A stretch of 64,000 nt of DNA from Rhodanobacter sp. OK091 (GTDB lineage Bacteria > Pseudomonadota > Gammaproteobacteria > Xanthomonadales > Rhodanobacteraceae), in contig NZ_FRCH01000002.1 in assembly GCF_900142825.1 (NCBI RefSeq), positions 372,001-436,000 on the forward strand. Direction: 5' to 3'. The position numbers and the translations under genes are program-made. The first letter of the stretch is position 1, and each line of letters opens with the position of its first letter. The notes under the pieces were generated by a model. That model was not told the DNA's origin. It saw only the letters and a list, made by a program, of their open reading frames with translations, and searched no databases. Positions 1 through 64,000 of this stretch are shown in pieces.

Positions 1-2
1 GG

Positions 3-557
3 CTGGCTCTGGGCTGCATCCTCATCGGCGTATTTCCGCAAGTCGCGCTGAATGCCATTGCCGCCGTGACACGGGTGCTGGTGGGTACAGTGATCCAGCG
101 CGGACCCGCTCCCTGGTGGATCGCCCCGGTGGCACGGGAGCAGGCTTCCTATAGCGGCTTGTGGCTGCTGCTTGGCATGGCCGGCACGATCGCGGTGATG
201 TTCGTGCTGGTACGGCGGATGTATCACGGTCGTGTGCGCCGCACGCCGCCATGGAATTGCGGCTACCCCGCGCTGACTCCGCGCATGCAGGACACCGCCG
301 AAGGGTTCGGCCAGCCGATCCGGCACATGTTCGGGCCGTTCTTCCGTATCGCGCGCGAACTGCCTGCGCCGGATGACCGCGCTCCCCGCTACCGCATCCA
401 GATCGACGACCGATGCTGGCACGGGCTTTATCTGCCGCTGGCCCGTGCCGTCGGCTGGCTGGCCGATGCGGTTTCCGTGCTGCAGCGTGGCCGTCTGGCC
501 GTCTATTTGATGTACAGCTTTCTTACCTTGCTGGTCTTGCTGGTATTCGTCCTGTGA
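3..557 (+). CDS. hyfB: HyfB-like proton-translocating membrane subunit, 3' end only
   Basis: The reading frame is open from the window edge, so only the last 184 residues are seen. It belongs to the NuoL/HyfB antiporter-like family: hydrophobic segments surround a cytoplasmic stretch with the family's WNCGYPALTPRMQ-type motif, followed by GFGQPIRHMFGPFF, which is typical of the C-terminus of HyfB. In relatives this subunit forms part of the membrane arm that moves H+ or Na+. The stop codon overlaps the GTG start of the next gene, which implies one translationally coupled operon with HyfC, E, F, G and I. The N-terminal antiporter core lies outside the window, so its catalytic lysines and glutamate cannot be checked. 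Confidence 0.9.
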   Translation: MALGCILIGVFPQVALNAIAAVTRVLVGTVIQRGPAPWWIAPVAREQASYSGLWLLLGMAGTIAVMFVLVRRMYHGRVRRTPPWNCGYPALTPRMQDTAEGFGQPIRHMFGPFFRIARELPAPDDRAPRYRIQIDDRCWHGLYLPLARAVGWLADAVSVLQRGRLAVYLMYSFLTLLVLLVFVL

Positions 558-1507
558 ACGCGCTCGCGCTACTCAGCCAGTTGGGTGGCGCGGTGCTTGC
601 CGTTGCGCTGGCTCCCGTACTGGCGGGCTGGGTCGCGCAATGCCGGGCCTGGTTGCAGAATCGGTCGGCGCCCCCCTTGCTACAGCCCTACCGCAGCCTG
701 CGCAAGCTGTTCCGCAAGGATGCGGCACTGGCCACGTATGCCTCGCCCTTGTTTCGCGCCACGCCTTACGTCGTGTTCGGCACGATGGCCATGGCGGCGG
801 CGATCATTCCCTCGGTGACCACGGATCTGCCGATGGCGCGCGTGGCCGATGCGATCGCCCTGGTCGGCCTGTTTGCGACGGCGCGCGTGTTCATGGCGCT
901 GGCGGCGATGGATATCGGCACGGTGTTCGGCAGCATGGGCGCGCGGCGCGAGATGATGATCGGCTTTCTCGCCGAGCCGGCGTTGCTGATGGTGCTTTTC
1001 AATGCCTTCCTGATGTTCGGCAGCACGGCGCTGCCGACGGTGGTGGAAGACATCTTGAACACCAAGGGGCTGATGCTGCAGCCGAGTCTGGCCTTCGCCG
1101 GGGTGGCTTTCGTGATGGTGCTGCTGGCGGAGAACGCCCGCATACCGATCGACAATCCGGCGACGCATCTCGAAGTGACGATGATCCACGAGGCGATGCT
1201 GCTCGAGTATTCGGCGCGCCACCTGGCGCTCATGGAATGGGCGTCCTGGCTGAAGCTGTTCAACTACGCCTGCATCGGTTTCGCGCTGTTTGTGCCGTGG
1301 GGCATCGCGTTGCATGCGAACGGGCCGCTGGCGTTGCTGTTCGCCGTTGCATGGCTGGCGGCCAAGCTGGTCGTCGCCGGCGCGGTACTGGCGGTGATCG
1401 AGACGGTTTCCGCCAAGTTGCGCATATTCCGCGCGCCGGAGTTCCTGAGCATGGCATTCCTGCTCGCCGTGCTGGGTCTGCTCGTCCATCTGCTGCTGCA
1501 GTCCTGA
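554..1507 (+). CDS. hyfC: HyfC-like NuoH-family membrane subunit
   Basis: This 317-residue polytopic membrane protein belongs to the NuoH/HycD/HyfC family, which anchors the hydrophilic module of complex I-like enzymes to the ion-pumping subunits. Recognisable segments include GSMGARREMMIGFLAEPALL and ENARIPIDNPATHLEVTMIHEAMLLE, the acidic NuoH-type loop. I chose the GTG at 554 because it overlaps the hyfB stop (GTGA) and gives the usual family length of about 315 residues. The open frame extends further upstream, but only by running through hyfB. The next gene begins 3 nt after the stop. Confidence 0.92.
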   Translation: MNALALLSQLGGAVLAVALAPVLAGWVAQCRAWLQNRSAPPLLQPYRSLRKLFRKDAALATYASPLFRATPYVVFGTMAMAAAIIPSVTTDLPMARVADAIALVGLFATARVFMALAAMDIGTVFGSMGARREMMIGFLAEPALLMVLFNAFLMFGSTALPTVVEDILNTKGLMLQPSLAFAGVAFVMVLLAENARIPIDNPATHLEVTMIHEAMLLEYSARHLALMEWASWLKLFNYACIGFALFVPWGIALHANGPLALLFAVAWLAAKLVVAGAVLAVIETVSAKLRIFRAPEFLSMAFLLAVLGLLVHLLLQS

Positions 1508-1510
1508 ATC

Positions 1511-2176
1511 ATGCCTACGCTGACCCTCGCCACCCAGTTCCTGCATGTCCTCGCCGCCGGCCTGCTGATGATCTCGTTCGGCATGCTGGCGCAGCGGCGC
1601 ACGCGCAGCCTCATCGTGCTGCTGGCGTGGCAGGGCGCGGTGCTGACCGCATCGACGCTGCTGGTGGCGATCAGTGCGCACTTGCCGGACCTGTACTACT
1701 CCGCCGCGTTGACTCTGGTGGAAAAAGTCTGGCTGATGCCGTGGATCCTGATGCGGCTCATGCGTCGCCTGGGTATCGAGGGCGACAGCGATCCGCTGGT
1801 GAATATTCCGACCCTGATGCTGGTGGGGCTGGGGCTGGTGATCTTCGCGTTCGGGTTGGCCCAGCCGATCAGTTCGCTGGCCACCACGGTGACCCGGCAG
1901 ACCCTGGGCATCGCCATGGCCGTCATCCTGCTGGCCTTCCTGATGATGATCGCGCGGCACAAGGCGGTCACCCAGGTGATCGGCTTCCTGGCGATGGAAA
2001 ACGGCCTGTTCTTCGCTGCCACCAGCACGACCTACGGCATGCCGATGGTGATCGAACTGGGCATCGCGCTGGATCTGCTGGTCGGCGTGTTCATTTTCGG
2101 CATCTTCTTCTTCCAGATCCGCGAGCAGTTCGACAGCCTCGATCTGCATCAGCTCGAAGCACTCAAGGAGGACTGA
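1511..2176 (+). CDS. hyfE: HyfE-like membrane subunit
   Basis: A 221-residue, very hydrophobic protein that matches HyfE of hydrogenase-4 in length and in its N-terminus (a membrane helix, then LAQRRTRSLIVLLAWQGAVL). Its C-terminal part resembles NuoK-type subunits, with GFLAMENGLFFAATSTTYG carrying the membrane glutamate (E in AMENG) expected in NuoK relatives. It should sit in the membrane arm between HyfC and HyfF. HyfD, which separates C and E in Escherichia coli, is absent. An AAGGAG ribosome site near the end of this gene serves the following GTG start. Confidence 0.9.
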   Translation: MPTLTLATQFLHVLAAGLLMISFGMLAQRRTRSLIVLLAWQGAVLTASTLLVAISAHLPDLYYSAALTLVEKVWLMPWILMRLMRRLGIEGDSDPLVNIPTLMLVGLGLVIFAFGLAQPISSLATTVTRQTLGIAMAVILLAFLMMIARHKAVTQVIGFLAMENGLFFAATSTTYGMPMVIELGIALDLLVGVFIFGIFFFQIREQFDSLDLHQLEALKED

Positions 2177-2177
2177 C

Positions 2178-3629
2178 GTGGAGCTCGTGCTGGTACTGGC
2201 TATCCCCGCGGTTGGCGCGATCCTGCTCGCGCTCGTCGGCGCACAACAGCGTGCCGCGGAACTCAACGTCGTCATCAGCTTCGCCACGCTGATCGCTGCT
2301 GGCGCGCTGGTTCTTCGGATCATCGGCGAAGGGCCGATGACGGTGGCCCACGAGCAGTTCTTCGTCGACCCGTTCAATGTTTTCCTGATCGCGTTGACCG
2401 CGCTGGTCGGCTTCACCACGGCGGTGTTCTCCCGACCCTACATGCGCATCGAGGAAGATCACGGTCGCCTCAACGCGCGTCGCCTGCGGCTGTATCACAG
2501 CATGTACCAGCTGTTCATGACCGCCATGCTGGTGGCATTGTCGACCAACAACATGGGACTGCTGTGGGTCGCGATGGAAGCGGCGACGTTGTCGACGGTG
2601 CTGCTGGTGTCGCTGTACCGCACCCGCGCCAGTATCGAGGCGGCGTGGAAGTACTTCATCCTGTGCGGCGTCGGTATCGCGTTGGCCTTGTTCGGCACCA
2701 TCCTGCTGTATTTCGCGGCGGAGCATCTGCTGGGCGGGGCAGGGATGAGCGCCCTGCTGTGGACGCATCTCGATGCCGTGAAGGAGCAGCTCGATCCCAC
2801 CGTGATCGGACTGGCTTTTGTGTTTCTGCTGGTCGGCTACGGCACCAAGGTGGGCCTCGCGCCTCTGCACAACTGGCTGCCCGATGCCCATGCCGAGGGC
2901 CCGACGCCGGTTTCGGCGGTGTTGTCGGGGCTGCTGCTCAACGTGGCGATGTATGCGGTGGTTCGCTGCAAGATTCTCGCCGTCGGCGCGATGCATTCGG
3001 CGGTGCCTGGACGCATGCTGATGGGTTTCGGCCTGCTCTCGACGTTGCTGGCCGCGTTTTTCCTGTGGCGCCAGCGCGACATCAAGCGTCTGTTCGGCTA
3101 TTCCTCGATCGAGCACATGGGCATCATCACGTTCGCGTTCGGCATGGGTGGTCCGCTGGCGAATTTTGCGGCGCTGCTGCACATGACCGTGCACTCGTTG
3201 ACCAAGTCGGCGATCTTTTTCGCCGCGGGTCATGCATCGCAGATCGCGGGCACGCAGCGTATCGCGGGCATTCGCGGCTTGCTGGTGGTCAGTCCCACCG
3301 TGGGCTGGGGGCTGATGCTGGGATCGCTGGCGATACTCGGCATGCCGCCGTTCGGCGTGTTCACCAGCGAGTACCTGATTCTGACCACGGCGATGCGCGA
3401 TCACCCATGGGCCACGCCAGTCCTGCTGGCCGCCCTGGGTGTAGCGTTCGCCGCAATCTTCGGCCACGTGCAGCCGATGGTATTTGGCGAGACCGACGCG
3501 CGGCCGTTGCCTCATTCGCCTGCGCTGGTGCCTGTGTTTGTCCATTTGTCGATCGTGCTGATGCTCGGCGTGTACATGCCACCCGCACTCGCCGAATGGT
3601 ATCGCGTGGCGGCACACCTGATCGGATGA
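2178..3629 (+). CDS. hyfF: HyfF-like proton antiporter subunit
   Basis: A 483-residue member of the NuoL/M/N and Mrp antiporter family. Family residues are visible: E134 in WVAMEAATL, K224 in VGYGTKVGLAPL, and H231 in the following LHNWLPDAHAEGPTPVSA motif, which is the hallmark of this ion-translocating fold. The start is the GTG at 2178, one base after the hyfE stop and preceded by AAGGAGGA. It is expected to be a second ion pump in the membrane arm, alongside HyfB. The stop overlaps the next ATG (ATGA). With these residues intact, the pump part of the complex looks functional even though the large subunit is not a hydrogenase. Confidence 0.92.
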   Translation: MELVLVLAIPAVGAILLALVGAQQRAAELNVVISFATLIAAGALVLRIIGEGPMTVAHEQFFVDPFNVFLIALTALVGFTTAVFSRPYMRIEEDHGRLNARRLRLYHSMYQLFMTAMLVALSTNNMGLLWVAMEAATLSTVLLVSLYRTRASIEAAWKYFILCGVGIALALFGTILLYFAAEHLLGGAGMSALLWTHLDAVKEQLDPTVIGLAFVFLLVGYGTKVGLAPLHNWLPDAHAEGPTPVSAVLSGLLLNVAMYAVVRCKILAVGAMHSAVPGRMLMGFGLLSTLLAAFFLWRQRDIKRLFGYSSIEHMGIITFAFGMGGPLANFAALLHMTVHSLTKSAIFFAAGHASQIAGTQRIAGIRGLLVVSPTVGWGLMLGSLAILGMPPFGVFTSEYLILTTAMRDHPWATPVLLAALGVAFAAIFGHVQPMVFGETDARPLPHSPALVPVFVHLSIVLMLGVYMPPALAEWYRVAAHLIG

Positions 3630-5179
3630 ATCGTATGTGGCCGGACTTCCTCGACTCTGAATCCGTACCGCTGCGCTCCAACGTGGCGGGCTGCCGCGTG
3701 CTGGCCGACGCCCACCACTGGACGGCGGCGGCCGACGCGCTGCGCGAGGCGGGCGCCAGTCTGTTGTCGCTATGGGGCAGCGACGATCGTGACGTCGACC
3801 GGTGCTTTCGCATTCGTGCGGCCTATCTACTGCCTGATCGCGTTCTCGTGATCGAACACGCGATGCCCGCCGAGCGCGCGGTATACCCCTCTTTGGTGCC
3901 GGGTTTTCCGGTGGCCGATCGCATGCAACGTGCGGTCCACGACTTGCTCGGCATTCGGGCCGACGGCGGCGACACGCGCCCCTGGTTGCGTCATGGTGGC
4001 TGGCCGGAGAAAGTGTTTCCCCTGCGCCGCGATGTCAGCTCGGCGCAAACCTACCCGATCGTCAGTGTGCCGTATCCGTTCGTGCCGGTCATCGGCGAAG
4101 GCGTGCACGAGGTGGCGGTGGGCCCCGTCCATGCCGGCGTCATCGAGCCGGGGCGTTTCCATATCTCCGTGGTAGGCGAGAAGGCACTGCGCCTGGAAGA
4201 ACGTCTGGGCTACACGCACAAAGGTGTTGCCAAGCGTTTTGAGAGCTTCGCCCAACGCGACGGGCATCGTCTCGCGGCACGGGTCAGCGGGGATTCGACG
4301 GTAGCCTTTGGCTGGGCTTATTGCGCGGCGCTGGAGTCCATCACCGCCACAACCTTGTCGCCGCGTGCCGTCGCATTGCGCGCCCTGGCGCTCGAACGCG
4401 AACGCATCGCCAATCATCTGGGCGATCTTGGCGCCATCGGCAACGACGCCGGCTTCGGATTCGGGCTGACCCAGTTCTCGAGCCTGAAAGAACAGCTGCT
4501 TCGCCATAACTCGGAGGTGTTTGGTCAGCGCTACCTGTTCGATTTCGTGGTGCCCGGAGGAGTGGCCTGCGACCTGTCGGTGCGGGCGATACCGACCCTG
4601 CTCGACAAAATCGCGATGCTCGAACGGGCCGTGCATGAACTGCGTTCCATCTATGCCAACCACGAGGGCTTGCAGGATCGTTTTCTCGGCGCCGGCCGTC
4701 TGACGCCCGATCAGGCCCAGACACTGGGCGCTATCGGCCTGGCCGCACGCGCCTCAGGTATCGCCCGCGATCTTCGTGTCGATCAGCCGTGGACACCCTA
4801 CGACAACCTGGCGCCCGTGCTGGCGACGCGCACGGAAGGCGATGTGGCAGCACGCGTCCAGCTGCGCTTTGACGAAACGCTGGAATCGCTGCGGTTGTGT
4901 AGGCAACTGCTGGACACGCTGCCGCAGGGCGAGCTCTGCGCCGAACCACCGATGGCGCCGGCCGGTCAGCTGGGGCTCGGTCTGATCGAAGGATGGCGCG
5001 GCCCGGTGATGGTGGCGTTGGAGACTGGTCCGGAAGGTCGCATCCGGCGTTGCCACCCGCACGACCCTTCGTGGCAGAACTGGCCGCTGATCGAAGTCGC
5101 GCTTCTGGGCAACATCGTTCCCGACTTTCCTCTCATCAACAAGTCATTCAATCTTTCCTACAGCGGACACGACGGGTAA
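3626..5179 (+). CDS. hyfG: HyfG-like NuoC-NuoD fusion without NiFe ligands (Ehr large subunit)
   Basis: A 517-residue fusion: about the first 170 residues are NuoC-like and the rest NuoD/hydrogenase large-subunit-like, as in HyfG and HycE. In true NiFe hydrogenases the active site is held by an N-terminal RxCGxC and a C-terminal DPCxxC. Here the aligned segments read RVSGDS (219-224) and NLSYSG (509-514), so all four cysteines are replaced (S221, S224, S511, G514). The protein also ends where a maturation-protease tail would begin. This is the signature of the Ehr (energy-converting hydrogenase related) group. It should form the hydrophilic module with HyfI; the substrate or electron donor is unknown. 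The ATG at 3626 overlaps the hyfF stop. Confidence 0.88.
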   Translation: MNRMWPDFLDSESVPLRSNVAGCRVLADAHHWTAAADALREAGASLLSLWGSDDRDVDRCFRIRAAYLLPDRVLVIEHAMPAERAVYPSLVPGFPVADRMQRAVHDLLGIRADGGDTRPWLRHGGWPEKVFPLRRDVSSAQTYPIVSVPYPFVPVIGEGVHEVAVGPVHAGVIEPGRFHISVVGEKALRLEERLGYTHKGVAKRFESFAQRDGHRLAARVSGDSTVAFGWAYCAALESITATTLSPRAVALRALALERERIANHLGDLGAIGNDAGFGFGLTQFSSLKEQLLRHNSEVFGQRYLFDFVVPGGVACDLSVRAIPTLLDKIAMLERAVHELRSIYANHEGLQDRFLGAGRLTPDQAQTLGAIGLAARASGIARDLRVDQPWTPYDNLAPVLATRTEGDVAARVQLRFDETLESLRLCRQLLDTLPQGELCAEPPMAPAGQLGLGLIEGWRGPVMVALETGPEGRIRRCHPHDPSWQNWPLIEVALLGNIVPDFPLINKSFNLSYSGHDG

Positions 5180-5185
5180 GCGGGC

Positions 5186-5704
5186 ATGTTCGATATCCTT
5201 TCACGCATCCGCCGCGTTGGCAGCTTGAGCGAACCTCTGCCGTCACCGGACACGGACACCGAACTGACCGCGATCCAGCGCGAGCTGCATGCCGTGTTCG
5301 GGCGGGCCTTGTGCATACGCCATGTCGACGCCGGCTCCTGCAACGGCTGCGAGCTCGAAATCCACGCGCTGAGCAATCCGTACTACAACCTCGAAGGTGC
5401 GGGCATCCGGTTCGTCGCCAGTCCCCGGCATGCCGATCTGCTGCTGGTCACCGGGCCGGTGTCGGTCAACATGGAAGACGCACTCAGGCAGACTTATGAA
5501 GCGATGCCCGAGCCCAAGTGGGTGCTCGCGGTGGGGGACTGCGGCGCGTGCGGGGGGGTATTCAATACCAACTATGCCGTGCGCGGTCCGATCAGCGAAG
5601 TGATTCCTGTCGATGCCGTGGTCAACGGTTGTCCCCCCAGCCCGCTGGCCATCCTGCGCGGTCTTGTATACATCACGCGACACCTCGATCGCCCACGTCC
5701 CTGA
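5186..5704 (+). CDS. hyfI: HyfI-like NuoB-family iron-sulfur subunit
   Basis: A 172-residue NuoB/HyfI homologue. The four ligands of the proximal [4Fe-4S] cluster are intact: C52 and C55 in SCNGCE, C119 in VGDCGACGG and C149 in NGCPPSP. It should pass electrons to or from the catalytic pocket of HyfG, so the complex keeps an electron-transfer function although HyfG cannot bind nickel. It follows HyfG by 6 nt. In Escherichia coli the ferredoxin HyfH lies between G and I; no such gene is present here, so the electron donor may be encoded upstream of the window or be a soluble partner. Confidence 0.92.
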   Translation: MFDILSRIRRVGSLSEPLPSPDTDTELTAIQRELHAVFGRALCIRHVDAGSCNGCELEIHALSNPYYNLEGAGIRFVASPRHADLLLVTGPVSVNMEDALRQTYEAMPEPKWVLAVGDCGACGGVFNTNYAVRGPISEVIPVDAVVNGCPPSPLAILRGLVYITRHLDRPRP

Positions 5705-5745
5705 CCTCGGGACTTGCCACTACGCCACGCTCGTACGGAAGTGCC

Positions 5746-6099
5746 ATGACTCGCAATGACCGTAAAATTGATGAATTGCGCCGACGCATCCCGTCTTTCA
5801 CCTGCATCGTCGGTTGCCACGATTGCTGCGGACCGGTGACGGCGTCGTCGGAAGAAATGGCGAGGCTGCCCGTCAAGACCGAGGCCGAACACGCGAGCGC
5901 GCTGGCCGAGCTGAGCTGTCCGCATCTGGGCCAGCACGGTTGCGAGGTCTACGGGGAACGTCCTCTTATCTGCCGCCTCTTCGGTACAACGCCGCATCTA
6001 CCGTGCCCCAATGGCCGGCGGCCTGTGTACATGATCGACACAAAAACGGAGCAGGAGATTCATCAGTTTCTTGCGCGCACGAGGCAAGTGCTCGTCTGA
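5746..6099 (+). CDS. YkgJ-type cysteine-cluster protein
   Basis: A 117-residue protein of the YkgJ/zinc- or iron-chelating CxxxCxxC family. The cysteines fall in the expected pattern: CIVGCHDCCGP near the N-terminus, CPHLGQHGCEVYGERPLICRLFGTTP in the middle and one CPNG near the C-terminus. Members are thought to bind a metal or a [4Fe-4S] cluster; the biochemical role is poorly known. I chose the ATG at 5746 (MTRNDRK) over the longer frame, which reads back into hyfI. It starts only 41 nt after hyfI on the same strand, so it may be the last gene of the Ehr operon, perhaps with a role in metal or cluster supply; this is inference. Confidence 0.8.
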   Translation: MTRNDRKIDELRRRIPSFTCIVGCHDCCGPVTASSEEMARLPVKTEAEHASALAELSCPHLGQHGCEVYGERPLICRLFGTTPHLPCPNGRRPVYMIDTKTEQEIHQFLARTRQVLV

Positions 6100-6189
6100 G
6101 GTTCGAGGCTAAAGCCAGTCGAGGTTCCCGTGACCAGGCATCCAGAGGTTGCGGGTAGGCGGCGTGCAATGGGAACGCGATCCCGGCTT

Positions 6190-6293
6190 TTATCCACAGC
6201 GGTTGTGCACGTGTCCGATGAAAGCCTGTGGACAACGTCGCTCAGGCCTTTTGTCGACAGGTACTTGGCACGGCGTGCTGACATTTTGCGCAG
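6190..6293. repeat. 104-nt intergenic repeat, copy 1
   Basis: First of three copies that align without gaps over 104 nt (others at 9164-9267 and 9290-9393). It starts with TTATCCACAG, which is inverted 26 nt later as CTGTGGACAA, and ends with a GCACGGCGTGC hairpin and GCGCAG. It is closest to copy 2. The core AAAGCCTGTGGACAAC is identical in all three copies. It lies just beyond the terminator of the SDR operon and outside any recognisable gene. Function unknown. Confidence 0.8.
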
Positions 6294-6323
6294 CGCTGAT
6301 ACCGATATGCATTCTTTGGAATG

Positions 6324-6350
6324 AAAAGGCGGCAAGGTCTCCTTGCCGCC
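6324..6350 (-). terminator. Intrinsic terminator of the SDR operon
   Basis: On the minus strand, a perfect 10-bp stem GGCGGCAAGG / CCTTGCCGCC with a 3-nt loop is followed by TTTT. It starts 27 nt after the stop of the last SDR gene, the right place to end that transcript before the repeat and the convergent YkgJ-type gene. Confidence 0.8.
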
Positions 6351-6376
6351 CCACATCCGACAAGCATCGCATTGCT

Positions 6377-7288
6377 TCAGCTTGCAGGCTGCGGCCTCAG
6401 CTGTGGCAGCAACAGATCCTCCAGGCCGATGCGACGGAACATCTCCGCGCGTACACGATCGGCGACACCATTGACGACTTCGCAGCCATCCTGGGAAGGA
6501 TCGATATGTGTACGGAATGGACGTTTGCGGAACGGCATGCCGACCACCTTCACGATAGCATCGGCAACGGTTGTGGCGTCGGCATCCGCGGGTTCGAGCG
6601 CGGCGAGACCTTTCAGGGCTTGTTCCGGGATACCGGCATAGGGGCCGTTGTCGTATTCAGCGGCACGATTCTTGTCCGCTGGTGAGCCCGAATGCGCGAA
6701 GTGATTGGTGCCCTTGGTGAAGGCGCCCGGCACGATGATCGAGGTTTCGATACCCCAGCGCGAAAGCTCGCTGGCGTAGCTGACGGCCAGCGAATCCATC
6801 GCCGCCTTCGCTGCGAAGTACGGCGAGAGATAAGGCGGCGTACCGCCACGTGCACTGCTGCTCGATACCCACACCACCAAGCCACGACCCTGCTTGCGCA
6901 TATGCGGCAAGGCAGCGCGGTTGACGCGTTGCGTGCTGAGCACGTTGATGTCGTAGAGCTGGGCAAACTGCTCCGGTGTGAATGCCTCGGCGGGTCCGAA
7001 CGACATGTGGCCGGCGTTGTGAATGACGACGTCCAGACGGCCGCTGTCGGCAAGGATCTTCTGGATGCCCGTTTCAGCCGATGCTTCGCTGGCAACGTCC
7101 AGCTCGACGGCACGCAGATCGACACCATGCTCTCTGGCGTACTTCTTCACTTCTTCGACTTGCGGCGCGTTGCGGCCGGTGGTTTCACGCATGCTGGCGT
7201 AGACCGTATGTCCGGCTTGGGCGAGCGCGCGGGCGGTGAGGGCGCCAAAGCCACTGGAGGCGCCGGTGACAACGATGACCTGTTTCAT
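6377..7288 (-). CDS. SDR-family oxidoreductase (classical type)
   Basis: A 303-residue short-chain dehydrogenase/reductase. The Rossmann cofactor motif TGASSGFG is at the N-terminus, the HNAGH (NAG) motif follows near residue 90, the catalytic serine lies in WVSSSSARGG and the YxxxK pair in YFAAK. The C-terminal substrate region is longer than in minimal SDRs, so the substrate cannot be named. It is the second gene of a two-gene operon, 56 nt after another SDR, transcribed away from a LysR regulator that probably controls both. An intrinsic terminator follows. Confidence 0.88.
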   Translation of the reverse strand: MKQVIVVTGASSGFGALTARALAQAGHTVYASMRETTGRNAPQVEEVKKYAREHGVDLRAVELDVASEASAETGIQKILADSGRLDVVIHNAGHMSFGPAEAFTPEQFAQLYDINVLSTQRVNRAALPHMRKQGRGLVVWVSSSSARGGTPPYLSPYFAAKAAMDSLAVSYASELSRWGIETSIIVPGAFTKGTNHFAHSGSPADKNRAAEYDNGPYAGIPEQALKGLAALEPADADATTVADAIVKVVGMPFRKRPFRTHIDPSQDGCEVVNGVADRVRAEMFRRIGLEDLLLPQLRPQPAS

Positions 7289-7344
7289 GATGGGATTCCT
7301 TTTCTCAAAAGTGAGCGCCGCATGGGTGACACGGCACGAGGGGT

Positions 7345-8085
7345 TCAGATGATTCCGCCGTTGGCGCGCAGCACCTGGCCGTTGATCCAGCCAGCGTCGG
7401 GGCCGGCAAGGAAGGCGACTGCGTCGGCAATGTCTTCGGGCTGGCCCAGACGCTCCAGCGGAGCGAGCTTGGCGAGGCGATCAACGACTTCCTGTGGCTT
7501 GCCCTTGAGGAAGAGATTCGTGGCAGTGGGGCCTGGCGCAATCGCGTTGACCGTGATGCTGCGTCCGCGCAGCTCCTTGGCGAACACACCCGTTATCGCC
7601 TCGACGCCGGCTTTGGTGGCGGCATAGACGCCATAGCCGGGTTGAAGCAGGCCGACAACGCTTGATGAGAAATTCACGATGCGGCCGCCATTGCGCAGAC
7701 GTGTGGCGGCTTCGCGCAGCGTGTTGAAGGTGCCTTTCAGGTTCACCGCGATCTGACGATCGAACGAGGCGTCCTCCGCGTCCGCCATGTTCGCCAGTTG
7801 CATGATGCCGGCGTTGTTAACCAGTACATCCACGCCGCCGAAGGCGGTTTCCGCGGCATCGAAGAGGCGGCGGACATCGGTCGGGTCGCTCACGTCCGCC
7901 TTCGCTGCCAATGCTTGGCCGCCGGCTTGCTGGATCGATCGGACCAGGGCTTCGGCCGGTTCCGCACTTTCCGCGTAGTTGACGATAACGGTAAAACCGT
8001 CGCGGGCCAGTCGCTGCGCAATGGCAGCCCCGATACCGCGGGATGCGCCTGTGACCAGGGCGACTTTCTGATTCTGCGTGCTCAT
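7345..8085 (-). CDS. SDR-family oxidoreductase (FabG-like)
   Basis: A 246-residue SDR resembling 3-oxoacyl-ACP reductases in length and layout. It has TGASRGIG for cofactor binding, NNAGI, the catalytic S in NFSSSVVG, YAATK as the YxxxK pair, and ends with a short ANGGII tail. FabG-like similarity does not fix the substrate; relatives under LysR control often act in detoxification or secondary pathways. It is the first gene of the SDR-SDR operon, divergent from the LysR gene with 121 nt between the two starts. Confidence 0.88.
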   Translation of the reverse strand: MSTQNQKVALVTGASRGIGAAIAQRLARDGFTVIVNYAESAEPAEALVRSIQQAGGQALAAKADVSDPTDVRRLFDAAETAFGGVDVLVNNAGIMQLANMADAEDASFDRQIAVNLKGTFNTLREAATRLRNGGRIVNFSSSVVGLLQPGYGVYAATKAGVEAITGVFAKELRGRSITVNAIAPGPTATNLFLKGKPQEVVDRLAKLAPLERLGQPEDIADAVAFLAGPDAGWINGQVLRANGGII

Positions 8086-8152
8086 GGAATGTCTCCAGGG
8101 CCGGCACCATGCCGGGGTGGAGAAACTCTATGATTTCGTTTTCGGTAAATAA

Positions 8153-8186
8153 TCTGTGTAAAATTGCCAATTCTATTCTGTATAAA
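8153..8186. promoter_or_regulatory. Candidate LysR binding region between SDR operon and lysR-type gene
   Basis: In the divergent intergenic region (8086-8206), the direct repeats TCTGTGTAAA (8153-8162) and TCTGTATAAA (8177-8186) lie 24 bp apart, about 2.3 helical turns. The stretch is AT-rich compared with its surroundings, as expected of divergent promoters, and LysR proteins usually bind such spacers. No perfect T-N11-A inverted repeat was confirmed, so the site is a proposal. Confidence 0.4.
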
Positions 8187-8206
8187 CGAACAATCGGCGG
8201 GCGCAG

Positions 8207-9097
8207 ATGGACCGTCTGGATGTCATGCGGCTATTCACGCGAATCGTGGAGCGGCAGAGTTTTACTCTGGCAGCCCAGGATCTCGAACTGCCTCGTTCGA
8301 CCGCCACACAGGCGATCAAGGAGTTGGAGAAACGGCTGGGCGTGCGGCTGTTGCAGCGGACCACGCGCCATGTCCGATCCACGCTGGACGGTGAAGCGTT
8401 CTACAAACGTTGCGTCGTCATTCTTGGTGAGGTCGAAGACGCCGAGGCCGTTTTCAGCAACGCCAAACCGCGTGGGCAACTGCGTGTGGATGTCCATGGC
8501 ACGTTGGCCCGCCATTTCTTGCTGCCGGGGCTGCCCGCGTTTCTGACGGAATACCCGGACCTGCAACTTTATATGGGGGAGGGAGATCGTCTCGTCGATC
8601 TGGTGCGCGAGGGCGTGGATTGCGTGCTGCGTGTGGGTGATCTGAAAGACAGCGCGATGGTCGGACGGCGTGTCGCGGTACTTGAAGAAGTGACCTGCGC
8701 GAGCCCGGACTATCTCGCCCGCCACGGTATGCCCGTCAGCGTTGACGATCTCCAAGCCCACCATGTGATTGGTTTCCTGTCATCAGCGACCGGGATGACG
8801 TTGCCGCTTGAGTTTTCGATCAACGGTGAGCTGCGAAACGTCGTTCTGCCCGCGACGCTCACGGTGGCATCCGCCGAAACCTATGTCGCGGCAGCACGGC
8901 TGGGACTTGGTTTGATTCAGGTGCCGCGCTATCACGTCGATGCCGATCTTGCCGCAGGCACGCTTGTCAACGTGCTCCCCGAATTTCCACCCTCACCAAC
9001 ACCTGTTTCCCTGCTCTATCCCCATAGCCGGCAACTCTCGCCGCGCGTACGCGTATTTATCGATTGGTTGACGCGCGAGTTGGCGAGTCGGGCGTAA
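8207..9097 (+). CDS. LysR-family transcriptional regulator
   Basis: A 296-residue LysR-type regulator. Residues 1-60 form the winged helix-turn-helix (MDRLDVMRLFTRIVERQSFT, then LPRSTATQAIKELEKRLGVRLLQRTTR). The remainder is the periplasmic-binding-protein-like effector domain of the CrgA/YafC subgroup, with the usual VDCVLRVGDL and LGLGLIQVPRYHV segments. Its divergent position relative to two SDR genes makes it their likely regulator, probably responding to an aldehyde, quinone or similar small molecule; the effector is not known from sequence. Confidence 0.92.
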   Translation: MDRLDVMRLFTRIVERQSFTLAAQDLELPRSTATQAIKELEKRLGVRLLQRTTRHVRSTLDGEAFYKRCVVILGEVEDAEAVFSNAKPRGQLRVDVHGTLARHFLLPGLPAFLTEYPDLQLYMGEGDRLVDLVREGVDCVLRVGDLKDSAMVGRRVAVLEEVTCASPDYLARHGMPVSVDDLQAHHVIGFLSSATGMTLPLEFSINGELRNVVLPATLTVASAETYVAAARLGLGLIQVPRYHVDADLAAGTLVNVLPEFPPSPTPVSLLYPHSRQLSPRVRVFIDWLTRELASRA

Positions 9098-9163
9098 AAA
9101 TGGGTGCTTTTTTGTCGGCAACGACGCACTCCGGATCGGTGTCGTCTGTTCCGGCGACATGAG

Positions 9164-9267
9164 TTGTCCACCGCATCTGTGCACGTTCACGATGAAAGCC
9201 TGTGGACAACGCGGCTCAGTCCTTTTGTCGACAGACACTTGGCACGGCGTGCCGACATTTTGCGCAG
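9164..9267. repeat. 104-nt intergenic repeat, copy 2
   Basis: Aligns with copy 1 (6190-6293) over its full length at an offset of exactly 2974 nt, with no gaps. It begins TTGTCCACCG, carries CTGTGGACAA at 9200-9209, and keeps CTTTTGTCGACAG and ACATTTTGCGCAG unchanged relative to copy 1. Together with copy 1 it brackets the SDR-SDR-LysR block in direct orientation. Confidence 0.8.
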
Positions 9268-9289
9268 TGTGTGCCGGCCCGACGCGAAG

Positions 9290-9393
9290 TAATCCACAGC
9301 GTTTGTGGAACGTAAGCGGTAAAGCCTGTGGACAACTAAGCTATCTGCCTGACCGCAAAGGCGCTTGTGACGGCGTGCGCAAATGCTGCTCAG
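9290..9393. repeat. 104-nt intergenic repeat, copy 3 (diverged)
   Basis: Aligns without gaps to copy 2 at an offset of 126 nt. Conserved parts are AATCCACAG at the start, AAAGCCTGTGGACAAC in the middle, and CGGCGTGC and CAG at the end; the region between has drifted. Its end lies 14 nt before the PAP2 gene stop. Confidence 0.65.
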
Positions 9394-9406
9394 CGACTGC
9401 GCCGGT

Positions 9407-9982
9407 TCATGCGAGTCTGCTGACCAGCGACAGCAGCCACAACGACGAGACGCCCAGCCCGCTGCCGATGAGGATCGCGGCGAGTACATCGCTGGGATAA
9501 TGCAGGCCCAGGATCACCCGCGAGGCCGCCACCAGCGCGGTGAAACTGAGCAGCAACGGCGCGAGCTGCGGATACCACGCCAGTGCGACGATGGTGAAGC
9601 TCACCGCCTGCAAGGTATGCCCGGACGGAAAGCTGAACTCGTCCAGCGCCGGCACGTGGGCGACCACGCCGGGGCAGGCCCGGAACGGACGCGGTCGATG
9701 CGTCCAGTGCTTCAGCCTGCGATACAGCGTCAGTGCGACGAGTCCGGTGGCCGCCATGTGCAGAGCTGCAGCGAGTCCGTGCTGGCCACCTACGACGGCC
9801 AGCACGGCCATCAGTGCATACCAGAACATGCCATCGCCGAGCCGGCTGATCGCGCCGAAGAACAAACCCACGGCGCGTCGCGCACCCCAGCGGTTTGCCG
9901 CCAGGCAGACGCGGCGATCCAGCGCGAAACGTGGCGAACCGATCGACAGCTCAGGCGTGTGCAGCGGTGGCAAGGTGTTCAT
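9407..9982 (-). CDS. PAP2-family membrane phosphatase
   Basis: A 191-residue membrane protein with the three PAP2 phosphatase motifs: KHWTHRPRP (KxxxxxxRP), FPSGHT (PSGH) and SRVILGLHYPSD (SRxxxxxHxxxD). Such enzymes remove phosphate from phosphatidic acid, undecaprenyl pyrophosphate or related lipids at the membrane. Its start codon lies inside the end of the upstream glycosyltransferase gene (32-nt overlap), so the two are co-translated and probably act on the same lipid or glycolipid. Several hydrophobic helices are evident. The precise substrate is not readable. Confidence 0.88.
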   Translation of the reverse strand: MNTLPPLHTPELSIGSPRFALDRRVCLAANRWGARRAVGLFFGAISRLGDGMFWYALMAVLAVVGGQHGLAAALHMAATGLVALTLYRRLKHWTHRPRPFRACPGVVAHVPALDEFSFPSGHTLQAVSFTIVALAWYPQLAPLLLSFTALVAASRVILGLHYPSDVLAAILIGSGLGVSSLWLLSLVSRLA

Positions 9983-11111
9983 GTTGATTCTCCTCAGCCA
10001 TTTCGCGCAACAGGGTTTCGAAATCGCGGATCACTGCGTCCGGGGAGAGTCCCGCAACACCGACATGGGCAGCACGGCCCATGTGCCGGATCAGGGCGGG
10101 GTTGCTGGCCAGCCTGGTGGCCGCGTCGATGAAGGCCGGTGCGTTGCCCGACTCGATGCAGTATCCGTTGACGCCGTCGACCAGGTGCTCGCGTGCGGCA
10201 CCTTCGGCATACGCCACTACCGGCAGGCCGGCGGCCAGCGCCTCGAGAATCACATTGCCGAAGGTTTCGCTGAGGCTGGGGAACGGAAACAGGTCGGCGC
10301 TGGCGTAGTGCCGCGCCAGGGCTTCATCGCGCTGCATGCCGGCGAAGATGAAGTCCGGATTGGCCGCTTCGAGCGCGGCACGCGCCGGGCCATCGCCGAC
10401 CCAGACGTAACGCGCCTTCGGGATCCGTTGCTGAATCGCACGGAACGCTTGTACCGCCAGTTCGAGATTCTTTTCCGGCGCGATGCGTCCCACATACAGC
10501 ACCACTGGGGTGGCGGTATCGACGCCCCAGGCGTCGCGCAGGTTGTCATCGCGCTGGTTCGGGTGGAACAGTTGTGTATCCACCGCTCGGCGCAGCAGGC
10601 GAGCGTTGCAGATGCCCATGGCCTGCAATTCGCGTGCGAGAGCGTCGGTTGGCACCAGCGTGGCTGCACCGCGCTGGTGAAAGCGGCGCAGATAGCCGCG
10701 CACCAGCGGCGTGAGCAGGCCCAGGCCGTAATGATCGGCGTAGCTGTCGAAACGGGTGTGGAAGCCGCTGCTGACCGGAATACCCAGTCGGGCAGCCGTG
10801 CGCACCGCTGACCAGCCCAGCGGTCCCTCGGTAGCGACGTAGATCGCATCGGGGCGCTGCTGCCGCCAGTGCTGACGCAGCGTGCGGCCGGCGGGTAGGC
10901 CGAAACGCAGACCGGGATAGCGGGGCAACGCACCGCCGCGCACGCTGAGTACGTCGATGCCGGGTTCGTCCTGATGTGGCTGCGGCTGACGTGGCCGGAT
11001 CAGATCCACCTGATGGCCGCGGGCGGCCAGGCCGGTGGCAAGGCTGTGCACGGTCAGTGCGACGCCGTTGATTTCCGGAGGATAGGTTTCGCTGATGATG
11101 CCGATGCGCAT
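9951..11111 (-). CDS. Glycosyltransferase family 4
   Basis: A 386-residue GT-B fold glycosyltransferase. The N-terminal acceptor domain begins MRIGIISETYPPEINGVA, typical of GT4 enzymes of the MgtA/SqdX type. The C-terminal donor domain carries YVGRIAPEKNL, WVGDGPAR, and the SLSETFGNVILEAL segment (the E-x7-E retaining signature). Closest in style to mannosyl- or diacylglycerol-glycosyltransferases that use nucleotide-sugar donors. The overlap with a PAP2 phosphatase gene downstream supports a role in making a glycolipid, possibly from phosphatidic acid dephosphorylated by the partner; that link is inference. Confidence 0.88.
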   Translation of the reverse strand: MRIGIISETYPPEINGVALTVHSLATGLAARGHQVDLIRPRQPQPHQDEPGIDVLSVRGGALPRYPGLRFGLPAGRTLRQHWRQQRPDAIYVATEGPLGWSAVRTAARLGIPVSSGFHTRFDSYADHYGLGLLTPLVRGYLRRFHQRGAATLVPTDALARELQAMGICNARLLRRAVDTQLFHPNQRDDNLRDAWGVDTATPVVLYVGRIAPEKNLELAVQAFRAIQQRIPKARYVWVGDGPARAALEAANPDFIFAGMQRDEALARHYASADLFPFPSLSETFGNVILEALAAGLPVVAYAEGAAREHLVDGVNGYCIESGNAPAFIDAATRLASNPALIRHMGRAAHVGVAGLSPDAVIRDFETLLREMAEENQHEHLATAAHA

Positions 11112-11278
11112 GACGATACCTGTGCTGGCTTGGCACAGCTTCGACCGTCGGCGTTGCGCCGGTGTGGCGAGTGGATGACGTCGCGGTGACGATGTCGTCC
11201 GCGAGGGGATGCCTTGAAGAGTGTCCTGTCCGGGCAGACCGGCTTACACTGGCCTTCCATCCCCATGGAGAGTCAACG

Positions 11279-11713
11279 ATGAAACGCATTCTGCTTGCGC
11301 TTGTCCTGACCGGACTGGTCGGCACCGTGATGGCTGCGGATGCGCCGGCTCTGCCGACGACCAAGGCCTCCAGCGATGCAGCGGTCTACATCATCTCGCC
11401 CAGCGACGGCGCCAGCGTCGGCCAGCAGTTCACCGTGCGCTTCGGCCTCAAGGGCATGGGCGTGGCGCCGGCCGGCGTCGCCAAGGAACACACGGGCCAC
11501 CACCATCTGCTGGTCGACGTGAAGGAGCTGCCGCCTGCCGGTCAGCCGATTCCGAAGGACGACAACCATCTGCACTTCGGTGGTGGCCAGACCGAAACCA
11601 CGTTGAAGCTGAAACCCGGCACGCATACGTTGCAGCTGGAGCTTGGCGACGAGAATCATGTGCCGTTCGATCCCCCCTTGGTCTCGAAGAGGATTACCAT
11701 CCACGTCAAGTAG
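11279..11713 (+). CDS. Secreted DUF4399 protein
   Basis: A 144-residue protein: signal peptide MKRILLALVLTGLVGTVMAA, then a DUF4399 domain with HTGHHHLLVDV, LPPAGQPIPKDDNHLHFGGGQTE and LELGDENHVPFDPPLVSKRITI. The conserved histidines suggest metal or small-ligand binding in the periplasm, but the family has no established function. The ATG at 11279 is preceded by a GGAGAGTC ribosome site; the longer frame upstream lacks one and would mask the signal peptide. A second small secreted protein follows 35 nt later. Confidence 0.85.
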   Translation: MKRILLALVLTGLVGTVMAADAPALPTTKASSDAAVYIISPSDGASVGQQFTVRFGLKGMGVAPAGVAKEHTGHHHLLVDVKELPPAGQPIPKDDNHLHFGGGQTETTLKLKPGTHTLQLELGDENHVPFDPPLVSKRITIHVK

Positions 11714-11748
11714 ACCGTGGCGGAAACGGTTCATTCAGGAGTGCGGTT

Positions 11749-12138
11749 ATGAAGTACTTTCTGTATTTGCTTGCGTTGAGCGTGCTGTGTGCCTCGGCCG
11801 CTGACGCCGCCTTTGCGCCGGCCCAGCAGCAGGCGCAGGTCGACCGCGGGCAAGCTGCTGAAGCAGGTCATCACCCGCTGATCGATGTGAAATTCGTGCT
11901 GCGACAGGCGCCGGCGGAGCAGGACCAGACCCCACCTATCGAATTTGGCGAAAACCGTTCTTCTGCCGGCCCCATGCAGCTCGGATCGATGCAACGCGGG
12001 TCGATGCAAGAATGGGGTTCGCACGTCCTGTCCCTGAATCCGGGCTACATAAATCCTAATGCGGATGTATGCAGTGGCTGGGCGTGCAGGGGATACCTTG
12101 TGAGCTCAAGCGTCGCCCAGGGCGGCGGCGGTAGGTGA
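11749..12138 (+). CDS. Small secreted protein of unknown function
   Basis: A 129-residue frame with a clear signal peptide (MKYFLYLLALSVLCASAADA) and a CAGGAG-type ribosome site in front. No domain is recognised. The mature part is rich in Q, A, S and G and holds a short repeat, MQLGS-MQRGS-MQEWGS, encoded by three near-identical 15-18 nt units at 11974-12021. It ends with a two-cysteine segment (CSGWAC) and a glycine tail. It follows the DUF4399 gene on the same strand and may share its transcript. Expression is likely but unproven. Confidence 0.6.
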   Translation: MKYFLYLLALSVLCASAADAAFAPAQQQAQVDRGQAAEAGHHPLIDVKFVLRQAPAEQDQTPPIEFGENRSSAGPMQLGSMQRGSMQEWGSHVLSLNPGYINPNADVCSGWACRGYLVSSSVAQGGGGR

Positions 12139-12168
12139 TCGCCGGCCCTCGGGTCACGTCCGCGTCGT

Positions 12169-12924
12169 TCAGCGCCCGAAATAAACCGATGCGCCCAGGT
12201 TGGCCTGCCATTGCGGAGCGGCTCCTCCCAGTCGATGGTCGAAGCCGGCGTCCAACTGCACGCGCGGAGTGATCATCCACGCCAGCCCGGCACCGGCCAA
12301 CGTGCCGCTGCCCTGATCCGGCGCGTGCAGTCGTGCGGTTTCGGCATACAGCGTCAGTGTCTTGCTCAGTGCGTAGTTGTCGCTGACCGCCACGAGGGTG
12401 CTATCGGCGCCGCCGCTGCGTACGTCCTGGAGATAAAGACCTAGCGAGTTGCGCTCGCTTGCCAGCAGGTTGAACTGCGAACCAAGCAGGTATTGGCGCC
12501 GGGCACCTCGGAATGCCTTCGCACCATCGGTGAATTCCACGCTGCCCAGCAAACCCCAGCTGAAGGCCTGGTTCGAGGAAGGCAGCGCCAGCTTCAATCC
12601 CAGCACGGTGTCGCCATGGCCCTGGCTGCTGAAGGTGCTACCGGCGCCGCTTTGTCGCAGCGAGTTCCACGGCGAGCTGGCCAGCTGCAGCTCCAGCGGG
12701 CCGCCGATGCCGATACGCAGCAAGCTGTCGGCGCTGTATTGCGAACTGGTGATGCCGTCCTGCCGATTACGGCTCCAGTCCGGTAGTCCTTGTTCGAAGG
12801 TGATGTTGCCGGCGCCGAGCACGACAGGCGTGAACCCATAGCCGGGACGGTCGTAGCCCGGGTTGTCGGCCAGCGCGGGCAAAGCAATGCCCAGCATGAG
12901 CGTGGCGAACATCACCCGGCGCAT
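12169..12924 (-). CDS. Putative outer-membrane beta-barrel protein
   Basis: A 251-residue exported protein: signal peptide MRRVMFATLMLGIALPALAD, then alternating amphipathic strands and a C-terminal aromatic residue near the end (ASVYFGR), as in outer-membrane barrels. The pattern (GITSSQYSADSLLRIGIGGPLELQL, FSSQGHGDTVLGLKLALP, LAGAGLAWMITPRVQLDAGFD) resembles the transporter/phenol MetA-degradation family (PF13557). I placed the start at 12924; ATGs at 12999 and 12984 are possible but put charged residues ahead of the signal peptide. It is divergent from gltX with about 90 nt between starts. Confidence 0.6.
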   Translation of the reverse strand: MRRVMFATLMLGIALPALADNPGYDRPGYGFTPVVLGAGNITFEQGLPDWSRNRQDGITSSQYSADSLLRIGIGGPLELQLASSPWNSLRQSGAGSTFSSQGHGDTVLGLKLALPSSNQAFSWGLLGSVEFTDGAKAFRGARRQYLLGSQFNLLASERNSLGLYLQDVRSGGADSTLVAVSDNYALSKTLTLYAETARLHAPDQGSGTLAGAGLAWMITPRVQLDAGFDHRLGGAAPQWQANLGASVYFGR

Positions 12925-13012
12925 GTTTCGAGGCACGTGCGGACTGCGGCAGCGGTTTGGGTCCCTGTATCGGCTAAAATCCATCGCTTCGTTTCGCATC
13001 CTTTGAGTTCCC

Positions 13013-14413
13013 ATGACTGTCCGCACCCGCTTTGCCCCCAGCCCTACCGGTTTCCTGCACATCGGCGGCGCGCGCACCGCGCTGTACTGCTGGCTGGAAT
13101 CGCGTCGTCGCGGCGGCGAGTTTATCTTGCGCATCGAGGATACCGATCGCGAGCGTTCGACCGACGAGGCGGTGAAAGCCATCATCGATGCGATGCACTG
13201 GCTCGGCCTCGACGCCGACGAAGGCCCGTTCTACCAGACTCAGCGGCTGCAGCGATACAAGCAGGTAGCCGACGAACTGGTTGCCGCCGGCAAGGCGTAT
13301 TACGCCTATGAAAGCAAGGACGAGATCGAAGCGATGCGCGAGGCTGCGATGGCGAAGGGCGAGAAGCCGCGCTACAACGGCTACTACCGCGATCGCAACG
13401 AGCCCTTGCGCGACGATCCGAATCGCGTGATCCGTTTCCGCAATCCAAGCGAAGGCTCAGTGGTGTTCGACGACAAGGTGAAGGGCCGGATCGAGTGGGC
13501 GAACGCCGAGCTGGACGATCTGGTGATCTTCCGCTCCGACGGCTGGCCGACCTACAACTTTGCGGTGGTGGTCGACGACATCGACATGGGCATCACCGAG
13601 GTGATCCGCGGCGACGACCACGTCAACAACACGCCGCGGCAGATCAACATCTATCACGCGCTGGGTGCCGAGGTGCCGGAGTTCGCGCATCTGCCGATGA
13701 TCCTCGACAAGGAAGGCAAGAAGCTGTCCAAGCGCACCAGTGCGGTAAGCGTGATGGACTACCGTGCCGACGGCTTCGTACCGCACGCGCTGCTGAACTA
13801 CCTGGTCCGGCTGGGCTGGTCGCATGGCGATCAGGAGATCTTCTCGCGCGAGCAGATGATTGCGCTGTTCGACATCGCCGACGTGAACAAGGCAGCCTCG
13901 CGCTTCGACACCGAGAAGCTGGCGTGGCTCAACCAGCATTATCTGAAGACCGATGAACCACAATCGTTGGCGGCGGAGTTCGAATGGCATCTGGCACGGG
14001 CAGGCATCGATACCACGCATGGCCCGGCTCCGGTCGACGTGATCGTGGCGCTGCGCGACCGCGTGCATACGCTGAAGGAAATGGCCGAGCGCGCGAAGAT
14101 CTGGTACGGGCCGATTACCGAATGGGACGACAAGGCGGTCGCCAAGCATCTGAAGAACGACAGTGCGGTGGCGGTGCTCGATGCGGCCAAGTCGTTGCTG
14201 GCCGACTGCGAGTGGAACCCTGAAGCTATCCATCAGGTGATCGAGCAGGTTGCCGCCAAGCTGGAACTCGGCATGGGCAAGATCGCCCAGCCGCTGCGGG
14301 TGGCGATGACTGGCACCCAAGTGTCGCCGTCCATCGAGCACACGATCTACCTGGCGGGTCGTGCCGAGGCGCTCAGGCGTGTCGATGCCGCGATCGTCCT
14401 CGCGCAGGGTTGA
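13013..14413 (+). CDS. gltX: Glutamate-tRNA ligase
   Basis: A 466-residue class I aminoacyl-tRNA synthetase that charges tRNA-Glu with glutamate in the cytoplasm. The HIGH-type motif is HIGG (residues 16-19) within [19 protein letters not shown]; the KMSKS-type loop is KLSKR at 237-241. The middle contains [22 protein letters not shown], the usual GluRS acceptor-binding region, followed by an all-helical anticodon domain. Length is normal for a bacterial GltX. It is probably transcribed alone or with the small membrane protein gene that follows 35 nt later. Confidence 0.97.
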
Positions 14414-14448
14414 TACTCCTACCATGTCGATGACGTGCTGAGCTCGAC

Positions 14449-14727
14449 ATGGACGAACTGATCGCCAGGGCCACCCAGGGCGTCGATCCCGATGCGCCGG
14501 GCGCGTTCTGGCAGATCTTCGTCAACCTGTTGAATATGCTGCCGTGGGCCGCCATGTTCTGGTGGAACCTGCTGTTCATCGCCGTCGGCGCGCTGCTTGG
14601 CTGGTGGCGTGGTCGAACGGGCGAAGGCATCGTCTGGGCGCTCGTACTGGGACCCATCGGCTGGATTGTGATACTTGCCAGGCCCCGGCCCAAGCCGCGT
14701 GCCGAGCCGCCGCCGCTTCGACATTGA
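14449..14727 (+). CDS. Small inner-membrane protein of unknown function
   Basis: A 92-residue protein with two predicted membrane helices (about residues 30-50 and 62-78) separated by a basic loop GWWRGRTGEG, and a proline/arginine-rich cytoplasmic tail (ARPRPKPRAEPPPLRH). No known domain is recognised. It sits between gltX and the zur-like gene on the same strand; the TTG start proposed for zur lies 55 nt beyond its stop. A true gene is likely given the hydrophobic pattern and position, but the function is open. Confidence 0.65.
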   Translation: MDELIARATQGVDPDAPGAFWQIFVNLLNMLPWAAMFWWNLLFIAVGALLGWWRGRTGEGIVWALVLGPIGWIVILARPRPKPRAEPPPLRH

Positions 14728-14782
14728 GCCTTTCCGGGTCGACACAAAGCGGCGGTGTATGATCTTCAGTAGAGGTGACACC

Positions 14783-15268
14783 TTGAGCAACGACGCCGCA
14801 CACAGCCCGCACGCGCATCACCCGCATCATCATGATGCGAAGGGATTCGTGCGTGCGGTGGAGCATGCCAGCGAGCAACGCGGCCTGCGCCTGACCCCGC
14901 TGCGCAAGGAGGTGCTGGAACTGATCGCGGCCGCGCACAAACCGGTCAAGGCGTATGACCTGCTCGATCAACTACGCGAGAAGCACGGCAATGCAGCGCC
15001 CCCGACAGTCTACCGGGCACTCGACTTCCTGCTGGAGAACGGTTTCATCCACAAGCTGGAATCGATCAATGCCTTCGTCTCCTGCCATCACCCGACAGAA
15101 GCGCATCAGGTGCCGTTCCTGATCTGCGATACCTGCTCCAGCGCGCAGGAAGTCTGCGATGAGAGAGTGGCCGAGCTGATCGAAGCGCAGGCCAGGGCGC
15201 TTGGCTTCAAACCGCAAGCGCAGACGCTGGAAGTGCACGGCACCTGCAAGCACTGCCGCAAGGCGTGA
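14783..15268 (+). CDS. zur: Zinc uptake regulator, Fur family
   Basis: A 161-residue Fur-family repressor with features of Zur: a histidine-rich N-terminus (HSPHAHHPHHHD), winged helix LRLTPLRKEVLELI...PPTVYRALDFLLENGFIHKLES, and two CxxC pairs (CDTC and CKHC) for structural zinc. I prefer the TTG at 14783: GAGGTGA, a perfect anti-Shine-Dalgarno complement, lies at 14773-14779. An in-frame ATG at 14759 without a good site would add eight residues. The neighbours are a MerC-like membrane protein and a CDF metal exporter, and a candidate Zur box lies directly downstream, so the gene probably controls this zinc block. Confidence 0.88.
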   Translation: MSNDAAHSPHAHHPHHHDAKGFVRAVEHASEQRGLRLTPLRKEVLELIAAAHKPVKAYDLLDQLREKHGNAAPPTVYRALDFLLENGFIHKLESINAFVSCHHPTEAHQVPFLICDTCSSAQEVCDERVAELIEAQARALGFKPQAQTLEVHGTCKHCRKA

Positions 15269-15299
15269 GTCCCGGTTTTCCGGGTGTGGCGCCTGCCAG

Positions 15300-15314
15300 T
15301 GTTATAAAGTAACA
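15300..15314. promoter_or_regulatory. Candidate Zur box
   Basis: TGTTATAAAGTAACA is a 15-bp inverted repeat with TGTTA/TAACA arms. It differs from the enterobacterial Zur core TGTTATANTATAACA at one defined position. It lies between the zur-like gene and the MerC-like gene, about 52 nt before the latter's start, in an AT-rich spot inside a GC-rich region. Its neighbours are zinc genes, which supports the assignment. Confidence 0.6.
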
Positions 15315-15366
15315 TGACGGCCACTGGGTACAGAGTCACCGCATTTGGTGGCGCCAGGGCAGGTTG

Positions 15367-15801
15367 ATGGATTCCGAGCAGGCGAACAAAACCCGCTGGT
15401 GGCGTATTGCCGATCGCGTCGGCGCGGTGGCGTCGTTCCTGTGCGCGATCCACTGCGCGCTGCTGCCGTTCGTGTTGGTGCTGTTGCCGCTCGTGGGTCT
15501 GGAGTTTCTGGCCGACCACCGCTTCGAACGCGGCTTCGTGCTGTTTGCCTGCACGCTGGCGCTGTTTGCCCTGGTTCGTGGCTTTCGCCGGCATCAGGAG
15601 CCGCTGCCGTTGTTGCTGGCGGGCCCGGGACTGGCGTTGCTGCTGCTCGGTGTCACCTTCGCCGAAAACTATTCGATCATCCTGCATAGCGTGTTGGTGA
15701 CCTGCGGCGGCTTGCTGCTGGCCAGCGCGCATTTCGTCAACCTGCGCCGGGACAGCCGCCACCAGGACGACCATGTACATGGTCCGCAATGCGCGCACTG
15801 A
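15367..15801 (+). CDS. MerC-domain membrane protein
   Basis: A 144-residue protein with four hydrophobic helices, matching the MerC domain family: SFLCAIHCALLPFVLVLLPL contains the family's paired cysteines in the first helix, and TCGGLLLASAHFVNLRR lies at the end, followed by a His-rich tail HQDDHVHGPQCAH. MerC proteins were first known for mercury transport, but many homologues next to Zur are linked to zinc. No mer genes occur nearby. The ATG at 15367 is preceded in frame by a TTG at 15364; either could be used. A candidate Zur site sits upstream. Confidence 0.78.
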   Translation: MDSEQANKTRWWRIADRVGAVASFLCAIHCALLPFVLVLLPLVGLEFLADHRFERGFVLFACTLALFALVRGFRRHQEPLPLLLAGPGLALLLLGVTFAENYSIILHSVLVTCGGLLLASAHFVNLRRDSRHQDDHVHGPQCAH

Positions 15802-15875
15802 GCGACGCACGCTGGGCGGCATGTTCGGACCGCCGGTGATTGTGTAACGGCAGCCGCTGTTTCTAGCATGTACGC

Positions 15876-16820
15876 ATGAGCATCGCCCACACCCATCAGC
15901 ACGACCATCCTCACGCACACGATCATGCCGGTCCCAGCGGCAGGCGTAGTCGCAAGCTGCTGTTCGCGTTCGTGTTGACCGCCGTGATGATGGTGGCCGA
16001 GGTGGTCGGTGGCGCGTGGTCCGGCTCGCTGGCCTTGCTGGCGGATGCCGGCCACATGATGGTCGATGCGCTGGCCCTGCTGCTGGCGCTAGTCGGCGCA
16101 TGGATGGCGATCCGGCCGGCCGACGCGCGACGCAGCTACGGCTATGGCCGGATCGAGGTGTTGATCGGTTTCGTCAACGCGCTGAGCCAGTTCGTACTGG
16201 TCGGCTGGATCATCTACGAAGCCGTCATGCGCTTGCTGCATCCGGGGGCCATCCTGTCCGGCGTGATGCTGATAGTGGCGGTCATCGGCCTGCTGGTGAA
16301 CCTGCTGGTGCTGCGTATCTTGCATGGACATGCGCACGACGACGTCAATCTGGCCGGTGCGAGCCTGCATGTGCTGGGCGATCTGCTGGGCTCGCTGGGA
16401 GCGGTGTTGGCCGCGCTGGCGATTCACTGGTTCGGTTGGTTGTGGGCTGATCCGGTGCTGTCGATGCTGGTGGCGCTGCTGATCCTGAACAGCGCATGGC
16501 GATTGCTGCGACTGTCCGCCCACATCCTGCTGGAAGGCGTGCCCGACGGCATGGACAGCGCCGAGGTCGAGGCATCGCTTCGTGGCGCCGACGCCTCGAT
16601 CCGCGACATCCATCATCTGCATGTGTGGCAGCTGGCTTCAGGTTCGCGCATGGCCACTTTGCATGCCGAGCTGAATGAGTCGGCCGATAGCGCACGGGCG
16701 CTGCAGGCGATCAAGCAGATGTTGCTGGAACGCTTCGACATCCAGCACGTGACCGTGCAGGTCGATCCGGGCGAGTGCCTGGATCAGTCCAAGAGCTGTG
16801 CCGGGCACAATCACGGCTGA
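15876..16820 (+). CDS. Cation diffusion facilitator, zinc exporter type
   Basis: A 314-residue CDF transporter that should export Zn2+ (possibly Co2+ or Cd2+) from the cytoplasm in exchange for protons. It has a His-rich N-terminus (HTHQHDHPHAHDHAG), six membrane helices, and the metal-site residues in LLADAGHMMVDALAL (helix 2) and ASLHVLGDLLGS (helix 5). The C-terminal cytoplasmic domain (IRDIHHLHVWQLASGS...QHVTVQVDP) ends in a His/Cys tail. It resembles CzcD/ZitB. Placed 74 nt after the MerC-like gene, with zur two genes upstream, it completes a zinc homeostasis block. Confidence 0.93.
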   Translation: MSIAHTHQHDHPHAHDHAGPSGRRSRKLLFAFVLTAVMMVAEVVGGAWSGSLALLADAGHMMVDALALLLALVGAWMAIRPADARRSYGYGRIEVLIGFVNALSQFVLVGWIIYEAVMRLLHPGAILSGVMLIVAVIGLLVNLLVLRILHGHAHDDVNLAGASLHVLGDLLGSLGAVLAALAIHWFGWLWADPVLSMLVALLILNSAWRLLRLSAHILLEGVPDGMDSAEVEASLRGADASIRDIHHLHVWQLASGSRMATLHAELNESADSARALQAIKQMLLERFDIQHVTVQVDPGECLDQSKSCAGHNHG

Positions 16821-16885
16821 CTATGGCGGTAGAGGCCGACCTGCTATGATGTCCGATCATTCATCTCACGAATCAAGGAGTTCCC

Positions 16886-17047
16886 ATGGGTAAGGGCGAT
16901 CGCAAGACCCGTCGCGGCAAGACCTATCGCGGCAGCTACGGCAATACCCGTGCGCATACCGTGTCGCCGGCTGTCGTTGGCGCCAAGCCGACCGTGACCA
17001 AGCCGGCTGCCGCCAAGAAAGCCGCGCCGAAGAAGAAATCGGCCTGA
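16886..17047 (+). CDS. 30S ribosomal protein THX
   Basis: A 53-residue basic protein beginning MGKGDRKTRRGKTYRGSYGN, the signature of the small-subunit protein Thx, with an Ala/Lys/Pro tail (KPAAAKKAAPKKKSA). A strong AAGGAG ribosome site precedes the ATG by 5 nt, and an intrinsic terminator with a UUCG loop follows 30 nt after the stop, so it is an independent small transcription unit. In relatives it packs in the head of the 30S subunit and stabilises RNA. It is short enough to be missed by gene finders with a 60-residue cut-off. Confidence 0.93.
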   Translation: MGKGDRKTRRGKTYRGSYGNTRAHTVSPAVVGAKPTVTKPAAAKKAAPKKKSA

Positions 17048-17077
17048 GCAGGTTCCGGCCCAGGCTGGACTGACAAG

Positions 17078-17105
17078 AACCCCGCTTCGGCGGGGTTTTT
17101 TTTAT
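17078..17105 (+). terminator. Intrinsic terminator after the THX gene
   Basis: A perfect 6-bp stem CCCCGC / GCGGGG closed by a TTCG tetraloop (17080-17095), flanked by AA and followed by eight Ts. A textbook Rho-independent terminator that isolates THX from the his operon. Confidence 0.95.
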
Positions 17106-17112
17106 TGCAGGT

Positions 17113-17166
17113 TTGCGGCGCTCCCGGATGCTGTGTATGATTCGATCCATCGTGTTAACGCATTAG
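17113..17166 (+). promoter_or_regulatory. Candidate his operon promoter and TrpR-like operator
   Basis: TTGCGG (17113-17118) and TATGAT (17136-17141) make a sigma70-type promoter with a 17-bp spacer. TAACGCATTA (17156-17165), an imperfect palindrome with outer TAA/TTA arms, lies just after the expected start point and 7 nt before the regulator ATG. A TrpR-type repressor encoded by the first gene could act there. I saw no His-rich leader peptide or attenuator. Confidence 0.5.
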
Positions 17167-17172
17167 TACATT

Positions 17173-17511
17173 ATGAAGCGTCGATCGCTGGATCCCGAAA
17201 CTCCCGTCGAGTCAGCCAAGCTGAGCCTTTGCGAGGCCTTGCTGTCGTTGAAGAACGCCGACGAGATGGGCGCCTTCCTGGGCGACTTGTGCACGCCTGC
17301 CGAACTGGAAGTGCTGGTGGATCGCTGGCGGGTGGTGCCATATCTGCTGGAGGGCATTGCCTATCGGGAAATCCACGAGCGCACCGCGGTCAGCATCACC
17401 ACCATTGGGCGCGTGGCGCGCTACCTCAATCAGGGCAACGGCGGCTACCTGGCCGCCGCAGCACGGGCGGCGCGTCGGCAGTCGCAGGCAGCAAAGAAGG
17501 CGAAGGCATGA
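17173..17511 (+). CDS. hisR: TrpR-like regulator heading the his operon
   Basis: A 112-residue TrpR/YerC/YecD-family protein. The helix-turn-helix is in LEGIAYREIHERTAVSITTIGRVARYLNQGNGGY, and the N-terminal helices (LCEALLSLKNADEMGAFLGDLCTPAELEVLVDRW) match the TrpR fold. It is the first gene of the his operon and overlaps hisG by 4 nt (ATGA). Comparative work on Xanthomonadales assigns a TrpR-family regulator in this position, named HisR, to control of histidine biosynthesis; by analogy histidine would be the co-repressor. That assignment follows from family and position only. The C-terminus is rich in Ala, Arg and Lys. Confidence 0.82.
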   Translation: MKRRSLDPETPVESAKLSLCEALLSLKNADEMGAFLGDLCTPAELEVLVDRWRVVPYLLEGIAYREIHERTAVSITTIGRVARYLNQGNGGYLAAAARAARRQSQAAKKAKA

Positions 17512-18401
17512 AGACGCGCGACCGTTTGCGCATAGCGATGCAGAAATCCGGCCGGCTCACCGAGCCGGCGCTGGAGCTGCTTACCCGTTGCGGCCTCACC
17601 TTCCGGCAAAGCCGCGACAAGCTGTTCTGCTTCGGTGAGGGCGAGCCGGTCGACCTGCTGCTGGTGCGTGACGACGACATTCCCGGGCTCATCGCGCAAG
17701 GCGTATGCGATCTCGGCATTGTCGGACGCAACGTGCTGAGCGAGTTCCAGCTCACCGCCGGGCGTGAACTTGCGCCACTCAGCGAACTGCGTCCGCTCGG
17801 GTTTGGCCGTTGCCGGCTGTCGATCGCGGTGCCGCAGGAGCTGGATTACCAGCTGCCGCAACATCTGGAAGGCCGACGCATAGCCACCACTTATCCCGGC
17901 CTGCTGGGCGAGTGGCTGCGCACGCATGGCGTGAACGCGGGTGTGGTGACGCTGGCCGGATCGGTCGAGATTGCGCCGAAGCTGGGCACGGCCGACGCGA
18001 TCTGCGATCTGGTGCAGAGCGGCGGCACGCTGGTGGCGAATCAGTTGCGCGAGACCGACGTATTGCTGGAGAGCGAAGCGGTGCTGGCAGGCCCGCTGAC
18101 CCTGCCGGTGGATGAGCGCGGCGACATGCTGGAGCTGCTGATGAAGCGGCTGGACGGTGTGATCCAGGTGCGCGAGTCGCGCCTGCTGCTGCTGCAGACC
18201 TCGCGGACCACGCTTGAGGCGGTCACCCGACTGCTGCCGGGCGGGCCGCAGCCGACGCTGCTGGCGGTGGCTGGGCAACCGGATCAGCTGATGCTGCAGG
18301 CGCTATGCGCCGGCGAGGTGAGCTGGCGGCAACTGGAAGAAATCAAGAAGGCCGGCGCACGCGAGATGTACGTGTTGCCGGTAGAGAAGATGTTGGCTTG
18401 A
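17508..18401 (+). CDS. hisG: ATP phosphoribosyltransferase, long form
   Basis: A 297-residue HisG that joins ATP and PRPP in the first step of histidine synthesis. Its length shows it is the long form with a C-terminal ACT-like regulatory domain for histidine feedback, so HisZ is not needed. Family segments include RIAMQKSGRLTEPALELL at the N-terminus, GVCDLGIVGRNVL, and the PRPP-binding stretch SGGTLVANQL preceded by LGTADAICDLV. The ATG at 17508 overlaps the hisR stop. Downstream hisD starts 24 nt later. Confidence 0.96.
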   Translation: MKTRDRLRIAMQKSGRLTEPALELLTRCGLTFRQSRDKLFCFGEGEPVDLLLVRDDDIPGLIAQGVCDLGIVGRNVLSEFQLTAGRELAPLSELRPLGFGRCRLSIAVPQELDYQLPQHLEGRRIATTYPGLLGEWLRTHGVNAGVVTLAGSVEIAPKLGTADAICDLVQSGGTLVANQLRETDVLLESEAVLAGPLTLPVDERGDMLELLMKRLDGVIQVRESRLLLLQTSRTTLEAVTRLLPGGPQPTLLAVAGQPDQLMLQALCAGEVSWRQLEEIKKAGAREMYVLPVEKMLA

Positions 18402-18425
18402 GCAGGTTGGCATGAGCACATTCGC

Positions 18426-19733
18426 ATGAACCGTATCGACTGGAATGCACTGGACGAGACCGCACAGCGCGATGCCTTGGCGCGCCCCACGCAGTCGCGT
18501 GCCGAGGAGCTTCGTCATGGTGTCGGACAAATCATCGCCGCCGTGCGCGAACGGGGTGATACCGCACTGCGGGAGCTCAGTGCGAAGTACGATCGCTGCA
18601 CGCTGGATGTGATCGAGGTGGATGAGGCCGAATTCGCTGCGGCCGAAGTGTCGCTAGATCCTGTCCTTAAGGCGGCCATCCACGAAGCGGCTGCACGCAT
18701 CGCGTTGTTCCACCGCGCTGCCGCGCCGCAGCCGGTAGGCGTGGACACCGCGCCCGGTGTGCGGGTGGAGCGGATGCTGCGGCCGATCAGCCGGGTCGGC
18801 CTGTACGTGCCGGCCGGCAGCGCACCGCTGCCATCGACCGCGCTGATGCTCGGTGTCCCGGCGCAGATCGCCGGTTGCCGCGAGGTGGTGCTGTGTTCGC
18901 CGGCACGCGCGGATGGCCGCTGCGACGAAGCGGTGCTGTATGCCGCGCGCCTCACCGGCGTGCACAAGGTATTCAAGCTGGGTGGCGCGCAGGCGATCGC
19001 GGCGATGGCTTATGGCACGGCCAGCGTGCCCCGCTGCGACAAGCTGTTCGGCCCCGGCAACTCCTGGGTCACCGAGGCGAAGCTGCAAGTGTCCACCGAT
19101 CCGGATGGCGCAGCGATCGACATGCCGGCTGGCCCGTCCGAAGTGCTGGTGATCGCCGATGCCGATGCCAACCCGGTGTTCGTCGCGGCCGATCTGCTGT
19201 CACAGGCCGAGCACGGGCCGGATTCGCAAGTGATCCTGTTGAGCTCGTCCACCGGACTGCTGGACCAGGTGGCCCGCGAGGTCGATCGGCAATGCGCCAA
19301 GCTGCCGCGTGCGGCCATCGCGCAGAAGGCGCTGGCGCAAAGCCGGTTGATCGCCGTCGATTCGCTGAGCCAGGCGATCGCGGTGAGCAATCGCTACGCG
19401 CCCGAGCATCTGATCCTTCAGGTAGCCGAGCCACGAGCGTTGCTGGATGGCATCGACAGCGCCGGTTCGGTCTTCCTCGGTCAATGGACGCCCGAATCGG
19501 TGGGCGACTACTGCAGCGGCAGCAATCATGTGCTGCCCACCTACGGCTATGCGCGCAGCTATAGCGGCGTATCGGTAGCGAGCTACCAGAAACAGATCAC
19601 CGTGCAGGAGGTCAGCGCCGAGGGCCTGCGCCATATCGGTCCGTGCACGGCGACGCTGGCGGCGGCGGAACAACTGGAAGCCCATCGCCGTGCCGTGACC
19701 TTGCGGCTGGCGGCATTGGAGACACAATCATGA
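18426..19733 (+). CDS. hisD: Histidinol dehydrogenase
   Basis: A 435-residue zinc enzyme that oxidises histidinol to histidine in two NAD-dependent steps, the end of the pathway. Characteristic parts are the [13 protein letters not shown] and [15 protein letters not shown] segments (NAD and substrate binding), [30 protein letters not shown], and [10 protein letters not shown] with the conserved Glu-His pair. Full length. The stop overlaps the ATG of hisC by 4 nt, so synthesis is coupled. Confidence 0.97.
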
Positions 19734-20803
19734 GCGTGCTCGATCTGGCCCGGCCGGAAATCCGCGCGATGCAGCCGTATTCGTCCGCGCGCATGGAGGC
19801 CAGCGGCGGCCAGGTATTCCTCAATGCGAATGAGTCGGCGTGGGCGCCGGTGGGCGACGACGGCCTCGGCTGCAACCGCTATCCCGACCCGCAGCCGGCG
19901 GCCTTGATCGACGCGCTGGCCGCGCTCTATGGCGTGCGCCGCGAGCAGCTGCTGGTGGGCCGCGGCAGCGACGAAGCGATCGATCTGCTGGTGCGCGCGT
20001 TCTGCCGCGCCGGCGAAGATGCGATCCTGATCCAGCCGCCGACTTTCGGCATGTACGCGGTCTGCGCACGGATCCAGAATGCGGGCGTGATCGAGGTGGC
20101 GCTGAAGTCTGATTTCACGCTGGACGTGAACGCCATACTCGCCGCCGTCACGCCGGCGGTGAAGCTGGTCTTCATCTGCACGCCGAACAATCCCACCGGC
20201 CAGCTGGTACCGCGTGCGAGTGTCGAACGACTCGCGCAGGCGCTGGCCGGCCGCGCGTTGCTGGTGGTGGACGAAGCCTATGTCGAATTCACGGATGCTG
20301 GCGATGCCAGCGTGACTGATCTGATCGACCGTTATGACAACCTCGCCGTACTGCGCACCTTGTCGAAAGCCTGGGCTCTGGCCGGCGCGCGCATCGGCAG
20401 CTTGCTGGCGAATGCCGAGGTGATTTCACTGCTCAAACGGATCATGCCGCCATACCCGCTGCCGCTGCCGTGCGTGGACGCGGCATTGATCGGCTTGTCC
20501 GGTTGGGGGCAGGCGAACGCGCGCGAGCACGTCGCCATTGTGCGTGAGCAGCGGCAGCGGATGCAGGGCGCATTGCGCCGGCTGCCCGGCGTGCGCGAGG
20601 TGCTGCCGTCGCAGGCGAATTTCCTTGCGGTGCGTTTCGACGATGCGACGGCGGTTTACCGACAGCTGCTCGCCGCCGGCATCGTGGTGCGCGATATACG
20701 CCGCTACCCCCATCTCGGCGACGCGCTGCGCATCACCATCGGTACACCGGAGGAGAATGCTCGTGTGCTCGCCGTACTGCAGGAGGCCGCCACATGCGCC
20801 TGA
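19730..20803 (+). CDS. hisC: Histidinol-phosphate aminotransferase
   Basis: A 357-residue class I/II PLP aminotransferase that converts imidazole acetol phosphate to histidinol phosphate with glutamate as amino donor. The PLP lysine is K213 in [13 protein letters not shown]; upstream [17 protein letters not shown] and VVDEAYVEF are typical HisC motifs. The ATG at 19730 overlaps the hisD stop. After the stop, the otherwise tight operon opens into a 103-nt spacer filled by a large hairpin before hisB. Confidence 0.96.
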
Positions 20804-20812
20804 ACGCGTTGT

Positions 20813-20883
20813 TGTGGGAGCGACTTCAGTCGCGAAAGCCGTGCGTTGAGGCAATGCCATTCGCGACTGAAGTCGCTCCCACA
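20813..20883. repeat. REP-type inverted repeat between hisC and hisB
   Basis: Two perfect 23-nt arms (20813-20835 and 20861-20883) are separated by 25 nt. The left arm reads TGTGGGAGCGACTTCAGT then CGCGA. The pattern GGAGCG...CGCGA is that of dispersed palindromic elements seen in Xanthomonadales and Pseudomonas genomes, arranged here as a facing pair (REPIN). In mRNA it would form a very stable stem inside the his operon. A related pair lies at 32395-32457. Confidence 0.88.
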
Positions 20884-20906
20884 GATATATTGATCCGGAG
20901 GTCGCA

Positions 20907-21971
20907 GTGAGCCGCAAGATTCTCTTCGTCGATCGTGATGGCTGCCTGATCGAAGAGCCGGCCGACGAGCAGATCGACAGCTACGAGAAGCTGGCGTTGT
21001 TGCCAGGCGTGATCGCCGCACTGCAGCGCTTCGTCGCCGCCGGCTATGAGCTGGTGATGGTGACGAACCAGGATGGCCTTGGCACCGACAGTTTCCCCGA
21101 GCTGCACTTCAGCGGTCCGCATGAATTGCTGATGCGCATTCTCGCCTCGCAGGGCGTGCGCTTTCGCGAGGTGCTGATCGATCGAAGTTTCCCGCATGAG
21201 GGCAAAGACACGCGCAAGCCGGGTGTGGGCATGTTGCGTCATTACCTCGCCGACGACAGCTGGAGCCGTGCCGCATCGGCGATGGTCGGTGACCGCGAGA
21301 CCGATCTGCAGTTCGCCGCGAACATCGGCGTGCGCGGTTGCCGCGTCGGCCCGCTCGGCATCGGCTGGGACGAACTGGCACACCAGCTGCTGGATGCGCC
21401 GCGTACGGCAACCGTGGTGCGCAACACCAAGGAAACCCGCATCACTGTCAGCGTGGATCTGGACAAGGTGGCCGAGCCGAAGGCGCACACCGGGCTGGGT
21501 TTCTTCGATCACATGCTGGAGCAGATCGGCAAGCACGGCGGTTTCGCGCTGGAGCTGAATTGCGATGGCGACACGCATATCGACGAGCACCACACCATCG
21601 AGGACTGCGCGCTGGCGCTGGGGCAGGCGTTGAAGCAGGCGCTAGGCGACAAGCGCGGCATCGGCCGCTATGGTTTCACCTTGCCGATGGATGAAGCGCA
21701 GGCCAGCGCGGCGCTGGATCTGTCCGGGCGCCCGTACTTCGTTTTTGAGGGCAGCTTTCCGCGCGAGCGGGTGGGCGAAGTGCCGACCGAACTGGTGCCG
21801 CACTTCTTCCGTTCGCTGTGCGAGACGCTGGGCGCGAATCTCCAGCTGACCGTGCAGGGCGACAACGCGCACCATATGGTCGAGGCTTGCTTCAAGGTCG
21901 TGGCGCGCACCTTGCGCCAGGCGATTCGCCGCGAAGGCAGCGAGCTTCCCAGCACCAAGGGAACACTGTAA
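20907..21971 (+). CDS. hisB: Bifunctional histidinol-phosphatase / imidazoleglycerol-phosphate dehydratase
   Basis: A 354-residue two-domain protein as in enteric bacteria. Residues 1 to about 165 are a HAD phosphatase ([12 protein letters not shown] nucleophile motif; [19 protein letters not shown]), which dephosphorylates histidinol phosphate. The rest is the dehydratase, with [31 protein letters not shown] and [19 protein letters not shown], whose His/Glu residues bind Mn. The ATG at 20907 follows a CGGAGG ribosome site just after the REP hairpin. The stop overlaps the hisH start. Confidence 0.97.
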
Positions 21972-22561
21972 TGAGCGTCGTACTGGTCGATGCCGGCGGC
22001 ACCAATATCGGTTCGGTGCGCTACGCGCTGCAACGGCTTGGCGTGGATGCCGCACTGACCGCGGATGCCGCCACGATTCGTGCCGCGGACAAGGTGATCC
22101 TGCCCGGCGTCGGCGCCGCCGGTCCCGGCATGGCGCGGCTGCGCGAGCTGGGGCTGGTCGAACTGATGCGTTCGCTGACCCAACCGGTGCTCGGCGTATG
22201 CCTGGGCATGCAGCTGTTGTGTGCGCACTCGGAGGAAGCTGATACCACATGCCTCGGGCTGATTCCGGCGCCGGTGCATCGCTTCGTCGAGGCGCCCGGC
22301 CTGCGCGTACCACACATGGGCTGGAATCGGCTGATCGCAAAACAACCGCACCCCTTGCTGACCGGGCTTGGCGATGACGACCAGGCCTACTTCGTGCACA
22401 GCTATGCGGTGCCGGTGGGCGACTGGACCCTGGCCACCAGCAACTACGGCGAGGCGTTCTCGGCGGTGATCGCCCGCGACAACTTCCACGGCATGCAATT
22501 CCATCCCGAGCGTTCCGCCGCCGTCGGCGCGAAGCTCCTGCAGAACTTTCTCGCGCTATGA
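21971..22561 (+). CDS. hisH: Imidazole glycerol phosphate synthase, glutaminase subunit
   Basis: A 196-residue class I glutamine amidotransferase that supplies ammonia to HisF. The nucleophile is C77 in GVCLGMQLL; the His-Glu pair is in GMQFHPERS near the C-terminus. Start at 21971 overlaps the hisB stop (TAATG), and its own stop overlaps the hisA ATG. Full length. Confidence 0.96.
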   Translation: MSVVLVDAGGTNIGSVRYALQRLGVDAALTADAATIRAADKVILPGVGAAGPGMARLRELGLVELMRSLTQPVLGVCLGMQLLCAHSEEADTTCLGLIPAPVHRFVEAPGLRVPHMGWNRLIAKQPHPLLTGLGDDDQAYFVHSYAVPVGDWTLATSNYGEAFSAVIARDNFHGMQFHPERSAAVGAKLLQNFLAL

Positions 22562-23286
22562 ACTGTGAAGTGATTCCCGCGATCGATCTGCGCGGCGGCC
22601 AGGTGGTGCGCCTGAAGCAGGGCGACTACGCGCAGCAGACCACCTATGCCGCCGAGCCGCGTGAACTCGCGCAGCGCTATGCCGCTGCCGGCGCACGCTG
22701 GCTGCATCTGGTCGATCTGGACGGTGCCCGTTCCGGCAACCTCGACAATCTGGCCGTCATCCGCGCCATTGCGGCCGATGGCATGCACATTCAGGCCGGC
22801 GGCGGCGTGCGCGAGGAGGCTGATCTGCAGCGTCTGTTCGATGCAGGCGTGCGTCGCGTGGTGCTGGGCAGCGTGGCGATCCGCGATCCCGAGCTGGTCG
22901 CCGGCTGGCTGGCCAAGTACGGCGCCGAGCGGCTGACCATCGCGCTCGACACGCGCCGTATCGACGGCCGCTGGGCCTTGCCCAGTGCGGGCTGGACCGA
23001 AGTCGAGGCGCGCACGCTGGACGAACTGGCGCCATGGTACGCCGCACAAGGTGCCCGTCATCTGCTGTGCACCGACATCGACCGAGACGGCATGCTGGCC
23101 GGTTTCAATCTGGAGCTGTATCGCCATCTCGCCGAGCAGGTACCGCAGCTGGCGGTGCAGGCCTCCGGCGGTGTGCGTTCGCTGGACGATATTCGTGCCG
23201 CGCGCGATGCCGGTGCGCAGGGCGTGATACTCGGCCGTGCGCTCCTGGAAGAGCGCTTCACGCTGCAGGAGGCGCTGACATGCTGA
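22558..23286 (+). CDS. hisA: ProFAR isomerase
   Basis: A 242-residue (beta/alpha)8 barrel that isomerises 5'-ProFAR to PRFAR. The first catalytic aspartate is D10 in IPAIDLRGG; the second lies in [10 protein letters not shown]. Phosphate-binding motifs QAGGGVR and [11 protein letters not shown], one in each half-barrel, are present. Overlaps hisH at its start and hisF at its end, as usual for these partners. Confidence 0.96.
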
Positions 23287-24050
23287 GCCGCCGAATCATC
23301 CCCTGCCTGGACGTACGCGACGGCAAGGTGGTCAAGGGTGTGCGTTTCCGCGATCACGTGGTGATGGGCGAGATCGTCGAGCTCGCACTGCGCTACCGCG
23401 ACGAAGGCGCCGACGAACTGGTGTTCTACGACATCACGGCCAGCCCGGAAGGGCGCAGCGTGGATCGCGGCTGGGTCGAGCGGGTGGCGCGGGTGATCGA
23501 CATTCCGTTCTGCGTCGCCGGTGGCATCCGTTCGGTGGACGAGGCGCGCGCCGTGCTGTACGCGGGCGCGGACAAGATCTCGGTAAACTCGCCGGCGCTG
23601 GAGCGGCCCGCATTGATCGACGAGCTCGCCGGTGCTTTCGGCGTGCAATGCGTCGTGGTCGGCATCGACTCGCTGCGCGATGCGGACGGCGAATGGCGCG
23701 TGCGTCAGTACACCGGCGATCCCGGCAAGACGCAGGCACTGGCGCGCAGAGCGCTGGACTGGATGGTCGAGGCGCAGCAGCGCGGCGCCGGCGAGATCGT
23801 GCTCAACTGCATGGGTAGCGATGGCGTGCGTCGCGGCTACGATCTGGAGCAGTTGTCGGCGGCGCGCGCGCTTTGCCGGGTGCCGCTGATCGCCTCCGGC
23901 GGCGCCGGAGCGCCGGAGCATTTCCGCGATGCATTCATCGAGGCCGATGTCGATGGTGCGCTGGCGGCCAGCGTGTTCCACTCCGGCGCGATTTCCATTC
24001 CCGACCTCAAACACTATCTGCGCGGACAGGACATAGCGATCCGCCTGTGA
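23280..24050 (+). CDS. hisF: Imidazole glycerol phosphate synthase, cyclase subunit
   Basis: A 256-residue (beta/alpha)8 barrel that works with HisH to close the imidazole ring, releasing AICAR. D11 in [14 protein letters not shown] and the aspartate in [10 protein letters not shown] are the catalytic pair; VAGGIRSVD and [11 protein letters not shown] bind phosphate. The ATG at 23280 lies 7 nt before the end of hisA. Full length. Confidence 0.96.
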
Positions 24051-24070
24051 GTATCGAAGGACAACCCGCG

Positions 24071-24706
24071 ATGAGCCATTCCAATACCGATGTCAGCCGC
24101 CTCGATTGGGCCAAGGGCGACGGCCTGCTGCCGGCGATCGTGCAGCACTGGCGGAGCGGCGAGGTGCTGATGCTCGGCTTCATGAATGCCGAAGCGCTGG
24201 CGCAGACCCAGGCCAGCGGCCAGGTGACGTTCTACAGCCGCAGCAAGCAACGACTGTGGACCAAGGGCGAAAGCTCGGGCCACGTGCTGGCGCTGAAGTC
24301 GATTCGCATCGACTGCGATGCCGATACCTTGCTGGTGCAGGCCGAACCACGTGGACCGACCTGCCATCTGGGCACGTCCAGCTGCTTCGGCGAATCCGTG
24401 CACCCGCCGCTCGGTTTCCTCGCCGTACTCAATGCCCTGGTCTCGCAGCGGCATGCCGAACGCCCGGAGGGCAGCTACACCACCAAGCTGTTCGACGGCG
24501 GGATGCGCCGGATGGCGCAGAAAGTCGGCGAGGAGGGAGTCGAGACGGCGCTGGCTGCCGTGACGCAGAACGATACCCAACTTCTGGGCGAGGCTGCGGA
24601 CCTGATCTTCCATCTCACCGTGGTGTTGCATGCGCGTGGCTTGTCGTTGGGCGATGTGTCGACATTGCTGGCCCAGCGCCACATCAAACACAGCGAGCCT
24701 GGTTGA
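24071..24706 (+). CDS. hisI: Bifunctional phosphoribosyl-AMP cyclohydrolase / phosphoribosyl-ATP pyrophosphatase
   Basis: A 211-residue fusion of HisI (N-terminal) and HisE (C-terminal), steps 2 and 3 of the pathway. The HisI half shows [21 protein letters not shown], the metal-binding DCDADTLL and the zinc cysteines in [14 protein letters not shown]. The HisE half carries [25 protein letters not shown], a helical Mg-dependent pyrophosphatase. Last gene of the his operon, 20 nt after hisF. Downstream is a convergent peptidase gene; an AGCCCG...CGGGCT hairpin lies in the gap but lacks a T-run. Confidence 0.96.
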
Positions 24707-24765
24707 GCCCGGATCGCTTCGCACAACGGGCTGGGTGGATGGCCGACGGGCCATCACGGGCGCGG

Positions 24766-25812
24766 CTATCGCGTCGTTTGGCCCGACCACTGCGTTACCG
24801 CCGAACTGCTGGCGGATGCCGGTGCCGCCGGCTTGAATGCCACTCTTGGCCCAGGTGTGAACCCCTTGCGCCACAAGGCGAGCTGCTCGGCGATGCCGCT
24901 GCCCATGTCGATCTGCGGTTCGGACGAGGTCAGCTTGTCCTTCTGCTCCCACTGGCTGATCTCGCCGCTGGCCTGCTTGAACGCGTCGATGAAATCCGGC
25001 GTGCGGTTCAGTGCATCGAGCAGCCATGCCTTGCCGAAGTACGTGATGTCTGAATCGCTGCCGCAACCGAACGAGCTGCGGTCGGCGCGGGCGGCGGTGA
25101 GCACCAGCGTGCCGGGGCCGCGCAGCGGCGGCACAAAGCCGCCGGAGTAGCAGGCGTTGACCACCAGTACTTTCCATTTGAATTTGTGCAAGGCCAGGAT
25201 ACCGGCGAGATCGTCGGCGCCGAGCTGATCCAGCGGCAGCGGGTCCATGTCGACCAGCAAGGTGTGATCCTCACTGCCGTGACTGGTGATGTAGAGCAGC
25301 AAGATGTCCTGATCCGGCTGCATCACCTTGCCCAGGCCCTCGAGCGCGGCGTCCAGATTGCTCCAGCTGGCCAGCGGGTGGCTGGAGAGGCTGGCAGGAT
25401 TGTTTTCCAGCACCAAGCTGTGGGCAGTGGCACCGAAGCGTTTACCGAACAGCTGCGCGGCGTACTCGGCTTCGTTGCGGAACACGTCCTCGCTGCTGTC
25501 GCCGGCGAACGCCAACAGGTAGAGGTTCGGCTTGCCAGCGACGCGAGGGGTGAGCTGCGCCAGTGCATCGCGGATCATCCGCGGCTGTGCGTAGAGCACT
25601 TGCTCCGGGGTCGGACCGGCGTTCGGCCAGTCGTCGCCGCTGTTGGCAGGGGCTTCGGTCGATGCTTCGTTCGGTACGCTGCTGCCGGACGGGGCAGGGG
25701 CGGAGGACGTGGGCTGGCTGGCGATCGAAGGTAGTCCGGCACGGCCGGGCAACAACAGCATCGTCAGTATGCCGGCGGCAAAGGCGAGCAGGACAGTCAG
25801 GATGGTGCGCAT
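24766..25812 (-). CDS. C13 (legumain-like) caspase-fold peptidase
   Basis: A 348-residue protein of the Peptidase_C13 family, clan CD, which includes legumain and GPI8. Residues 1-20 form a hydrophobic signal or anchor, 30-65 are a Pro/Ser/Ala-rich linker, and the rest is the caspase-like domain. The catalytic His is H178 in YITSHGSED and the catalytic Cys is C221 in VVNACYSGGF, each at the end of a hydrophobic beta strand as expected of the fold. It is therefore a likely envelope cysteine peptidase. Its neighbours (his and mtn genes) give no hint of a substrate. Bacterial C13 enzymes are little studied. Confidence 0.82.
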   Translation of the reverse strand: MRTILTVLLAFAAGILTMLLLPGRAGLPSIASQPTSSAPAPSGSSVPNEASTEAPANSGDDWPNAGPTPEQVLYAQPRMIRDALAQLTPRVAGKPNLYLLAFAGDSSEDVFRNEAEYAAQLFGKRFGATAHSLVLENNPASLSSHPLASWSNLDAALEGLGKVMQPDQDILLLYITSHGSEDHTLLVDMDPLPLDQLGADDLAGILALHKFKWKVLVVNACYSGGFVPPLRGPGTLVLTAARADRSSFGCGSDSDITYFGKAWLLDALNRTPDFIDAFKQASGEISQWEQKDKLTSSEPQIDMGSGIAEQLALWRKGFTPGPRVAFKPAAPASASSSAVTQWSGQTTR

Positions 25813-25831
25813 GGAGGATTCGCGCCTGCGT

Positions 25832-26518
25832 TCAGAGGGTGATCGCGTCGAAATCGCGAAAGGCGCGGTGACGCGGCTCGACCGGCCATGCCAACGGTTC
25901 CCGGATCAGCCAGCCAGTATGGAAACCGGCGGCCCGCGCCGCATCGAGCTCTTCCACGATATCGGACAGGAAAAGGATATGCCGCGGCTGCTCGTCGATT
26001 GCCGCGGCGATACGCCGGTAGGATTCGGTTTCGCGCTTGGGGCCGGTTTCGGTGTCGAAGTAGCCGGCAAACAACGGGGTCAGATCGCCGGCCTCGCTGT
26101 AGCGGAAGAACAGTTGCTGCGCCGGCACCGAACCCGAGGAGTAGACGTACAGTCGCAGTCCGTCGGCGCGCCAGTCGCGCAACCGCGCAGCGACTTCGGG
26201 GTACAGGTGGGCGCGGTAGTCGCCGGCGGCGTAGCCGTCTTTCCAGATCATCCCCTGCAATGCTTTCAGCGCGGTGGATTTGCGGTCTTCATCGATCCAC
26301 TGCAGCAGCAACTCGACGATGTCCTGGCGGCTGGCTTCGACCAGGCCGGCCTCCTTGGCTGTTTCATGCAGCCAGTGCTGCACTTCGGGCCGGTCGCCAT
26401 GGGTTTCGATGAAAGCCGGCAGCCGCTTGCGGGCATAGGGAAACAACACGTCGCGGACGAAGCTGATCGAGCTGGTGGTGCCCTCGATATCGGTGACGAT
26501 GGCGCGGATTTCGATCAT
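25832..26518 (-). CDS. mtnC: Enolase-phosphatase E1 of methionine salvage
   Basis: A 228-residue HAD-family enzyme that enolises and dephosphorylates 2,3-diketo-5-methylthiopentyl-1-phosphate to acireductone. The nucleophile motif is IVTDIEGTTSS (D10), with further HAD motifs YVYSSGSVPAQQLFF and FLSDIVEELDAARAAGF. The ATG at 26518 overlaps the mtnD stop by 4 nt; longer frames only read back into mtnD. Third gene of mtnBDC. Confidence 0.95.
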   Translation of the reverse strand: MIEIRAIVTDIEGTTSSISFVRDVLFPYARKRLPAFIETHGDRPEVQHWLHETAKEAGLVEASRQDIVELLLQWIDEDRKSTALKALQGMIWKDGYAAGDYRAHLYPEVAARLRDWRADGLRLYVYSSGSVPAQQLFFRYSEAGDLTPLFAGYFDTETGPKRETESYRRIAAAIDEQPRHILFLSDIVEELDAARAAGFHTGWLIREPLAWPVEPRHRAFRDFDAITL

Positions 26519-27078
26519 GGCGTCGCGGTCTGGCGTGGCTGCATCCGGGGAAAGCGCAAGGCGATGTCGTCGCCGGTGAATTGCGCGACCCAGCCGTCCT
26601 TGTTGGTGAACAACCGGATCGCCACGAAATAGGGCGATTCGCTCATGTCGAACCAGTGGCGGGTACCGTCGGGCACGCCGATCAGGTCGCCTTGTTCGCA
26701 CAAGATGTCGTAGACCTTGTCGGCGATGTGCAGGGTGAACTGGCCGGAGCCGGCGACAAAGAAGCGCACTTCGTCTTCGCTGTGCGTATGTTCGCTGAGG
26801 AATTTCTGGCGCAGCGCGGCGCGCTCGGGATGATCGGGCGTCAAGCTGATCACGTCGACCGCCTGATAGCCTTTCTCTTTCTTCAGCCGGTCGATGTCGC
26901 TGCGGTAAGCGGCGATCACCTCGTCCTGGCCGGCGCCGGGCACGATAGCTTGGCTGGCTTCCCATTGCTCGAAGCGTACGCCAACCTGACCCAGTTCACG
27001 GGCAATCGCGGCGTGTTCGTGATGTTCCGTCAGCGGCGATTGCGGCTGGGTTTCGTCGAAGATGCGCAGGCGGCTCAT
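26515..27078 (-). CDS. mtnD: Acireductone dioxygenase
   Basis: A 187-residue cupin that oxidises acireductone to the keto-acid of methionine and formate (Fe form) or an off-pathway product (Ni form). Metal ligands are the His-x-His-x4-Glu of [11 protein letters not shown] and the later His in [10 protein letters not shown]. The start is MSRLRIFDE at 27078, overlapping the mtnB stop (ATGA). Length is normal for the family. Confidence 0.95.
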
Positions 27079-27725
27079 GATGCCCTCAGTTTTTTCAGAT
27101 CCAGCTCGCAACCGAGCAGAAACTCAAGCGCTTCCAGATGACGCTGGGCCTCGGCCATGTCGCGACCCCAGGTATAGATGCCATGGCCGTCGATCAGATA
27201 CGCATGCAATGGCTTGCCCGCGTCCAGCCAGGCATCGACCTGGGCGACCAGTTCAGGCATGTGCTGGGTATTCGGAAACACCGGGATCTCCAGTGTGCTC
27301 TCGTGTGTGTGGTATCCGGTGATCGCCTTCTGCAACTCCCAGCCCTGCAGGCGGATGACGCCATCGCCGGCGAACAAGCGCGAGGCTACGCTTTGCGTGC
27401 GTGAATGGGTGTGAAGCACGGCGCGCACTTCCGGCCGGCGCCGATAGATCTGCGTATGCAGCGCCGTCTCGGCACTGGGTCTGGCCTCGGTGCCGACGGC
27501 ATGCCCGTCCAGGTCGACCAGCATGATGTCGTTGCGATCGAGGCGGCCCTTGTGCCGGCCGGAGACCGTGATCGCCGCATGCTCTGCATCGACCCGCATC
27601 GAGAAGTTGCTGCTGGTGGCCGGCGTCCAGCCGAGGGCAGCCAGCTCACGGGCCGTGTGCGCGATGCTGTCAGCGCATGCCTCGAACAGGCTGGCGGGAA
27701 TCGTGGCGGGTAGAGTTTGACTCAT
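27075..27725 (-). CDS. mtnB: Methylthioribulose-1-phosphate dehydratase
   Basis: A 216-residue class II aldolase-like zinc enzyme that dehydrates methylthioribulose-1-phosphate. Zinc histidines appear in [11 protein letters not shown], and substrate-loop features in [22 protein letters not shown]. First gene of the overlapping mtnBDC unit that returns the methylthio group of spermidine synthesis by-product to methionine. mtnA and a nucleosidase or kinase gene are not in this window. A 14-bp palindrome sits 4 nt upstream of the ATG. Confidence 0.94.
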
Positions 27726-27729
27726 GGTG

Positions 27730-27758
27730 TTTGGACGTCCAAATGAGCATCAACTATA
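27730..27758 (-). promoter_or_regulatory. Palindromic operator candidate and -10 box of mtnBDC
   Basis: TTTGGACGTCCAAA (27730-27743) is a perfect 14-bp palindrome, 4 nt from the mtnB start. On the minus strand TATAGT (27753-27758) is a plausible -10 box, which places the palindrome at the transcription start, a typical repressor position. The core GACGTC recalls MetJ boxes, but no regulator is in the window and the match is only partial. Confidence 0.5.
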
Positions 27759-27890
27759 TCATGCGGCGGACGCGTACCTGGCTGGAATGAGAGCCATTCT
27801 CGCCAGTCAGGTAAAAGTACATTCACAGGCGTACCATCGGCCCGAATCCGGCGCTAGGTGCGTTGGATAGATACCGATGGAGGCTTGCCC

Positions 27891-28223
27891 ATGTCGAACG
27901 AACAAGATATCGAATCGCGTCGCCGATTCCTCAAAGTGGCTGCTGGCACAACAGTGGCTGCTGTCGTCATTGGCGGTCTGCCGCGTTTTGCACGTGCGGC
28001 CGATCTGCCACCGGTGACCGAAGCGGATCCGACGGCCAAGGCTCTGGGTTATGTGGAAGATGCCAGCAAGACGGCCGATGCGAAGCACAAGGCCGGCGAC
28101 AATTGCGTCAATTGCCAGTTCTATACCGGCGGTCCGACCGGTCGAGGCCCATGCCAGCTGTTCCCGGGCAAGTCGGTGAATGCGAAAGGCTGGTGCGTGT
28201 CGCATACGCCGAAGAAAGCCTAA
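27891..28223 (+). CDS. High-potential iron-sulfur protein (HiPIP)
   Basis: A 110-residue periplasmic electron carrier. A Tat signal (SRRRFLKVAAGTTVAAVVIGG) is cleaved near RAAD, consistent with export after cluster insertion. The mature part has the four HiPIP cysteines in NCVNCQF, GPCQLF and KGWCVSH, which hold a [4Fe-4S] cluster of high potential. HiPIPs feed electrons to terminal oxidases or reaction centres; no oxidase lies nearby. The ATG at 27891 is preceded by TGGAGG. A strong hairpin terminator follows. Confidence 0.93.
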   Translation: MSNEQDIESRRRFLKVAAGTTVAAVVIGGLPRFARAADLPPVTEADPTAKALGYVEDASKTADAKHKAGDNCVNCQFYTGGPTGRGPCQLFPGKSVNAKGWCVSHTPKKA

Positions 28224-28239
28224 CCACATTCGCGGCTTG

Positions 28240-28280
28240 CGCAACAAGAAGGTCGGCGCATCGCCGGCCTTTTTGTTGCG
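28240..28280 (+). terminator. Extended hairpin terminator after the HiPIP gene
   Basis: A long, nearly perfect stem (CGCAACAAGAAGGTCGGCG paired with CGCCGGCCTTTTTGTTGCG, loop CAT) includes a T5 run within the 3' arm. It lies 17 nt after the stop codon. The symmetrical shape could also act on minus-strand transcripts. Confidence 0.8.
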
Positions 28281-28500
28281 CGCAATCGCTGTATCCGAGG
28301 CGGCGTGTCGGCGTGCTTGCAAAAGGGAGGGGTTGCCCGCGCGAACGGCGGATAAAAGTGCGGCCCGGCGTATCAGGCTGAGGAGCTTACCCACCTGACA
28401 CGCCGAGCCACGATCCGGGGCCCACTGCCAAGTGATCAACCCGCGGACTGAGGATAATACTCCCGAGATCGACGAATGGATGATGGACTGCCAATTTTCT

Positions 28501-28569
28501 CTCGCAAAAAACTCGTTAAGTCAAGTAATATCAATTAGTTACTGTTCAACTTAACGAGTTTATTGCGAG
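28501..28569. repeat. Long imperfect AT-rich inverted repeat
   Basis: The left arm starts CTCGCAAAAAACTCGTTAAG and the right arm, read in reverse complement, starts CTCGCAATAAACTCGTTAAG: one mismatch over about 21 bp, with a loop of about 27 nt. Base composition differs sharply from the flanks. Could be the footprint of a small inserted element or a strong RNA structure. No family is recognised. Confidence 0.8.
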
Positions 28570-28613
28570 CAGTGTCACCCGCGTTCCATTTGCCGAAGAT
28601 GTGAGCTGTTTGA

Positions 28614-28660
28614 CGGTAAATGCGGAAATTTACCGATATTCGACGGGTATCGACGAATAT
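28614..28660. repeat. Two small adjacent hairpins downstream of the permease gene
   Basis: CGGTAAAT (28614-28621) pairs with ATTTACCG (28627-28634), and directly after it ATATTCG pairs with CGAATAT (28636-28660). They lie 10-56 nt beyond the stop of the minus-strand permease and may stabilise or end its mRNA, although no T-run follows on that strand. Confidence 0.5.
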
Positions 28661-28669
28661 GCCGGAAAT

Positions 28670-30133
28670 TCAGTGGGTCGCGGTTGATCCATCCAGCAGG
28701 CGCAGGCGGCTGTGCCGACGTCCGTAGCCAAAATAAATAGTCATGCCGATCACGGTCCAGACGCCGAGCAGCAGCCACTGGTACCAGTTCTCCCAATACA
28801 ACAGCGCCAGGCAACAGAGTACGCCGAGCACGCAAGTGACCGGTGCCCAGGGTACGCGGAACGTGCGCGGCAACTCGGGCCGCGTCTTGCGCAGGATCAA
28901 CACGCCTGCGCAGACGGCAACGAAGGCGATCAAGGTTCCCATCGAGACGAGATCGCCGAGTACGTCCAGCGGAAACACCGCCGCCAGTAACGCGATGCCC
29001 ACACCGGTGATGACGGTATTGATGTGCGGCGTGTGATAGCGCGGATGAATTTTGGCAAATACCGGGGGCAACAGACCGTCGCGACCCATGATCATGAAGA
29101 TACGCGGTTGTGCGATGACCATGACCAGGATTACCGACGACAATCCGATCAGCGCGCCCACTTCCACTACCCAGCGCAGCCAGCCGAGCTCGGGATGCGC
29201 CCTGACGGCAGTCACGACCGGCTCGCTCGTACCGAGCTGATCGAAAGGCAGCAGCCCCGTGATGACCGCGGCGATGCCGATGTACAGAACGGTGCAAATG
29301 GCCAACGAGGCCAACGTGGCGACCGGCAGGTCGCGCTGGGGATTCTTGGCTTCCTGTGCGGCGGTCGAGGTCGCTTCGAACCCGATGTAGGCAAAAAACA
29401 CCAATGTGGCCGCGCGCATGATGCCCGACCAGCCGTATTTCTCCGGCCCCTGGCTCGGCGGAATGAACGGGTGCCAGTAATCCGGATTCACGTAGTGCCA
29501 GCCGGCGACGATCACGATCAGGATCAGGCTGACTTTGAGGATCACCATGGCGAGATTCGCACCGCTGGACTCCCTGATGCCGACGTAGCAAAGCCAGGTC
29601 AGCGCCAGCACGATGCCGACGGCGGGCAGGTTGAACAGTGCGCCGGTAGTCACCAGGTGGCCGTCGGTATAGGCAAGCGGTGCGTTGGTCAGCACCGTTG
29701 GCAGATGGATGCCGACGTGATCCAGCAGACTGACGAAATAGCCGGTCCAGCTGACCGCGACCGCCGATGCGGACACGCCGTATTCGAGCACCATGTTCCA
29801 GCCGATGAACCAGGCCATCAGCTCGCCCAGCGTCGCATACGCGTAGGAATACGAACTGCCCGACATCGGGATCAAGGTGGCGAATTCGGCATAGCACAAG
29901 GCGGTGAAACTGCAGCAGATGGCCGCGATCACGAAGGCAAGGATGATCGCCGGCCCCGCGTGCTCGGCCGCCGCCTGGCCCGTGATCACAAAGATGCCGC
30001 CGCCGATCACCGCACCGATCCCCAGCGCCGTAAGCCCCCAGGGGCCTAGCGTTCGCTTCAGGCCCGGGCCGTCCACGTCGTCGACGTTCGAGAAATCGGT
30101 CTTGCGGGCGAGCAACTGCTTGAGCATGGGCAT
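28670..30133 (-). CDS. APC-family amino acid permease (first of pair)
   Basis: A 487-residue, about 12-helix transporter of the amino acid-polyamine-organocation superfamily. Helix 1 has the substrate-binding glycine motif GIGAVIGGGIFVITG; the EATSTAAQEAKNPQRDLP loop is typical of the cationic amino acid (YfnA/CAT) branch. It should import amino acids across the inner membrane; the substrate is not clear from sequence. It lies on the same strand just after a second permease of the same type (67 nt gap), so the pair may be an operon and arose by duplication. Confidence 0.9.
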   Translation of the reverse strand: MPMLKQLLARKTDFSNVDDVDGPGLKRTLGPWGLTALGIGAVIGGGIFVITGQAAAEHAGPAIILAFVIAAICCSFTALCYAEFATLIPMSGSSYSYAYATLGELMAWFIGWNMVLEYGVSASAVAVSWTGYFVSLLDHVGIHLPTVLTNAPLAYTDGHLVTTGALFNLPAVGIVLALTWLCYVGIRESSGANLAMVILKVSLILIVIVAGWHYVNPDYWHPFIPPSQGPEKYGWSGIMRAATLVFFAYIGFEATSTAAQEAKNPQRDLPVATLASLAICTVLYIGIAAVITGLLPFDQLGTSEPVVTAVRAHPELGWLRWVVEVGALIGLSSVILVMVIAQPRIFMIMGRDGLLPPVFAKIHPRYHTPHINTVITGVGIALLAAVFPLDVLGDLVSMGTLIAFVAVCAGVLILRKTRPELPRTFRVPWAPVTCVLGVLCCLALLYWENWYQWLLLGVWTVIGMTIYFGYGRRHSRLRLLDGSTATH

Positions 30134-30200
30134 TCCGGATATGACACCGGCACGGTGGACACCGTGCCGGCAATGTTGCGGTTTATCTATGAGTGCTGGA

Positions 30201-31685
30201 TCAGTCTGGCTCGGTGCCGTTGGCCAGATGGCTCTTGCGGTAGCCGTACAGGTAGTAGATCACCAGGCCCACGGCCGCCCAGGCGAAGAAGATGACGATC
30301 GTCTTGAGCGAGAGGTTGAAGAACAGCAGCAGGCAACCAAGCATGGCGAGCGGGCAAATCACCCAGGCGAAGGGTGTGCGGAACGAGCGGGGACGGTCAG
30401 GCTGCTTCACGCGAAGAATCAGCACGCCGAGCGACACCATCATGAAGGCAAAAAGGGTGCCTGAATTGGTGACGTCGGCCAGCGCGCCCACCGGAAACAT
30501 GGCGCCGAACAGGGATACGAAGGTGCCGGTGATGATCGTGATCACGTGCGGCGTGTGGAAACGCGGATGGATCTTCGCGAGCGAGGCCGGCAGCAGGCCG
30601 TCGCGGGCCATGGTGAAGAAGATTCGGGTCTGACCGTAGGTCATCGTCAGGATGACTGAAGGCAAGGCGATGCTCGCCGCGAAACCGATCAGGTTGCCCA
30701 ACTGGTTGTGATTGAGCAGGCGCATGACGTGAGCCAGTGCTTCCTTGCTGCAGACCAGTGCCTGCGAGGCATGGCAGGCTGCGGCCATGGCGGGCGTACC
30801 CGGCTGCAGCGCAAGACCGTCCGCACCGAGCATCGGCTGGGCGCCCACTGAGCCAACCGCGGCATAGCTCACCAGCAGGTAGTAGATGGTGCAAACGCCC
30901 AGCGACCCGATCAGGCCGATAGGGATGTTGCGGTTCGGATTTTTGGTTTCCTCGGCTGCCGTCGACACGGCATCGAAGCCGACGTACGCGAAGAAGATCG
31001 AGGCAGCAGCGCCAAGTACGCCGATACCACCCATCGGACTGCCCCAGCCATTGGGCACGAAGGGCTTGAAGTTCGGATCCTTCACGGCGGGCAATGCCAC
31101 GAAAATGAATATGGTCAGTGCCGCGACCTTGATCAGCACCAGGAAAGCGTTGACCTTGGCCGACTTCGAGGTGCCGATCACCAGCAGGAAGGTGATCGCC
31201 AGTCCGATCATGAAGGCGAGCAGGTTGAACGTACCGCCGTCCATCGGGCCGGTGCGCAGGAATTCAGGAAGCCCGAATCCGCCATGGGCAAGAAGGCCGT
31301 TCACATAGCCTGACCAGCCGACGCAGACGGTACTGGCGGCGATCGTGTATTCCAGTACCAGCGCCCAACCGACAACCCAGGCCAGGCCCTCGCCGAGCAC
31401 GCCGTAGGTATAGGTATAGGCGGAGCCGGCGACCGGCACCATCGAGGCCAGTTCGGCGTAGGACAGCGCGGCCAGCGCGCAGATCACTGCGGCGATCACG
31501 AAGGCAATCATCATGCCCGGGCCTGCTTTCTGGCCCGCTTCGGCGGTCAGCACGAAGATGCCGGTGCCGATGATGGCTCCGATGCCGAGCAAGGTGAGCT
31601 GGATGGGGCCGAGCTGTCGCGTGAGGCTCTTTTTTTCGGCGGTGGCGAGAATCTGATCGAGTGACTTGACGCGCTTGAAAAGCAT
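30201..31685 (-). CDS. APC-family amino acid permease (second of pair)
   Basis: A 494-residue APC transporter related to the neighbouring one: GIGAIIGTGIFVLTA in helix 1, FFAYVGFDAVSTAAEETKNPNRNIP, and RIFFTMARDGLLP. It has an extra extracellular loop with two cysteines (AAACHASQALVCSKEA) that is absent from its partner. I placed the start at 31685 (MLFKRVKSLDQIL), preceded by GGGGAG; the longer frame has no ribosome site. Substrate unknown, probably amino acids. Confidence 0.9.
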   Translation of the reverse strand: MLFKRVKSLDQILATAEKKSLTRQLGPIQLTLLGIGAIIGTGIFVLTAEAGQKAGPGMMIAFVIAAVICALAALSYAELASMVPVAGSAYTYTYGVLGEGLAWVVGWALVLEYTIAASTVCVGWSGYVNGLLAHGGFGLPEFLRTGPMDGGTFNLLAFMIGLAITFLLVIGTSKSAKVNAFLVLIKVAALTIFIFVALPAVKDPNFKPFVPNGWGSPMGGIGVLGAAASIFFAYVGFDAVSTAAEETKNPNRNIPIGLIGSLGVCTIYYLLVSYAAVGSVGAQPMLGADGLALQPGTPAMAAACHASQALVCSKEALAHVMRLLNHNQLGNLIGFAASIALPSVILTMTYGQTRIFFTMARDGLLPASLAKIHPRFHTPHVITIITGTFVSLFGAMFPVGALADVTNSGTLFAFMMVSLGVLILRVKQPDRPRSFRTPFAWVICPLAMLGCLLLFFNLSLKTIVIFFAWAAVGLVIYYLYGYRKSHLANGTEPD

Positions 31686-31843
31686 TGGTGACTCCCCTTG
31701 AAAACAAATGCCACACTCGCCTGAAACTGCTGCGAGTACGACGCCATGCGTCGAGGTGACGCGCAACCATAACGGAGCGGGGGAAGGGGAACAAGCTGCG
31801 ACGCAGCTATCATGGGCATTTCCAAGCCACCCTGCCACAAGTC

Positions 31844-32392
31844 ATGCAATCAGATGTTTCGCGAGTATTGGCCAGTCTACGGGCCTATGTAACCCAGCTT
31901 CCGGAAGAGGCCGACGTGGCTTCGGTGTTCACCGATTTCCTGAATACTCATCCGGCGGCGTTCGAGCGCGCACATTCGGCGGGGCATTTCACCGGCTCGG
32001 CGTGGCTGGTCAGCGCAGACGGTGAAAGGGTGCTGCTGATGCATCACCGCAAGCTGGACCGCTGGCTGCAGCCCGGTGGTCATGCCGATGGCGATACCGA
32101 TCTGGCGCGGGTGGCGTTGCGCGAGGCGCGGGAGGAAACCGGCGTGATCGATCTGTGCGTCGAAGGCGACATTTTCGATATCGATCGGCATCGCATACCG
32201 GCACGTGCCAACGAGCCGGAGCATTGGCACTACGACGTGCGCTATGTGGTGCGTGCCGGGGCGGACGACCGCTTCACGATCAACGAGGAATCCCAGGCAC
32301 TGGCATGGCGCTCGGTGGCTGAAGTTGCCGATGGCGCCGCCTTCGATCCCTCGCTGCGTCGGATGGCGCGCAAGTGGCTCTCGCACGGATAG
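31844..32392 (+). CDS. Nudix hydrolase
   Basis: A 182-residue Nudix protein. The Nudix box is intact: GGHADGDTDLARVALREAREETGV fits Gx5Ex7REUxEExGU with D in place of the first E. Enzymes of this kind cleave nucleoside diphosphates linked to another moiety; this N-terminally extended type (LLMHHRKLDRWLQPGGH) is widespread and its substrate is not known. Divergent from the APC permease, convergent with the dioxygenase gene, and followed by a REP-type hairpin. Confidence 0.9.
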   Translation: MQSDVSRVLASLRAYVTQLPEEADVASVFTDFLNTHPAAFERAHSAGHFTGSAWLVSADGERVLLMHHRKLDRWLQPGGHADGDTDLARVALREAREETGVIDLCVEGDIFDIDRHRIPARANEPEHWHYDVRYVVRAGADDRFTINEESQALAWRSVAEVADGAAFDPSLRRMARKWLSHG

Positions 32393-32394
32393 CA

Positions 32395-32457
32395 GCGCAC
32401 CCTGTGCGCGATGCTCTTGATGGCATGCGGGAAAAAGCAATCGCGCACGGGGTGCGC
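32395..32457. repeat. REP-type inverted repeat between convergent genes
   Basis: GCGCACCCTGTGCGCGAT (32395-32412) faces ATCGCGCACGGGGTGCGC (32440-32457), 17 of 18 bp paired, with a 27-nt loop. Including the flanking CTCCTAC, it has the same GGAGCG...CGCGA layout as the pair at 20813-20883. It lies between the ends of the Nudix and dioxygenase genes and may work as a two-way terminator. Confidence 0.8.
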
Positions 32458-32459
32458 TC

Positions 32460-32981
32460 CTACCCGTATTTCGCCGGCGCCGGATTGAGGTGGCCGCAGG
32501 CGTCGCATGTACGCGCCTCGCGCGAACCGTAGAAGCGATCGAACACCGGCGGGAAATCGTGCTCGATGCTGTCGAGCACGAAATATTGTTCGAACAATTT
32601 GTGGTTGCAGCGTTCGCAGAACCACAGCAAGCCATCCTTCTCGCCGGCCATGCGGCGGCGCTCGATGACCAGCCCGATCGATGCCGGCATGCGTTGCGGC
32701 GAATGCGGCACCCCTGGCGGCAGGTAGAAGATCTCGCCGGCCCGGATCGGGATGTCGCGTGCCTGTCCGTCGTCCTGCACCTTCAGCACCATCTCGCCTT
32801 CGAGCTGGTAGAAGAACTCCGGGCCTTCGTCGTAGTGGTAGTCGGTGCGTGCATTGGGGCCGCCGACGATCATGATGATGAAGTCGCCGTCGACGATGCA
32901 TTTGTTGCCGACCGGCGGCTTCAGCAGATGGCGGTGTTCGTCGATCCAGCGCTGGAGGTCGAGCGGCGGTAGCAAGGCCAT
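32460..32981 (-). CDS. 3-hydroxyanthranilate 3,4-dioxygenase
   Basis: A 173-residue cupin dioxygenase that opens the ring of 3-hydroxyanthranilate in the kynurenine route to quinolinate or in tryptophan breakdown. Iron ligands are the His in [18 protein letters not shown], its Glu, and the His in [11 protein letters not shown]. The bacterial type carries a C-terminal rubredoxin-like site, here CERC and CDAC. The start is [12 protein letters not shown] at 32981. No other kynurenine genes lie nearby, so it stands alone in this window. Confidence 0.93.
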
Positions 32982-33053
32982 GCGAGTTGCTCTCGAAAAA
33001 CCAGTGGACACCATAACGCCGCGTTCCCGACAAAAACAGCCGCCGGCGCGCGA

Positions 33054-34943
33054 TCAGACTTCCAGCGTGGCCAGGTCGCCTTTCTCTTCCAGCCATGCCT
33101 TGCGGTCGCCGGCGCGTTTCTTTGCCAGCAGCATGTCCATCAGCCTGGCGGTGCCGTCATTGTCGCCGATGGTCAGTTGCACCAGCCGGCGCGTATCCGG
33201 GTGGATGGTCGATTCGCGCAGCTGCGGCGGGTTCATTTCGCCTAGGCCCTTGAAGCGGGTGGTGCTGACCGCGCCTTTCATTTTCTCGCGCTCGATGCGC
33301 TGCAGCATCGCCTGCTTCTCGCTTTCGTCGAGGCAGTAGAACACCTGCTTGCCCACGTCGACGCGGAACAGCGGCGGCATCGCCACGAACACATGGCCTT
33401 CGCTGACCAGCTTCGGGAAATGCCGCAGGAACAGTGCCGCCAGCAAGGTGGCGATGTGCAGGCCGTCGGAGTCGGCGTCGGCCAGGATGATGACCTTGCC
33501 GTAGCGCAGACTGGAGAGATCGTCCTTGCCGGGATCGCAACCGATCGCGACGGCGAGGTTGTGCACTTCTTCCGAAGCCAGCACCGACGTCGATTCGACT
33601 TCCCAGGTGTTGAGGATCTTGCCGCGCAGCGGCAGGATCGCCTGGAACTCCTTGTCGCGCGCCTGCTTGGCGCTACCGCCGGCAGAGTCGCCCTCGACCA
33701 GGAACAGCTCGGTGCGGGTGAGGTCGGTGGCGGTGCAATCGGCCAGTTTGCCGGGCAGTTGCGGGCCCTGGGTGATCTTCTTGCGGACGATCTGCTTGGC
33801 CGCCTTCAGGCGCGCGCTGGCCCGTTCGATCGCCAGCTGGGCGATGCGCTCGCCCATGTCCACGTTCTGGTTGAGCCACAGGCTGAAGGCATCGTGGATG
33901 ACGTTCTCGACCATGCCGGCGGTCTGGCGCGAGGACAACCGCTCCTTGGTCTGGCCGGCGAACTGCGGATCCTGCAGCTTGGCCGACAGCACGAAGGCCA
34001 GCCGTTCCCACACATCTTCCGGTGCCAGCTTGACGCCGCGCGGCAGCAGGTTGCGGATCTCGCAGAACTCGCGGATCGCGGTGGTCAGGCCGGTGCGCAA
34101 GCCGTTGACGTGGGTGCCGCCTTGCGCGGTGGGAATCAGGTTGACGTAGCTTTCCTGCACCAGTTCGCCCTCCGGCAACCAGGCCAGCGCCACTTCCAGA
34201 CCTTCCACGTCGCGTGCCATGTGGTGCACGAACAAGTCGTTCGGCAAGGCTTCGGTACCGTCGAGTTCGCCGCGCAGGTAGTCGCGCAGGCCGTCCTCGT
34301 AATGCCACTCGCAGATTTCGCCGCTGGCTTCGTCGGTGAGCTTCACGTTCAAGCCGGCGCACAGCACGGCCTTGGCGCGCAGCAGGTGCTTGAGCTTCGG
34401 CAGCGAGATCTTCGGCGAATCGAAATACTTGGCTTCCGGCCAGAAGCGCAAGGTGGTGCCGCTGCGCTTCTTCGGCACGCTGCCGATCACTTCCAGCGGA
34501 CTGATCTTGTCGCCGTGCGCGAATACCATCTGATATTCGGATCCGTCGCGGCGGATCGTCACCTCGACGCGGTCGGACAACGCATTGACCACCGAGACGC
34601 CTACGCCATGCAGGCCACCGGAGAAGTTGTAGTTCTTGCCGCTGAATTTTCCGCCCGCGTGCAGCCGGGTCATGATCAGCTCGACGCCGGAGACGCCTTC
34701 TTCCGGATGGATGTCCACCGGCATGCCGCGGCCGTCATCGCTCACTTCCACCGAGCCGTCGTCGTGCAGCACCACTTCGATGGTTTTCGCGTGACCGGCC
34801 AGCGCCTCGTCCACCGAGTTGTCCACCACTTCCTGTACCAGATGGTTCGGACGGGTGGTGTCGGTGTACATGCCGGGGCGGCGTTTGACCGGATCCAGGC
34901 CGGAGAGGACTTCAATATCGGCGGCGTTGTAGCGACTGCTCAT
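33054..34943 (-). CDS. parE: DNA topoisomerase IV subunit B
   Basis: A 629-residue type IIA topoisomerase ATPase subunit that, with ParC, unlinks daughter chromosomes. The GHKL ATPase domain shows EVVDNSVDEALAGH and SDDGRGMPVD; the TOPRIM domain shows LVEGDSAGGSAKQARDKEFQAILPLRGKILN and ADADSDGLHIATL. ParE rather than GyrB is supported by the shorter length and the absence of the GyrB insert. It ends with DLATLEV. Single gene between the dioxygenase and an ABC exporter. Confidence 0.95.
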   Translation of the reverse strand: MSSRYNAADIEVLSGLDPVKRRPGMYTDTTRPNHLVQEVVDNSVDEALAGHAKTIEVVLHDDGSVEVSDDGRGMPVDIHPEEGVSGVELIMTRLHAGGKFSGKNYNFSGGLHGVGVSVVNALSDRVEVTIRRDGSEYQMVFAHGDKISPLEVIGSVPKKRSGTTLRFWPEAKYFDSPKISLPKLKHLLRAKAVLCAGLNVKLTDEASGEICEWHYEDGLRDYLRGELDGTEALPNDLFVHHMARDVEGLEVALAWLPEGELVQESYVNLIPTAQGGTHVNGLRTGLTTAIREFCEIRNLLPRGVKLAPEDVWERLAFVLSAKLQDPQFAGQTKERLSSRQTAGMVENVIHDAFSLWLNQNVDMGERIAQLAIERASARLKAAKQIVRKKITQGPQLPGKLADCTATDLTRTELFLVEGDSAGGSAKQARDKEFQAILPLRGKILNTWEVESTSVLASEEVHNLAVAIGCDPGKDDLSSLRYGKVIILADADSDGLHIATLLAALFLRHFPKLVSEGHVFVAMPPLFRVDVGKQVFYCLDESEKQAMLQRIEREKMKGAVSTTRFKGLGEMNPPQLRESTIHPDTRRLVQLTIGDNDGTARLMDMLLAKKRAGDRKAWLEEKGDLATLEV

Positions 34944-35008
34944 GCGTGTGTTTCGGATGGTTCAAGACGGCGAAGCATGGGGCGCGCGGGCAGGCAGGGT
35001 CAAGCCGA

Positions 35009-36871
35009 TCAGCGGTATCCCTGCGCCTGCAACGAGAACAGGTGCGCATAGTGGCCGTCCAGCGCCATCAGCTGGCTGTGGCTGCCGTGTTCGATGATGC
35101 GGCCGTCCTGGATCACGATGATCTGGTCGGCCATGCGCACAGTGGAGAAGCGGTGCGAGATGAGGATCGCGATGCGGTTGCCGGCCAGTTCGCGGAAGTG
35201 CGCGAAGATGTCCGCCTCGGCCTGGGCGTCCATCGCGGCGGTCGGTTCGTCCAGTACCAGGATATCTGCGCGCGAGCGCATGAAGGCGCGCGCGAGCGCG
35301 ATCTTCTGCCACTGTCCGCCGGACAGTTCGCGCCCCTCGCGGAACCACTTGCCCAACTGGGTGTTGAAGCCGGACGGCAGGCCGTCGATGAACTCGCTGG
35401 CCATGCCCTTGTCGCTGGCTTCGCGCCAGCGCGCTTCGTCCTCGAAATGGCTGACGTCGCCGGCGCCGACGTTTTCGCCCACACGCATCTGGTAGCGCGC
35501 GAAATCCTGGAAGATCACGCCAATGCGTTGCAGCAAGGTGCTTTCGTCCCAGTCGCGCAAGTCGGTGCCGTCGAGCAGGATGCGGCCGCTGTCGGGCGAG
35601 TACAGCCGCGTCAGCAGCTTGATCAAGGTGGTCTTGCCCGAACCGTTCTGGCCGACCATGGCCAGCGATTCGCCGGGGCGGATATGCAGGTTGATGTCGT
35701 GCAGTGCCGGCTCGCCGGCGCCCGGGTAGGTGAAGCTGACTTGTTCGAAACGGATGCCGTCGTCCGGCATCGCGCCGCGCTGCGCGATGCCGCTGGATGG
35801 CGGCACCGGGGTTTCCAGATATTCGTACAAGGTCGACAGATAGAGATTGTCTTCGTACATGCCGCCGATTGCCGACAGCATGGCCGAGACTGCCGACTGG
35901 CCCTGGCGGAACAGCATCAGGTACATCGTCATCTGGCCCAGCGTGATGCGGCCAACTACTGTGGTCGCGGCGATCCAGGCATAGGCGCCGTACAGCGTGA
36001 TCGTGCCGAGCAGACCCAGCCCGAAGCCCCAGCTCTCGCGGCGGACGGTGAGGTCGCGGTCGTCGCTGTAGAGCTTGTCGAAGATGTCCCGATAGCGATC
36101 CAGCAGCAATGGGCCGAGGCCGTAGAGCTTCACTTCCTTGGCGTGGTCCTCGCGCGCCAGCACGGTTTCCAGATACAGCTGCATGCGCGTTTCCGGCGAA
36201 CGCCAGCGGAACAGCCGGAACGCATCGCCGGAGAACTTGGTCTCGGAAAGGAACGATGGCAGCCCGGCCAGCAGCAGCACGACCACCGCCCATGGCGAAA
36301 AATGGAACAGCAAGGTGCCGTAGCTGATCAGTGAGATCGCGTTCTGGCCCAGCCCGAACGTGCGCGTGACCAGCGACAGCGGCCGGCTCGACGCTTCGCG
36401 TCGGGCGCGGGTGAGCTTGTCGTAAAACTCGGAATCCTCGAAGTGCGCCAGCTCCAGCGTCAGCGCCTTCTCCAGGATCATTACGTTGACGCGCTGCCCC
36501 AGTTGCGCGCGCAGCAGCGACTGGCACAGCGACAGCCCGCGCTGGGTACCGGCCAGCGCCGCCACCAGCAGGCCTTCCAGAGCCACCCACTCGAACACCG
36601 GTCGCAGCGACGGATGGCCGCTGGCCGTCCAGGTCCGGCTGGCATTCACCACCGCATCGACGATATGTGCGCCGACATAAGCCACGCCGGCCGGCAGCAG
36701 GCCGGCGGTGAGCGTCAGCAGCGCCAGCGCGATCGTCAGCGCGCGACTGGTGCTCCACACCAGCTCCAGCGCGCGTCCGCTGTAGCGGAACACGCCCAGG
36801 AAACTACGCGTGAGTTCGGTCGATTCAGCGGGTGGCGGCGAGCCGTGGGGTGGAGAGGCGTGGGGTGGCAC
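35009..36871 (-). CDS. ABC exporter, fused membrane and ATPase domains
   Basis: A 620-residue half-transporter: membrane domain about residues 25-340, then the nucleotide-binding domain with Walker A MVGQNGSGKTTLIKLL, signature LSGGQWQKIALARA and Walker B ILVLDEPTAAMD, followed by the H-loop ISHRF. It should act as a homodimer exporting a lipid, peptide or drug. The substrate is not recognisable. The tail of the N-terminus is Pro/Ser-rich. Monocistronic between parE and msrA. Confidence 0.88.
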   Translation of the reverse strand: MPPHASPPHGSPPPAESTELTRSFLGVFRYSGRALELVWSTSRALTIALALLTLTAGLLPAGVAYVGAHIVDAVVNASRTWTASGHPSLRPVFEWVALEGLLVAALAGTQRGLSLCQSLLRAQLGQRVNVMILEKALTLELAHFEDSEFYDKLTRARREASSRPLSLVTRTFGLGQNAISLISYGTLLFHFSPWAVVVLLLAGLPSFLSETKFSGDAFRLFRWRSPETRMQLYLETVLAREDHAKEVKLYGLGPLLLDRYRDIFDKLYSDDRDLTVRRESWGFGLGLLGTITLYGAYAWIAATTVVGRITLGQMTMYLMLFRQGQSAVSAMLSAIGGMYEDNLYLSTLYEYLETPVPPSSGIAQRGAMPDDGIRFEQVSFTYPGAGEPALHDINLHIRPGESLAMVGQNGSGKTTLIKLLTRLYSPDSGRILLDGTDLRDWDESTLLQRIGVIFQDFARYQMRVGENVGAGDVSHFEDEARWREASDKGMASEFIDGLPSGFNTQLGKWFREGRELSGGQWQKIALARAFMRSRADILVLDEPTAAMDAQAEADIFAHFRELAGNRIAILISHRFSTVRMADQIIVIQDGRIIEHGSHSQLMALDGHYAHLFSLQAQGYR

Positions 36872-36962
36872 GTGGGCAGATCGTCAGGGCAAGCGCGCAA
36901 CCGGCGCGGAAGTCCCGAGATGGGGGCCGTGCCGCTGCACGCAAGTCAAGCAGTGGCCCGAC

Positions 36963-37673
36963 TCAATGCAACTGCACCTCGACGGCTTGCTGATCCGGCT
37001 GGTACAGGGCTGGAAACAGCTGTTTGAGGTGTGCCACCTTCGGCGCGTCGTTGTAGACGATGTACGGGTTGTCCGGATGCTCGCTGAAGTAATGCTGGTG
37101 GTACGCCTCGGCCGGATAGAACGCCCTCAGCGGCACTACCTGGGTCACGATCGGTGCCGGGAAGGATTTCGCGCCGGTCAGCTGCGCGATGTAGCTGGTG
37201 GCGATCTTCTTCTGATCGTCGTTGCCGTAGAAGATCACCGAGCGGTACTGCGTGCCGCTGTCCGGACCTTGCCGATTGAGTTCGGTGGGGTCGAGCGCGA
37301 CCGAGAAGAACACCTGCAGCAAAGTGCCGTAGCTGACCTGTTTCGGATCGAACTGGATACGCACGGATTCGGCATGACCGGTGCCGCCATCGCTGACCTG
37401 CTCATAGCTCGCCGTGTCCGCATTACCGCCGGAATAGCCCGAGACCACCTTGTGCACGCCCTTGACGTGCTCGAACACGGCCTCGATACCCCAGAAGCAG
37501 CCACCGGCAAGGACCGCAGTCTCGTCTCCTTGCGCGGCTTTCATGGCATCCACGGTTGGCGCAGGCAACCTCACGACATCGCTCGCGGCAGCGGCCGGTC
37601 TGCATGCGGTCAACCCAGCCAGCATCAGGGCAGCGGCGAGGGGAAGGGCTTGGAATACGGTGCGACGGATCAT
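36963..37673 (-). CDS. msrA: Exported peptide-methionine (S)-S-oxide reductase
   Basis: A 236-residue MsrA with a leader: residues 1-24 end in the lipobox-like LTAC, so it is probably a lipoprotein or periplasmic protein rather than cytoplasmic. The catalytic Cys is in AGGCFWGIEAVF; other family parts are GYSGGNADTASYEQVSDGGTGHAESVRI and AEAYHQHYFSEHP. It repairs methionine sulfoxide in envelope proteins. The ATG at 37673 gives the leader; upstream frame has no ribosome site. Divergent from the acetyltransferase gene. Confidence 0.92.
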   Translation of the reverse strand: MIRRTVFQALPLAAALMLAGLTACRPAAAASDVVRLPAPTVDAMKAAQGDETAVLAGGCFWGIEAVFEHVKGVHKVVSGYSGGNADTASYEQVSDGGTGHAESVRIQFDPKQVSYGTLLQVFFSVALDPTELNRQGPDSGTQYRSVIFYGNDDQKKIATSYIAQLTGAKSFPAPIVTQVVPLRAFYPAEAYHQHYFSEHPDNPYIVYNDAPKVAHLKQLFPALYQPDQQAVEVQLH

Positions 37674-37869
37674 GGCGGGCCTCGCTGGCGATGGGGACGC
37701 GTGAAGCGATATAGGGCTTGTGTCGTACGTGGGAGCGATCGTGGCGGATGCAAGCGCAACCGATTCGGGCATTCCCATCCGATATTTCGCTGTCGGGCCG
37801 GCAACGGTTACCTGCAACCGGGTTCGCGGCCGGCTAAGATCATCCGCCTGATTTCGACGAGACCTGCCC

Positions 37870-38697
37870 ATGCACGACAGCATCGACCTGCAAGCCTATC
37901 TCCGGCGCATCGGCTGGGAGGGCGCGCTCGTGCCCGACATGTCGACTCTGCAGGCCATCGTCACCGCCCATGTGGCGGCGATCCCGTTCGAAAATCTCAA
38001 TCCGCTGCTCGGCCTGCCGGTAAGCCTGGAGCTGGCCGCACTCGAGCGCAAGCTGGTGCGCGAGGGGCGCGGCGGCTACTGCTTCGAGCAGAACCTGCTG
38101 CTGCAAGCCGTGTTGCGGGAGATCGGTTTCGACGTGTCGGGCCTGATCGCACGCGTGCTGTGGACACAGCCCGAGGACGCGATCACGGCGCAGAGCCACA
38201 TGCTGCTGCGCGTCGAGATGGCGGGCGAAAGCTGGCTGGTCGACGTCGGTTTCGGCGGACAGACCCTGGTCGGAGTGTTGTGGCTGCAGGCTGATATAGA
38301 ACAGGCGACCCAACTGGAACCGTTCCGGCTGGTACGGGTGGAGGGCGACTGGCGCATGCAATCGCTGGTGCGTGGACAATGGCTGTCGCTGTATCGCTTC
38401 GACCTGCGCCCGGTGCCGCTGATCGATTACGTCGTGGCCAACCACTATGTGTCGACGCATCCGGACTCGAAATTCGTGAATCATCTGAATGTCGCGCGCA
38501 CGCTATCGGATAGCCGACTGAGTTTGCGCAATCGCGAGTTCACCGTACGGCGCATGGGGCACGAACCCGAGCGGCACGTGCTGCGTGACGGCGCCGAGGT
38601 ACGTCGCGTGCTCGAGCAGGAATTCCTCCTCGAGCTGCCAGCGCATCCGCAGCTCGATCAGCGGCTGGACAACCTGCCGGACAAATTTCCGACCTAG
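37870..38697 (+). CDS. nat: Arylamine N-acetyltransferase
   Basis: A 275-residue NAT that moves acetyl groups from acetyl-CoA to aromatic amines, hydrazines or hydroxylamines. The catalytic triad is visible: Cys in RGGYCFEQNLLL, His in QSHMLLRVE and Asp in LVDVGFGGQT. The first 60 residues (YLRRIGWEGALVPDMSTLQAIVTAHVAAIPFENLNPLLG) are typical. Detoxification of arylamines is the usual inference; the natural substrate is unknown. It ends 7 nt before a convergent S4-domain gene. Confidence 0.93.
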   Translation: MHDSIDLQAYLRRIGWEGALVPDMSTLQAIVTAHVAAIPFENLNPLLGLPVSLELAALERKLVREGRGGYCFEQNLLLQAVLREIGFDVSGLIARVLWTQPEDAITAQSHMLLRVEMAGESWLVDVGFGGQTLVGVLWLQADIEQATQLEPFRLVRVEGDWRMQSLVRGQWLSLYRFDLRPVPLIDYVVANHYVSTHPDSKFVNHLNVARTLSDSRLSLRNREFTVRRMGHEPERHVLRDGAEVRRVLEQEFLLELPAHPQLDQRLDNLPDKFPT

Positions 38698-38704
38698 GCG
38701 GCGC

Positions 38705-38932
38705 CTAGGCTTCCGGATCCGCCAGCACGTGGATTTCCACGTCGTCGATGGTGACCGTCTGGCCCGCGTGGATCTTGCAGGTCTTGCGCAACTCGGTGAC
38801 GGCGTCGACTTTCACCGCGCCGGTGGCGACGATGGCCTTGCCGGCGCCGCCGCTGTCGCACAGGCCGGTCAGCTTCAACAGCATGTTGAGTTCGACGTAA
38901 GTGCCTTCCAGTTCAAAATCGATGGTTTGCAT
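38705..38932 (-). CDS. S4-domain RNA-binding protein, YbcJ type
   Basis: A 75-residue S4-like RNA-binding protein related to Escherichia coli YbcJ. The S4 core is LNMLLKLTGLCDSGGAGKAIVATGAVKVDAVTELRKTCKI, with AGQTVTIDDVEIHVL at the end. It probably binds structured RNA or ribosomal particles; no precise role is known. It is 42 nt downstream of the barstar gene on the same strand and may share its transcript. Confidence 0.85.
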   Translation of the reverse strand: MQTIDFELEGTYVELNMLLKLTGLCDSGGAGKAIVATGAVKVDAVTELRKTCKIHAGQTVTIDDVEIHVLADPEA

Positions 38933-38974
38933 GGGAATCCGTGAAAGAAAGTGAAGCCAAGCGTGACACGCTTT

Positions 38975-39418
38975 TCAGGCGGCCACGTGGCCGTCGTCGA
39001 ATGCGCTGTCGGGCAGCGCGAGAAAAGCAAACCACGGCCTGTCGTTATCGTTGCCAAAGGTGGCTGCGTCGTCGAGGATGCCGAGCAGGATATTGAAGTC
39101 CGCTTCGGCGGTCAGACGCAACTCGCCGACGTGTTCGAACAGCAGCACGTAGCCCCAAGCGGGCATCCAGCCGAGATCGCGCAGGCAGTCGGCCAGCGCG
39201 TCCCAGTTGTGCCCGAACGTGGGCGGCAACTGCAACGACACCGCGAGTCGCCGCAGCAGTTCGTTCTTGTCGTGGCAGCCGGCCAGATCGATGCGGCATA
39301 CGCGCAGTTCGTCGCGGGCGGCGGCTCTGGCGAGGCGGTCGAGATCATCGACGCCGACGAAATACACGCCACTCTGCGTCGGCTTGGTCAGGTCCAGGTC
39401 GAAACCGTGCGCGCTCAT
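38975..39418 (-). CDS. Barstar-family ribonuclease inhibitor
   Basis: A 147-residue protein with the barstar fold: NELLRRLAVSLQLPPTFGHNWDALADCLRDLGWM contains the conserved GxNWDAL-type segment and the acidic helix that plugs the barnase active site. It has no signal peptide, so it stays in the cytoplasm, where it protects the cell. Its ATG overlaps the stop of the ribonuclease gene (39415-39418), so toxin and inhibitor are made together. Longer than Bacillus barstar (about 90 residues) by a C-terminal extension ending DDGHVAA. Confidence 0.88.
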   Translation of the reverse strand: MSAHGFDLDLTKPTQSGVYFVGVDDLDRLARAAARDELRVCRIDLAGCHDKNELLRRLAVSLQLPPTFGHNWDALADCLRDLGWMPAWGYVLLFEHVGELRLTAEADFNILLGILDDAATFGNDNDRPWFAFLALPDSAFDDGHVAA

Positions 39419-39819
39419 CGGTTCATCTCGAAGCGGCGAAAGCTGCGGTAGTGATCGTCGGTGTAATACCAGACCACCGGAGGCATACCGCCGGTGATGA
39501 TGCGTCGAGCGCCGCGGGTTCGCGCACCGGGCGTTTCCACCGTGTACTCGTGGTAGTAACCGCGCGGCTGCTGTGGCAGCAGGCCTTCGTAGTTGCCAAA
39601 CACCACACCGTCCTGGCTGTGTTCGAACGGGCCGCCGCGGGCGATCGCCTCCAGTGTGGCGCGTGCCTCCATCGGCAGGAATCCAGGCAACGCGGTCGTT
39701 CCGTCCTGGGTCGCTGTGGTGGGGCCGGTCGTGTTGGTCGGCGCGGTGGTGTGCTGTTGCCACAGCACTACGGCGAACACCAATGCAGCGAGCAGGATCA
39801 ATGGATTGAGTCGGCGCAT
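39415..39819 (-). CDS. Barnase-family ribonuclease, exported or anchored
   Basis: A 134-residue guanyl-specific ribonuclease. Residues 1-20 are a membrane anchor or signal (LNPLILLAALVFAVVLW), 23-45 a Thr-rich linker, then the barnase domain: FGNYEGLLPQQPRGYYHEYTVETPG with the catalytic Glu in HEYTV, RGARRIITGG with the catalytic Arg, and YYTDDHYRSFRRFE with the catalytic His. First gene of a coupled RNase/inhibitor pair. The exported form suggests secretion, RNA scavenging or contact with competitors. Confidence 0.88.
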   Translation of the reverse strand: MRRLNPLILLAALVFAVVLWQQHTTAPTNTTGPTTATQDGTTALPGFLPMEARATLEAIARGGPFEHSQDGVVFGNYEGLLPQQPRGYYHEYTVETPGARTRGARRIITGGMPPVVWYYTDDHYRSFRRFEMNR

Positions 39820-39902
39820 GTGGGCTCGCTGAGTTCGGGTGGAGTGAGCTTAGTGCTGCGGCGCCGGCCGATAAACCGTTGAATGACAACTGCGACTGGT
39901 GA

Positions 39903-40754
39903 TCAGTGGTTGCTGTCGACCCGCGATTGCAGCGCCATCGCTGCCGCCGGGTTGCGGTGTTTGGCGGCGCTGATGAAGAAGACGAACACGTCGCGCGGCT
40001 GACCTTGAGGCTGTAGCGCAGCGGCATGCGGCAGGCCGCCGATGTCGTTGCCCGATGCCCAGCTACGCGCGTGCGCGGCCCAGCGGTCCAGTTCATCCGG
40101 CGCATAGCCGGTGGAGATCCCGTCGGCGCTGCGCATCAACCGCGCATAGGTGAAGTCGCCGGTGAGGTCGGCCAGCGACGGATAGTCGGGTGAGTCGGTG
40201 AACACGGTGGGCACGCTATGCCCGCGCGCCAGTTCCACGTAGCGTGGGCTCAGGAAGCTGGGGTGGCGCACTTCCAGCACGTGGCGCAGCGGCTGGCCGT
40301 TCAATGTGCGCGGCAGCGCTTCGAGAAAGGCGGCGAGATCGTCGGCATCGAAGGGCCGCGACGGCGGCAGCTGCCACAGGATAGGCCCAAGCCTGTCGTC
40401 CATTTCGGCAAGGCCGCCTTGCACGAAACCCTGGATGCCCTTGCCGACCTCGGCCAGCCGCTTGCCTTCGGTGATGTAACGCGGCGCTTTCAGCGAGAAC
40501 ACGAAACCCTCCGGCGTTTCCGCTGCCCACTTTGCATACGTGGCTGCCTTCTGCGCGCCGTAGTAGGTGCCGTTGATCTCGATCGCGCGCAGCTGGCGGC
40601 TGGCGAATTCCAGCTCGCGTCGCTGCACCAGCCCGCCCGGATAGAAGTTGTTGCGCCATGGCGCGTAGTTCCAGCCGCCGATGCCGACCCGGATGGCCGG
40701 GCCCTGGTCGGCGCCTGCGGTGCTGGCAAACAGGTCGGAAGGTGTATGAGCCAT
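39903..40754 (-). CDS. DUF72 protein
   Basis: A 283-residue member of the YecE/DUF72 family: VGIGGWNYAPWRNNFYPGG at the start, then FVFSLKAPRYITEGKRL, LGPILWQLPPSRPFD, HVLEVRHPSFLSPRYVELARGH and DVFVFFISAAKHRNPAAAM. These TIM-barrel-like proteins have no confirmed biochemical function. Upstream of the barnase gene by 83 nt on the same strand; no clear relation between them. Confidence 0.88.
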   Translation of the reverse strand: MAHTPSDLFASTAGADQGPAIRVGIGGWNYAPWRNNFYPGGLVQRRELEFASRQLRAIEINGTYYGAQKAATYAKWAAETPEGFVFSLKAPRYITEGKRLAEVGKGIQGFVQGGLAEMDDRLGPILWQLPPSRPFDADDLAAFLEALPRTLNGQPLRHVLEVRHPSFLSPRYVELARGHSVPTVFTDSPDYPSLADLTGDFTYARLMRSADGISTGYAPDELDRWAAHARSWASGNDIGGLPHAAALQPQGQPRDVFVFFISAAKHRNPAAAMALQSRVDSNH

Positions 40755-40924
40755 GAGTCGGTGCAGGTGAGCGTCGTTCCATGCATGTTAGCCGCGCCGG
40801 GTGCCGTTGCCGACCCGGCTCGCTGTGGCGAGCCATGCAGATGAGCGGTAACCCGTGACTTCCAGCGCTGGTCTTGCGCCGGGTTTGCCGCGATAGTTGA
40901 GGAATTGCCACTGGGGAGCCTGCG

Positions 40925-42601
40925 ATGTTCCAGCGATTCTTCTTTCCGCGTCTGGCGGGTTGTTGCGCCTTGTTCGTGGTCGCCTCCGCCGCCTTGGCGC
41001 AGACACCTGCCGCGCCGCCGCCAGTGTCGACGCATGACACCGCGCAACCGATGCTGCCGGCGCAGCTGCAGGATTTCGGCGCCTACGTCGACAGCGTGCG
41101 CAAGACCTTCGACGTGCCGGGCATCGCGGTGGCGATCGTCAAGGACGGCAAGGTGGTGATGGAGCAGGGTTTCGGCTTGCGCGAGATCGGCAAACCGGAT
41201 CCGGTCGATGCGCGCACGCTGTTCGCGATCGCCTCCAACACCAAGGCATTCACCGCCGCGGCGCTGCAGCAGCTGGCCGAGCAGGGCAAACTGAAAATGG
41301 ACGATCGGGTGATCGACCATCTGCCGTGGTTCCGCATGTCCGATCCATACGTGACGCATGAGATGCGCATCCGCGACCTGCTGGCGCATCGCAGCGGCCT
41401 CTCGCTGGGCGCCGGTGACCTGCTGTACTGGCCACCGACCTCTTACACCACGAAAGAGGTCGTGCAGCGGCTGCGTAATGTGCCGATCAAGAACGGCTTC
41501 CGCAGCGGCTATGCCTACGACAACATCTTGTTCGCGGTGGCCACGCTGGTTATCGAGCAGGCCTCCGGCCAGAGCTACGCCGACTACGTGCGCGACCATA
41601 TCTTCAAGCCGGTCGGCATGGACGAGTCGCTGATCGACATGACCTACCTCAAGCCTGGCATGGACGTGGCGACGGGCCACGCCAAGTCGGACTTCAAGGA
41701 TCTCAAGCCGGTGCCGCCGATGGCCTGGGTCAACGATCCAGGCGCCGGCGGTATCTACGCCAGCGTGCATGACCTCGCCAAGTGGATGAACGTGCAGCTG
41801 GCCGGTGGCGCCTTGTCCGTGAACGGCGTGGACGGCAAGCCTGCGCGGCTGTTCTCCGAGGACAGCCAGAGCCAGATGTGGAGCATGCTGACGCCGATCA
41901 AGATCGGCAAACCGCCGATTCCCGAACTGGCTCCGCTGATGCCGCACTTCTACGGCTACGGCGAGAGCTGGTTCCTGTCCGACTACCGCAACCAGCGGCT
42001 GGTCTGGCATACCGGCGGCTGGCCGGGCATGGTCTCGCGGGTAACCCTGGTGCCGGAGCTGCACCTGGGCGTGGTGGTGCTGACCAATGCCGAATCCGGC
42101 GCCGCGTTCAACGCGGTGACCTATCGCGCGCTGGACGCCTACCTCAACCCGGCGCAGAAGACAGACTGGGTCGCGATCTACGACAAGGCGGTGAAGAAAG
42201 CCGAGGCGAAATCCGACGACAGCTATGCCAGGCACGCGGCAGCACGCAACAAGAACAGCAAACCTTCATTGCCGCTGGCGAAATACGCGGGTACCTACCG
42301 CGACCCGTGGTACGGCGACGTCATCGTCAGCCACGAGAACGGCAAGCTGCGTCTGCGCTTCTCCAAGACGGCGCAGCTGGTCGGCAGCATGACGCCGTGG
42401 CAGAACGACACCTTCACCGTGCGCTGGGACGACCGCTCGCTCAATGCCGATGCGTTCGTGACGTTCGCGCTGGACATGGACGGCCATATCACCGAGGCGC
42501 GCATGGAGCCGATCTCGCCACTGACCGATTTCAGTTTCGACTTCCAGGACTTGCGACTTGCGCCGGTGAAAGGCGACAAGAGCGGCACCCAGGACGATTG
42601 A
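40925..42601 (+). CDS. Exported serine hydrolase, beta-lactamase fold
   Basis: A 558-residue exported protein: signal peptide ending ASAALAQ, then a class C beta-lactamase-like domain (about 45-410) with SNTK as SxxK, YAYDN as the tyrosine motif and WHTGG as the third box. A C-terminal DUF3471-type module (LAKYAGTYRDPWYGDVIVSHENGKLRLRF) follows. Such proteins are usually peptidases or esterases rather than true beta-lactamases. A putative esterase gene follows 75 nt later on the same strand, so both may serve nutrient release outside the inner membrane. Confidence 0.88.
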   Translation: MFQRFFFPRLAGCCALFVVASAALAQTPAAPPPVSTHDTAQPMLPAQLQDFGAYVDSVRKTFDVPGIAVAIVKDGKVVMEQGFGLREIGKPDPVDARTLFAIASNTKAFTAAALQQLAEQGKLKMDDRVIDHLPWFRMSDPYVTHEMRIRDLLAHRSGLSLGAGDLLYWPPTSYTTKEVVQRLRNVPIKNGFRSGYAYDNILFAVATLVIEQASGQSYADYVRDHIFKPVGMDESLIDMTYLKPGMDVATGHAKSDFKDLKPVPPMAWVNDPGAGGIYASVHDLAKWMNVQLAGGALSVNGVDGKPARLFSEDSQSQMWSMLTPIKIGKPPIPELAPLMPHFYGYGESWFLSDYRNQRLVWHTGGWPGMVSRVTLVPELHLGVVVLTNAESGAAFNAVTYRALDAYLNPAQKTDWVAIYDKAVKKAEAKSDDSYARHAAARNKNSKPSLPLAKYAGTYRDPWYGDVIVSHENGKLRLRFSKTAQLVGSMTPWQNDTFTVRWDDRSLNADAFVTFALDMDGHITEARMEPISPLTDFSFDFQDLRLAPVKGDKSGTQDD

Positions 42602-42676
42602 TACACCGCCGCGCATCAGGGCATTTCCTGCGCGGCTCACCATATCAGCCATGACCGAGGCAAGGGGAGAGTCATC

Positions 42677-44326
42677 ATGCGCAACCGCTTTCACACAGCC
42701 ATTGTTCTGCTCTCGTTGGGACTGTTCGCCGGCGCGGCACAGGCACGCACCGATCCCGGCATCACCCATCAGTTCTTTCATGTGCGCCTGAGTACGACGG
42801 CGGCGGCACGACCCACCTCGGGCCGGCTGCTGCTGTTCGCGATCGACGCCAAGACCGCCGAAGCGGCAGCCAAGGCTGCGTCCGGCGGCAAGAGCGCCGT
42901 GGTGGAGGAGGTGGACGCCAACCCGTTCCGCGCCACCGAAACCAGCGTGGCAGCACGCGAGATCAACGATTGGGCGCCGGGACAGACCGTCGCCATCGAT
43001 GCCGACCAGATGGTATTCCCGTCCGCCTTTTCGCGGCTGCCGCCGGGCGACTATCTGCTGCAGGCGGTGCTCGACGTCAATCACGACTACAACTATCACG
43101 GCCGCAGCGGCGGCGACCTGCGGAGCAAGGTGGTGGCGGTGCATCTGCCGACGACATCGCCGGCAACCTTCGAGCTGGTCGACACCGTGCCTGCACGCCA
43201 GCCGTGGCAATTCCCCAAGGGAGCGATGAGTGAGCTGTCGATGCGCCACCTTGACGAGGCTCGTGCACACGCGCAGTCGATCGACTTCAACAGCCCCGGG
43301 CTTGGGGCGTTCTGGGGCCGGCCGATCACCATGCGCGGCTGGGTGCTCACGCCGCCTGGCTATGAGAACAGCACGCAGCGTTATCCCACGGTCTATGTCA
43401 CGCACGGCTACGGCGGCGATGCGACGATACTGAGCGCCAACGCGACGGTGGTTTACGCCGCGATGGCGGAACAGCAGATGCCGCCGATGATCTGGGTGTT
43501 TCTCGACGAGTCGAGTCCGACCGGTACGCACGAGTTCGCCGACTCGGTCAACAACGGTCCGTGGGGGCAGGCACTCACCACCGAGCTGATTCCGCACCTG
43601 GAATCCCAATACCGCATGGACGGTACGGTCAACGGCCGTTTCCTCAACGGCCATTCCTCGGGCGGCTGGGCCACGCTGTGGCTGCAGACGCGTTATCCGA
43701 AAATCTTCGGAGGCACTTGGTCGACCTCGCCCGATCCCAGCGACTTCCATGATTTCACCGGCGTCGACCTGTATGCGCCGAACGCCAACGTCTATCGCCG
43801 GGCGGATGGCTCGGCTTATCCGCTGGTGCGCGATCACGCTAAGGTGCTCGGTACGTTCGAGCAGTTTGCCAGGATGGAGCGCGTGCTCGGTCCGTATGGC
43901 GGCCAGCTGGCCTCGTTCGAATGGGTGTTCTCGCCGCGTGGCGAGGATGGCCGGCCTGAGCCGATGTTCGACCGTGCCACCGGTGCCGTCGACCCGGCGG
44001 TAGTCAATTACTGGCGCGACCATTACGACATCGCGTGGCGTCTGCAGCATGAATGGCCGCAGCTGAAACCCGACCTGGACGGCAAGATTCACCTGGTCGT
44101 CGGCACCGCCGACACGTTCTATCTGGACGGCGCCGCGCACAAGCTGAAGGCGGTGCTCGACGGCCTGCACGCCAAAGCGGACTTCCGTTTCCTGCCTGAT
44201 CGGACCCACTTCGATTTGTATGTCGTGGGCAAGGACCGTCAGGGTTTGCTCAAGCAATTCAGCTGGGAGATGTATGCGGTGGCACGGCCGGATTCGAAGT
44301 TGAAACCGGTCGCGACGGCGCCGTAG
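42677..44326 (+). CDS. Exported alpha/beta hydrolase, putative esterase
   Basis: A 549-residue exported protein with signal peptide HTAIVLLSLGLFAGAAQARTD. The C-terminal half is a PF00756-type alpha/beta hydrolase: the nucleophile elbow is GHSSGGWATLW, the oxyanion part YVTHGYGGD, with a late His in PDRTHFDLYV. The N-terminal 200 residues are a beta-rich domain unique to a small family of such esterases. Ester, acyl or feruloyl substrates are possible; none can be chosen. Probably co-transcribed with the serine hydrolase upstream. Confidence 0.85.
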   Translation: MRNRFHTAIVLLSLGLFAGAAQARTDPGITHQFFHVRLSTTAAARPTSGRLLLFAIDAKTAEAAAKAASGGKSAVVEEVDANPFRATETSVAAREINDWAPGQTVAIDADQMVFPSAFSRLPPGDYLLQAVLDVNHDYNYHGRSGGDLRSKVVAVHLPTTSPATFELVDTVPARQPWQFPKGAMSELSMRHLDEARAHAQSIDFNSPGLGAFWGRPITMRGWVLTPPGYENSTQRYPTVYVTHGYGGDATILSANATVVYAAMAEQQMPPMIWVFLDESSPTGTHEFADSVNNGPWGQALTTELIPHLESQYRMDGTVNGRFLNGHSSGGWATLWLQTRYPKIFGGTWSTSPDPSDFHDFTGVDLYAPNANVYRRADGSAYPLVRDHAKVLGTFEQFARMERVLGPYGGQLASFEWVFSPRGEDGRPEPMFDRATGAVDPAVVNYWRDHYDIAWRLQHEWPQLKPDLDGKIHLVVGTADTFYLDGAAHKLKAVLDGLHAKADFRFLPDRTHFDLYVVGKDRQGLLKQFSWEMYAVARPDSKLKPVATAP

Positions 44327-44533
44327 TGGTGCGAACAGTGTCATGGCAGCGGGGCTGTGGGGCGTGGCCCAGCAGGGAGGTTCGCAAGTTCATTCGAAAC
44401 AGCCGTCCGGCGGATGAATGTCATGCCGCACGTATATATCGCGGTCATGATTTTGCGGCATAGTCGCGCTGCAGGCACGGTCGTTGCGCGTGCCTGGGAG
44501 TGTCTTCGCGAATTCACGTTGGAGGGAGTCTGA

Positions 44534-45031
44534 ATGAAATCGTCAAATCTGATGGCCATTGCATTGGCTTGTCTGCTGGCCGTCCCGGCCGTCTATGCAC
44601 AACAGGCGTCCGCACCCGCCGGTTCCACCGGCCAGTGCAAGGACGGTAGCTACTCCAGCCAGGCCACCAAGAAGGGGGCGTGCAAGGGGCACAAGGGTGT
44701 GAAAGAGTGGTATGCCGCCGCCCCGGCTGCCGCAGCCGCCGCCGCCCCGGCAGCCGCGGCCGCTGCCGCACCAGCAGCTGCCCCGGCCGCCGCAGCCGCA
44801 GCTGCTCCAGCCTCGAACAGCGCCATGAAGTCCCACGCCATGCCGGCGCCAGCCGCCGCGGCAGCGCCCGGTGGTGGCCCTGGCATGGTCTGGGTCAACG
44901 ACAAGAGCAAGGTCTACCACTGCCCGAGCGACAAGTGGTACGGCAAGACCAAGCACGGCGAGTACATGAGTGAGGCCGATGCCAAGGCCAAGGGCAACCA
45001 TGCCGAGCACGGCAAGGCCTGCACGCCATAA
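44534..45031 (+). CDS. Exported DUF3761 protein with Ala-rich linker
   Basis: A 165-residue exported protein: signal peptide MKSSNLMAIALACLLAVPAVYA; a DUF3761 motif (GQCKDGSYSSQATKKGACKGHKGVKEWY) with two cysteines; a long Ala/Pro linker (about residues 61-96); and a C-terminal VWVNDKSKVYHCPSDKWYGKTKHGEYMSEADAKAKG segment, also widespread. The linker's GC-rich codons make a low-complexity DNA stretch at 44710-44815. Function unknown. A GGAGGGAG ribosome site precedes the ATG; a GCAA-loop terminator follows. Confidence 0.85.
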   Translation: MKSSNLMAIALACLLAVPAVYAQQASAPAGSTGQCKDGSYSSQATKKGACKGHKGVKEWYAAAPAAAAAAAPAAAAAAAPAAAPAAAAAAAPASNSAMKSHAMPAPAAAAAPGGGPGMVWVNDKSKVYHCPSDKWYGKTKHGEYMSEADAKAKGNHAEHGKACTP

Positions 45032-45054
45032 CAGCTGATGCAATCTGGTCATGC

Positions 45055-45085
45055 AAGAGGCCGGCGCAAGCCGGCCTCTTGTTGT
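45055..45085 (+). terminator. Hairpin terminator after the DUF3761 gene
   Basis: A perfect 11-bp stem AAGAGGCCGGC / GCCGGCCTCTT with a GCAA tetraloop (45055-45080), followed by a weak U-rich tail GTTGTCT. The A-rich start of the stem gives a T-rich tail on the opposite strand too, so it could end the convergent VOC gene as well. Confidence 0.8.
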
Positions 45086-45101
45086 CTGATCAACGCGCGG
45101 A

Positions 45102-45536
45102 TCAACCCGGTTTCGGCTGCCACGGGTCGTAGCTGCCGAAGTACCACAGATGGCCTTCCGGGTCGTGGCAACTGTAGCCGGCGCCGCCGTATTCCTTTTC
45201 GGCATAGTCGTCGACGATCACTGCACCGGCGGCCTTGGCCTGCTGGTAGTGCGACTTGCAGTTGGCGACGATCACGCAGGCGCACTGTGTTTCGCGGCCA
45301 CCGATCTCGTCAGGCTGGGCGATGTGCCGACCGAATTCGTTGTCGCGGACTTCACCGACCATGACCATGCCGTTGCCGAAGGTGAGCTGGGCATGCTCCA
45401 CGCCGCCTTGTTCGTTCTCATACACGGCATGCTTTTCGAAGCCGAATGCCTTGCACAGCCAGGCGATCGCGGCATGCGCGTCGCGGTAGCGTAGGCAGGG
45501 AATGATGGTGCTGCCGGTTTGGCTGGATGCGGACAT
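45102..45536 (-). CDS. VOC-family (glyoxalase/PhnB-like) protein
   Basis: A 144-residue vicinal-oxygen-chelate protein: STIIPCLRYRDAHAAIAWLCKAFGFEKHAVYE, VEHAQLTFGNGMVMVGEV and CHDPEGHLWYFGSYDPW. PhnB/glyoxalase-like members bind metal or antibiotics; the role here is unknown. I place the start at 45536 (GGAG at good spacing) over the ATG at 45563. Lies between two convergent/tandem units: a terminator downstream and a mechanosensitive channel gene on the same strand upstream. Confidence 0.85.
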   Translation of the reverse strand: MSASSQTGSTIIPCLRYRDAHAAIAWLCKAFGFEKHAVYENEQGGVEHAQLTFGNGMVMVGEVRDNEFGRHIAQPDEIGGRETQCACVIVANCKSHYQQAKAAGAVIVDDYAEKEYGGAGYSCHDPEGHLWYFGSYDPWQPKPG

Positions 45537-45588
45537 GAGGCTGGCTCCATGGTCGAAGTTCATGGCGACGAATGTTGCTGATGCCGTA

Positions 45589-48003
45589 TCAATCCCGATC
45601 GTCGTGGCTCTCGGCGATCGGCGGCAGCCGGCGCAGCACCATACTCTGCGGACTCGTCATCGGCAGCTTGGCATTGCGCAGGCTTTCGAGAATCTGGAAC
45701 AGCAGGTCGCTCTTTACGCCACTGACATCGCGCGGGCTGTTGACGTAGGCGATGCAGTTGAAAGTCATCGAGCCGGCATCGAGATTTTCCAGCTGCACGC
45801 TGGGCGTCGGCATGTTCAGGATGTCCGGATGTGCGTGCAGCACTTCCAGGATCAGCTCGCGCGCCTTGCCCGCATCGGTCTCCAGTGGCATCGACAGCTT
45901 GATATTGACGCGGCCCTGGGCGTTGGCGAGGGTCACGTTGCGCACGTTCTGGGTGATGAACTGCGAGTTCGGCACGATCATGGTCGAGCGATCAGCCATC
46001 TGGATCTCAGTGGCGCGCACGTTGATCCGGCGGATGTCGCCCTCGACGCCGCCGATGGCGACCCAGTCGCCCACTTTCACGGGCCTCTCGGCCAGCAGGA
46101 TCAGGCCGGAGATGAAGTTCTGCACGATCGCCTGCAAGCCGAAGCCGATACCGACCGAAAGCGCGCTGGCCATCCAGGCGATACCTTGCAGGTCGACCTT
46201 CAATGCGAGCAGCGCCAGCACGAACACCAGCACGCCGCCGACATAGCCGAGCAGGGTCAGCATCGAATTCTGCATGCCGGAGTCGAGCGAGGTCTTGGGC
46301 AGCAGCTGGTCGCTCAGCCAGCGCTTGATCACGCGCAAGACGAGCAAGCCCAGCGCGAATACCAGCACGGCGTCGAAGATATTGCCGGGCACGACATTGA
46401 GCGAGCCCAGCGTGCCGCCCGACAGCAGCGTGCCCACACGTCCGGCGAGCTCCTGCGGGCCTGCGCCAAACGGCGCCAGCACGATCGCCACTGCCAGGAT
46501 CAGCAGCATGGCCCGGGCTATGCCGGACAATAAGGTGCCGGTCTGTTCCAGCGCGCCGGAAGCGAGCCCGAAGCTGGTTTGCAGGCGCGTACCGCTACGT
46601 CCCTTGGGGTCGAAAACGGTGTCGAAGATGTCGTCGACCAGATACATCAGCAAGTACAGCGCGGTGAGGATCACTCCCACCCACAACATTTGCCCCGCGA
46701 TAAAAAACGCAAAGGCGATGTAGCCCGTGATCACGCCCAGCAGCACGATGCCGACACCGACGAATGCCGCCGCGACCACCAGGCCCACCCAGACCGGCCG
46801 CTGTGCCGTCAGTTCGCCCGCGGCCAGCGTGGCGCGCCGCGACTGGCCCAGCCGCATCAGCGCACTGCCCACCAGCAGTGCGATCAACACGGCGAGCAGC
46901 GCGCGCGTCGTCACAGTGATCGCCAGGCTGGCGCCGATGGCGTTGTTGATGCTTTCGACCACGCCACGCAACAGGGCAGCGCCACCGAGCAGCGCCGGGA
47001 ATGCGCGCAGCCGATGCGCGGCATCGTCGGACAGGGTGGACAGGCGCCAGGAAGGACGCTTGCTGGAGAGCATCGCGCGGCCGAGGCCGGTCATGAAGGC
47101 GGCGAAAGTCACCAGCCGCACCAGCTTCTTCGCCAGATCATCCAGATCATCAGCCAGCAGGTCGTTCCAGCTCAGCGCGAGGTAGGCGGAGCGCGCAGCC
47201 AGTCCGATCGCTAGCGTGTAGGCGAGCGTCATCGCCACGGCAAGCGCACTGCGCCGCAGCCGGCCCGTTGGCATATGTTGGGTCGTCACTCGCACCAGCA
47301 CTCGCTCGATCAGCCAACGCCCCACGCTGAGCAGCAGTACAGAGGTGATCAGGCACAGTACGAACGGCGCGCGATTGGGCGGTTGCCAGGCCTGCTGCAC
47401 GATCAACAAGGCATTGCTACCCAGCTGTTCCGCTCGCCGCATGTCGTCGGGAAACGCTTTGGCCGGGTCCGCCCAGAATGTGCGGCTGAACGGTGTCGCC
47501 GTGCGCGAACTGAGCTGGGTCTGGAACTGGTCGCGCCGCAGTTCGGCGACGTGAGCGGCCAGCTGAGTGGCCTCGGTGCCCAGCGAGTTGGCCTGCTTGA
47601 TCTGGCCTTCCAGATCATTCTTGGCCATGGTCAGCTCTTTGCGCTGCGAACTCAGTTGCGGCGACTCGGGCGGAGCGCCCTTGGCCGGCGGCGGGCCAAG
47701 TACGTCGAGCCGCGTCTGCAGCCCGGCCGACTGCGGCGACAATGTGGATGCCAATTGTTCGGCCTGTTGCTGCACGTCCAGCGCACGATTGCGCAAGTCG
47801 CCCAGCGGCACGTCGGTCTTCTTGGAATCCACCGCGGCCTTGATGTCGTCGAGCTGGGCTCGCAGCTGGGTCAGCGTCTGCGCCGGCGTGAGGGCTGGTG
47901 CTGCCGCAGCCGGTGCAGCGGCCTCCGGAGTGTCCTGCGCCAGAACGCCGCCGCTGCAAACCGCCAGTAACAGAATAAGGAGATAGCGGATCAGAGTAGA
48001 CAT
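45589..48003 (-). CDS. Large MscS-type mechanosensitive channel (DUF3772)
   Basis: An 804-residue protein: signal peptide (LLILLLAVCSGGVLAQ), an extended periplasmic coiled-coil DUF3772 region (about 40-200: LTQLRAQLDDIKAAVDSKK...QSSQRKELTMAKNDLEGQ), about 11 membrane helices, and the MscS core near the C-terminus (GIGFGLQAIVQNFISGLILLAERPVKVGDWV, the pore helix and beta domain). It protects against osmotic downshock. The start at 48003 gives the signal peptide; the longer open frame has no support. Confidence 0.9.
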   Translation of the reverse strand: MSTLIRYLLILLLAVCSGGVLAQDTPEAAAPAAAAPALTPAQTLTQLRAQLDDIKAAVDSKKTDVPLGDLRNRALDVQQQAEQLASTLSPQSAGLQTRLDVLGPPPAKGAPPESPQLSSQRKELTMAKNDLEGQIKQANSLGTEATQLAAHVAELRRDQFQTQLSSRTATPFSRTFWADPAKAFPDDMRRAEQLGSNALLIVQQAWQPPNRAPFVLCLITSVLLLSVGRWLIERVLVRVTTQHMPTGRLRRSALAVAMTLAYTLAIGLAARSAYLALSWNDLLADDLDDLAKKLVRLVTFAAFMTGLGRAMLSSKRPSWRLSTLSDDAAHRLRAFPALLGGAALLRGVVESINNAIGASLAITVTTRALLAVLIALLVGSALMRLGQSRRATLAAGELTAQRPVWVGLVVAAAFVGVGIVLLGVITGYIAFAFFIAGQMLWVGVILTALYLLMYLVDDIFDTVFDPKGRSGTRLQTSFGLASGALEQTGTLLSGIARAMLLILAVAIVLAPFGAGPQELAGRVGTLLSGGTLGSLNVVPGNIFDAVLVFALGLLVLRVIKRWLSDQLLPKTSLDSGMQNSMLTLLGYVGGVLVFVLALLALKVDLQGIAWMASALSVGIGFGLQAIVQNFISGLILLAERPVKVGDWVAIGGVEGDIRRINVRATEIQMADRSTMIVPNSQFITQNVRNVTLANAQGRVNIKLSMPLETDAGKARELILEVLHAHPDILNMPTPSVQLENLDAGSMTFNCIAYVNSPRDVSGVKSDLLFQILESLRNAKLPMTSPQSMVLRRLPPIAESHDDRD

Positions 48004-48241
48004 CCGGCCATGATCGGAGCGTGGCCGCGGGCGGTCAATCACGCCGCTGGAGTTTCGAGGCTGGCGTTCAGTATTGAACCGCCCAGGATGACGCTCAGAC
48101 GTATGGCCTCTCTGCGAGGTTATATGGTCAGCAGTGAAAACCAGTACGCGGCAATCCAGGACACACTCATGTCCCAGGCTGCTGGAATCCGCATGCGCGA
48201 ATCGCAGCCACCGTGTAGTGTTTCGAGATGGAGATGGCGTG

Positions 48242-49909
48242 ATGAAGAGCTCCACGAGACTGATGCTGGGCGCGGCCTTGTCGATGGTCTTGTCCACGGT
48301 TGCCGCCGCCAATCCTGCGGTGCTGCCCGCGCGCATCGCCAAAGTGGCGCAGCAATACACCGAAGCCGGGGTCTACCCGGCGATGGTCATCGTCATGGTG
48401 GATGGCGATCGCAGCCAGGTCGTCGGTTTCGGCAAGCTGGCCGATGGTCGTGCGCCCGACGGCGACACGGTGTTCGAGATCGGTTCGGTGACCAAGACCT
48501 TCACCGCGCTGCTGCTGGCGCAATCGGTGCTGGCGGCGGAATTCACACTGGACACGCCGGTGGCCACATTGCTGCCGGAGTTCAGGATGCCTTCGCGCAA
48601 CGGCAAGCCGATCACGCTGGGTCTGCTGGCCGAGCAGTACTCCGGACTGCCGCGCCTGCCGGGCAATCTGCGGCCGGCGGACCTGGGCGATCCCTACGCC
48701 GATTACGGCCGCGACCGGCTCAAGGCGTTCCTCGCCGGCTACGCCTTGCCGCGCGATCCCGGTGCAGCCTACGAATATTCCAACCTCGGCTTCGGCCTGC
48801 TTGGCGATGCCTTGGCGCAACATGCGCACCTTACGTATGGCGAATTGCTGCAGCGCGAAGTGCTGACGCCGTTGGGCATGCGCTCCAGCGGTGTCGAACT
48901 GACGCCTGCGTTGCGTGCGCGCCTCGCCCCGGGTCACGATGAACGAGGACAGCTGGCGAAGCACTGGCAACTTGGTGCACTGGGAGGTGCTGGTGCGTTG
49001 CTCAGCAGCGGTGCCGACATGCTGCCTTACCTGCTGGCCAGCATGGGCCAACGGAAGACATCGTTGAACGCCGCGATGGCGCTGACCCACACGCCGCGGC
49101 GCGACATCGGCAAGGAAGATGGCGACCGTGATCGCATCGGACTGGCCTGGATGATCCACCACACGCCGCAAGGCGACGTGGTCTGGCACAACGGCGAAAC
49201 CGGCGGCTACAGCAGCTTCATCGGCTTCACCAGCGATGGTCGGCGCGGCGCGGTGATCCTGACCAATGCCACCGGCGCACCGCAGGAGCTGGGCTTTGCG
49301 GCCTTGCTGCCGTCCGCGCCGCTGCCGGTGGTGCATAAGGCGATCGCCCTGCCGTCTGCACAGCTCGATGCCTATGTTGGCCAGTACATGATTGCGCCGG
49401 GCCTTGCGCTGAACGTGTCGCGTCGCGATGACCAGCTGTTCGCCCAGGCCGTCGGGCAGGGTGCGTTTCCGATTTTCGCCAGCGCGCCCGATGCCTTTTT
49501 CGCCAAAGTCGCGGCGATCACCATCGATTTCGAACGCGATGCCACCGGCAAGATCGATGCGCTGACCCTGCATCAAGGCGGCGTCGATCGCCGCGCGCGG
49601 CGCACGGACACCGTGACCGCCTTGGATGGCGCTCGCAGCGTTCCGCTCGATCCGGCGGTGTTGCACGGCTATGTGGGCCGCTACGCCTTGGCCCTTGGCG
49701 TGGAGTTCGCCATCACGGTTGAGCATGGTCAGCTCTACGCCCAGTTGACCGGGCAGGCCGCGTATCCGGTCTATGCCACGGCGGCGGATCATTTCTTCTA
49801 TACCGTAGTCGACGCGCGGCTGGATTTTGAACGCGATGCCAGCGGCCGTATCGTTGCTCTGGTGCTGCACCAGAACGGACACGAGCAGCGGGCACCACGG
49901 CAACAGTGA
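48242..49909 (+). CDS. Exported serine hydrolase with two C-terminal DUF3471-like repeats
   Basis: A 555-residue exported protein: signal peptide MKSSTRLMLGAALSMVLSTVAAA, then a beta-lactamase-fold domain (GSVTKTF as SxxK, YEYSN, WHNGETGG as the third box). Two tandem C-terminal modules are related: LDAYVGQYMIAPGLALNVSRRDDQLF...FERDATGKIDALTLHQGG and LHGYVGRYALALGVEFAITVEHGQLY...FERDASGRIVALVLHQNG. The repeat indicates an internal duplication. Peptidase or esterase activity in the envelope is likely. Convergent with nothing; an ABC exporter gene follows on the same strand. Confidence 0.88.
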   Translation: MKSSTRLMLGAALSMVLSTVAAANPAVLPARIAKVAQQYTEAGVYPAMVIVMVDGDRSQVVGFGKLADGRAPDGDTVFEIGSVTKTFTALLLAQSVLAAEFTLDTPVATLLPEFRMPSRNGKPITLGLLAEQYSGLPRLPGNLRPADLGDPYADYGRDRLKAFLAGYALPRDPGAAYEYSNLGFGLLGDALAQHAHLTYGELLQREVLTPLGMRSSGVELTPALRARLAPGHDERGQLAKHWQLGALGGAGALLSSGADMLPYLLASMGQRKTSLNAAMALTHTPRRDIGKEDGDRDRIGLAWMIHHTPQGDVVWHNGETGGYSSFIGFTSDGRRGAVILTNATGAPQELGFAALLPSAPLPVVHKAIALPSAQLDAYVGQYMIAPGLALNVSRRDDQLFAQAVGQGAFPIFASAPDAFFAKVAAITIDFERDATGKIDALTLHQGGVDRRARRTDTVTALDGARSVPLDPAVLHGYVGRYALALGVEFAITVEHGQLYAQLTGQAAYPVYATAADHFFYTVVDARLDFERDASGRIVALVLHQNGHEQRAPRQQ

Positions 49910-50021
49910 TACCGTCGGGCATGGCGAGCCGCACTGCCTTTCAGGCATCCATGGCGTGCGGCCCTTGCGAAACCGCTCGCCAGCAAGCACGTTACCGGTT
50001 CTTCTGCATCTTGCGATTCCC

Positions 50022-51866
50022 ATGATCTTTCGCTGGTTCGAATCCCTCATCGACGCGTTCAAGGATCCCGTCGACAGCATGCCGCCGAAGCCGGTATGGC
50101 GCTTCTACGCGTTCTACCTGCGCCAGGTGTGGCCGGTGTTCGCCGCGGCGATCGTGGTGGGTTTTGCGGTGGCGATCGTGGAGGTATCGCTGTTCGGCTT
50201 CATCGGCAGCATCGTCGACATGGCCAAGGGCGCGCCGAGTGCGACGTTCTTCCACGAGCACGGGCGCAGCCTGCTGTGGATGGGCTTCGTGGCGTTGATC
50301 GCGCGACCGGTGCTGGGCAGCCTGCACGATTTGCTGGTGAACCAGGCGATCGTGCCCAGCCTGACCAACCGCATCCGCTGGCAGAACCATCGCTACGTGA
50401 TACGCCAGAGCCTGGGCTTCTTCCAGAACGACTACGCCGGTCGCATCGCCAACCGCATCATGCAGACGGGCGCCTCGCTGCGCTCCTCGGCGGTGCAGAT
50501 CGTCGACGCGATCTGGTACGTCACCATCTATACCGGCAGCGCGATCGTGCTGTTCGCCAAGGCGGATTTCTGGCTGGCTGCTCCGCTGGTCGTGTGGGTG
50601 TTCGCGTATGTCGGCCTGCTCGGCTTTTTCATTCCGCGCGTCAAACAGCGCTCCTGGAAGGCTTCGGAGGCGCGCTCGAAACTGATGGGCCGTATTGTCG
50701 ACGGCTACAGCAACGTGCTGACGCTGAAGCTGTTTGCGCATACCCATCGCGAGGAAGCCTACGTCGCCGACGCCATGGCCGAGCAGACCGACAAGCTGCG
50801 TCGGATGACCCGCGTCACCACCGCGATGGATGCCAGCATCACCACGCTCAACGGCTTCCTGATCGTGGGCACCTCGGCGCTGGCGCTGTGGCTGTGGAGC
50901 GAGGGCAGGGTGACGGTGGGCGCGATCGCGCTGTCGACCGGGCTGGTGATCCGCATCAACAACATGTCGGGCTGGATCATGTGGGTGGTCAACGGCATCT
51001 TCGAAGACGTCGGCACCGTGCAAGACGGCATCACCACGATCTCGCAACCGCGCGCGGTGCAGGATCGCGAAGGTTCAATGCCGCTGGAAGTCACCAACGG
51101 CGCGGTGCGTTTCGAGCACATCCATTTCCATTATGGCAAGCAGGGTGGGGTGATCGCCGGGCTCGACCTGGCCGTGCGCGCGGGCGAGAAGATCGGCGTG
51201 GTCGGCCCGTCCGGTGCGGGCAAGTCGACCCTGGTTAATGTGCTGCTGCGGCTGTACGACCTCGAAGGCGGCCGCATACCGATAGACGGCCAGGACATCG
51301 CGAACGTCACCCAGGAAAGCCTGCGCTCGCAGATCGGCGTGGTGACCCAGGACACCTCGCTGCTGCATCGTTCGATCCGCGACAACCTGCTGTACGGCCA
51401 ACCCGACGCCAGCGAAGCGCAGATTCTCGGCGCCGTTCGCAAGGCGCGCGCCGACGAATTCATTCCGCAACTGGTGGACGGCGAAGGCCGCACCGGCTAC
51501 GACGCGCTGGTCGGCGAGCGCGGCGTAAAACTTTCTGGTGGCCAGCGCCAGCGCATCGCGATCGCCCGCGTGCTGCTGAAGGACGCGCCTATCCTGGTTC
51601 TGGATGAAGCGACCTCGGCGCTGGATTCCGAAGCCGAGGCCGCCATCCAGGACAGTCTCGATATCTTGATGCAGGGCAAGACCGTGATCGCCATCGCCCA
51701 TCGCCTGTCCACGATCGCCCGGATGGACCGGCTGGTAGTGTTGGACAAGGGCCACATTGTGGAAACCGGCACGCACGCGGAACTGATCGCGCACGAGGGT
51801 TTGTATGCGCGGCTGTGGAAGCGGCAGACCGGCGGTTTTGTGGCGGCCGAAGATGCGCTGGGGTGA
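50022..51866 (+). CDS. ABC exporter, lipid or multidrug type
   Basis: A 614-residue half-transporter: membrane domain about 30-340, then ATPase domain with Walker A GPSGAGKSTLVN, signature LSGGQRQRIAIARV, Walker B ILVLDEATSALD and H-loop AIAHRLST. Similar to McjD/MsbA-type exporters. The ATG at 50022 (MIFRWFESLIDAFKDP) is chosen by family alignment; the upstream frame reads into the previous gene. Substrate not readable. It is unrelated in detail to the exporter at 35009. Confidence 0.88.
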   Translation: MIFRWFESLIDAFKDPVDSMPPKPVWRFYAFYLRQVWPVFAAAIVVGFAVAIVEVSLFGFIGSIVDMAKGAPSATFFHEHGRSLLWMGFVALIARPVLGSLHDLLVNQAIVPSLTNRIRWQNHRYVIRQSLGFFQNDYAGRIANRIMQTGASLRSSAVQIVDAIWYVTIYTGSAIVLFAKADFWLAAPLVVWVFAYVGLLGFFIPRVKQRSWKASEARSKLMGRIVDGYSNVLTLKLFAHTHREEAYVADAMAEQTDKLRRMTRVTTAMDASITTLNGFLIVGTSALALWLWSEGRVTVGAIALSTGLVIRINNMSGWIMWVVNGIFEDVGTVQDGITTISQPRAVQDREGSMPLEVTNGAVRFEHIHFHYGKQGGVIAGLDLAVRAGEKIGVVGPSGAGKSTLVNVLLRLYDLEGGRIPIDGQDIANVTQESLRSQIGVVTQDTSLLHRSIRDNLLYGQPDASEAQILGAVRKARADEFIPQLVDGEGRTGYDALVGERGVKLSGGQRQRIAIARVLLKDAPILVLDEATSALDSEAEAAIQDSLDILMQGKTVIAIAHRLSTIARMDRLVVLDKGHIVETGTHAELIAHEGLYARLWKRQTGGFVAAEDALG

Positions 51867-51970
51867 TGATCTGGCCTGATGATGTCGTGCGTCAGTGTCG
51901 AGTCCTTGCGGCAGATAATCCAACCCCGCCCCGGCTGTTTTCTCGCCCGGGGCGAACCCGAGGTGTCCTT

Positions 51971-52432
51971 TTGAATCATCAAGTGGTGGTACGGACAGTG
52001 CGGCGCCAGGACTTTCCAGCCTGGAAAGTTCTGTGGGATGGCTACAACGCCTTCTACGGCCGAAGCGGGCCAACTGCGCTGCCGGACGAAATCACGCAGA
52101 CGACCTGGTCACGCTTCTTCGACGCTTATGAACCCGTGCATGCAATTGTTGCCGAGAGTGCCGGCGAGTTGCTTGGCCTGGCGCACTTCCTGTTCCATCG
52201 CAGCACCATCCAGCTCCACCCGAGTTGCTACATGCAGGATTTGTTTGCGGTCGAGGCGGCCCGGGGCAAAGGCGTCGGTCGCGCGCTGATCAATGCCGTC
52301 TACGAGCGCGCGGAGCAGGCGGGTTCGCCACGTGTCTATTGGCAGACCCACGAGACGAATGCAACGGCCATGCAGCTGTATGACAAGGTTGCCGAGAAGT
52401 CCGGGTTCGTCGTGTACCGCAAGCTGCTGTAG
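51971..52432 (+). CDS. GNAT-family N-acetyltransferase
   Basis: A 153-residue GNAT: the acetyl-CoA loop is in VEAARGKGVGRALINAVYERA, with YWQTHETNATAMQLYDKVAEKSGFVVYRK at the end. A TTG start at 51971 (LNHQVVVRTVRRQDF) is supported by GAGGTG five bases upstream; no ATG lies near the natural N-terminus. It probably acetylates a small molecule, amine or protein. It begins 104 nt after the ABC exporter stop on the same strand. Confidence 0.82.
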   Translation: MNHQVVVRTVRRQDFPAWKVLWDGYNAFYGRSGPTALPDEITQTTWSRFFDAYEPVHAIVAESAGELLGLAHFLFHRSTIQLHPSCYMQDLFAVEAARGKGVGRALINAVYERAEQAGSPRVYWQTHETNATAMQLYDKVAEKSGFVVYRKLL

Positions 52433-52500
52433 GTAGAGCCGCCAGTCGCGTAAATGATGGGATGACCACCGTGGCTTGGACCCCATGTTGTCGATCCCGG

Positions 52501-55500
52501 TCACGCCGACAAATTCGCCAACACTTCCTCGAACACGTCGGCCGGCATCGGCCGTCCGAGGAAATAGCCTTGCAGGATGTCACAGCGCAACAGACGCAGC
52601 AGTTTGGCCTGTTCTTCGGTCTCGACGCCCTCGGCGACCACGCGCAGCGACAACGAATGAGCCAGGTTGATGATGTTGGTGATCATGCCCATGGTCTCCG
52701 GACTCTGCGTCAGCGTGGCGACGAATGACTGGTCGATCTTGATCTCGTCCGCAGGCAGGCGCGTCAGGTAATTGAGCGACGAGTAGCCGGTGCCGAAGTC
52801 GTCGATGGAGATGTGGCAGCCGAGTTCGCGCAGCTTTTCGAGCAGCGGGACGTTGTGTTCGATATCGTCCATCAGCAGGCTCTCGGTGATCTCGATGTCG
52901 ATGCCCTGGTCGGCGCGGTGAGGCTCGAGAATCGCGCGGTACTGGTCGAGAAAGCCGCTGTAGCGCAGTTCACGCGCGGACACGTTGACCGCGATCCGCA
53001 GGCCGGGTTGGTAGCGGGCGCGCCAATCCACGACGTGGGCCAGCGCATCACGCAGCACGTATTGCCCCACTGGCACGATGAGCCCGGTCTCTTCCAGCAC
53101 GGATATGAATTCGGCAGGCTGAACCATTTCGCCTGGACGGCGCCAGCGCAGCAGCGCCTCGGCGCCGAGCAGCCGGTTGTCGACGGCAAGGAACTTGGGC
53201 TGGTAGAACAGTTCGAACTCACCTTGATCGAGAGCGTGGCGCAGATCATGCTCAAGTTTCAGCCGGCGGGTGGCGCGGCCTTGCAGGTTCTCGCTGAACA
53301 CGTAGAGCAGTTCGTCGCGCCGCTCGGCTTCTGCCAGCGCGGACATCCCGTTGCGTTCGAGTATTTCGCCGTTGTCGCCATGCTGCGGCGCGATGGCGAC
53401 GCCGCCCTGCGGGTTGATGTAGATCTCTTCGCCGTAGATCGTGAAAGCCTGGTTCTCGAACCTGCGCAGCTGCGCGTGAAGACGCTCTATCTCCGCGCTG
53501 AGTCGGTCGGTGATGGGATAGGCGAGCAGGAAGGTGCAGCCCTCGGGGTGAGCCACGAAACCGGTAGCGGCGAATATGCGGCGCAGGCGTATGCCGACCT
53601 GTTCCAGGCAGTGGTCGCCGAACGCGCGGCCGCGCGAGTCGTTGATGTAGGCAAAGCGCCGGATATCCAGCACGCAGACGATCACCGGGCCGCAGGCCAG
53701 CATGGACTGCACCTGTTCGCGAAACGCACTCCGGTTGGGCAGGCCGGTCACCGGGTTGTGGTAGGCGAGATATTCCAGTCGCTCGCTCTTGGCGATGAAA
53801 TCACCGGCGTGATCGATTTCTTCCGCCAGCCGCTCGAGCAGGCCGATTTCCTCCTCGTCGTAGTCGCGCACGGATTCCGAGAACAGTGTCAGGACGCCCC
53901 AGGGTTCGGCGCCCCCCAAGGGCAAGGCCACCTCCGACATGACGCCGGCCTGTTTCATTTCCTCGCGAAGCTCGGCGGGAACATCCGCCATGGCGAAATC
54001 GCCAATGACGATCTTGTGCTTTTCCCGGAATGCCCGAATGCCGGGGTGCTGATGATAGCGGCCAGGTGCGTTGACGGGCATGGGATCGTCCGGCGCGACC
54101 GATTGCAGAATGGCCGTGTCGCCATAGCTCCCAGCTACGCGCAGCGTGCCGGCAGCGGTGCCCTCGCCGATACATGCCGCCTTGAATCCGCCCTGGTCGA
54201 CGGCGACACGACAGGCGTTGTGCAGCAGTCCGCTGCGGTCCGACGCCCGCACCACGATGTTGCCGATGGCGCTCAGTACCGCATGGATGTGGACGAGCCG
54301 GTTGATCCTGGCTTCCTGGGCGAGGCGTTCGGTATCGTCATGGTTGGCGCCGCGGTAACCGATGGCACGGCCATCGACGTCCAGTACCGGGTTCGCCGTG
54401 CTCTCCAGAATGTGCACCCCGCCATCGCGGTGCCGCCAGCGCAGCGGCTGCCGCCGCCATGGCCGCGGGTATTCGAGAAAGGACGGGATGCGTTCGACGA
54501 CGCTGGCGCGGTCCTCGGGGTGGATCAGCATCGCCACGTTGTGGCCCAGCAATTCGTCGGCGGAATAGCCGAGCATATGTTGCACGGCGTTGTTGGTGTA
54601 GATCAGTCGGCCTTCGCGGTCGACTTCCCAGATCCAGTCCTGGCTTGCCTCGATGATGCTGCGGAAGCGTTCCTCGCTCTCATGCAAGGCGCGCTCGATG
54701 CGGTCGCGTTCGGTGATGTCGCGGATGAACATCGTGTAGAGCCGGCCTTGCGAGCTGTCCTGGCTGGAGACGGTTGCTTCGATGGTGAATTCGCTGCCGT
54801 CCCGCCGCCGGGCATGCAGCAGGCGCGGCCCGCTCTGCCCTGGGTCGGGCTCGCCGATCAGCGCGTCACAGAGCGGTGGGGGGAAGAATTCACCGAGTGG
54901 ACTGTGCAGGGTCGTCGCACGCTCGCATCCGAACATGGTCTCGGCGGCCGCGTTGAAAAGCATGATCTTCTGTTGCTCGTCGAAGGCGATGATCGCGTCG
55001 AGCGCCGACTCGATCAGGCCGGACAGGCGCGCCTCCGTCTGCGCCAGACCCTGGCATGCGCGCTCGAGCTCGGTGCTCTTGTCCTCGAGTTTGCGCACCA
55101 GCGTCTCGCTGTACTGTCGAAGGATCGGTGACTCGATCTCGCCTGGTGCCGACGAAGTGGCAGCACTGCGCGGCATATTGATGGCCGCTTGCAGCGCGGC
55201 AATGATGACGTCAGTAGGGGCTGGCTTCGAGATGTAGGCATCGGCACCTGCATTTCGTGCCAGTTCGCGATCGGTGGTCGAGTTGTAGGTGCTGGTGTAG
55301 AGCACCAGCGGGAGGTGGCTGAAGCGCTTGTCTTTCCTCACCTCCAGGCTGAGCAGGTAGCCATCCATGCGCGGCATGAGGATGTCGGACACCACGCCGT
55401 CGACCGTCTCGCGCTCGAGTATTTTGAGCGCTTCGATGCCGTTGACGGCCTCAAGCACCTCGTGCCCCGCCTCCTCCAGTTGGAGACGCAGCAGCTTGAG

Positions 55501-55536
55501 GTTGGTCGGCCCGTCGTCGACGATCAGGATTTTCAT
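52501..55536 (-). CDS. REC-PAS-PAS-GAF-GGDEF-EAL response regulator
   Basis: A 1011-residue signalling protein. Order: receiver domain (1-120, phospho-acceptor D51 in VVSDILMPRMDG), coiled-coil, two PAS domains (about 165-290 and 290-420), a GAF-like domain (about 430-570), a degenerate GGDEF domain in which the active-site motif reads EGCTF, and a C-terminal EAL domain with intact AEALLRW, EITESLLM, DDFGTGYSSLNYL and EGVETEEQAKLL. It should therefore degrade c-di-GMP, with the GGDEF part regulatory. Its ATG overlaps the CheY-like gene upstream. Confidence 0.92.
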   Translation of the reverse strand: MKILIVDDGPTNLKLLRLQLEEAGHEVLEAVNGIEALKILERETVDGVVSDILMPRMDGYLLSLEVRKDKRFSHLPLVLYTSTYNSTTDRELARNAGADAYISKPAPTDVIIAALQAAINMPRSAATSSAPGEIESPILRQYSETLVRKLEDKSTELERACQGLAQTEARLSGLIESALDAIIAFDEQQKIMLFNAAAETMFGCERATTLHSPLGEFFPPPLCDALIGEPDPGQSGPRLLHARRRDGSEFTIEATVSSQDSSQGRLYTMFIRDITERDRIERALHESEERFRSIIEASQDWIWEVDREGRLIYTNNAVQHMLGYSADELLGHNVAMLIHPEDRASVVERIPSFLEYPRPWRRQPLRWRHRDGGVHILESTANPVLDVDGRAIGYRGANHDDTERLAQEARINRLVHIHAVLSAIGNIVVRASDRSGLLHNACRVAVDQGGFKAACIGEGTAAGTLRVAGSYGDTAILQSVAPDDPMPVNAPGRYHQHPGIRAFREKHKIVIGDFAMADVPAELREEMKQAGVMSEVALPLGGAEPWGVLTLFSESVRDYDEEEIGLLERLAEEIDHAGDFIAKSERLEYLAYHNPVTGLPNRSAFREQVQSMLACGPVIVCVLDIRRFAYINDSRGRAFGDHCLEQVGIRLRRIFAATGFVAHPEGCTFLLAYPITDRLSAEIERLHAQLRRFENQAFTIYGEEIYINPQGGVAIAPQHGDNGEILERNGMSALAEAERRDELLYVFSENLQGRATRRLKLEHDLRHALDQGEFELFYQPKFLAVDNRLLGAEALLRWRRPGEMVQPAEFISVLEETGLIVPVGQYVLRDALAHVVDWRARYQPGLRIAVNVSARELRYSGFLDQYRAILEPHRADQGIDIEITESLLMDDIEHNVPLLEKLRELGCHISIDDFGTGYSSLNYLTRLPADEIKIDQSFVATLTQSPETMGMITNIINLAHSLSLRVVAEGVETEEQAKLLRLLRCDILQGYFLGRPMPADVFEEVLANLSA

Positions 55537-55913
55537 CCGGAGCCGGCTCGCTGCAGGTAGACGGCAGCCTGCGCGGGAAACGCGCGGGTGTCGATCGGCT
55601 TGGCGATGTAACCATCGCAGCCGGCATCCAGCGCGTTCTCCTTGTCACCTTTCATCGCGTAGGCGGTGAGGGCGACGATGGGTACATGCTTGAAGCGATC
55701 CTCGGCCTTGAGTTTTCGCGTGAGGGTCAAGCCGTCCATGCCGGGCAACGAGATGTCCATAAAGATGAGGTCGGGGACAGTATCGCGAAGGAAGACCAGC
55801 GCCTGCTCGGCGTCGACCGCCTGATCCACCCGATAGCCCTCAAGTTCGAGTACGCACAACGCCAGTTTCAGGTTGGTGGGGTTGTCGTCGATGATGAGGA
55901 TGCGCTGCTTCAT
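55533..55913 (-). CDS. CheY-like single-domain response regulator
   Basis: A 126-residue receiver domain: acidic pair in LIIDDNPTN, phospho-acceptor D53 in [14 protein letters not shown] in [12 protein letters not shown] and K in YIAKPID. No output domain, so it acts by binding a partner or as a phosphate relay between the histidine kinase and the EAL protein, its overlapping neighbours on both sides. All three stop/start junctions are ATGA overlaps, which fixes their ratio. Confidence 0.92.
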
Positions 55914-57373
55914 GCCAATTGCGCCTGAGCCGGCAGCAACACCGTGACTGTGGTGCCACGTCCGAGCTCGCTTTGCACGGTGATGGTGCCGTGCTGGATC
56001 TCGATCAACTTCCGGGTCAATGCAAGACCTAGCCCGGTACCCTGGAGGCGGCTCGCAGCACCGCGCTCGATCCGCTGAAATTCGACGAACAGGCGGCTCA
56101 GATCTTCGGTCGCCATACCGATGCCGGTGTCCGTTACCTGGAGTTGCAATTCCCCGCCAGGAAGGTGTGCAGCGCCGATATCCACGCGCCCTCCGGAGTT
56201 GGTGAACTTGACCGCGTTGGAAAGCAGGTTCAGCAGGATTTGCTTGAACTTGTGACGGTCGAGGCTGACATGGTCGAGCGTCGGCGCGATGGTCGTGGTC
56301 ACCGCAATCCGCTTCTCGTCGGCCTGTGGCGAGAGCACCGCGCAGACTTCGCCGATGGCCTGCGGCAGCGGGAAATCCTCCTCCTGCAACTCCATGCGGC
56401 CCGCCTCGATCTTGGCAAGGTCGAGCAGGTTGTTGACCAATTGCAGCAAATGCTGGCCGCAGTTGAGGATGTCGCCCAGAAACTCCTTCTGCTTGTCTCC
56501 GAGCGGACCGGCCTTGCCGTCCGCCAGCAGTTGCGAAAAGCCGATGATGCCGTTCAGCGGCGTACGCAGCTCGTGCGACATGTTGGCCAGGAACTGGCTT
56601 TTCAGCCGGTTCGCCTCCTGCAGCGAGGCTTCGACCTGCTTGCGTTCGGTGACGTCGCGAATCGCGCTGGATATCAGCAGCCCGCTCTCGGTCTGCAGCG
56701 GACTCAGGCTGATCTCGACAGGGAATTCGGTGCCGTCCTTGCGCAGGCCGAAGAGTTCCAGTCCGGTTCCCATGTTGCGGGCCCGCGGCTGCGCGAAGAA
56801 ACCCGCGCGGTGGTCGGGATGCCGGTTGCGGTAACGTATCGGCACCAGGATCTCGATCGGCCGGCCAAGCAGCTCTTCGCGCTTCCAGCCGAACAGGGAC
56901 ACTGCCTGCGAGTTCGCCAGTTCGATCAGACCATGGCGATTGACGATCACCATGGCATCGGGCGCCGACTCGAGCAGGTCCCTGAATTTTTCCTCGGCGC
57001 GCTTGCGCACGGTGATGTCGCGCACGGCGCTCATGACCATCGTGCTCCCGTCCATCACGATGGGGCTGAGGCTGATTTCCACCGGAAATTCTTCGCCGTC
57101 CTTGCGGCGGCCGTACAGTTCCAGGTCTGCTCCCATCGCGCGGGTGCGCGGCTGCGCAAAAAATCCGCTGCGGTGACCGGCATGTGCTCTTCGGTACCGC
57201 TCGGGCAGCAGGATATCCACGGATTGCCCGACAAGCTCGTCGCGCGCGTAGCGGAAAACACGCTCGGCCTGCGAGTTGGCGAACAAAATCCGGCCGCCGG
57301 AGTCAGCCATGACAATCGCATCCGGCATGGCTTCCAATAGATCGTTCAGCTGCTGCCCGGCTAGATCGAACAT
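55910..57373 (-). CDS. PAS-PAS sensor histidine kinase
   Basis: A 487-residue soluble sensor kinase without membrane helices. Two PAS domains (residues about 10-135 and 135-260) are near copies of each other: [19 protein letters not shown] and [19 protein letters not shown]. Then HisKA with the phospho-His in [19 protein letters not shown] and HATPase with [25 protein letters not shown] and [12 protein letters not shown]. The start at 57373 follows AAGGAG. It should phosphorylate the CheY-like and REC-EAL proteins encoded next. Confidence 0.92.
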
Positions 57374-57697
57374 GGCTATCTCCTTGAGGCCACGAGCGGG
57401 ACCCGCCAACTCACGCGTCACAGGCTTGCGAACGGCCTTCCGGCCAAAAGCGAAAGCAGTGATGCAATCTGTGCAAAACGTCGTTTAAGGAAACAGATCA
57501 ACTGCGGGTTGATGCATCGAGACTGTCGTAGTGTCCCAATAAAGCCCGCCCCCCCCTGCGTGCTGCTGGGACGGACTATACGCCCAGTGAGCGGGATGGG
57601 CATGGCCGTTCCGGCACCCTAAAAGGCATAGGCAACCCCACCTCTACGGGCCCGCAAGGCTGAACGCTCCCATGAAGAGGCCTCATGTCGCAGGCTC
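57374..57697. other. Intergenic region between kinase and copper operon
   Basis: About 320 nt without a supported gene. It must hold the promoter of the minus-strand kinase operon. A 61-residue minus-strand frame (57418-57603) has no family features or ribosome site. I see no repeat or strong hairpin here; the plus-strand copper promoter starts at 57698. Confidence 0.6.
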
Positions 57698-57729
57698 TTG
57701 ACTCTGGACCTAGATCAATGGTCTAGAGT
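57698..57729 (+). promoter_or_regulatory. MerR-type promoter with operator
   Basis: TTGACT (57698-57703) and TAGAGT (57724-57729) are separated by 20 bp, the over-long spacer typical of MerR-family promoters. Between them lies the inverted repeat CTCTGGACC (57702-57710) / GGTCTAGAG (57720-57728) with one mismatch. The expected start point is at or next to the ATG at 57737, so the message may be leaderless. No Shine-Dalgarno sequence is present. Confidence 0.75.
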
Positions 57730-57736
57730 AGGCGGC

Positions 57737-58162
57737 ATGAACATGCAAACCTCCCCCCTGACCATCGGTGCCGTCGCCAAGCGCGTCGGCGTGGCGATCG
57801 ACACGATCCGTTATTACGAGCGCGAGGGCCTGCTGCCCGAGCCGCAGCGGCGTGCCTCGGGCTATCGCAGTTATGGCGACAGCACGGTGGCGCAGTTGCG
57901 CTTCATCCGGCGGGCCAAGGAGCTGGGCTTCACGCTGGAGGAGATCCGCGAGCTGCTGACGCTGTCGGCGGATCGCCAGCGCGGGGTGAAGGCGGTGAAG
58001 CAGCGCGCGCAGCAGCGGCTGGCGGCGATCGAGCAGCGCATCGCCGAACTGCAGCGCGTGCGTGACGGACTGGCGCAGCTGGTGGCGTCGTGTCCGGGGC
58101 ATGGCAAGCCGGAGGAATGTCCGATCCTGCGCGCCTTGAACGATGCCGAGGTGAAGCCATGA
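57737..58162 (+). CDS. MerR-family metal-responsive regulator (CueR-like)
   Basis: A 141-residue MerR regulator. The winged helix is [31 protein letters not shown], then a long dimerisation helix and a metal loop [10 protein letters not shown] (Cys-x8-Cys) followed by PILRALN. CueR has Cys-x7-Cys, so specificity could be Cu+ or another soft metal; the copper-type ATPase gene that overlaps its stop favours Cu+ or Ag+. It should activate its own operon by twisting the 20-bp spacer promoter just upstream. Confidence 0.9.
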
Positions 58163-60498
58163 ACGGGCACGGTTCCTGCTGCGCTGCCAGCGGCAAACCG
58201 GTGGCCGGCATCGCGGTCGATCCGGTGTGCGGCATGACGGTGGATCCGCTGACCGCGAAGCATCACGCCGAGCACGATGGCCGCAGGTATTACTTCTGCT
58301 CCGCGCGTTGCCGGGAGAAGTTCGTGGCCGCTCCGTCCGCTTATCTGGAAGAGCGCGCGGCGCCACCGCCGGTGCCGCCCGGTACCGTCTACACCTGCCC
58401 GATGCATCCAGAGATCCAGCAGATCGGCCCTGGTCATTGCCCGATCTGCGGCATGGCGCTGGAACCGATGATGCCGACGCTGGACGAGGACGATGGCGGC
58501 GAGTTGTCTTCGATGACCAGGCGTTTCTGGACCCTGCTGGCGCTGACCGTGCCGGTATTCGTGCTGGCGATGGGGCCGCATCTGCTCGGCTGGCATCTGC
58601 CCGCGCCATGGGATGGAGCGGCGGGCTGGGTCGAGGCGGTGCTGGCCAGCATCGTGGTGCTGTGGGGCGGTGCACCGTTCTTCGCACGCGGCTGGCGCTC
58701 GCTCACGCCATGGCGTCCGAACATGTACACGCTGATCGCGCTGGGTACCGGCGTGGCGTGGCTGTATAGCGCGGTGGCGTTCCTGTTGCCTGGGATATTC
58801 CCGCCCGGCTTCCTCGACATGCATGGCCGGGTCGCGGTGTATTTCGAGTCGGCGGCGGTGATCGTCACCCTGGTCACGCTGGGCGATTTTCTGGAGCTGC
58901 GTGCGCGCCGGCGCACCGGCGCGGCACTGAAGGCGCTGCTCGGCCTGGCGCCGAAGACCGCATGGCGGATAGCTGCGGACGGCAGCGAAGCCGATGTGCC
59001 GCTGGACGAAGTGCATGTCGGCGACGTGCTGCGCGTGCGTCCCGGCGAGAAGGTGCCGGTCGATGGCGTGGTGCTGGACGGCGAGAGCCATGTCGACGAG
59101 TCGATGCTGACCGGCGAGCCGATGCCGGTGGCCAAGGCGAAAGGCGATGCGCTCACCGGCGGCACGGTGAACCAGGACGGCGCGCTGATCATGCGCGCAC
59201 GGAAAGTCGGCGGCGCGACGATGCTGGCGCAGATCGTCGCGCTGGTGGCGCAGGCGCAGCGCAGCAAGGCACCGCTGCAGCGTGTGGCCGATCGGGTGGC
59301 TGCGTGGTTCGTGCCGGCGGTGGTGGTGATCGCATTGCTGGCATTCGCGGCCTGGGCATTGCTGGGGCCGGCGCCGCGGATGACGCACGCGCTGATCGCG
59401 GCGGTGTCGGTGCTGATCATCGCCTGTCCGTGTGCGCTGGGCCTGGCCACGCCGATCTCGATCATGGTGGCCAGTGGACGTGGCGCGCAGAACGGTGTGC
59501 TGTTCAAGGACGCCAGCGCGATCGAAGCCATGCGCGAGATCGACACACTGGTGGTGGACAAGACCGGCACGCTGACCATGGGCAAGCCGGCATTGATCGA
59601 ACTGGTCAGCTTGGATGGTCGATCGCGCGAGCGCCTGCTGGCGATGGCTGCGGCGCTTGAGCGGGCTAGCGAACACCCGCTGGCGCGGGCGATTGTCATG
59701 GCGGCGGAAGCGGAGGGCGTGACGACGCTGACCGCGACGGATTTCCGGTCGCTGACCGGTCGTGGAGTCAGCGCAAACGTCGATGGCAGCGCCGTGGCGG
59801 TGGGTAATGCAAAGCTGATGGCGGAGTTGCACATCGCGATGGCAGATGCCGCCAGCGTACGCGCCGAACAACTGCGCGGGCAGGGTGCCACAGTGATGTT
59901 CCTGACCGTCGATGGCACCCTGGCTGCCTTGCTGGCGGTGGCCGACCGGATCAAGCCGGGTACACCGGCAGCGCTCAAGGCGCTGCACGCAGCCGGCCTG
60001 CGCATCGTGATGCTGACGGGCGACAACCCGACCACCGCTCAGGCGGTGGCACGCGAGCTGGATATCGACGAGGTGCATGCGGATGTGTCTCCGGCGGACA
60101 AGGCCGCTGTGGTGAACGCTTTGCGCGCCGATGGTCGCCGCGTAGCCATGGCCGGCGACGGCATCAACGACGCCCCCGCGCTGGCGGCAGCCGATATCGG
60201 CATTGCGATGGGCAATGGCACCGACGTGGCGATGGAGAGCGCGCAGGTGACCCTGGTGCGGGGCGAGCTGGACGCGATCATGCGGGCGCATGCGCTGTCG
60301 CGGGCGACGGTGCGCAATATCCGGCAAAACCTGTTCTTCGCCTTCATCTACAACGCGGTCGGCGTACCGCTGGCGGCCGGCGTGCTGTATCCGTGGTTCG
60401 GCATCACGCTGTCGCCGATGATTGCGGCACTGGCGATGAGCCTCAGTTCGGTTTCGGTGGTGAGCAACGCGCTGCGGCTGCGCAAGGCGCCGCTGTAG
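58159..60498 (+). CDS. copA: Copper-translocating P1B-type ATPase
   Basis: A 779-residue heavy-metal ATPase. Order: Cys-containing N-terminus (GHGSCCAAS), a YHS domain ([28 protein letters not shown]), a heavy-metal-binding domain ([26 protein letters not shown]), eight membrane helices with the CPC translocation motif ([13 protein letters not shown]), the phosphorylation motif [10 protein letters not shown] and the hinge [23 protein letters not shown]. It lacks classical GMTCxxC (HMA) domains. It should export Cu+ or Ag+. Start at 58159 overlaps the regulator stop. Confidence 0.92.
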
Positions 60499-60640
60499 GG
60501 GCAGATACAGGCGGGTGAGGCCGGGGCCAAACAAATCGTGCTGCACCATCTGTTCGCCTGAAGCAATGCTTTAGACTTTGCGCCTGCCTGTCCGCGCTGT
60601 CGTGCGGATGCCGTTCGATCCGCCCGCACAAAGTCATCGC

Positions 60641-61936
60641 ATGACCCGCAATCTCGCCGAATGGCTGACGTATCAGGAACGCGTCAACGTGCGCAGCATC
60701 GAGCTGGGCCTCGACCGGGTGCGTGAAGTGTGGCAACGGATGGGGGCGCCTGCTCCCGCGCGTGGGGTGATCACGGTGGGCGGCACCAACGGCAAGGGCT
60801 CCACCGTGGCCTTGCTCGAAGCGATGCTGACCGCTGCCGGCTTGCGTGTCGGCGCGTTCACCTCGCCGCACCTGGTCGATTACAACGAGCGCATACGGAT
60901 CGATGGCGCGAATGCCGATGACGCTGCGCTGATTGCCTCGTTCGAGCGGATCGAGGCGGCGCGCGGCGCGCCTTCGGACGATGCCGTCCCGTTGACCTAT
61001 TTCGAGTTTGGCACGCTGGCGGCGCTGGACCTGTTCGCGCGTGCCGGACTGGACGTGGCGGTGCTGGAGGTGGGGCTCGGTGGGCGGCTGGACGCCGTCA
61101 ACATCATCGACGCCGATGTGGCGATCATCACCACGGTGGACATGGATCACATGGACTGGCTGGGGCTGGACCGCGACAGCATCGGCCGCGAAAAGGCAGG
61201 CATCGCCCGGGCCGGGCGACCGGCGATCGTGGGCGAACTCGATCCGCCGGCAGGGCTGCTCGACGCGCTGGCTGCACGCGGTGCACGGGTCGAGCGCGCG
61301 GGAGTCGATTTTCACGTTGAACGCCATGCCGACGGCTGGCGCTGGCAACACCGCGACGGTACGGCGATGGAGCTGCCCGATCCTGCACTGGCGGCCCCGG
61401 TGCAGTTCGCCAATGCGGCGGCGGCGATCGCGGCGCTGCATGCATTGTGGGCGGATGACCTGTCCTTCGCGTCGAAGGATGTCTTCGCCGCGGTCAGCAC
61501 GGGCTTGCATGAGGTGCGTGTGGCGGCGCGATTGCAGTCGCTGGGCGGTGATCCGGCGTTGATCGTGGACGTGGGCCACAACCCGCAGGCCGCCCGCGCG
61601 CTGGCTGAATGGCTGGATAGCCAGCCCGCCGTACGCGTGCATGCGGTGTACGGAGCGCTGGCCGACAAGGACGTGGCCGGGGTGATCGGCGCACTCGGTG
61701 CGCGCGTCGACCACTGGCATCTGGCCGGGCTGGACCAGGCGACCCCCCGCGGTCTGGCGGCGAAGGCGCTGGCCGGGATCCTGCAACAGACCTTGCCGCA
61801 GGCGGTCTTCGATGCGCATGCCGACGTGGCGACCGCGCTGGCCGCTGCCCGTGCGACAGCTCAGCCGGGGGAGCGCATTCTGGCGTTCGGCTCGTTTTTC
61901 GTCGCTGGCGCGATCGTCGCTGAACGCAACACGTGA
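60641..61936 (+). CDS. folC: Folylpolyglutamate synthase / dihydrofolate synthase
   Basis: A 431-residue Mur-ligase-family enzyme that adds glutamate to dihydropteroate and folates. The ATP loop is ITVGGTNGKGSTVALLEAML, with TSPHLVDYNERIRIDG and the FolC signature TYFEFGTLAALDLFARAGLDVAVLEVGLGGRLDAVNI. I chose the ATG at 60641 (MTRNLAEWLTYQERVNV), which fits relatives; an ATG at 60608 would add 11 residues. It leads a conserved folC-dedD-cvpA-purF row. Confidence 0.94.
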   Translation: MTRNLAEWLTYQERVNVRSIELGLDRVREVWQRMGAPAPARGVITVGGTNGKGSTVALLEAMLTAAGLRVGAFTSPHLVDYNERIRIDGANADDAALIASFERIEAARGAPSDDAVPLTYFEFGTLAALDLFARAGLDVAVLEVGLGGRLDAVNIIDADVAIITTVDMDHMDWLGLDRDSIGREKAGIARAGRPAIVGELDPPAGLLDALAARGARVERAGVDFHVERHADGWRWQHRDGTAMELPDPALAAPVQFANAAAAIAALHALWADDLSFASKDVFAAVSTGLHEVRVAARLQSLGGDPALIVDVGHNPQAARALAEWLDSQPAVRVHAVYGALADKDVAGVIGALGARVDHWHLAGLDQATPRGLAAKALAGILQQTLPQAVFDAHADVATALAAARATAQPGERILAFGSFFVAGAIVAERNT

Positions 61937-62014
61937 GCCATCTGACCGGGCATCCGGCGCAGACAGGTATAATCGCGTCGTTGCGTGCCGCGTTTGCCGC
62001 CTTGGAGTGAAGTC

Positions 62015-63049
62015 TTGAATACACGCCTGCTGGGTGCTGCCGTCCTGATTGCCTTGCTGATCCTGTTCGTGCCGATGTTCTTCTCCAGCACGCCGCCAGC
62101 TCCCGGTGGGGACCAGGCAGTGAGTCTGGCGATACCGCCGGCGCCGGATCGCGACCTGCAGACCAAGACGATGAGCCTGAACCCGGATGCGCCCGTCGGC
62201 ACGCCCGCTGTCGCTGCCTCCGCCGCCGCCGCCGCGCCAAAGGCACCGACCGCCGCGGCCACGCCCGTATCGAGCGATCAGCTGGCCACAGTGAACATCG
62301 GCTCGAATCGTCCACGCGACGTGGAGACCGACCCCGAGGCCGGCAAGAAGCCGGCGACGACGACGGTGACCACCGGTTCGGGCACGTCGCCGGGCCAGGC
62401 GGTGATCCCGATGCGCACCACGCCAGCCGCCAGCGCACCCGCGACCAAATCGCAGCCGGCGGCTGTCGTGCCCAAGACTGCGGCGACCACGCCAGCGGCG
62501 GCCGCTCCCGCCGTCGGACATGGCAGTTACGCGGTCAACCTCAGCGCTTACGCCAATGCGGCCGGCGCCGCGAGTCTGGAGAGCCGCGTGCGCGCGCTGG
62601 GCTATCCGGTGGCGGGCCATTCGATCACCCAGGGCGGCCAGCCGCGCACTCTGGTCATCGCGGGGCCGTTCGAGACGCGCGCTGCCGCCGAAGCGGCGCG
62701 CCTGAAAATCACCCAGTCGATTCCCGGTGTGCCGGCGCGGTTGCAGCAGGATGCCAGCGGCGACGACGCCACTTCAGCCGCACCCGCACCCGCAGCCCAT
62801 GCGACGGCCAGGGCCGGCGGTTGGGCGGTGCAACTGGCCGCGATGAGCAGCCAGGCCGATGCGAATGCGCTGCGCGACAAGTTGCGCGCGAACGGTTTCG
62901 ATGGCTTCGTCGATACGGTGCAGTCCGCAGGCAAGCAGCTATGGCGTGTGCGCGCGGGTCCGCAGACGCAGCGTGCCGATGCACTTCGCGTGCACGACCA
63001 GATCAAGGCCAAGCTGGGCATCGAAGGCAACGTTGTTTCGGTGCCTTGA
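62015..63049 (+). CDS. DedD-like SPOR-domain protein
   Basis: A 344-residue inner-membrane protein: one helix near the N-terminus (TRLLGAAVLIALLILFVPMFF), a long Ala/Pro/Thr-rich periplasmic linker, and two SPOR domains that bind denuded peptidoglycan at the septum (GSYAVNLSAYANAAGAASLESRVRALGYP and GGWAVQLAAMSSQADANALRDKLRANGF). A TTG start at 62015 is backed by GGAGTGA upstream and gives the helix a normal N-terminus. DedD helps cell constriction; its place between folC and cvpA is conserved. Confidence 0.9.
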   Translation: MNTRLLGAAVLIALLILFVPMFFSSTPPAPGGDQAVSLAIPPAPDRDLQTKTMSLNPDAPVGTPAVAASAAAAAPKAPTAAATPVSSDQLATVNIGSNRPRDVETDPEAGKKPATTTVTTGSGTSPGQAVIPMRTTPAASAPATKSQPAAVVPKTAATTPAAAAPAVGHGSYAVNLSAYANAAGAASLESRVRALGYPVAGHSITQGGQPRTLVIAGPFETRAAAEAARLKITQSIPGVPARLQQDASGDDATSAAPAPAAHATARAGGWAVQLAAMSSQADANALRDKLRANGFDGFVDTVQSAGKQLWRVRAGPQTQRADALRVHDQIKAKLGIEGNVVSVP

Positions 63050-63091
63050 GCATCATGCACGCGCCAGCATACGAACCGGACAGGTGAGCGG

Positions 63092-63724
63092 ATGAACTGG
63101 ACCGACTACATCATCATCGGTGTGCTCACCATCTCGGTCCTGATCGGGCTGTGGCGGGGACTCATTTCCGAAGTGCTGGCGCTGGCGATCTGGATCGTCG
63201 CGTTCTGGGTGGCCTGGACCTTCGGGCCGGTGGTCGCGGCGCATTTCGAGCACATCATCGAGTTGCCGTCGGCACGAATCATCGTCGGCTACGGCATCTG
63301 CTTCGTGACGGTGCTGATACTCGGCGCGCTGCTGCGTTTCGTGATCGGCAAGCTGATCCAGAGCACCGGCTTGTCCGGCACCGATCGCCTGCTCGGTATG
63401 ATTTTCGGTTTTGCCCGTGGCGTGCTGCTGGTGACGCTGCTGGTATTCCTGGTTGGCTTTACCGCGTTCACGCGAGACCCGTGGTGGCAGCAGTCGACGC
63501 TGCTGCCGCAGTTCCAGCACGTGGCGGCCTGGCTCGAGCAGCGGGTGCCACCCAGCGTGCGCGACCACCTGAATCCATCGGCGGTGCTCGATCATCTGCC
63601 CAGCTTGCCGAGATCGCTGCCTGCCCCCATATCGGGCGCGGGGCCCGCTCCGGCAACGACCTCGGAACACAAGGTGGCGCCGGCGGCTGCCACCAGTGCA
63701 GCCGGGCGACCGAAAAGTTTCTGA
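63092..63724 (+). CDS. cvpA: CvpA-family membrane protein
   Basis: A 210-residue membrane protein of the colicin V production family: WTDYIIIGVLTISVLIGLWRGLISEVLALAIWIVAFWVA and GLSGTDRLLGMIFGFARGVLLVTLLVFLVG are family landmarks, with four helices, then a Pro/Ala-rich tail. The role is linked to envelope integrity and purF expression in enteric bacteria. It is 42 nt after the SPOR gene and 43 nt before purF, in the conserved order. Confidence 0.92.
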   Translation: MNWTDYIIIGVLTISVLIGLWRGLISEVLALAIWIVAFWVAWTFGPVVAAHFEHIIELPSARIIVGYGICFVTVLILGALLRFVIGKLIQSTGLSGTDRLLGMIFGFARGVLLVTLLVFLVGFTAFTRDPWWQQSTLLPQFQHVAAWLEQRVPPSVRDHLNPSAVLDHLPSLPRSLPAPISGAGPAPATTSEHKVAPAAATSAAGRPKSF

Positions 63725-63767
63725 GCACGACTTTCTAAACGCAACATCCTGAAGCAGGCAACACACC

Positions 63768-64000
63768 ATGTGCGGAATCATCGGCATCGTCGGTACCACC
63801 GAAGTGGCATCGGCGCTTTATGACGGATTGACGGTGCTGCAGCATCGCGGCCAGGATGCGGCCGGCATCGCCACGGTGGATGGCTCGCGGCTGCGCCTGC
63901 ACAAGGGCAACGGTCTGGTCCGCGACGTGTTCAACCAGACCGCGATGAGCGGCCTGCGCGGGCGCATCGGCATCGGCCATTGCCGTTATCCGACGGCCGG
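63768..64000 (+). CDS. purF: Amidophosphoribosyltransferase, 5' end only
   Basis: The first 77 residues of PurF, cut by the window edge. It starts [21 protein letters not shown], with Cys2 as the N-terminal glutaminase nucleophile after Met removal, then [16 protein letters not shown] and [13 protein letters not shown]. It makes phosphoribosylamine from PRPP and glutamine, the first step of purine synthesis. The phosphoribosyltransferase half lies beyond the window. Confidence 0.96.

Follow-up and report, generated by a model that had tools for sequence, protein, structure and literature searches.

A six-gene hyf cluster of Rhodanobacter sp. OK091 (hyfB-hyfC-hyfE-hyfF-hyfG-hyfI, all on the + strand) encodes a complex that, with its Ni-Fe cysteines, maturation tail and HypD all missing, is almost certainly not a [NiFe] hydrogenase. 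It can be assigned with scarcely less confidence to the Ehr (energy-converting- or Ech-hydrogenase-related) complexes. The reading proposed here, that of an ion-coupled Ehr-type complex that may serve inorganic-carbon acquisition, is given a probability of about 35% for the whole chain. Ehr is already a published kind of complex, and the novelty lies in the functional lead. Its founding papers are reportedly those of Coppi and of Marreiros.

The window is the whole stretch of DNA analysed, 64,000 nt of contig NZ_FRCH01000002.1 (positions 372,001 to 436,000, forward strand), and its features are collected in Table 1. The whole of hyfB occupies C1:370548-372557 (L003:8548-10557), with its start upstream of the window and its last 557 bases inside; a nirB-type gene is also located upstream. 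The probable GTG start of hyfC at 554 overlaps the hyfB stop, and hyfG is a single ORF of 517 aa whose ATG start overlaps the hyfF stop. The original prediction held that HyfD and HyfH are missing from their usual places. The gene map of the window contains neither a second antiporter gene in the place of HyfD nor a HyfH-type gene, and a tblastn search over 20 kb of L003 gave no HyfH/HyfA/NuoI/HycF-type match in the cluster. Homologues of the CxxCxxCC-domain gene downstream of hyfI lie close to hyf at 4 of 114 loci (the window's own counted) and at 1 of a further count of 84, and the product of the gene is a candidate only for membership of the complex. The polyamine-synthase-like, RHH, XRE and metG-type neighbours were inspected and set aside as local or regulatory. 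Some of the gene maps were made by a home-made choice of ORFs that missed some genes.

Table 1 Features of the hyf cluster in the window (positions in nt from the first base of the window).
Feature	Position	Strand	Description
hyfB, C-terminal part only	1..557	+	NuoL/HyfB-like antiporter subunit; NCBIfam NF005086 hydrogenase 4 subunit B, 873 bits (cut-off 667)
hyfC	554..1507	+	NuoH/HycD-like; Pfam NADHdh E 2.7e-29
hyfE	1511..2176	+	hydrogenase-4 membrane subunit type; NCBIfam NF008556, 86 bits, under cut-off 136
hyfF	2178..3629	+	NuoM/N-like antiporter subunit, GTG start; NCBIfam NF005045 hydrogenase 4 subunit F, 841 bits (cut-off 543)
hyfG / ehrL	3626..5179	+	large subunit without Ni-Fe cysteines; 30-kDa and 49-kDa domains fused
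RVSGDS codons	4280..4297	+	in place of RxCGxC; D223 codon 4292-4294
C-terminal motif NKSxNxSYSGxD, residues 505-516	5138..5173	+	in place of xGSxDPCxSCxD; protein ends one residue on
hyfI / ehrS	5186..5704	+	NuoB/HycG-like small subunit; Pfam Oxidored_q6 E 1.8e-30; NCBIfam NF005012 NuoB, 118.1 bits (cut-off 116)
hyfI four [4Fe-4S] cysteine codons	from 5339, 5348, 5540, 5630	+	
CxxCxxCC-domain gene	5746..6099	+	Pfam PF03692, 36 bits (cut-off 23); ~40 bases 3' of hyfI

When HyfG is compared to E. coli HycE (chain E of PDB 7z0s; E 3.1e-53 by phmmer), RVSGDS aligns to RVCGIC and NLSYSG to DPCYSC, and an alignment of 113 relatives gave identical columns with E. coli HyfG and HycE. These sequences were drawn from a set of 114 loci (L003, L034-L126 and L136-L155) of which two or more are duplicates (L113/L115; L105/L155, whose HyfG is identical), and from which 113 HyfG, 106 HyfI and 87 HyfC sequences passed length and score filters. 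The four Ni-Fe columns of the 113 HyfG proteins are occupied by Ser 95, Cys 9, Ala 7 and Val 2 (column 221), Ser 91, Thr 19, Ala 2 and Cys 1 (column 224), Ser 96, Ala 12, Asn 4 and one gap (column 511), and Gly 108, Ala 4 and one gap (column 514). One Ni-Fe cysteine is left in 10 of the 113 proteins and two are left in none. In 112 of the 113 the protein ends exactly one residue past D516, the end of a matured hydrogenase (the other one lacks the segment in the stretch read), and in the alignment the window's HyfG has no C-terminal tail for a maturation protease. Both the loss of the four NiFe cysteines and the stop where the maturation tail would begin had been foreseen. Since the four cysteines are lost, the protein is not a hydrogenase, and judged from its sequence it is unable to hold a Ni-Fe site as hydrogenases do.

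Residue D223 is invariant (113/113) and belongs, with N263, D267, N505, K506 and N509, to a group of invariant polar HyfG residues unlike those of E. coli HyfG, HycE and NuoCD. The AlphaFold model of HyfG, predicted from 24 sequences, has HycE as its best match (7z0s_E, E 1.8e-29, TM 0.84 over the query), which confirms the fold. Both pocket segments, residues 149-198 and 493-517, have pLDDT values under 50, and thus the pocket geometry was left out of the evidence.

The assignment to Ehr follows from two traits found together: a group-4-like large subunit without Ni-Fe cysteines, and a [4Fe-4S] small subunit accompanied by HyfB/F-, HyfC- and HyfE-like membrane subunits. This agrees with the Ehr-type complex that had been proposed. 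In a HyfG tree comprising E. coli proteins, the genome's own NuoD and the loci found here, the window lineage groups in a single clade, and two further lineages without the cysteines branch separately from it. Ehr complexes have been reported from Geobacter, comammox Nitrospira, Sulfobacillus, CPR bacteria and Riflemargulisbacteria, and passages in the respective papers call their function unknown or merely suspected (PMC7894505, PMC10284858, PMC4378227, PMC7304191, PMC6349859).

The small and membrane subunits retain their functional residues, as expected for the cluster cysteines of HyfI and for the Lys, His and Glu of HyfF. HyfI Cys52, Cys55 and Cys119 align with the ligands of NuoB, HyfI and HycG in 106/106 sequences and Cys149 does so in 105/105, while HyfF keeps the ion-path residues E134, K224, H313, H339 and E398 and has, in the column of NuoM K265, the same Asn as E. 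coli HyfF. The HyfBCEFGI complex is very probably ion-translocating. One loop of HyfC is extended by three residues relative to E. coli HyfC, HycD and NuoH, and HyfC has two family-specific histidines (H252 and H259, numbered from position 413; codons 1166-1168 and 1187-1189), both of which are present in 87/87 relatives.

Of 198 stretches surrounding a window-type HyfG, some of them short and some representing one genome twice, just 5 gave a HyfH/HyfA/NuoI/HycF-type match; those of L055, L082 and L241 adjoin a second or divergent hyfG. With no electron-entry subunit, even the redox part of the predicted ion-coupled redox complex is putative. The column read from E. coli NuoCD, which we take to be that of the quinone-site Tyr of the complex I 49-kDa subunit, is occupied by Gly222 in the window; among the 113 relatives, 110 have Gly there and 3 have Ala.

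A hint of inorganic-carbon uptake comes from the anion carriers and carbonic-anhydrase-like genes that stand beside the complex in some carbon-fixing relatives. The order sample consisted of 300 genomes from the order to which L066 (Thiobacillus sp.) belongs, 81 of them with window-type HyfG, and contained 84 hyfG places, 67 of which were scorable (in the other 17, hyfB or the 2.5 kb upstream was not on the stretch). An in-line SulP chain lies directly upstream of hyfB in 17 of the 67 loci, with SulP itself adjoining hyfB in 14. Six further loci have a SulP, gamma-CA-like or SLC13 gene nearby, all six in RuBisCO genomes, and 44 have no such neighbour, 26 of these also in RuBisCO genomes. Direct SulP neighbours expected by chance number ~0.02, a figure based on how densely SulP genes occur in 12 carriers, of which 7 had been chosen for such a neighbour. 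To account for the SulP linkage (18 loci, L220 counted), the HyfG tree requires 6 changes, and supported branches force 5 of these; the linkage is seen again in the distant clade to which the HyfG of L121 belongs. RuBisCO genomes account for 16/17 of the SulP-linked loci versus 32/50 of the others (p 0.027, uncorrected); once kinship is considered on the HyfG tree, this association among carriers is weak and not significant, the 5 independent pairs being too few.

SulP may also mean a sulfate permease, and sulfate transport is a possible meaning of the SulP and SLC13 genes. Two SulP proteins pass the NCBIfam sulfate-permease model (447 and 399 bits) and score 149 and 199 on that of the BicA bicarbonate carrier, far below its cut-off of 880. 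The gamma-CA-like matches at 10 of 84 loci and the CsoSCA-like matches at 6 of 84 speak for a carbon rather than a sulfate meaning. In this search of the 84 loci the CsoSCA-like query and the first SulP query came from the L221 genome, the second SulP query from that of L178. The gamma-CA-like protein of L086 falls under every carbonic-anhydrase cut-off tested. In L054 a DabA operon (DabA, 796 bits) adjoins the hyf cluster, and L066 has a CbbR-like regulator (under cut-off) and a weak CsoSCA-like match. No link between Ehr and SulP is stated in the portions of the open-licence PMC literature searched, which is no proof of novelty.

At the genome level, RuBisCO occurs in 56 of the 81 carriers versus 54 of the 219 other genomes of the order sample (odds ratio 6.8, Fisher p 3e-12, kinship uncorrected), with 19 genomes, 5 of them carriers, scored as negative since none of their RuBisCO-like matches was stronger than the range of E 1e-100 to 1e-40. 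The class sample (274 genomes: 34 carriers and 240 others) overlaps the order sample in part, one RuBisCO match having the same coordinates, and shows no enrichment of either RuBisCO (19/34 versus 122/240) or DabA (8/34 versus 59/240). This class-wide null result was counted against the carbon reading. The window's genome has neither RuBisCO nor DabA (PF10070), and its one SulP is on a different contig from hyf. In a sample from the window's class and family, SulP stands beside hyf in 1 of 40 carriers (G177) and 13 of the 40 are without any SulP.

Overall, a role in inorganic-carbon uptake is plausible. It comes close to an even chance for the relatives in the order of L066 and is rather doubtful for the window's own organism. 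In the mechanism proposed, H+ or Na+ would pass through HyfB/HyfF, and this flow would be coupled to a reaction at the HyfG/HyfI/HyfC pocket. In autotrophic relatives, to judge from some of them, the ion movement may energise bicarbonate transport by SulP carriers. The window's organism is without RuBisCO; there the bicarbonate might feed other carboxylations, or the complex might serve pH balance.

The invariant HyfI cluster argues for a redox reaction and against the carbon reading. A generic Ehr redox complex, in line with the original prediction, is an alternative as probable as the reading proposed here: a soluble donor or quinone would exchange electrons with the HyfI cluster, the pocket would handle a small molecule and ions would be pumped, the carbon-uptake neighbours being a genome-island coincidence in one order. 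The conserved HyfC and antiporter charges and the lack of class-wide RuBisCO or DabA enrichment are consistent with it. So are the formate-dehydrogenase partners suggested for Ehr of other lineages in one paper (PMC6349859) and the greater abundance of an Ehr protein in Geobacter on formate mentioned in another (PMC7894505). The rarity of electron-entry matches, the Gly/Ala in the quinone Tyr column and a SulP linkage far over chance weigh against it.

A distinctly unlikely alternative is energised CO2 hydration, in which the complex would turn CO2 into bicarbonate at the vacated site by proton-motive force or electrons. The invariant polar residues of HyfG and the two HyfC histidines, unlike the E. 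coli homologues, would suit such chemistry, as would the missing electron-entry subunit and the carbon neighbours of relatives. The model is likened to DAB and cyanobacterial NDH-1MS, whose catalytic subunits differ; PMC13144422 describes DAB2, one subunit of which is NuoL-like, as a carbonic anhydrase driven by the pmf. Nonetheless, the pocket is a putative site in poorly predicted segments, several loci have separate carbonic-anhydrase-like genes beside the complex, and the invariant HyfI cluster is left unexplained. It is similarly improbable that this Ehr lineage represents a third complex-I-derived CO2-uptake machine besides DAB and NDH-1MS. The old Ni-Fe pocket would then have been refitted with the invariant Asp, Asn and Lys of HyfG and the two His of the HyfC loop, and would convert CO2 to bicarbonate or gate bicarbonate, driven by HyfB/HyfF ion flow and in concert with carbonic anhydrases and the SulP carriers.

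An active [NiFe] hydrogenase of unusual ligation is very improbable. HyfB and HyfF pass the hydrogenase 4 models and the nearest fold is HycE, but all four ligand columns are changed, the tail is absent and the genome has no HypD (PF01924), the Hyp protein searched; hydrogenase identity was rejected as far as sequence can do so. In the class sample HypD occurs in 16/34 genomes with window-type HyfG versus 92/240 without. The warning against an automatic label of hydrogenase 4 applies to HyfB and HyfF, but HyfG is under all NCBIfam cut-offs (it matches NuoD-type models only, below theirs) and HyfI just passes the NuoB model. A decaying hydrogenase remnant, to which the patchy distribution (7/59 sampled genomes of the family, 2/4 of the genus) might point, was rejected as least probable of all because at most one of the four cysteines is left in any of the 113 members, the family-specific residues are invariant, two comparisons of hyfG gave a dN/dS of ~0.17, and one comparison of hyfC, E, F and I gave 0.09-0.13; HyfG is under strong selection with invariant residues of its own.

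Bicarbonate or CO2 uptake is a testable functional lead for Ehr, with listed loci, and would allow hydrogenase calls to be corrected in, for example, Gallionella, Thiobacillus and Nitrospirae genomes. If true, inorganic-carbon acquisition by the Ehr-type complex would add to carbon concentration by autotrophs outside cyanobacteria.

Compared with known systems, the complex shares with other Ehr a group-4-like large subunit without CxxC motifs and complex-I- and HyfE-like membrane subunits, and differs in its B-C-E-F-G-I order without a ferredoxin-like gene. E. coli hydrogenase 4 and formate hydrogenlyase (Hyf, Hyc) have six homologous subunits and provide the closest solved structure, 7z0s, whereas the window is without the Ni-Fe ligands, maturation tail, HyfA/HyfH, HyfD and HypD. 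The family profile also picked up the large subunits of the archaeal membrane-bound hydrogenase (6cfw, E 7e-59) and of 6u8y, presumably a sulfane reductase (E 3.5e-41), both of them farther from the window's HyfG than HycE is. Respiratory complex I (Nuo) has NuoB-, CD-, H- and L/M-type parts, cluster cysteines and an ion path in common with the cluster, which, in contrast, has no NADH or ferredoxin modules and Gly/Ala in the quinone Tyr column. DAB (DabAB) and cyanobacterial NDH-1MS employ complex-I-type antiporter subunits in CO2 uptake, according to PMC13144422, but DabA is found in neither the cluster nor the genome of the window. In Acidithiobacillus caldus, passages in PMC3826726 place one hyfBCEFG copy on an island adjoining a beta-carbonic anhydrase and the other, in the core genome, with carbon-fixation genes, and treat both as hydrogenases. 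Likened by gene names rather than by cysteines, this is a similar gene set beside a carbonic anhydrase.

HyfG was aligned with HycE of the solved formate hydrogenlyase (7z0s), which places RVSGDS and NLSYSG of HyfG opposite RVCGIC and DPCYSC, and the end of HyfG at the end of the processed hydrogenase. Among 113 relatives from 114 loci, 10 retain one of the four Ni-Fe cysteines and none retains more than one; the C-terminal end falls at the same place in 112 of the 113. The original prediction that HyfG has lost all four cysteines and stops where a maturation tail would begin is thus confirmed. The lost ligands are replaced by nearly invariant, family-specific residues: D223 and D267 (113/113 each), N263 (112/113) and, near the C-terminus, N505 (112/113), K506 and N509 (112/112 each). 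In HyfC, a loop extended by three residues relative to HyfC, HycD and NuoH of E. coli carries two histidines present in 87/87 relatives. Comparison of the window with its 77% relative gives a dN/dS ratio of ~0.17. The near-invariant residues, the HyfC histidines and the dN/dS ratio therefore identify the HyfG site as a working, different site and rule out a decaying one. The AlphaFold model of HyfG (mean pLDDT 81, below 50 in both pocket segments) matches HycE best (TM 0.84) and NuoCD next.

A search of the window's genome for the hydrogenase maturation protein HypD found none. With the cysteines lost and the protein ending at the processed terminus, a [NiFe] hydrogenase is excluded as far as sequence can exclude it, and the predicted cysteine-less, hydrogenase-4-like cluster stands. 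HyfB and HyfF score above the NCBIfam hydrogenase-4 cut-offs and HyfI exceeds the NuoB cut-off by two bits; HyfG reaches no NCBIfam cut-off, matching NuoD models below theirs. The best species-named relative among the matches listed is HyfG of Rhodanobacter lindaniclasticus (76%). The complex occurs patchily: within the family it is present in 7 of 59 sampled genomes, within the genus in 2 of 4. In a class-wide sample of 274 genomes, 34 match this HyfG at an E-value of about 2e-89 or below; HypD occurs in only 16/34 carriers versus 92/240 others.

The genes are ordered hyfB, hyfC, hyfE, hyfF, hyfG, hyfI on a single strand, with neighbours overlapping or separated by few-base gaps. Genes for a nirB-type nitrite reductase and an MFS transporter lie 5' of the cluster. 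The upstream regulator, presumably of the RHH type (CopG-like), has homologues in 25 of the 114 loci, most just upstream of hyfB; an XRE-like regulator occurs in 12 loci. A polyamine-aminopropyltransferase-like gene lies near hyf in 15/114 loci, including L049, L050, L074, L075, L080 and L091 (L numbers denote DNA stretches fetched around hyfG). Several HyfG branches (L049, L075, L080 and L235 besides the window) encode a CxxCxxCC protein near hyf, which may be a partner of the complex, for its assembly or for metal. A 104-base direct repeat is present in three copies, the other two being 87% and 62% identical to the first; we take the surrounding ORFs to be two of SDR type and one of LysR type.

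Features in and around the hyf cluster (C1, the window's contig; L003, its own locus; other positions are those of the window).
Feature	Position	Strand	Remark
Small regulator gene	L003:7070-7312 = C1:369070-369312	opposite	upstream of hyfB
hyfB	C1:370548-372557	+	window starts inside this gene
hyfG	3626-5179	+	large subunit
Small CxxCxxCC-domain gene	5746-6099	+	directly after hyfI
104-base repeat	6190-6293, 9164-9267, 9290-9393		direct repeat

In a 38-protein tree the window-type HyfG forms a single clade (support 100/99). Two further lineages without the cysteines, represented by eight proteins, make up its sister group, and NuoD and the E. coli proteins HyfG and HycE fall outside both. Since the tree holds just two true hydrogenases, a single cysteine loss is not proven. 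The other lineages have a HyfC insertion of equal length, but not both histidines, and ferredoxin-type matches in 5 of 7 loci (L127-L131). Their HyfG proteins (L127-L133) end in, for example, GLTIAGADR or GLSVAENDR, and short ORFs in L127 and L132 look DUF190- or CrcB-like to us. In L120 (genome G032) and L102, hyfG lies without other hyf genes nearby.

The link to carbon uptake started from 80 named loci, where SulP carriers were noticed upstream of hyfB. In L086 a gamma-CA-like gene separates SulP from hyfB, in L054 DabA adjoins the cluster, and L066 encodes a CbbR-like regulator. Because the list of named loci was ranked by similarity, a fresh sample of 300 genomes was drawn from the order of L066 (a Thiobacillus record). 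The complex (E 1e-60 or lower) is carried by 81, and RuBisCO (E <1e-100) occurs in 56/81 carriers versus 54/219 non-carriers (odds ratio 6.8, Fisher p 3e-12, uncorrected for kinship). The carriers list 84 hyfG places, all fetched but a partial G629 match on another contig, and 67 were scorable. An in-line chain containing SulP, in some cases together with gamma-CA-like and SLC13 genes and with gaps of at most 700 bases, ends at hyfB in 17 of the 67. SulP itself adjoins hyfB in 14, and RuBisCO genomes account for 16 of the 17. In another six loci, every one from a RuBisCO genome, genes of these kinds lie nearby; the remaining 44 lack them, and 26 of those 44 belong to RuBisCO genomes. By chance ~0.02 direct SulP neighbours are expected, from the density in 12 carriers (37 genes/46.5 Mb), seven of which were picked for a SulP neighbour. 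On the HyfG tree the linkage needs 6 changes, 5 forced by supported branches (18 loci, L220 counted), and is therefore not one inherited accident; it recurs in genome G177 (L121), of a distant HyfG clade. The L121 set is incomplete, in the order ORF, SulP, hyfF, hyfG, the first ORF being TauE-like by our assumption. In G357:C13 and G585:C1 (L242, L243), a RuBisCO large-subunit gene lies downstream of hyfG in the same orientation, at a distance of ~6.3-6.4 kb.

In the class-wide sample neither RuBisCO (19/34 carriers versus 122/240 others) nor DabA (8/34 versus 59/240) is enriched. Of 40 carriers taken from the class and family of the window, just one has SulP beside hyf, and 13 lack SulP altogether. 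The window's genome lacks RuBisCO and DabA and has a single SulP gene, located on a different contig. Both scanned SulP proteins score above the sulfate-permease cut-off and far below that of the BicA bicarbonate carrier, and the gamma-CA-like protein of L086 reaches no carbonic-anhydrase cut-off. Within the HyfG tree, the SulP-RuBisCO test has low power. The carbon-uptake link, new to us for an Ehr complex, is thus statistically strong in one bacterial order but not supported in the window's own genome, and is unproven in general.

In the preferred reading, the complex would move ions through HyfB and HyfF, and in autotrophic relatives this movement would energise bicarbonate uptake by the adjoining SulP carrier. 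The Glu, Lys and His predicted for the ion path are retained in HyfF; at the position of the second Lys of NuoM it has Asn, like E. coli HyfF. The complex may also carry out a redox step: this is favoured by the conserved HyfI cluster, whose four cysteines are kept, as predicted, in 106/106 relatives (the last in 105/105), and disfavoured by the missing electron-entry subunit. Of the 198 stretches with window-type HyfG, some of them short and some from one genome twice, 193 gave no match to a ferredoxin-like gene (HyfH, HyfA, NuoI or HycF type); the exceptions are L051, L055, L082, L231 and L241, and in L055, L082 and L241 the match adjoins a second or divergent hyfG. A HyfG column holding Gly/Ala presumably corresponds to the quinone tyrosine of complex I, which would make ordinary quinone chemistry less likely. 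A bolder alternative is that the refitted HyfG pocket itself hydrates CO2, a reaction described for DAB with a different catalytic subunit (PMC13144422).

Judged by its sequence, HyfBCEFGI is a member of the known Ehr kind, as the original prediction held. A like loss of Ni-Fe ligands is described, in the sections consulted, for Ehr of comammox Nitrospira, Sulfobacillus, CPR bacteria and Riflemargulisbacteria (PMC10284858, PMC4378227, PMC7304191, PMC6349859), and Ehr subunits are described for Geobacter (PMC7894505); the same sections of these five papers at most suspect a function. In Acidithiobacillus caldus, according to the portion of PMC3826726 consulted, hyfBCEFG adjoins a beta-carbonic anhydrase and the core copy lies with carbon-fixation genes; its authors read both hyf sets as hydrogenases.
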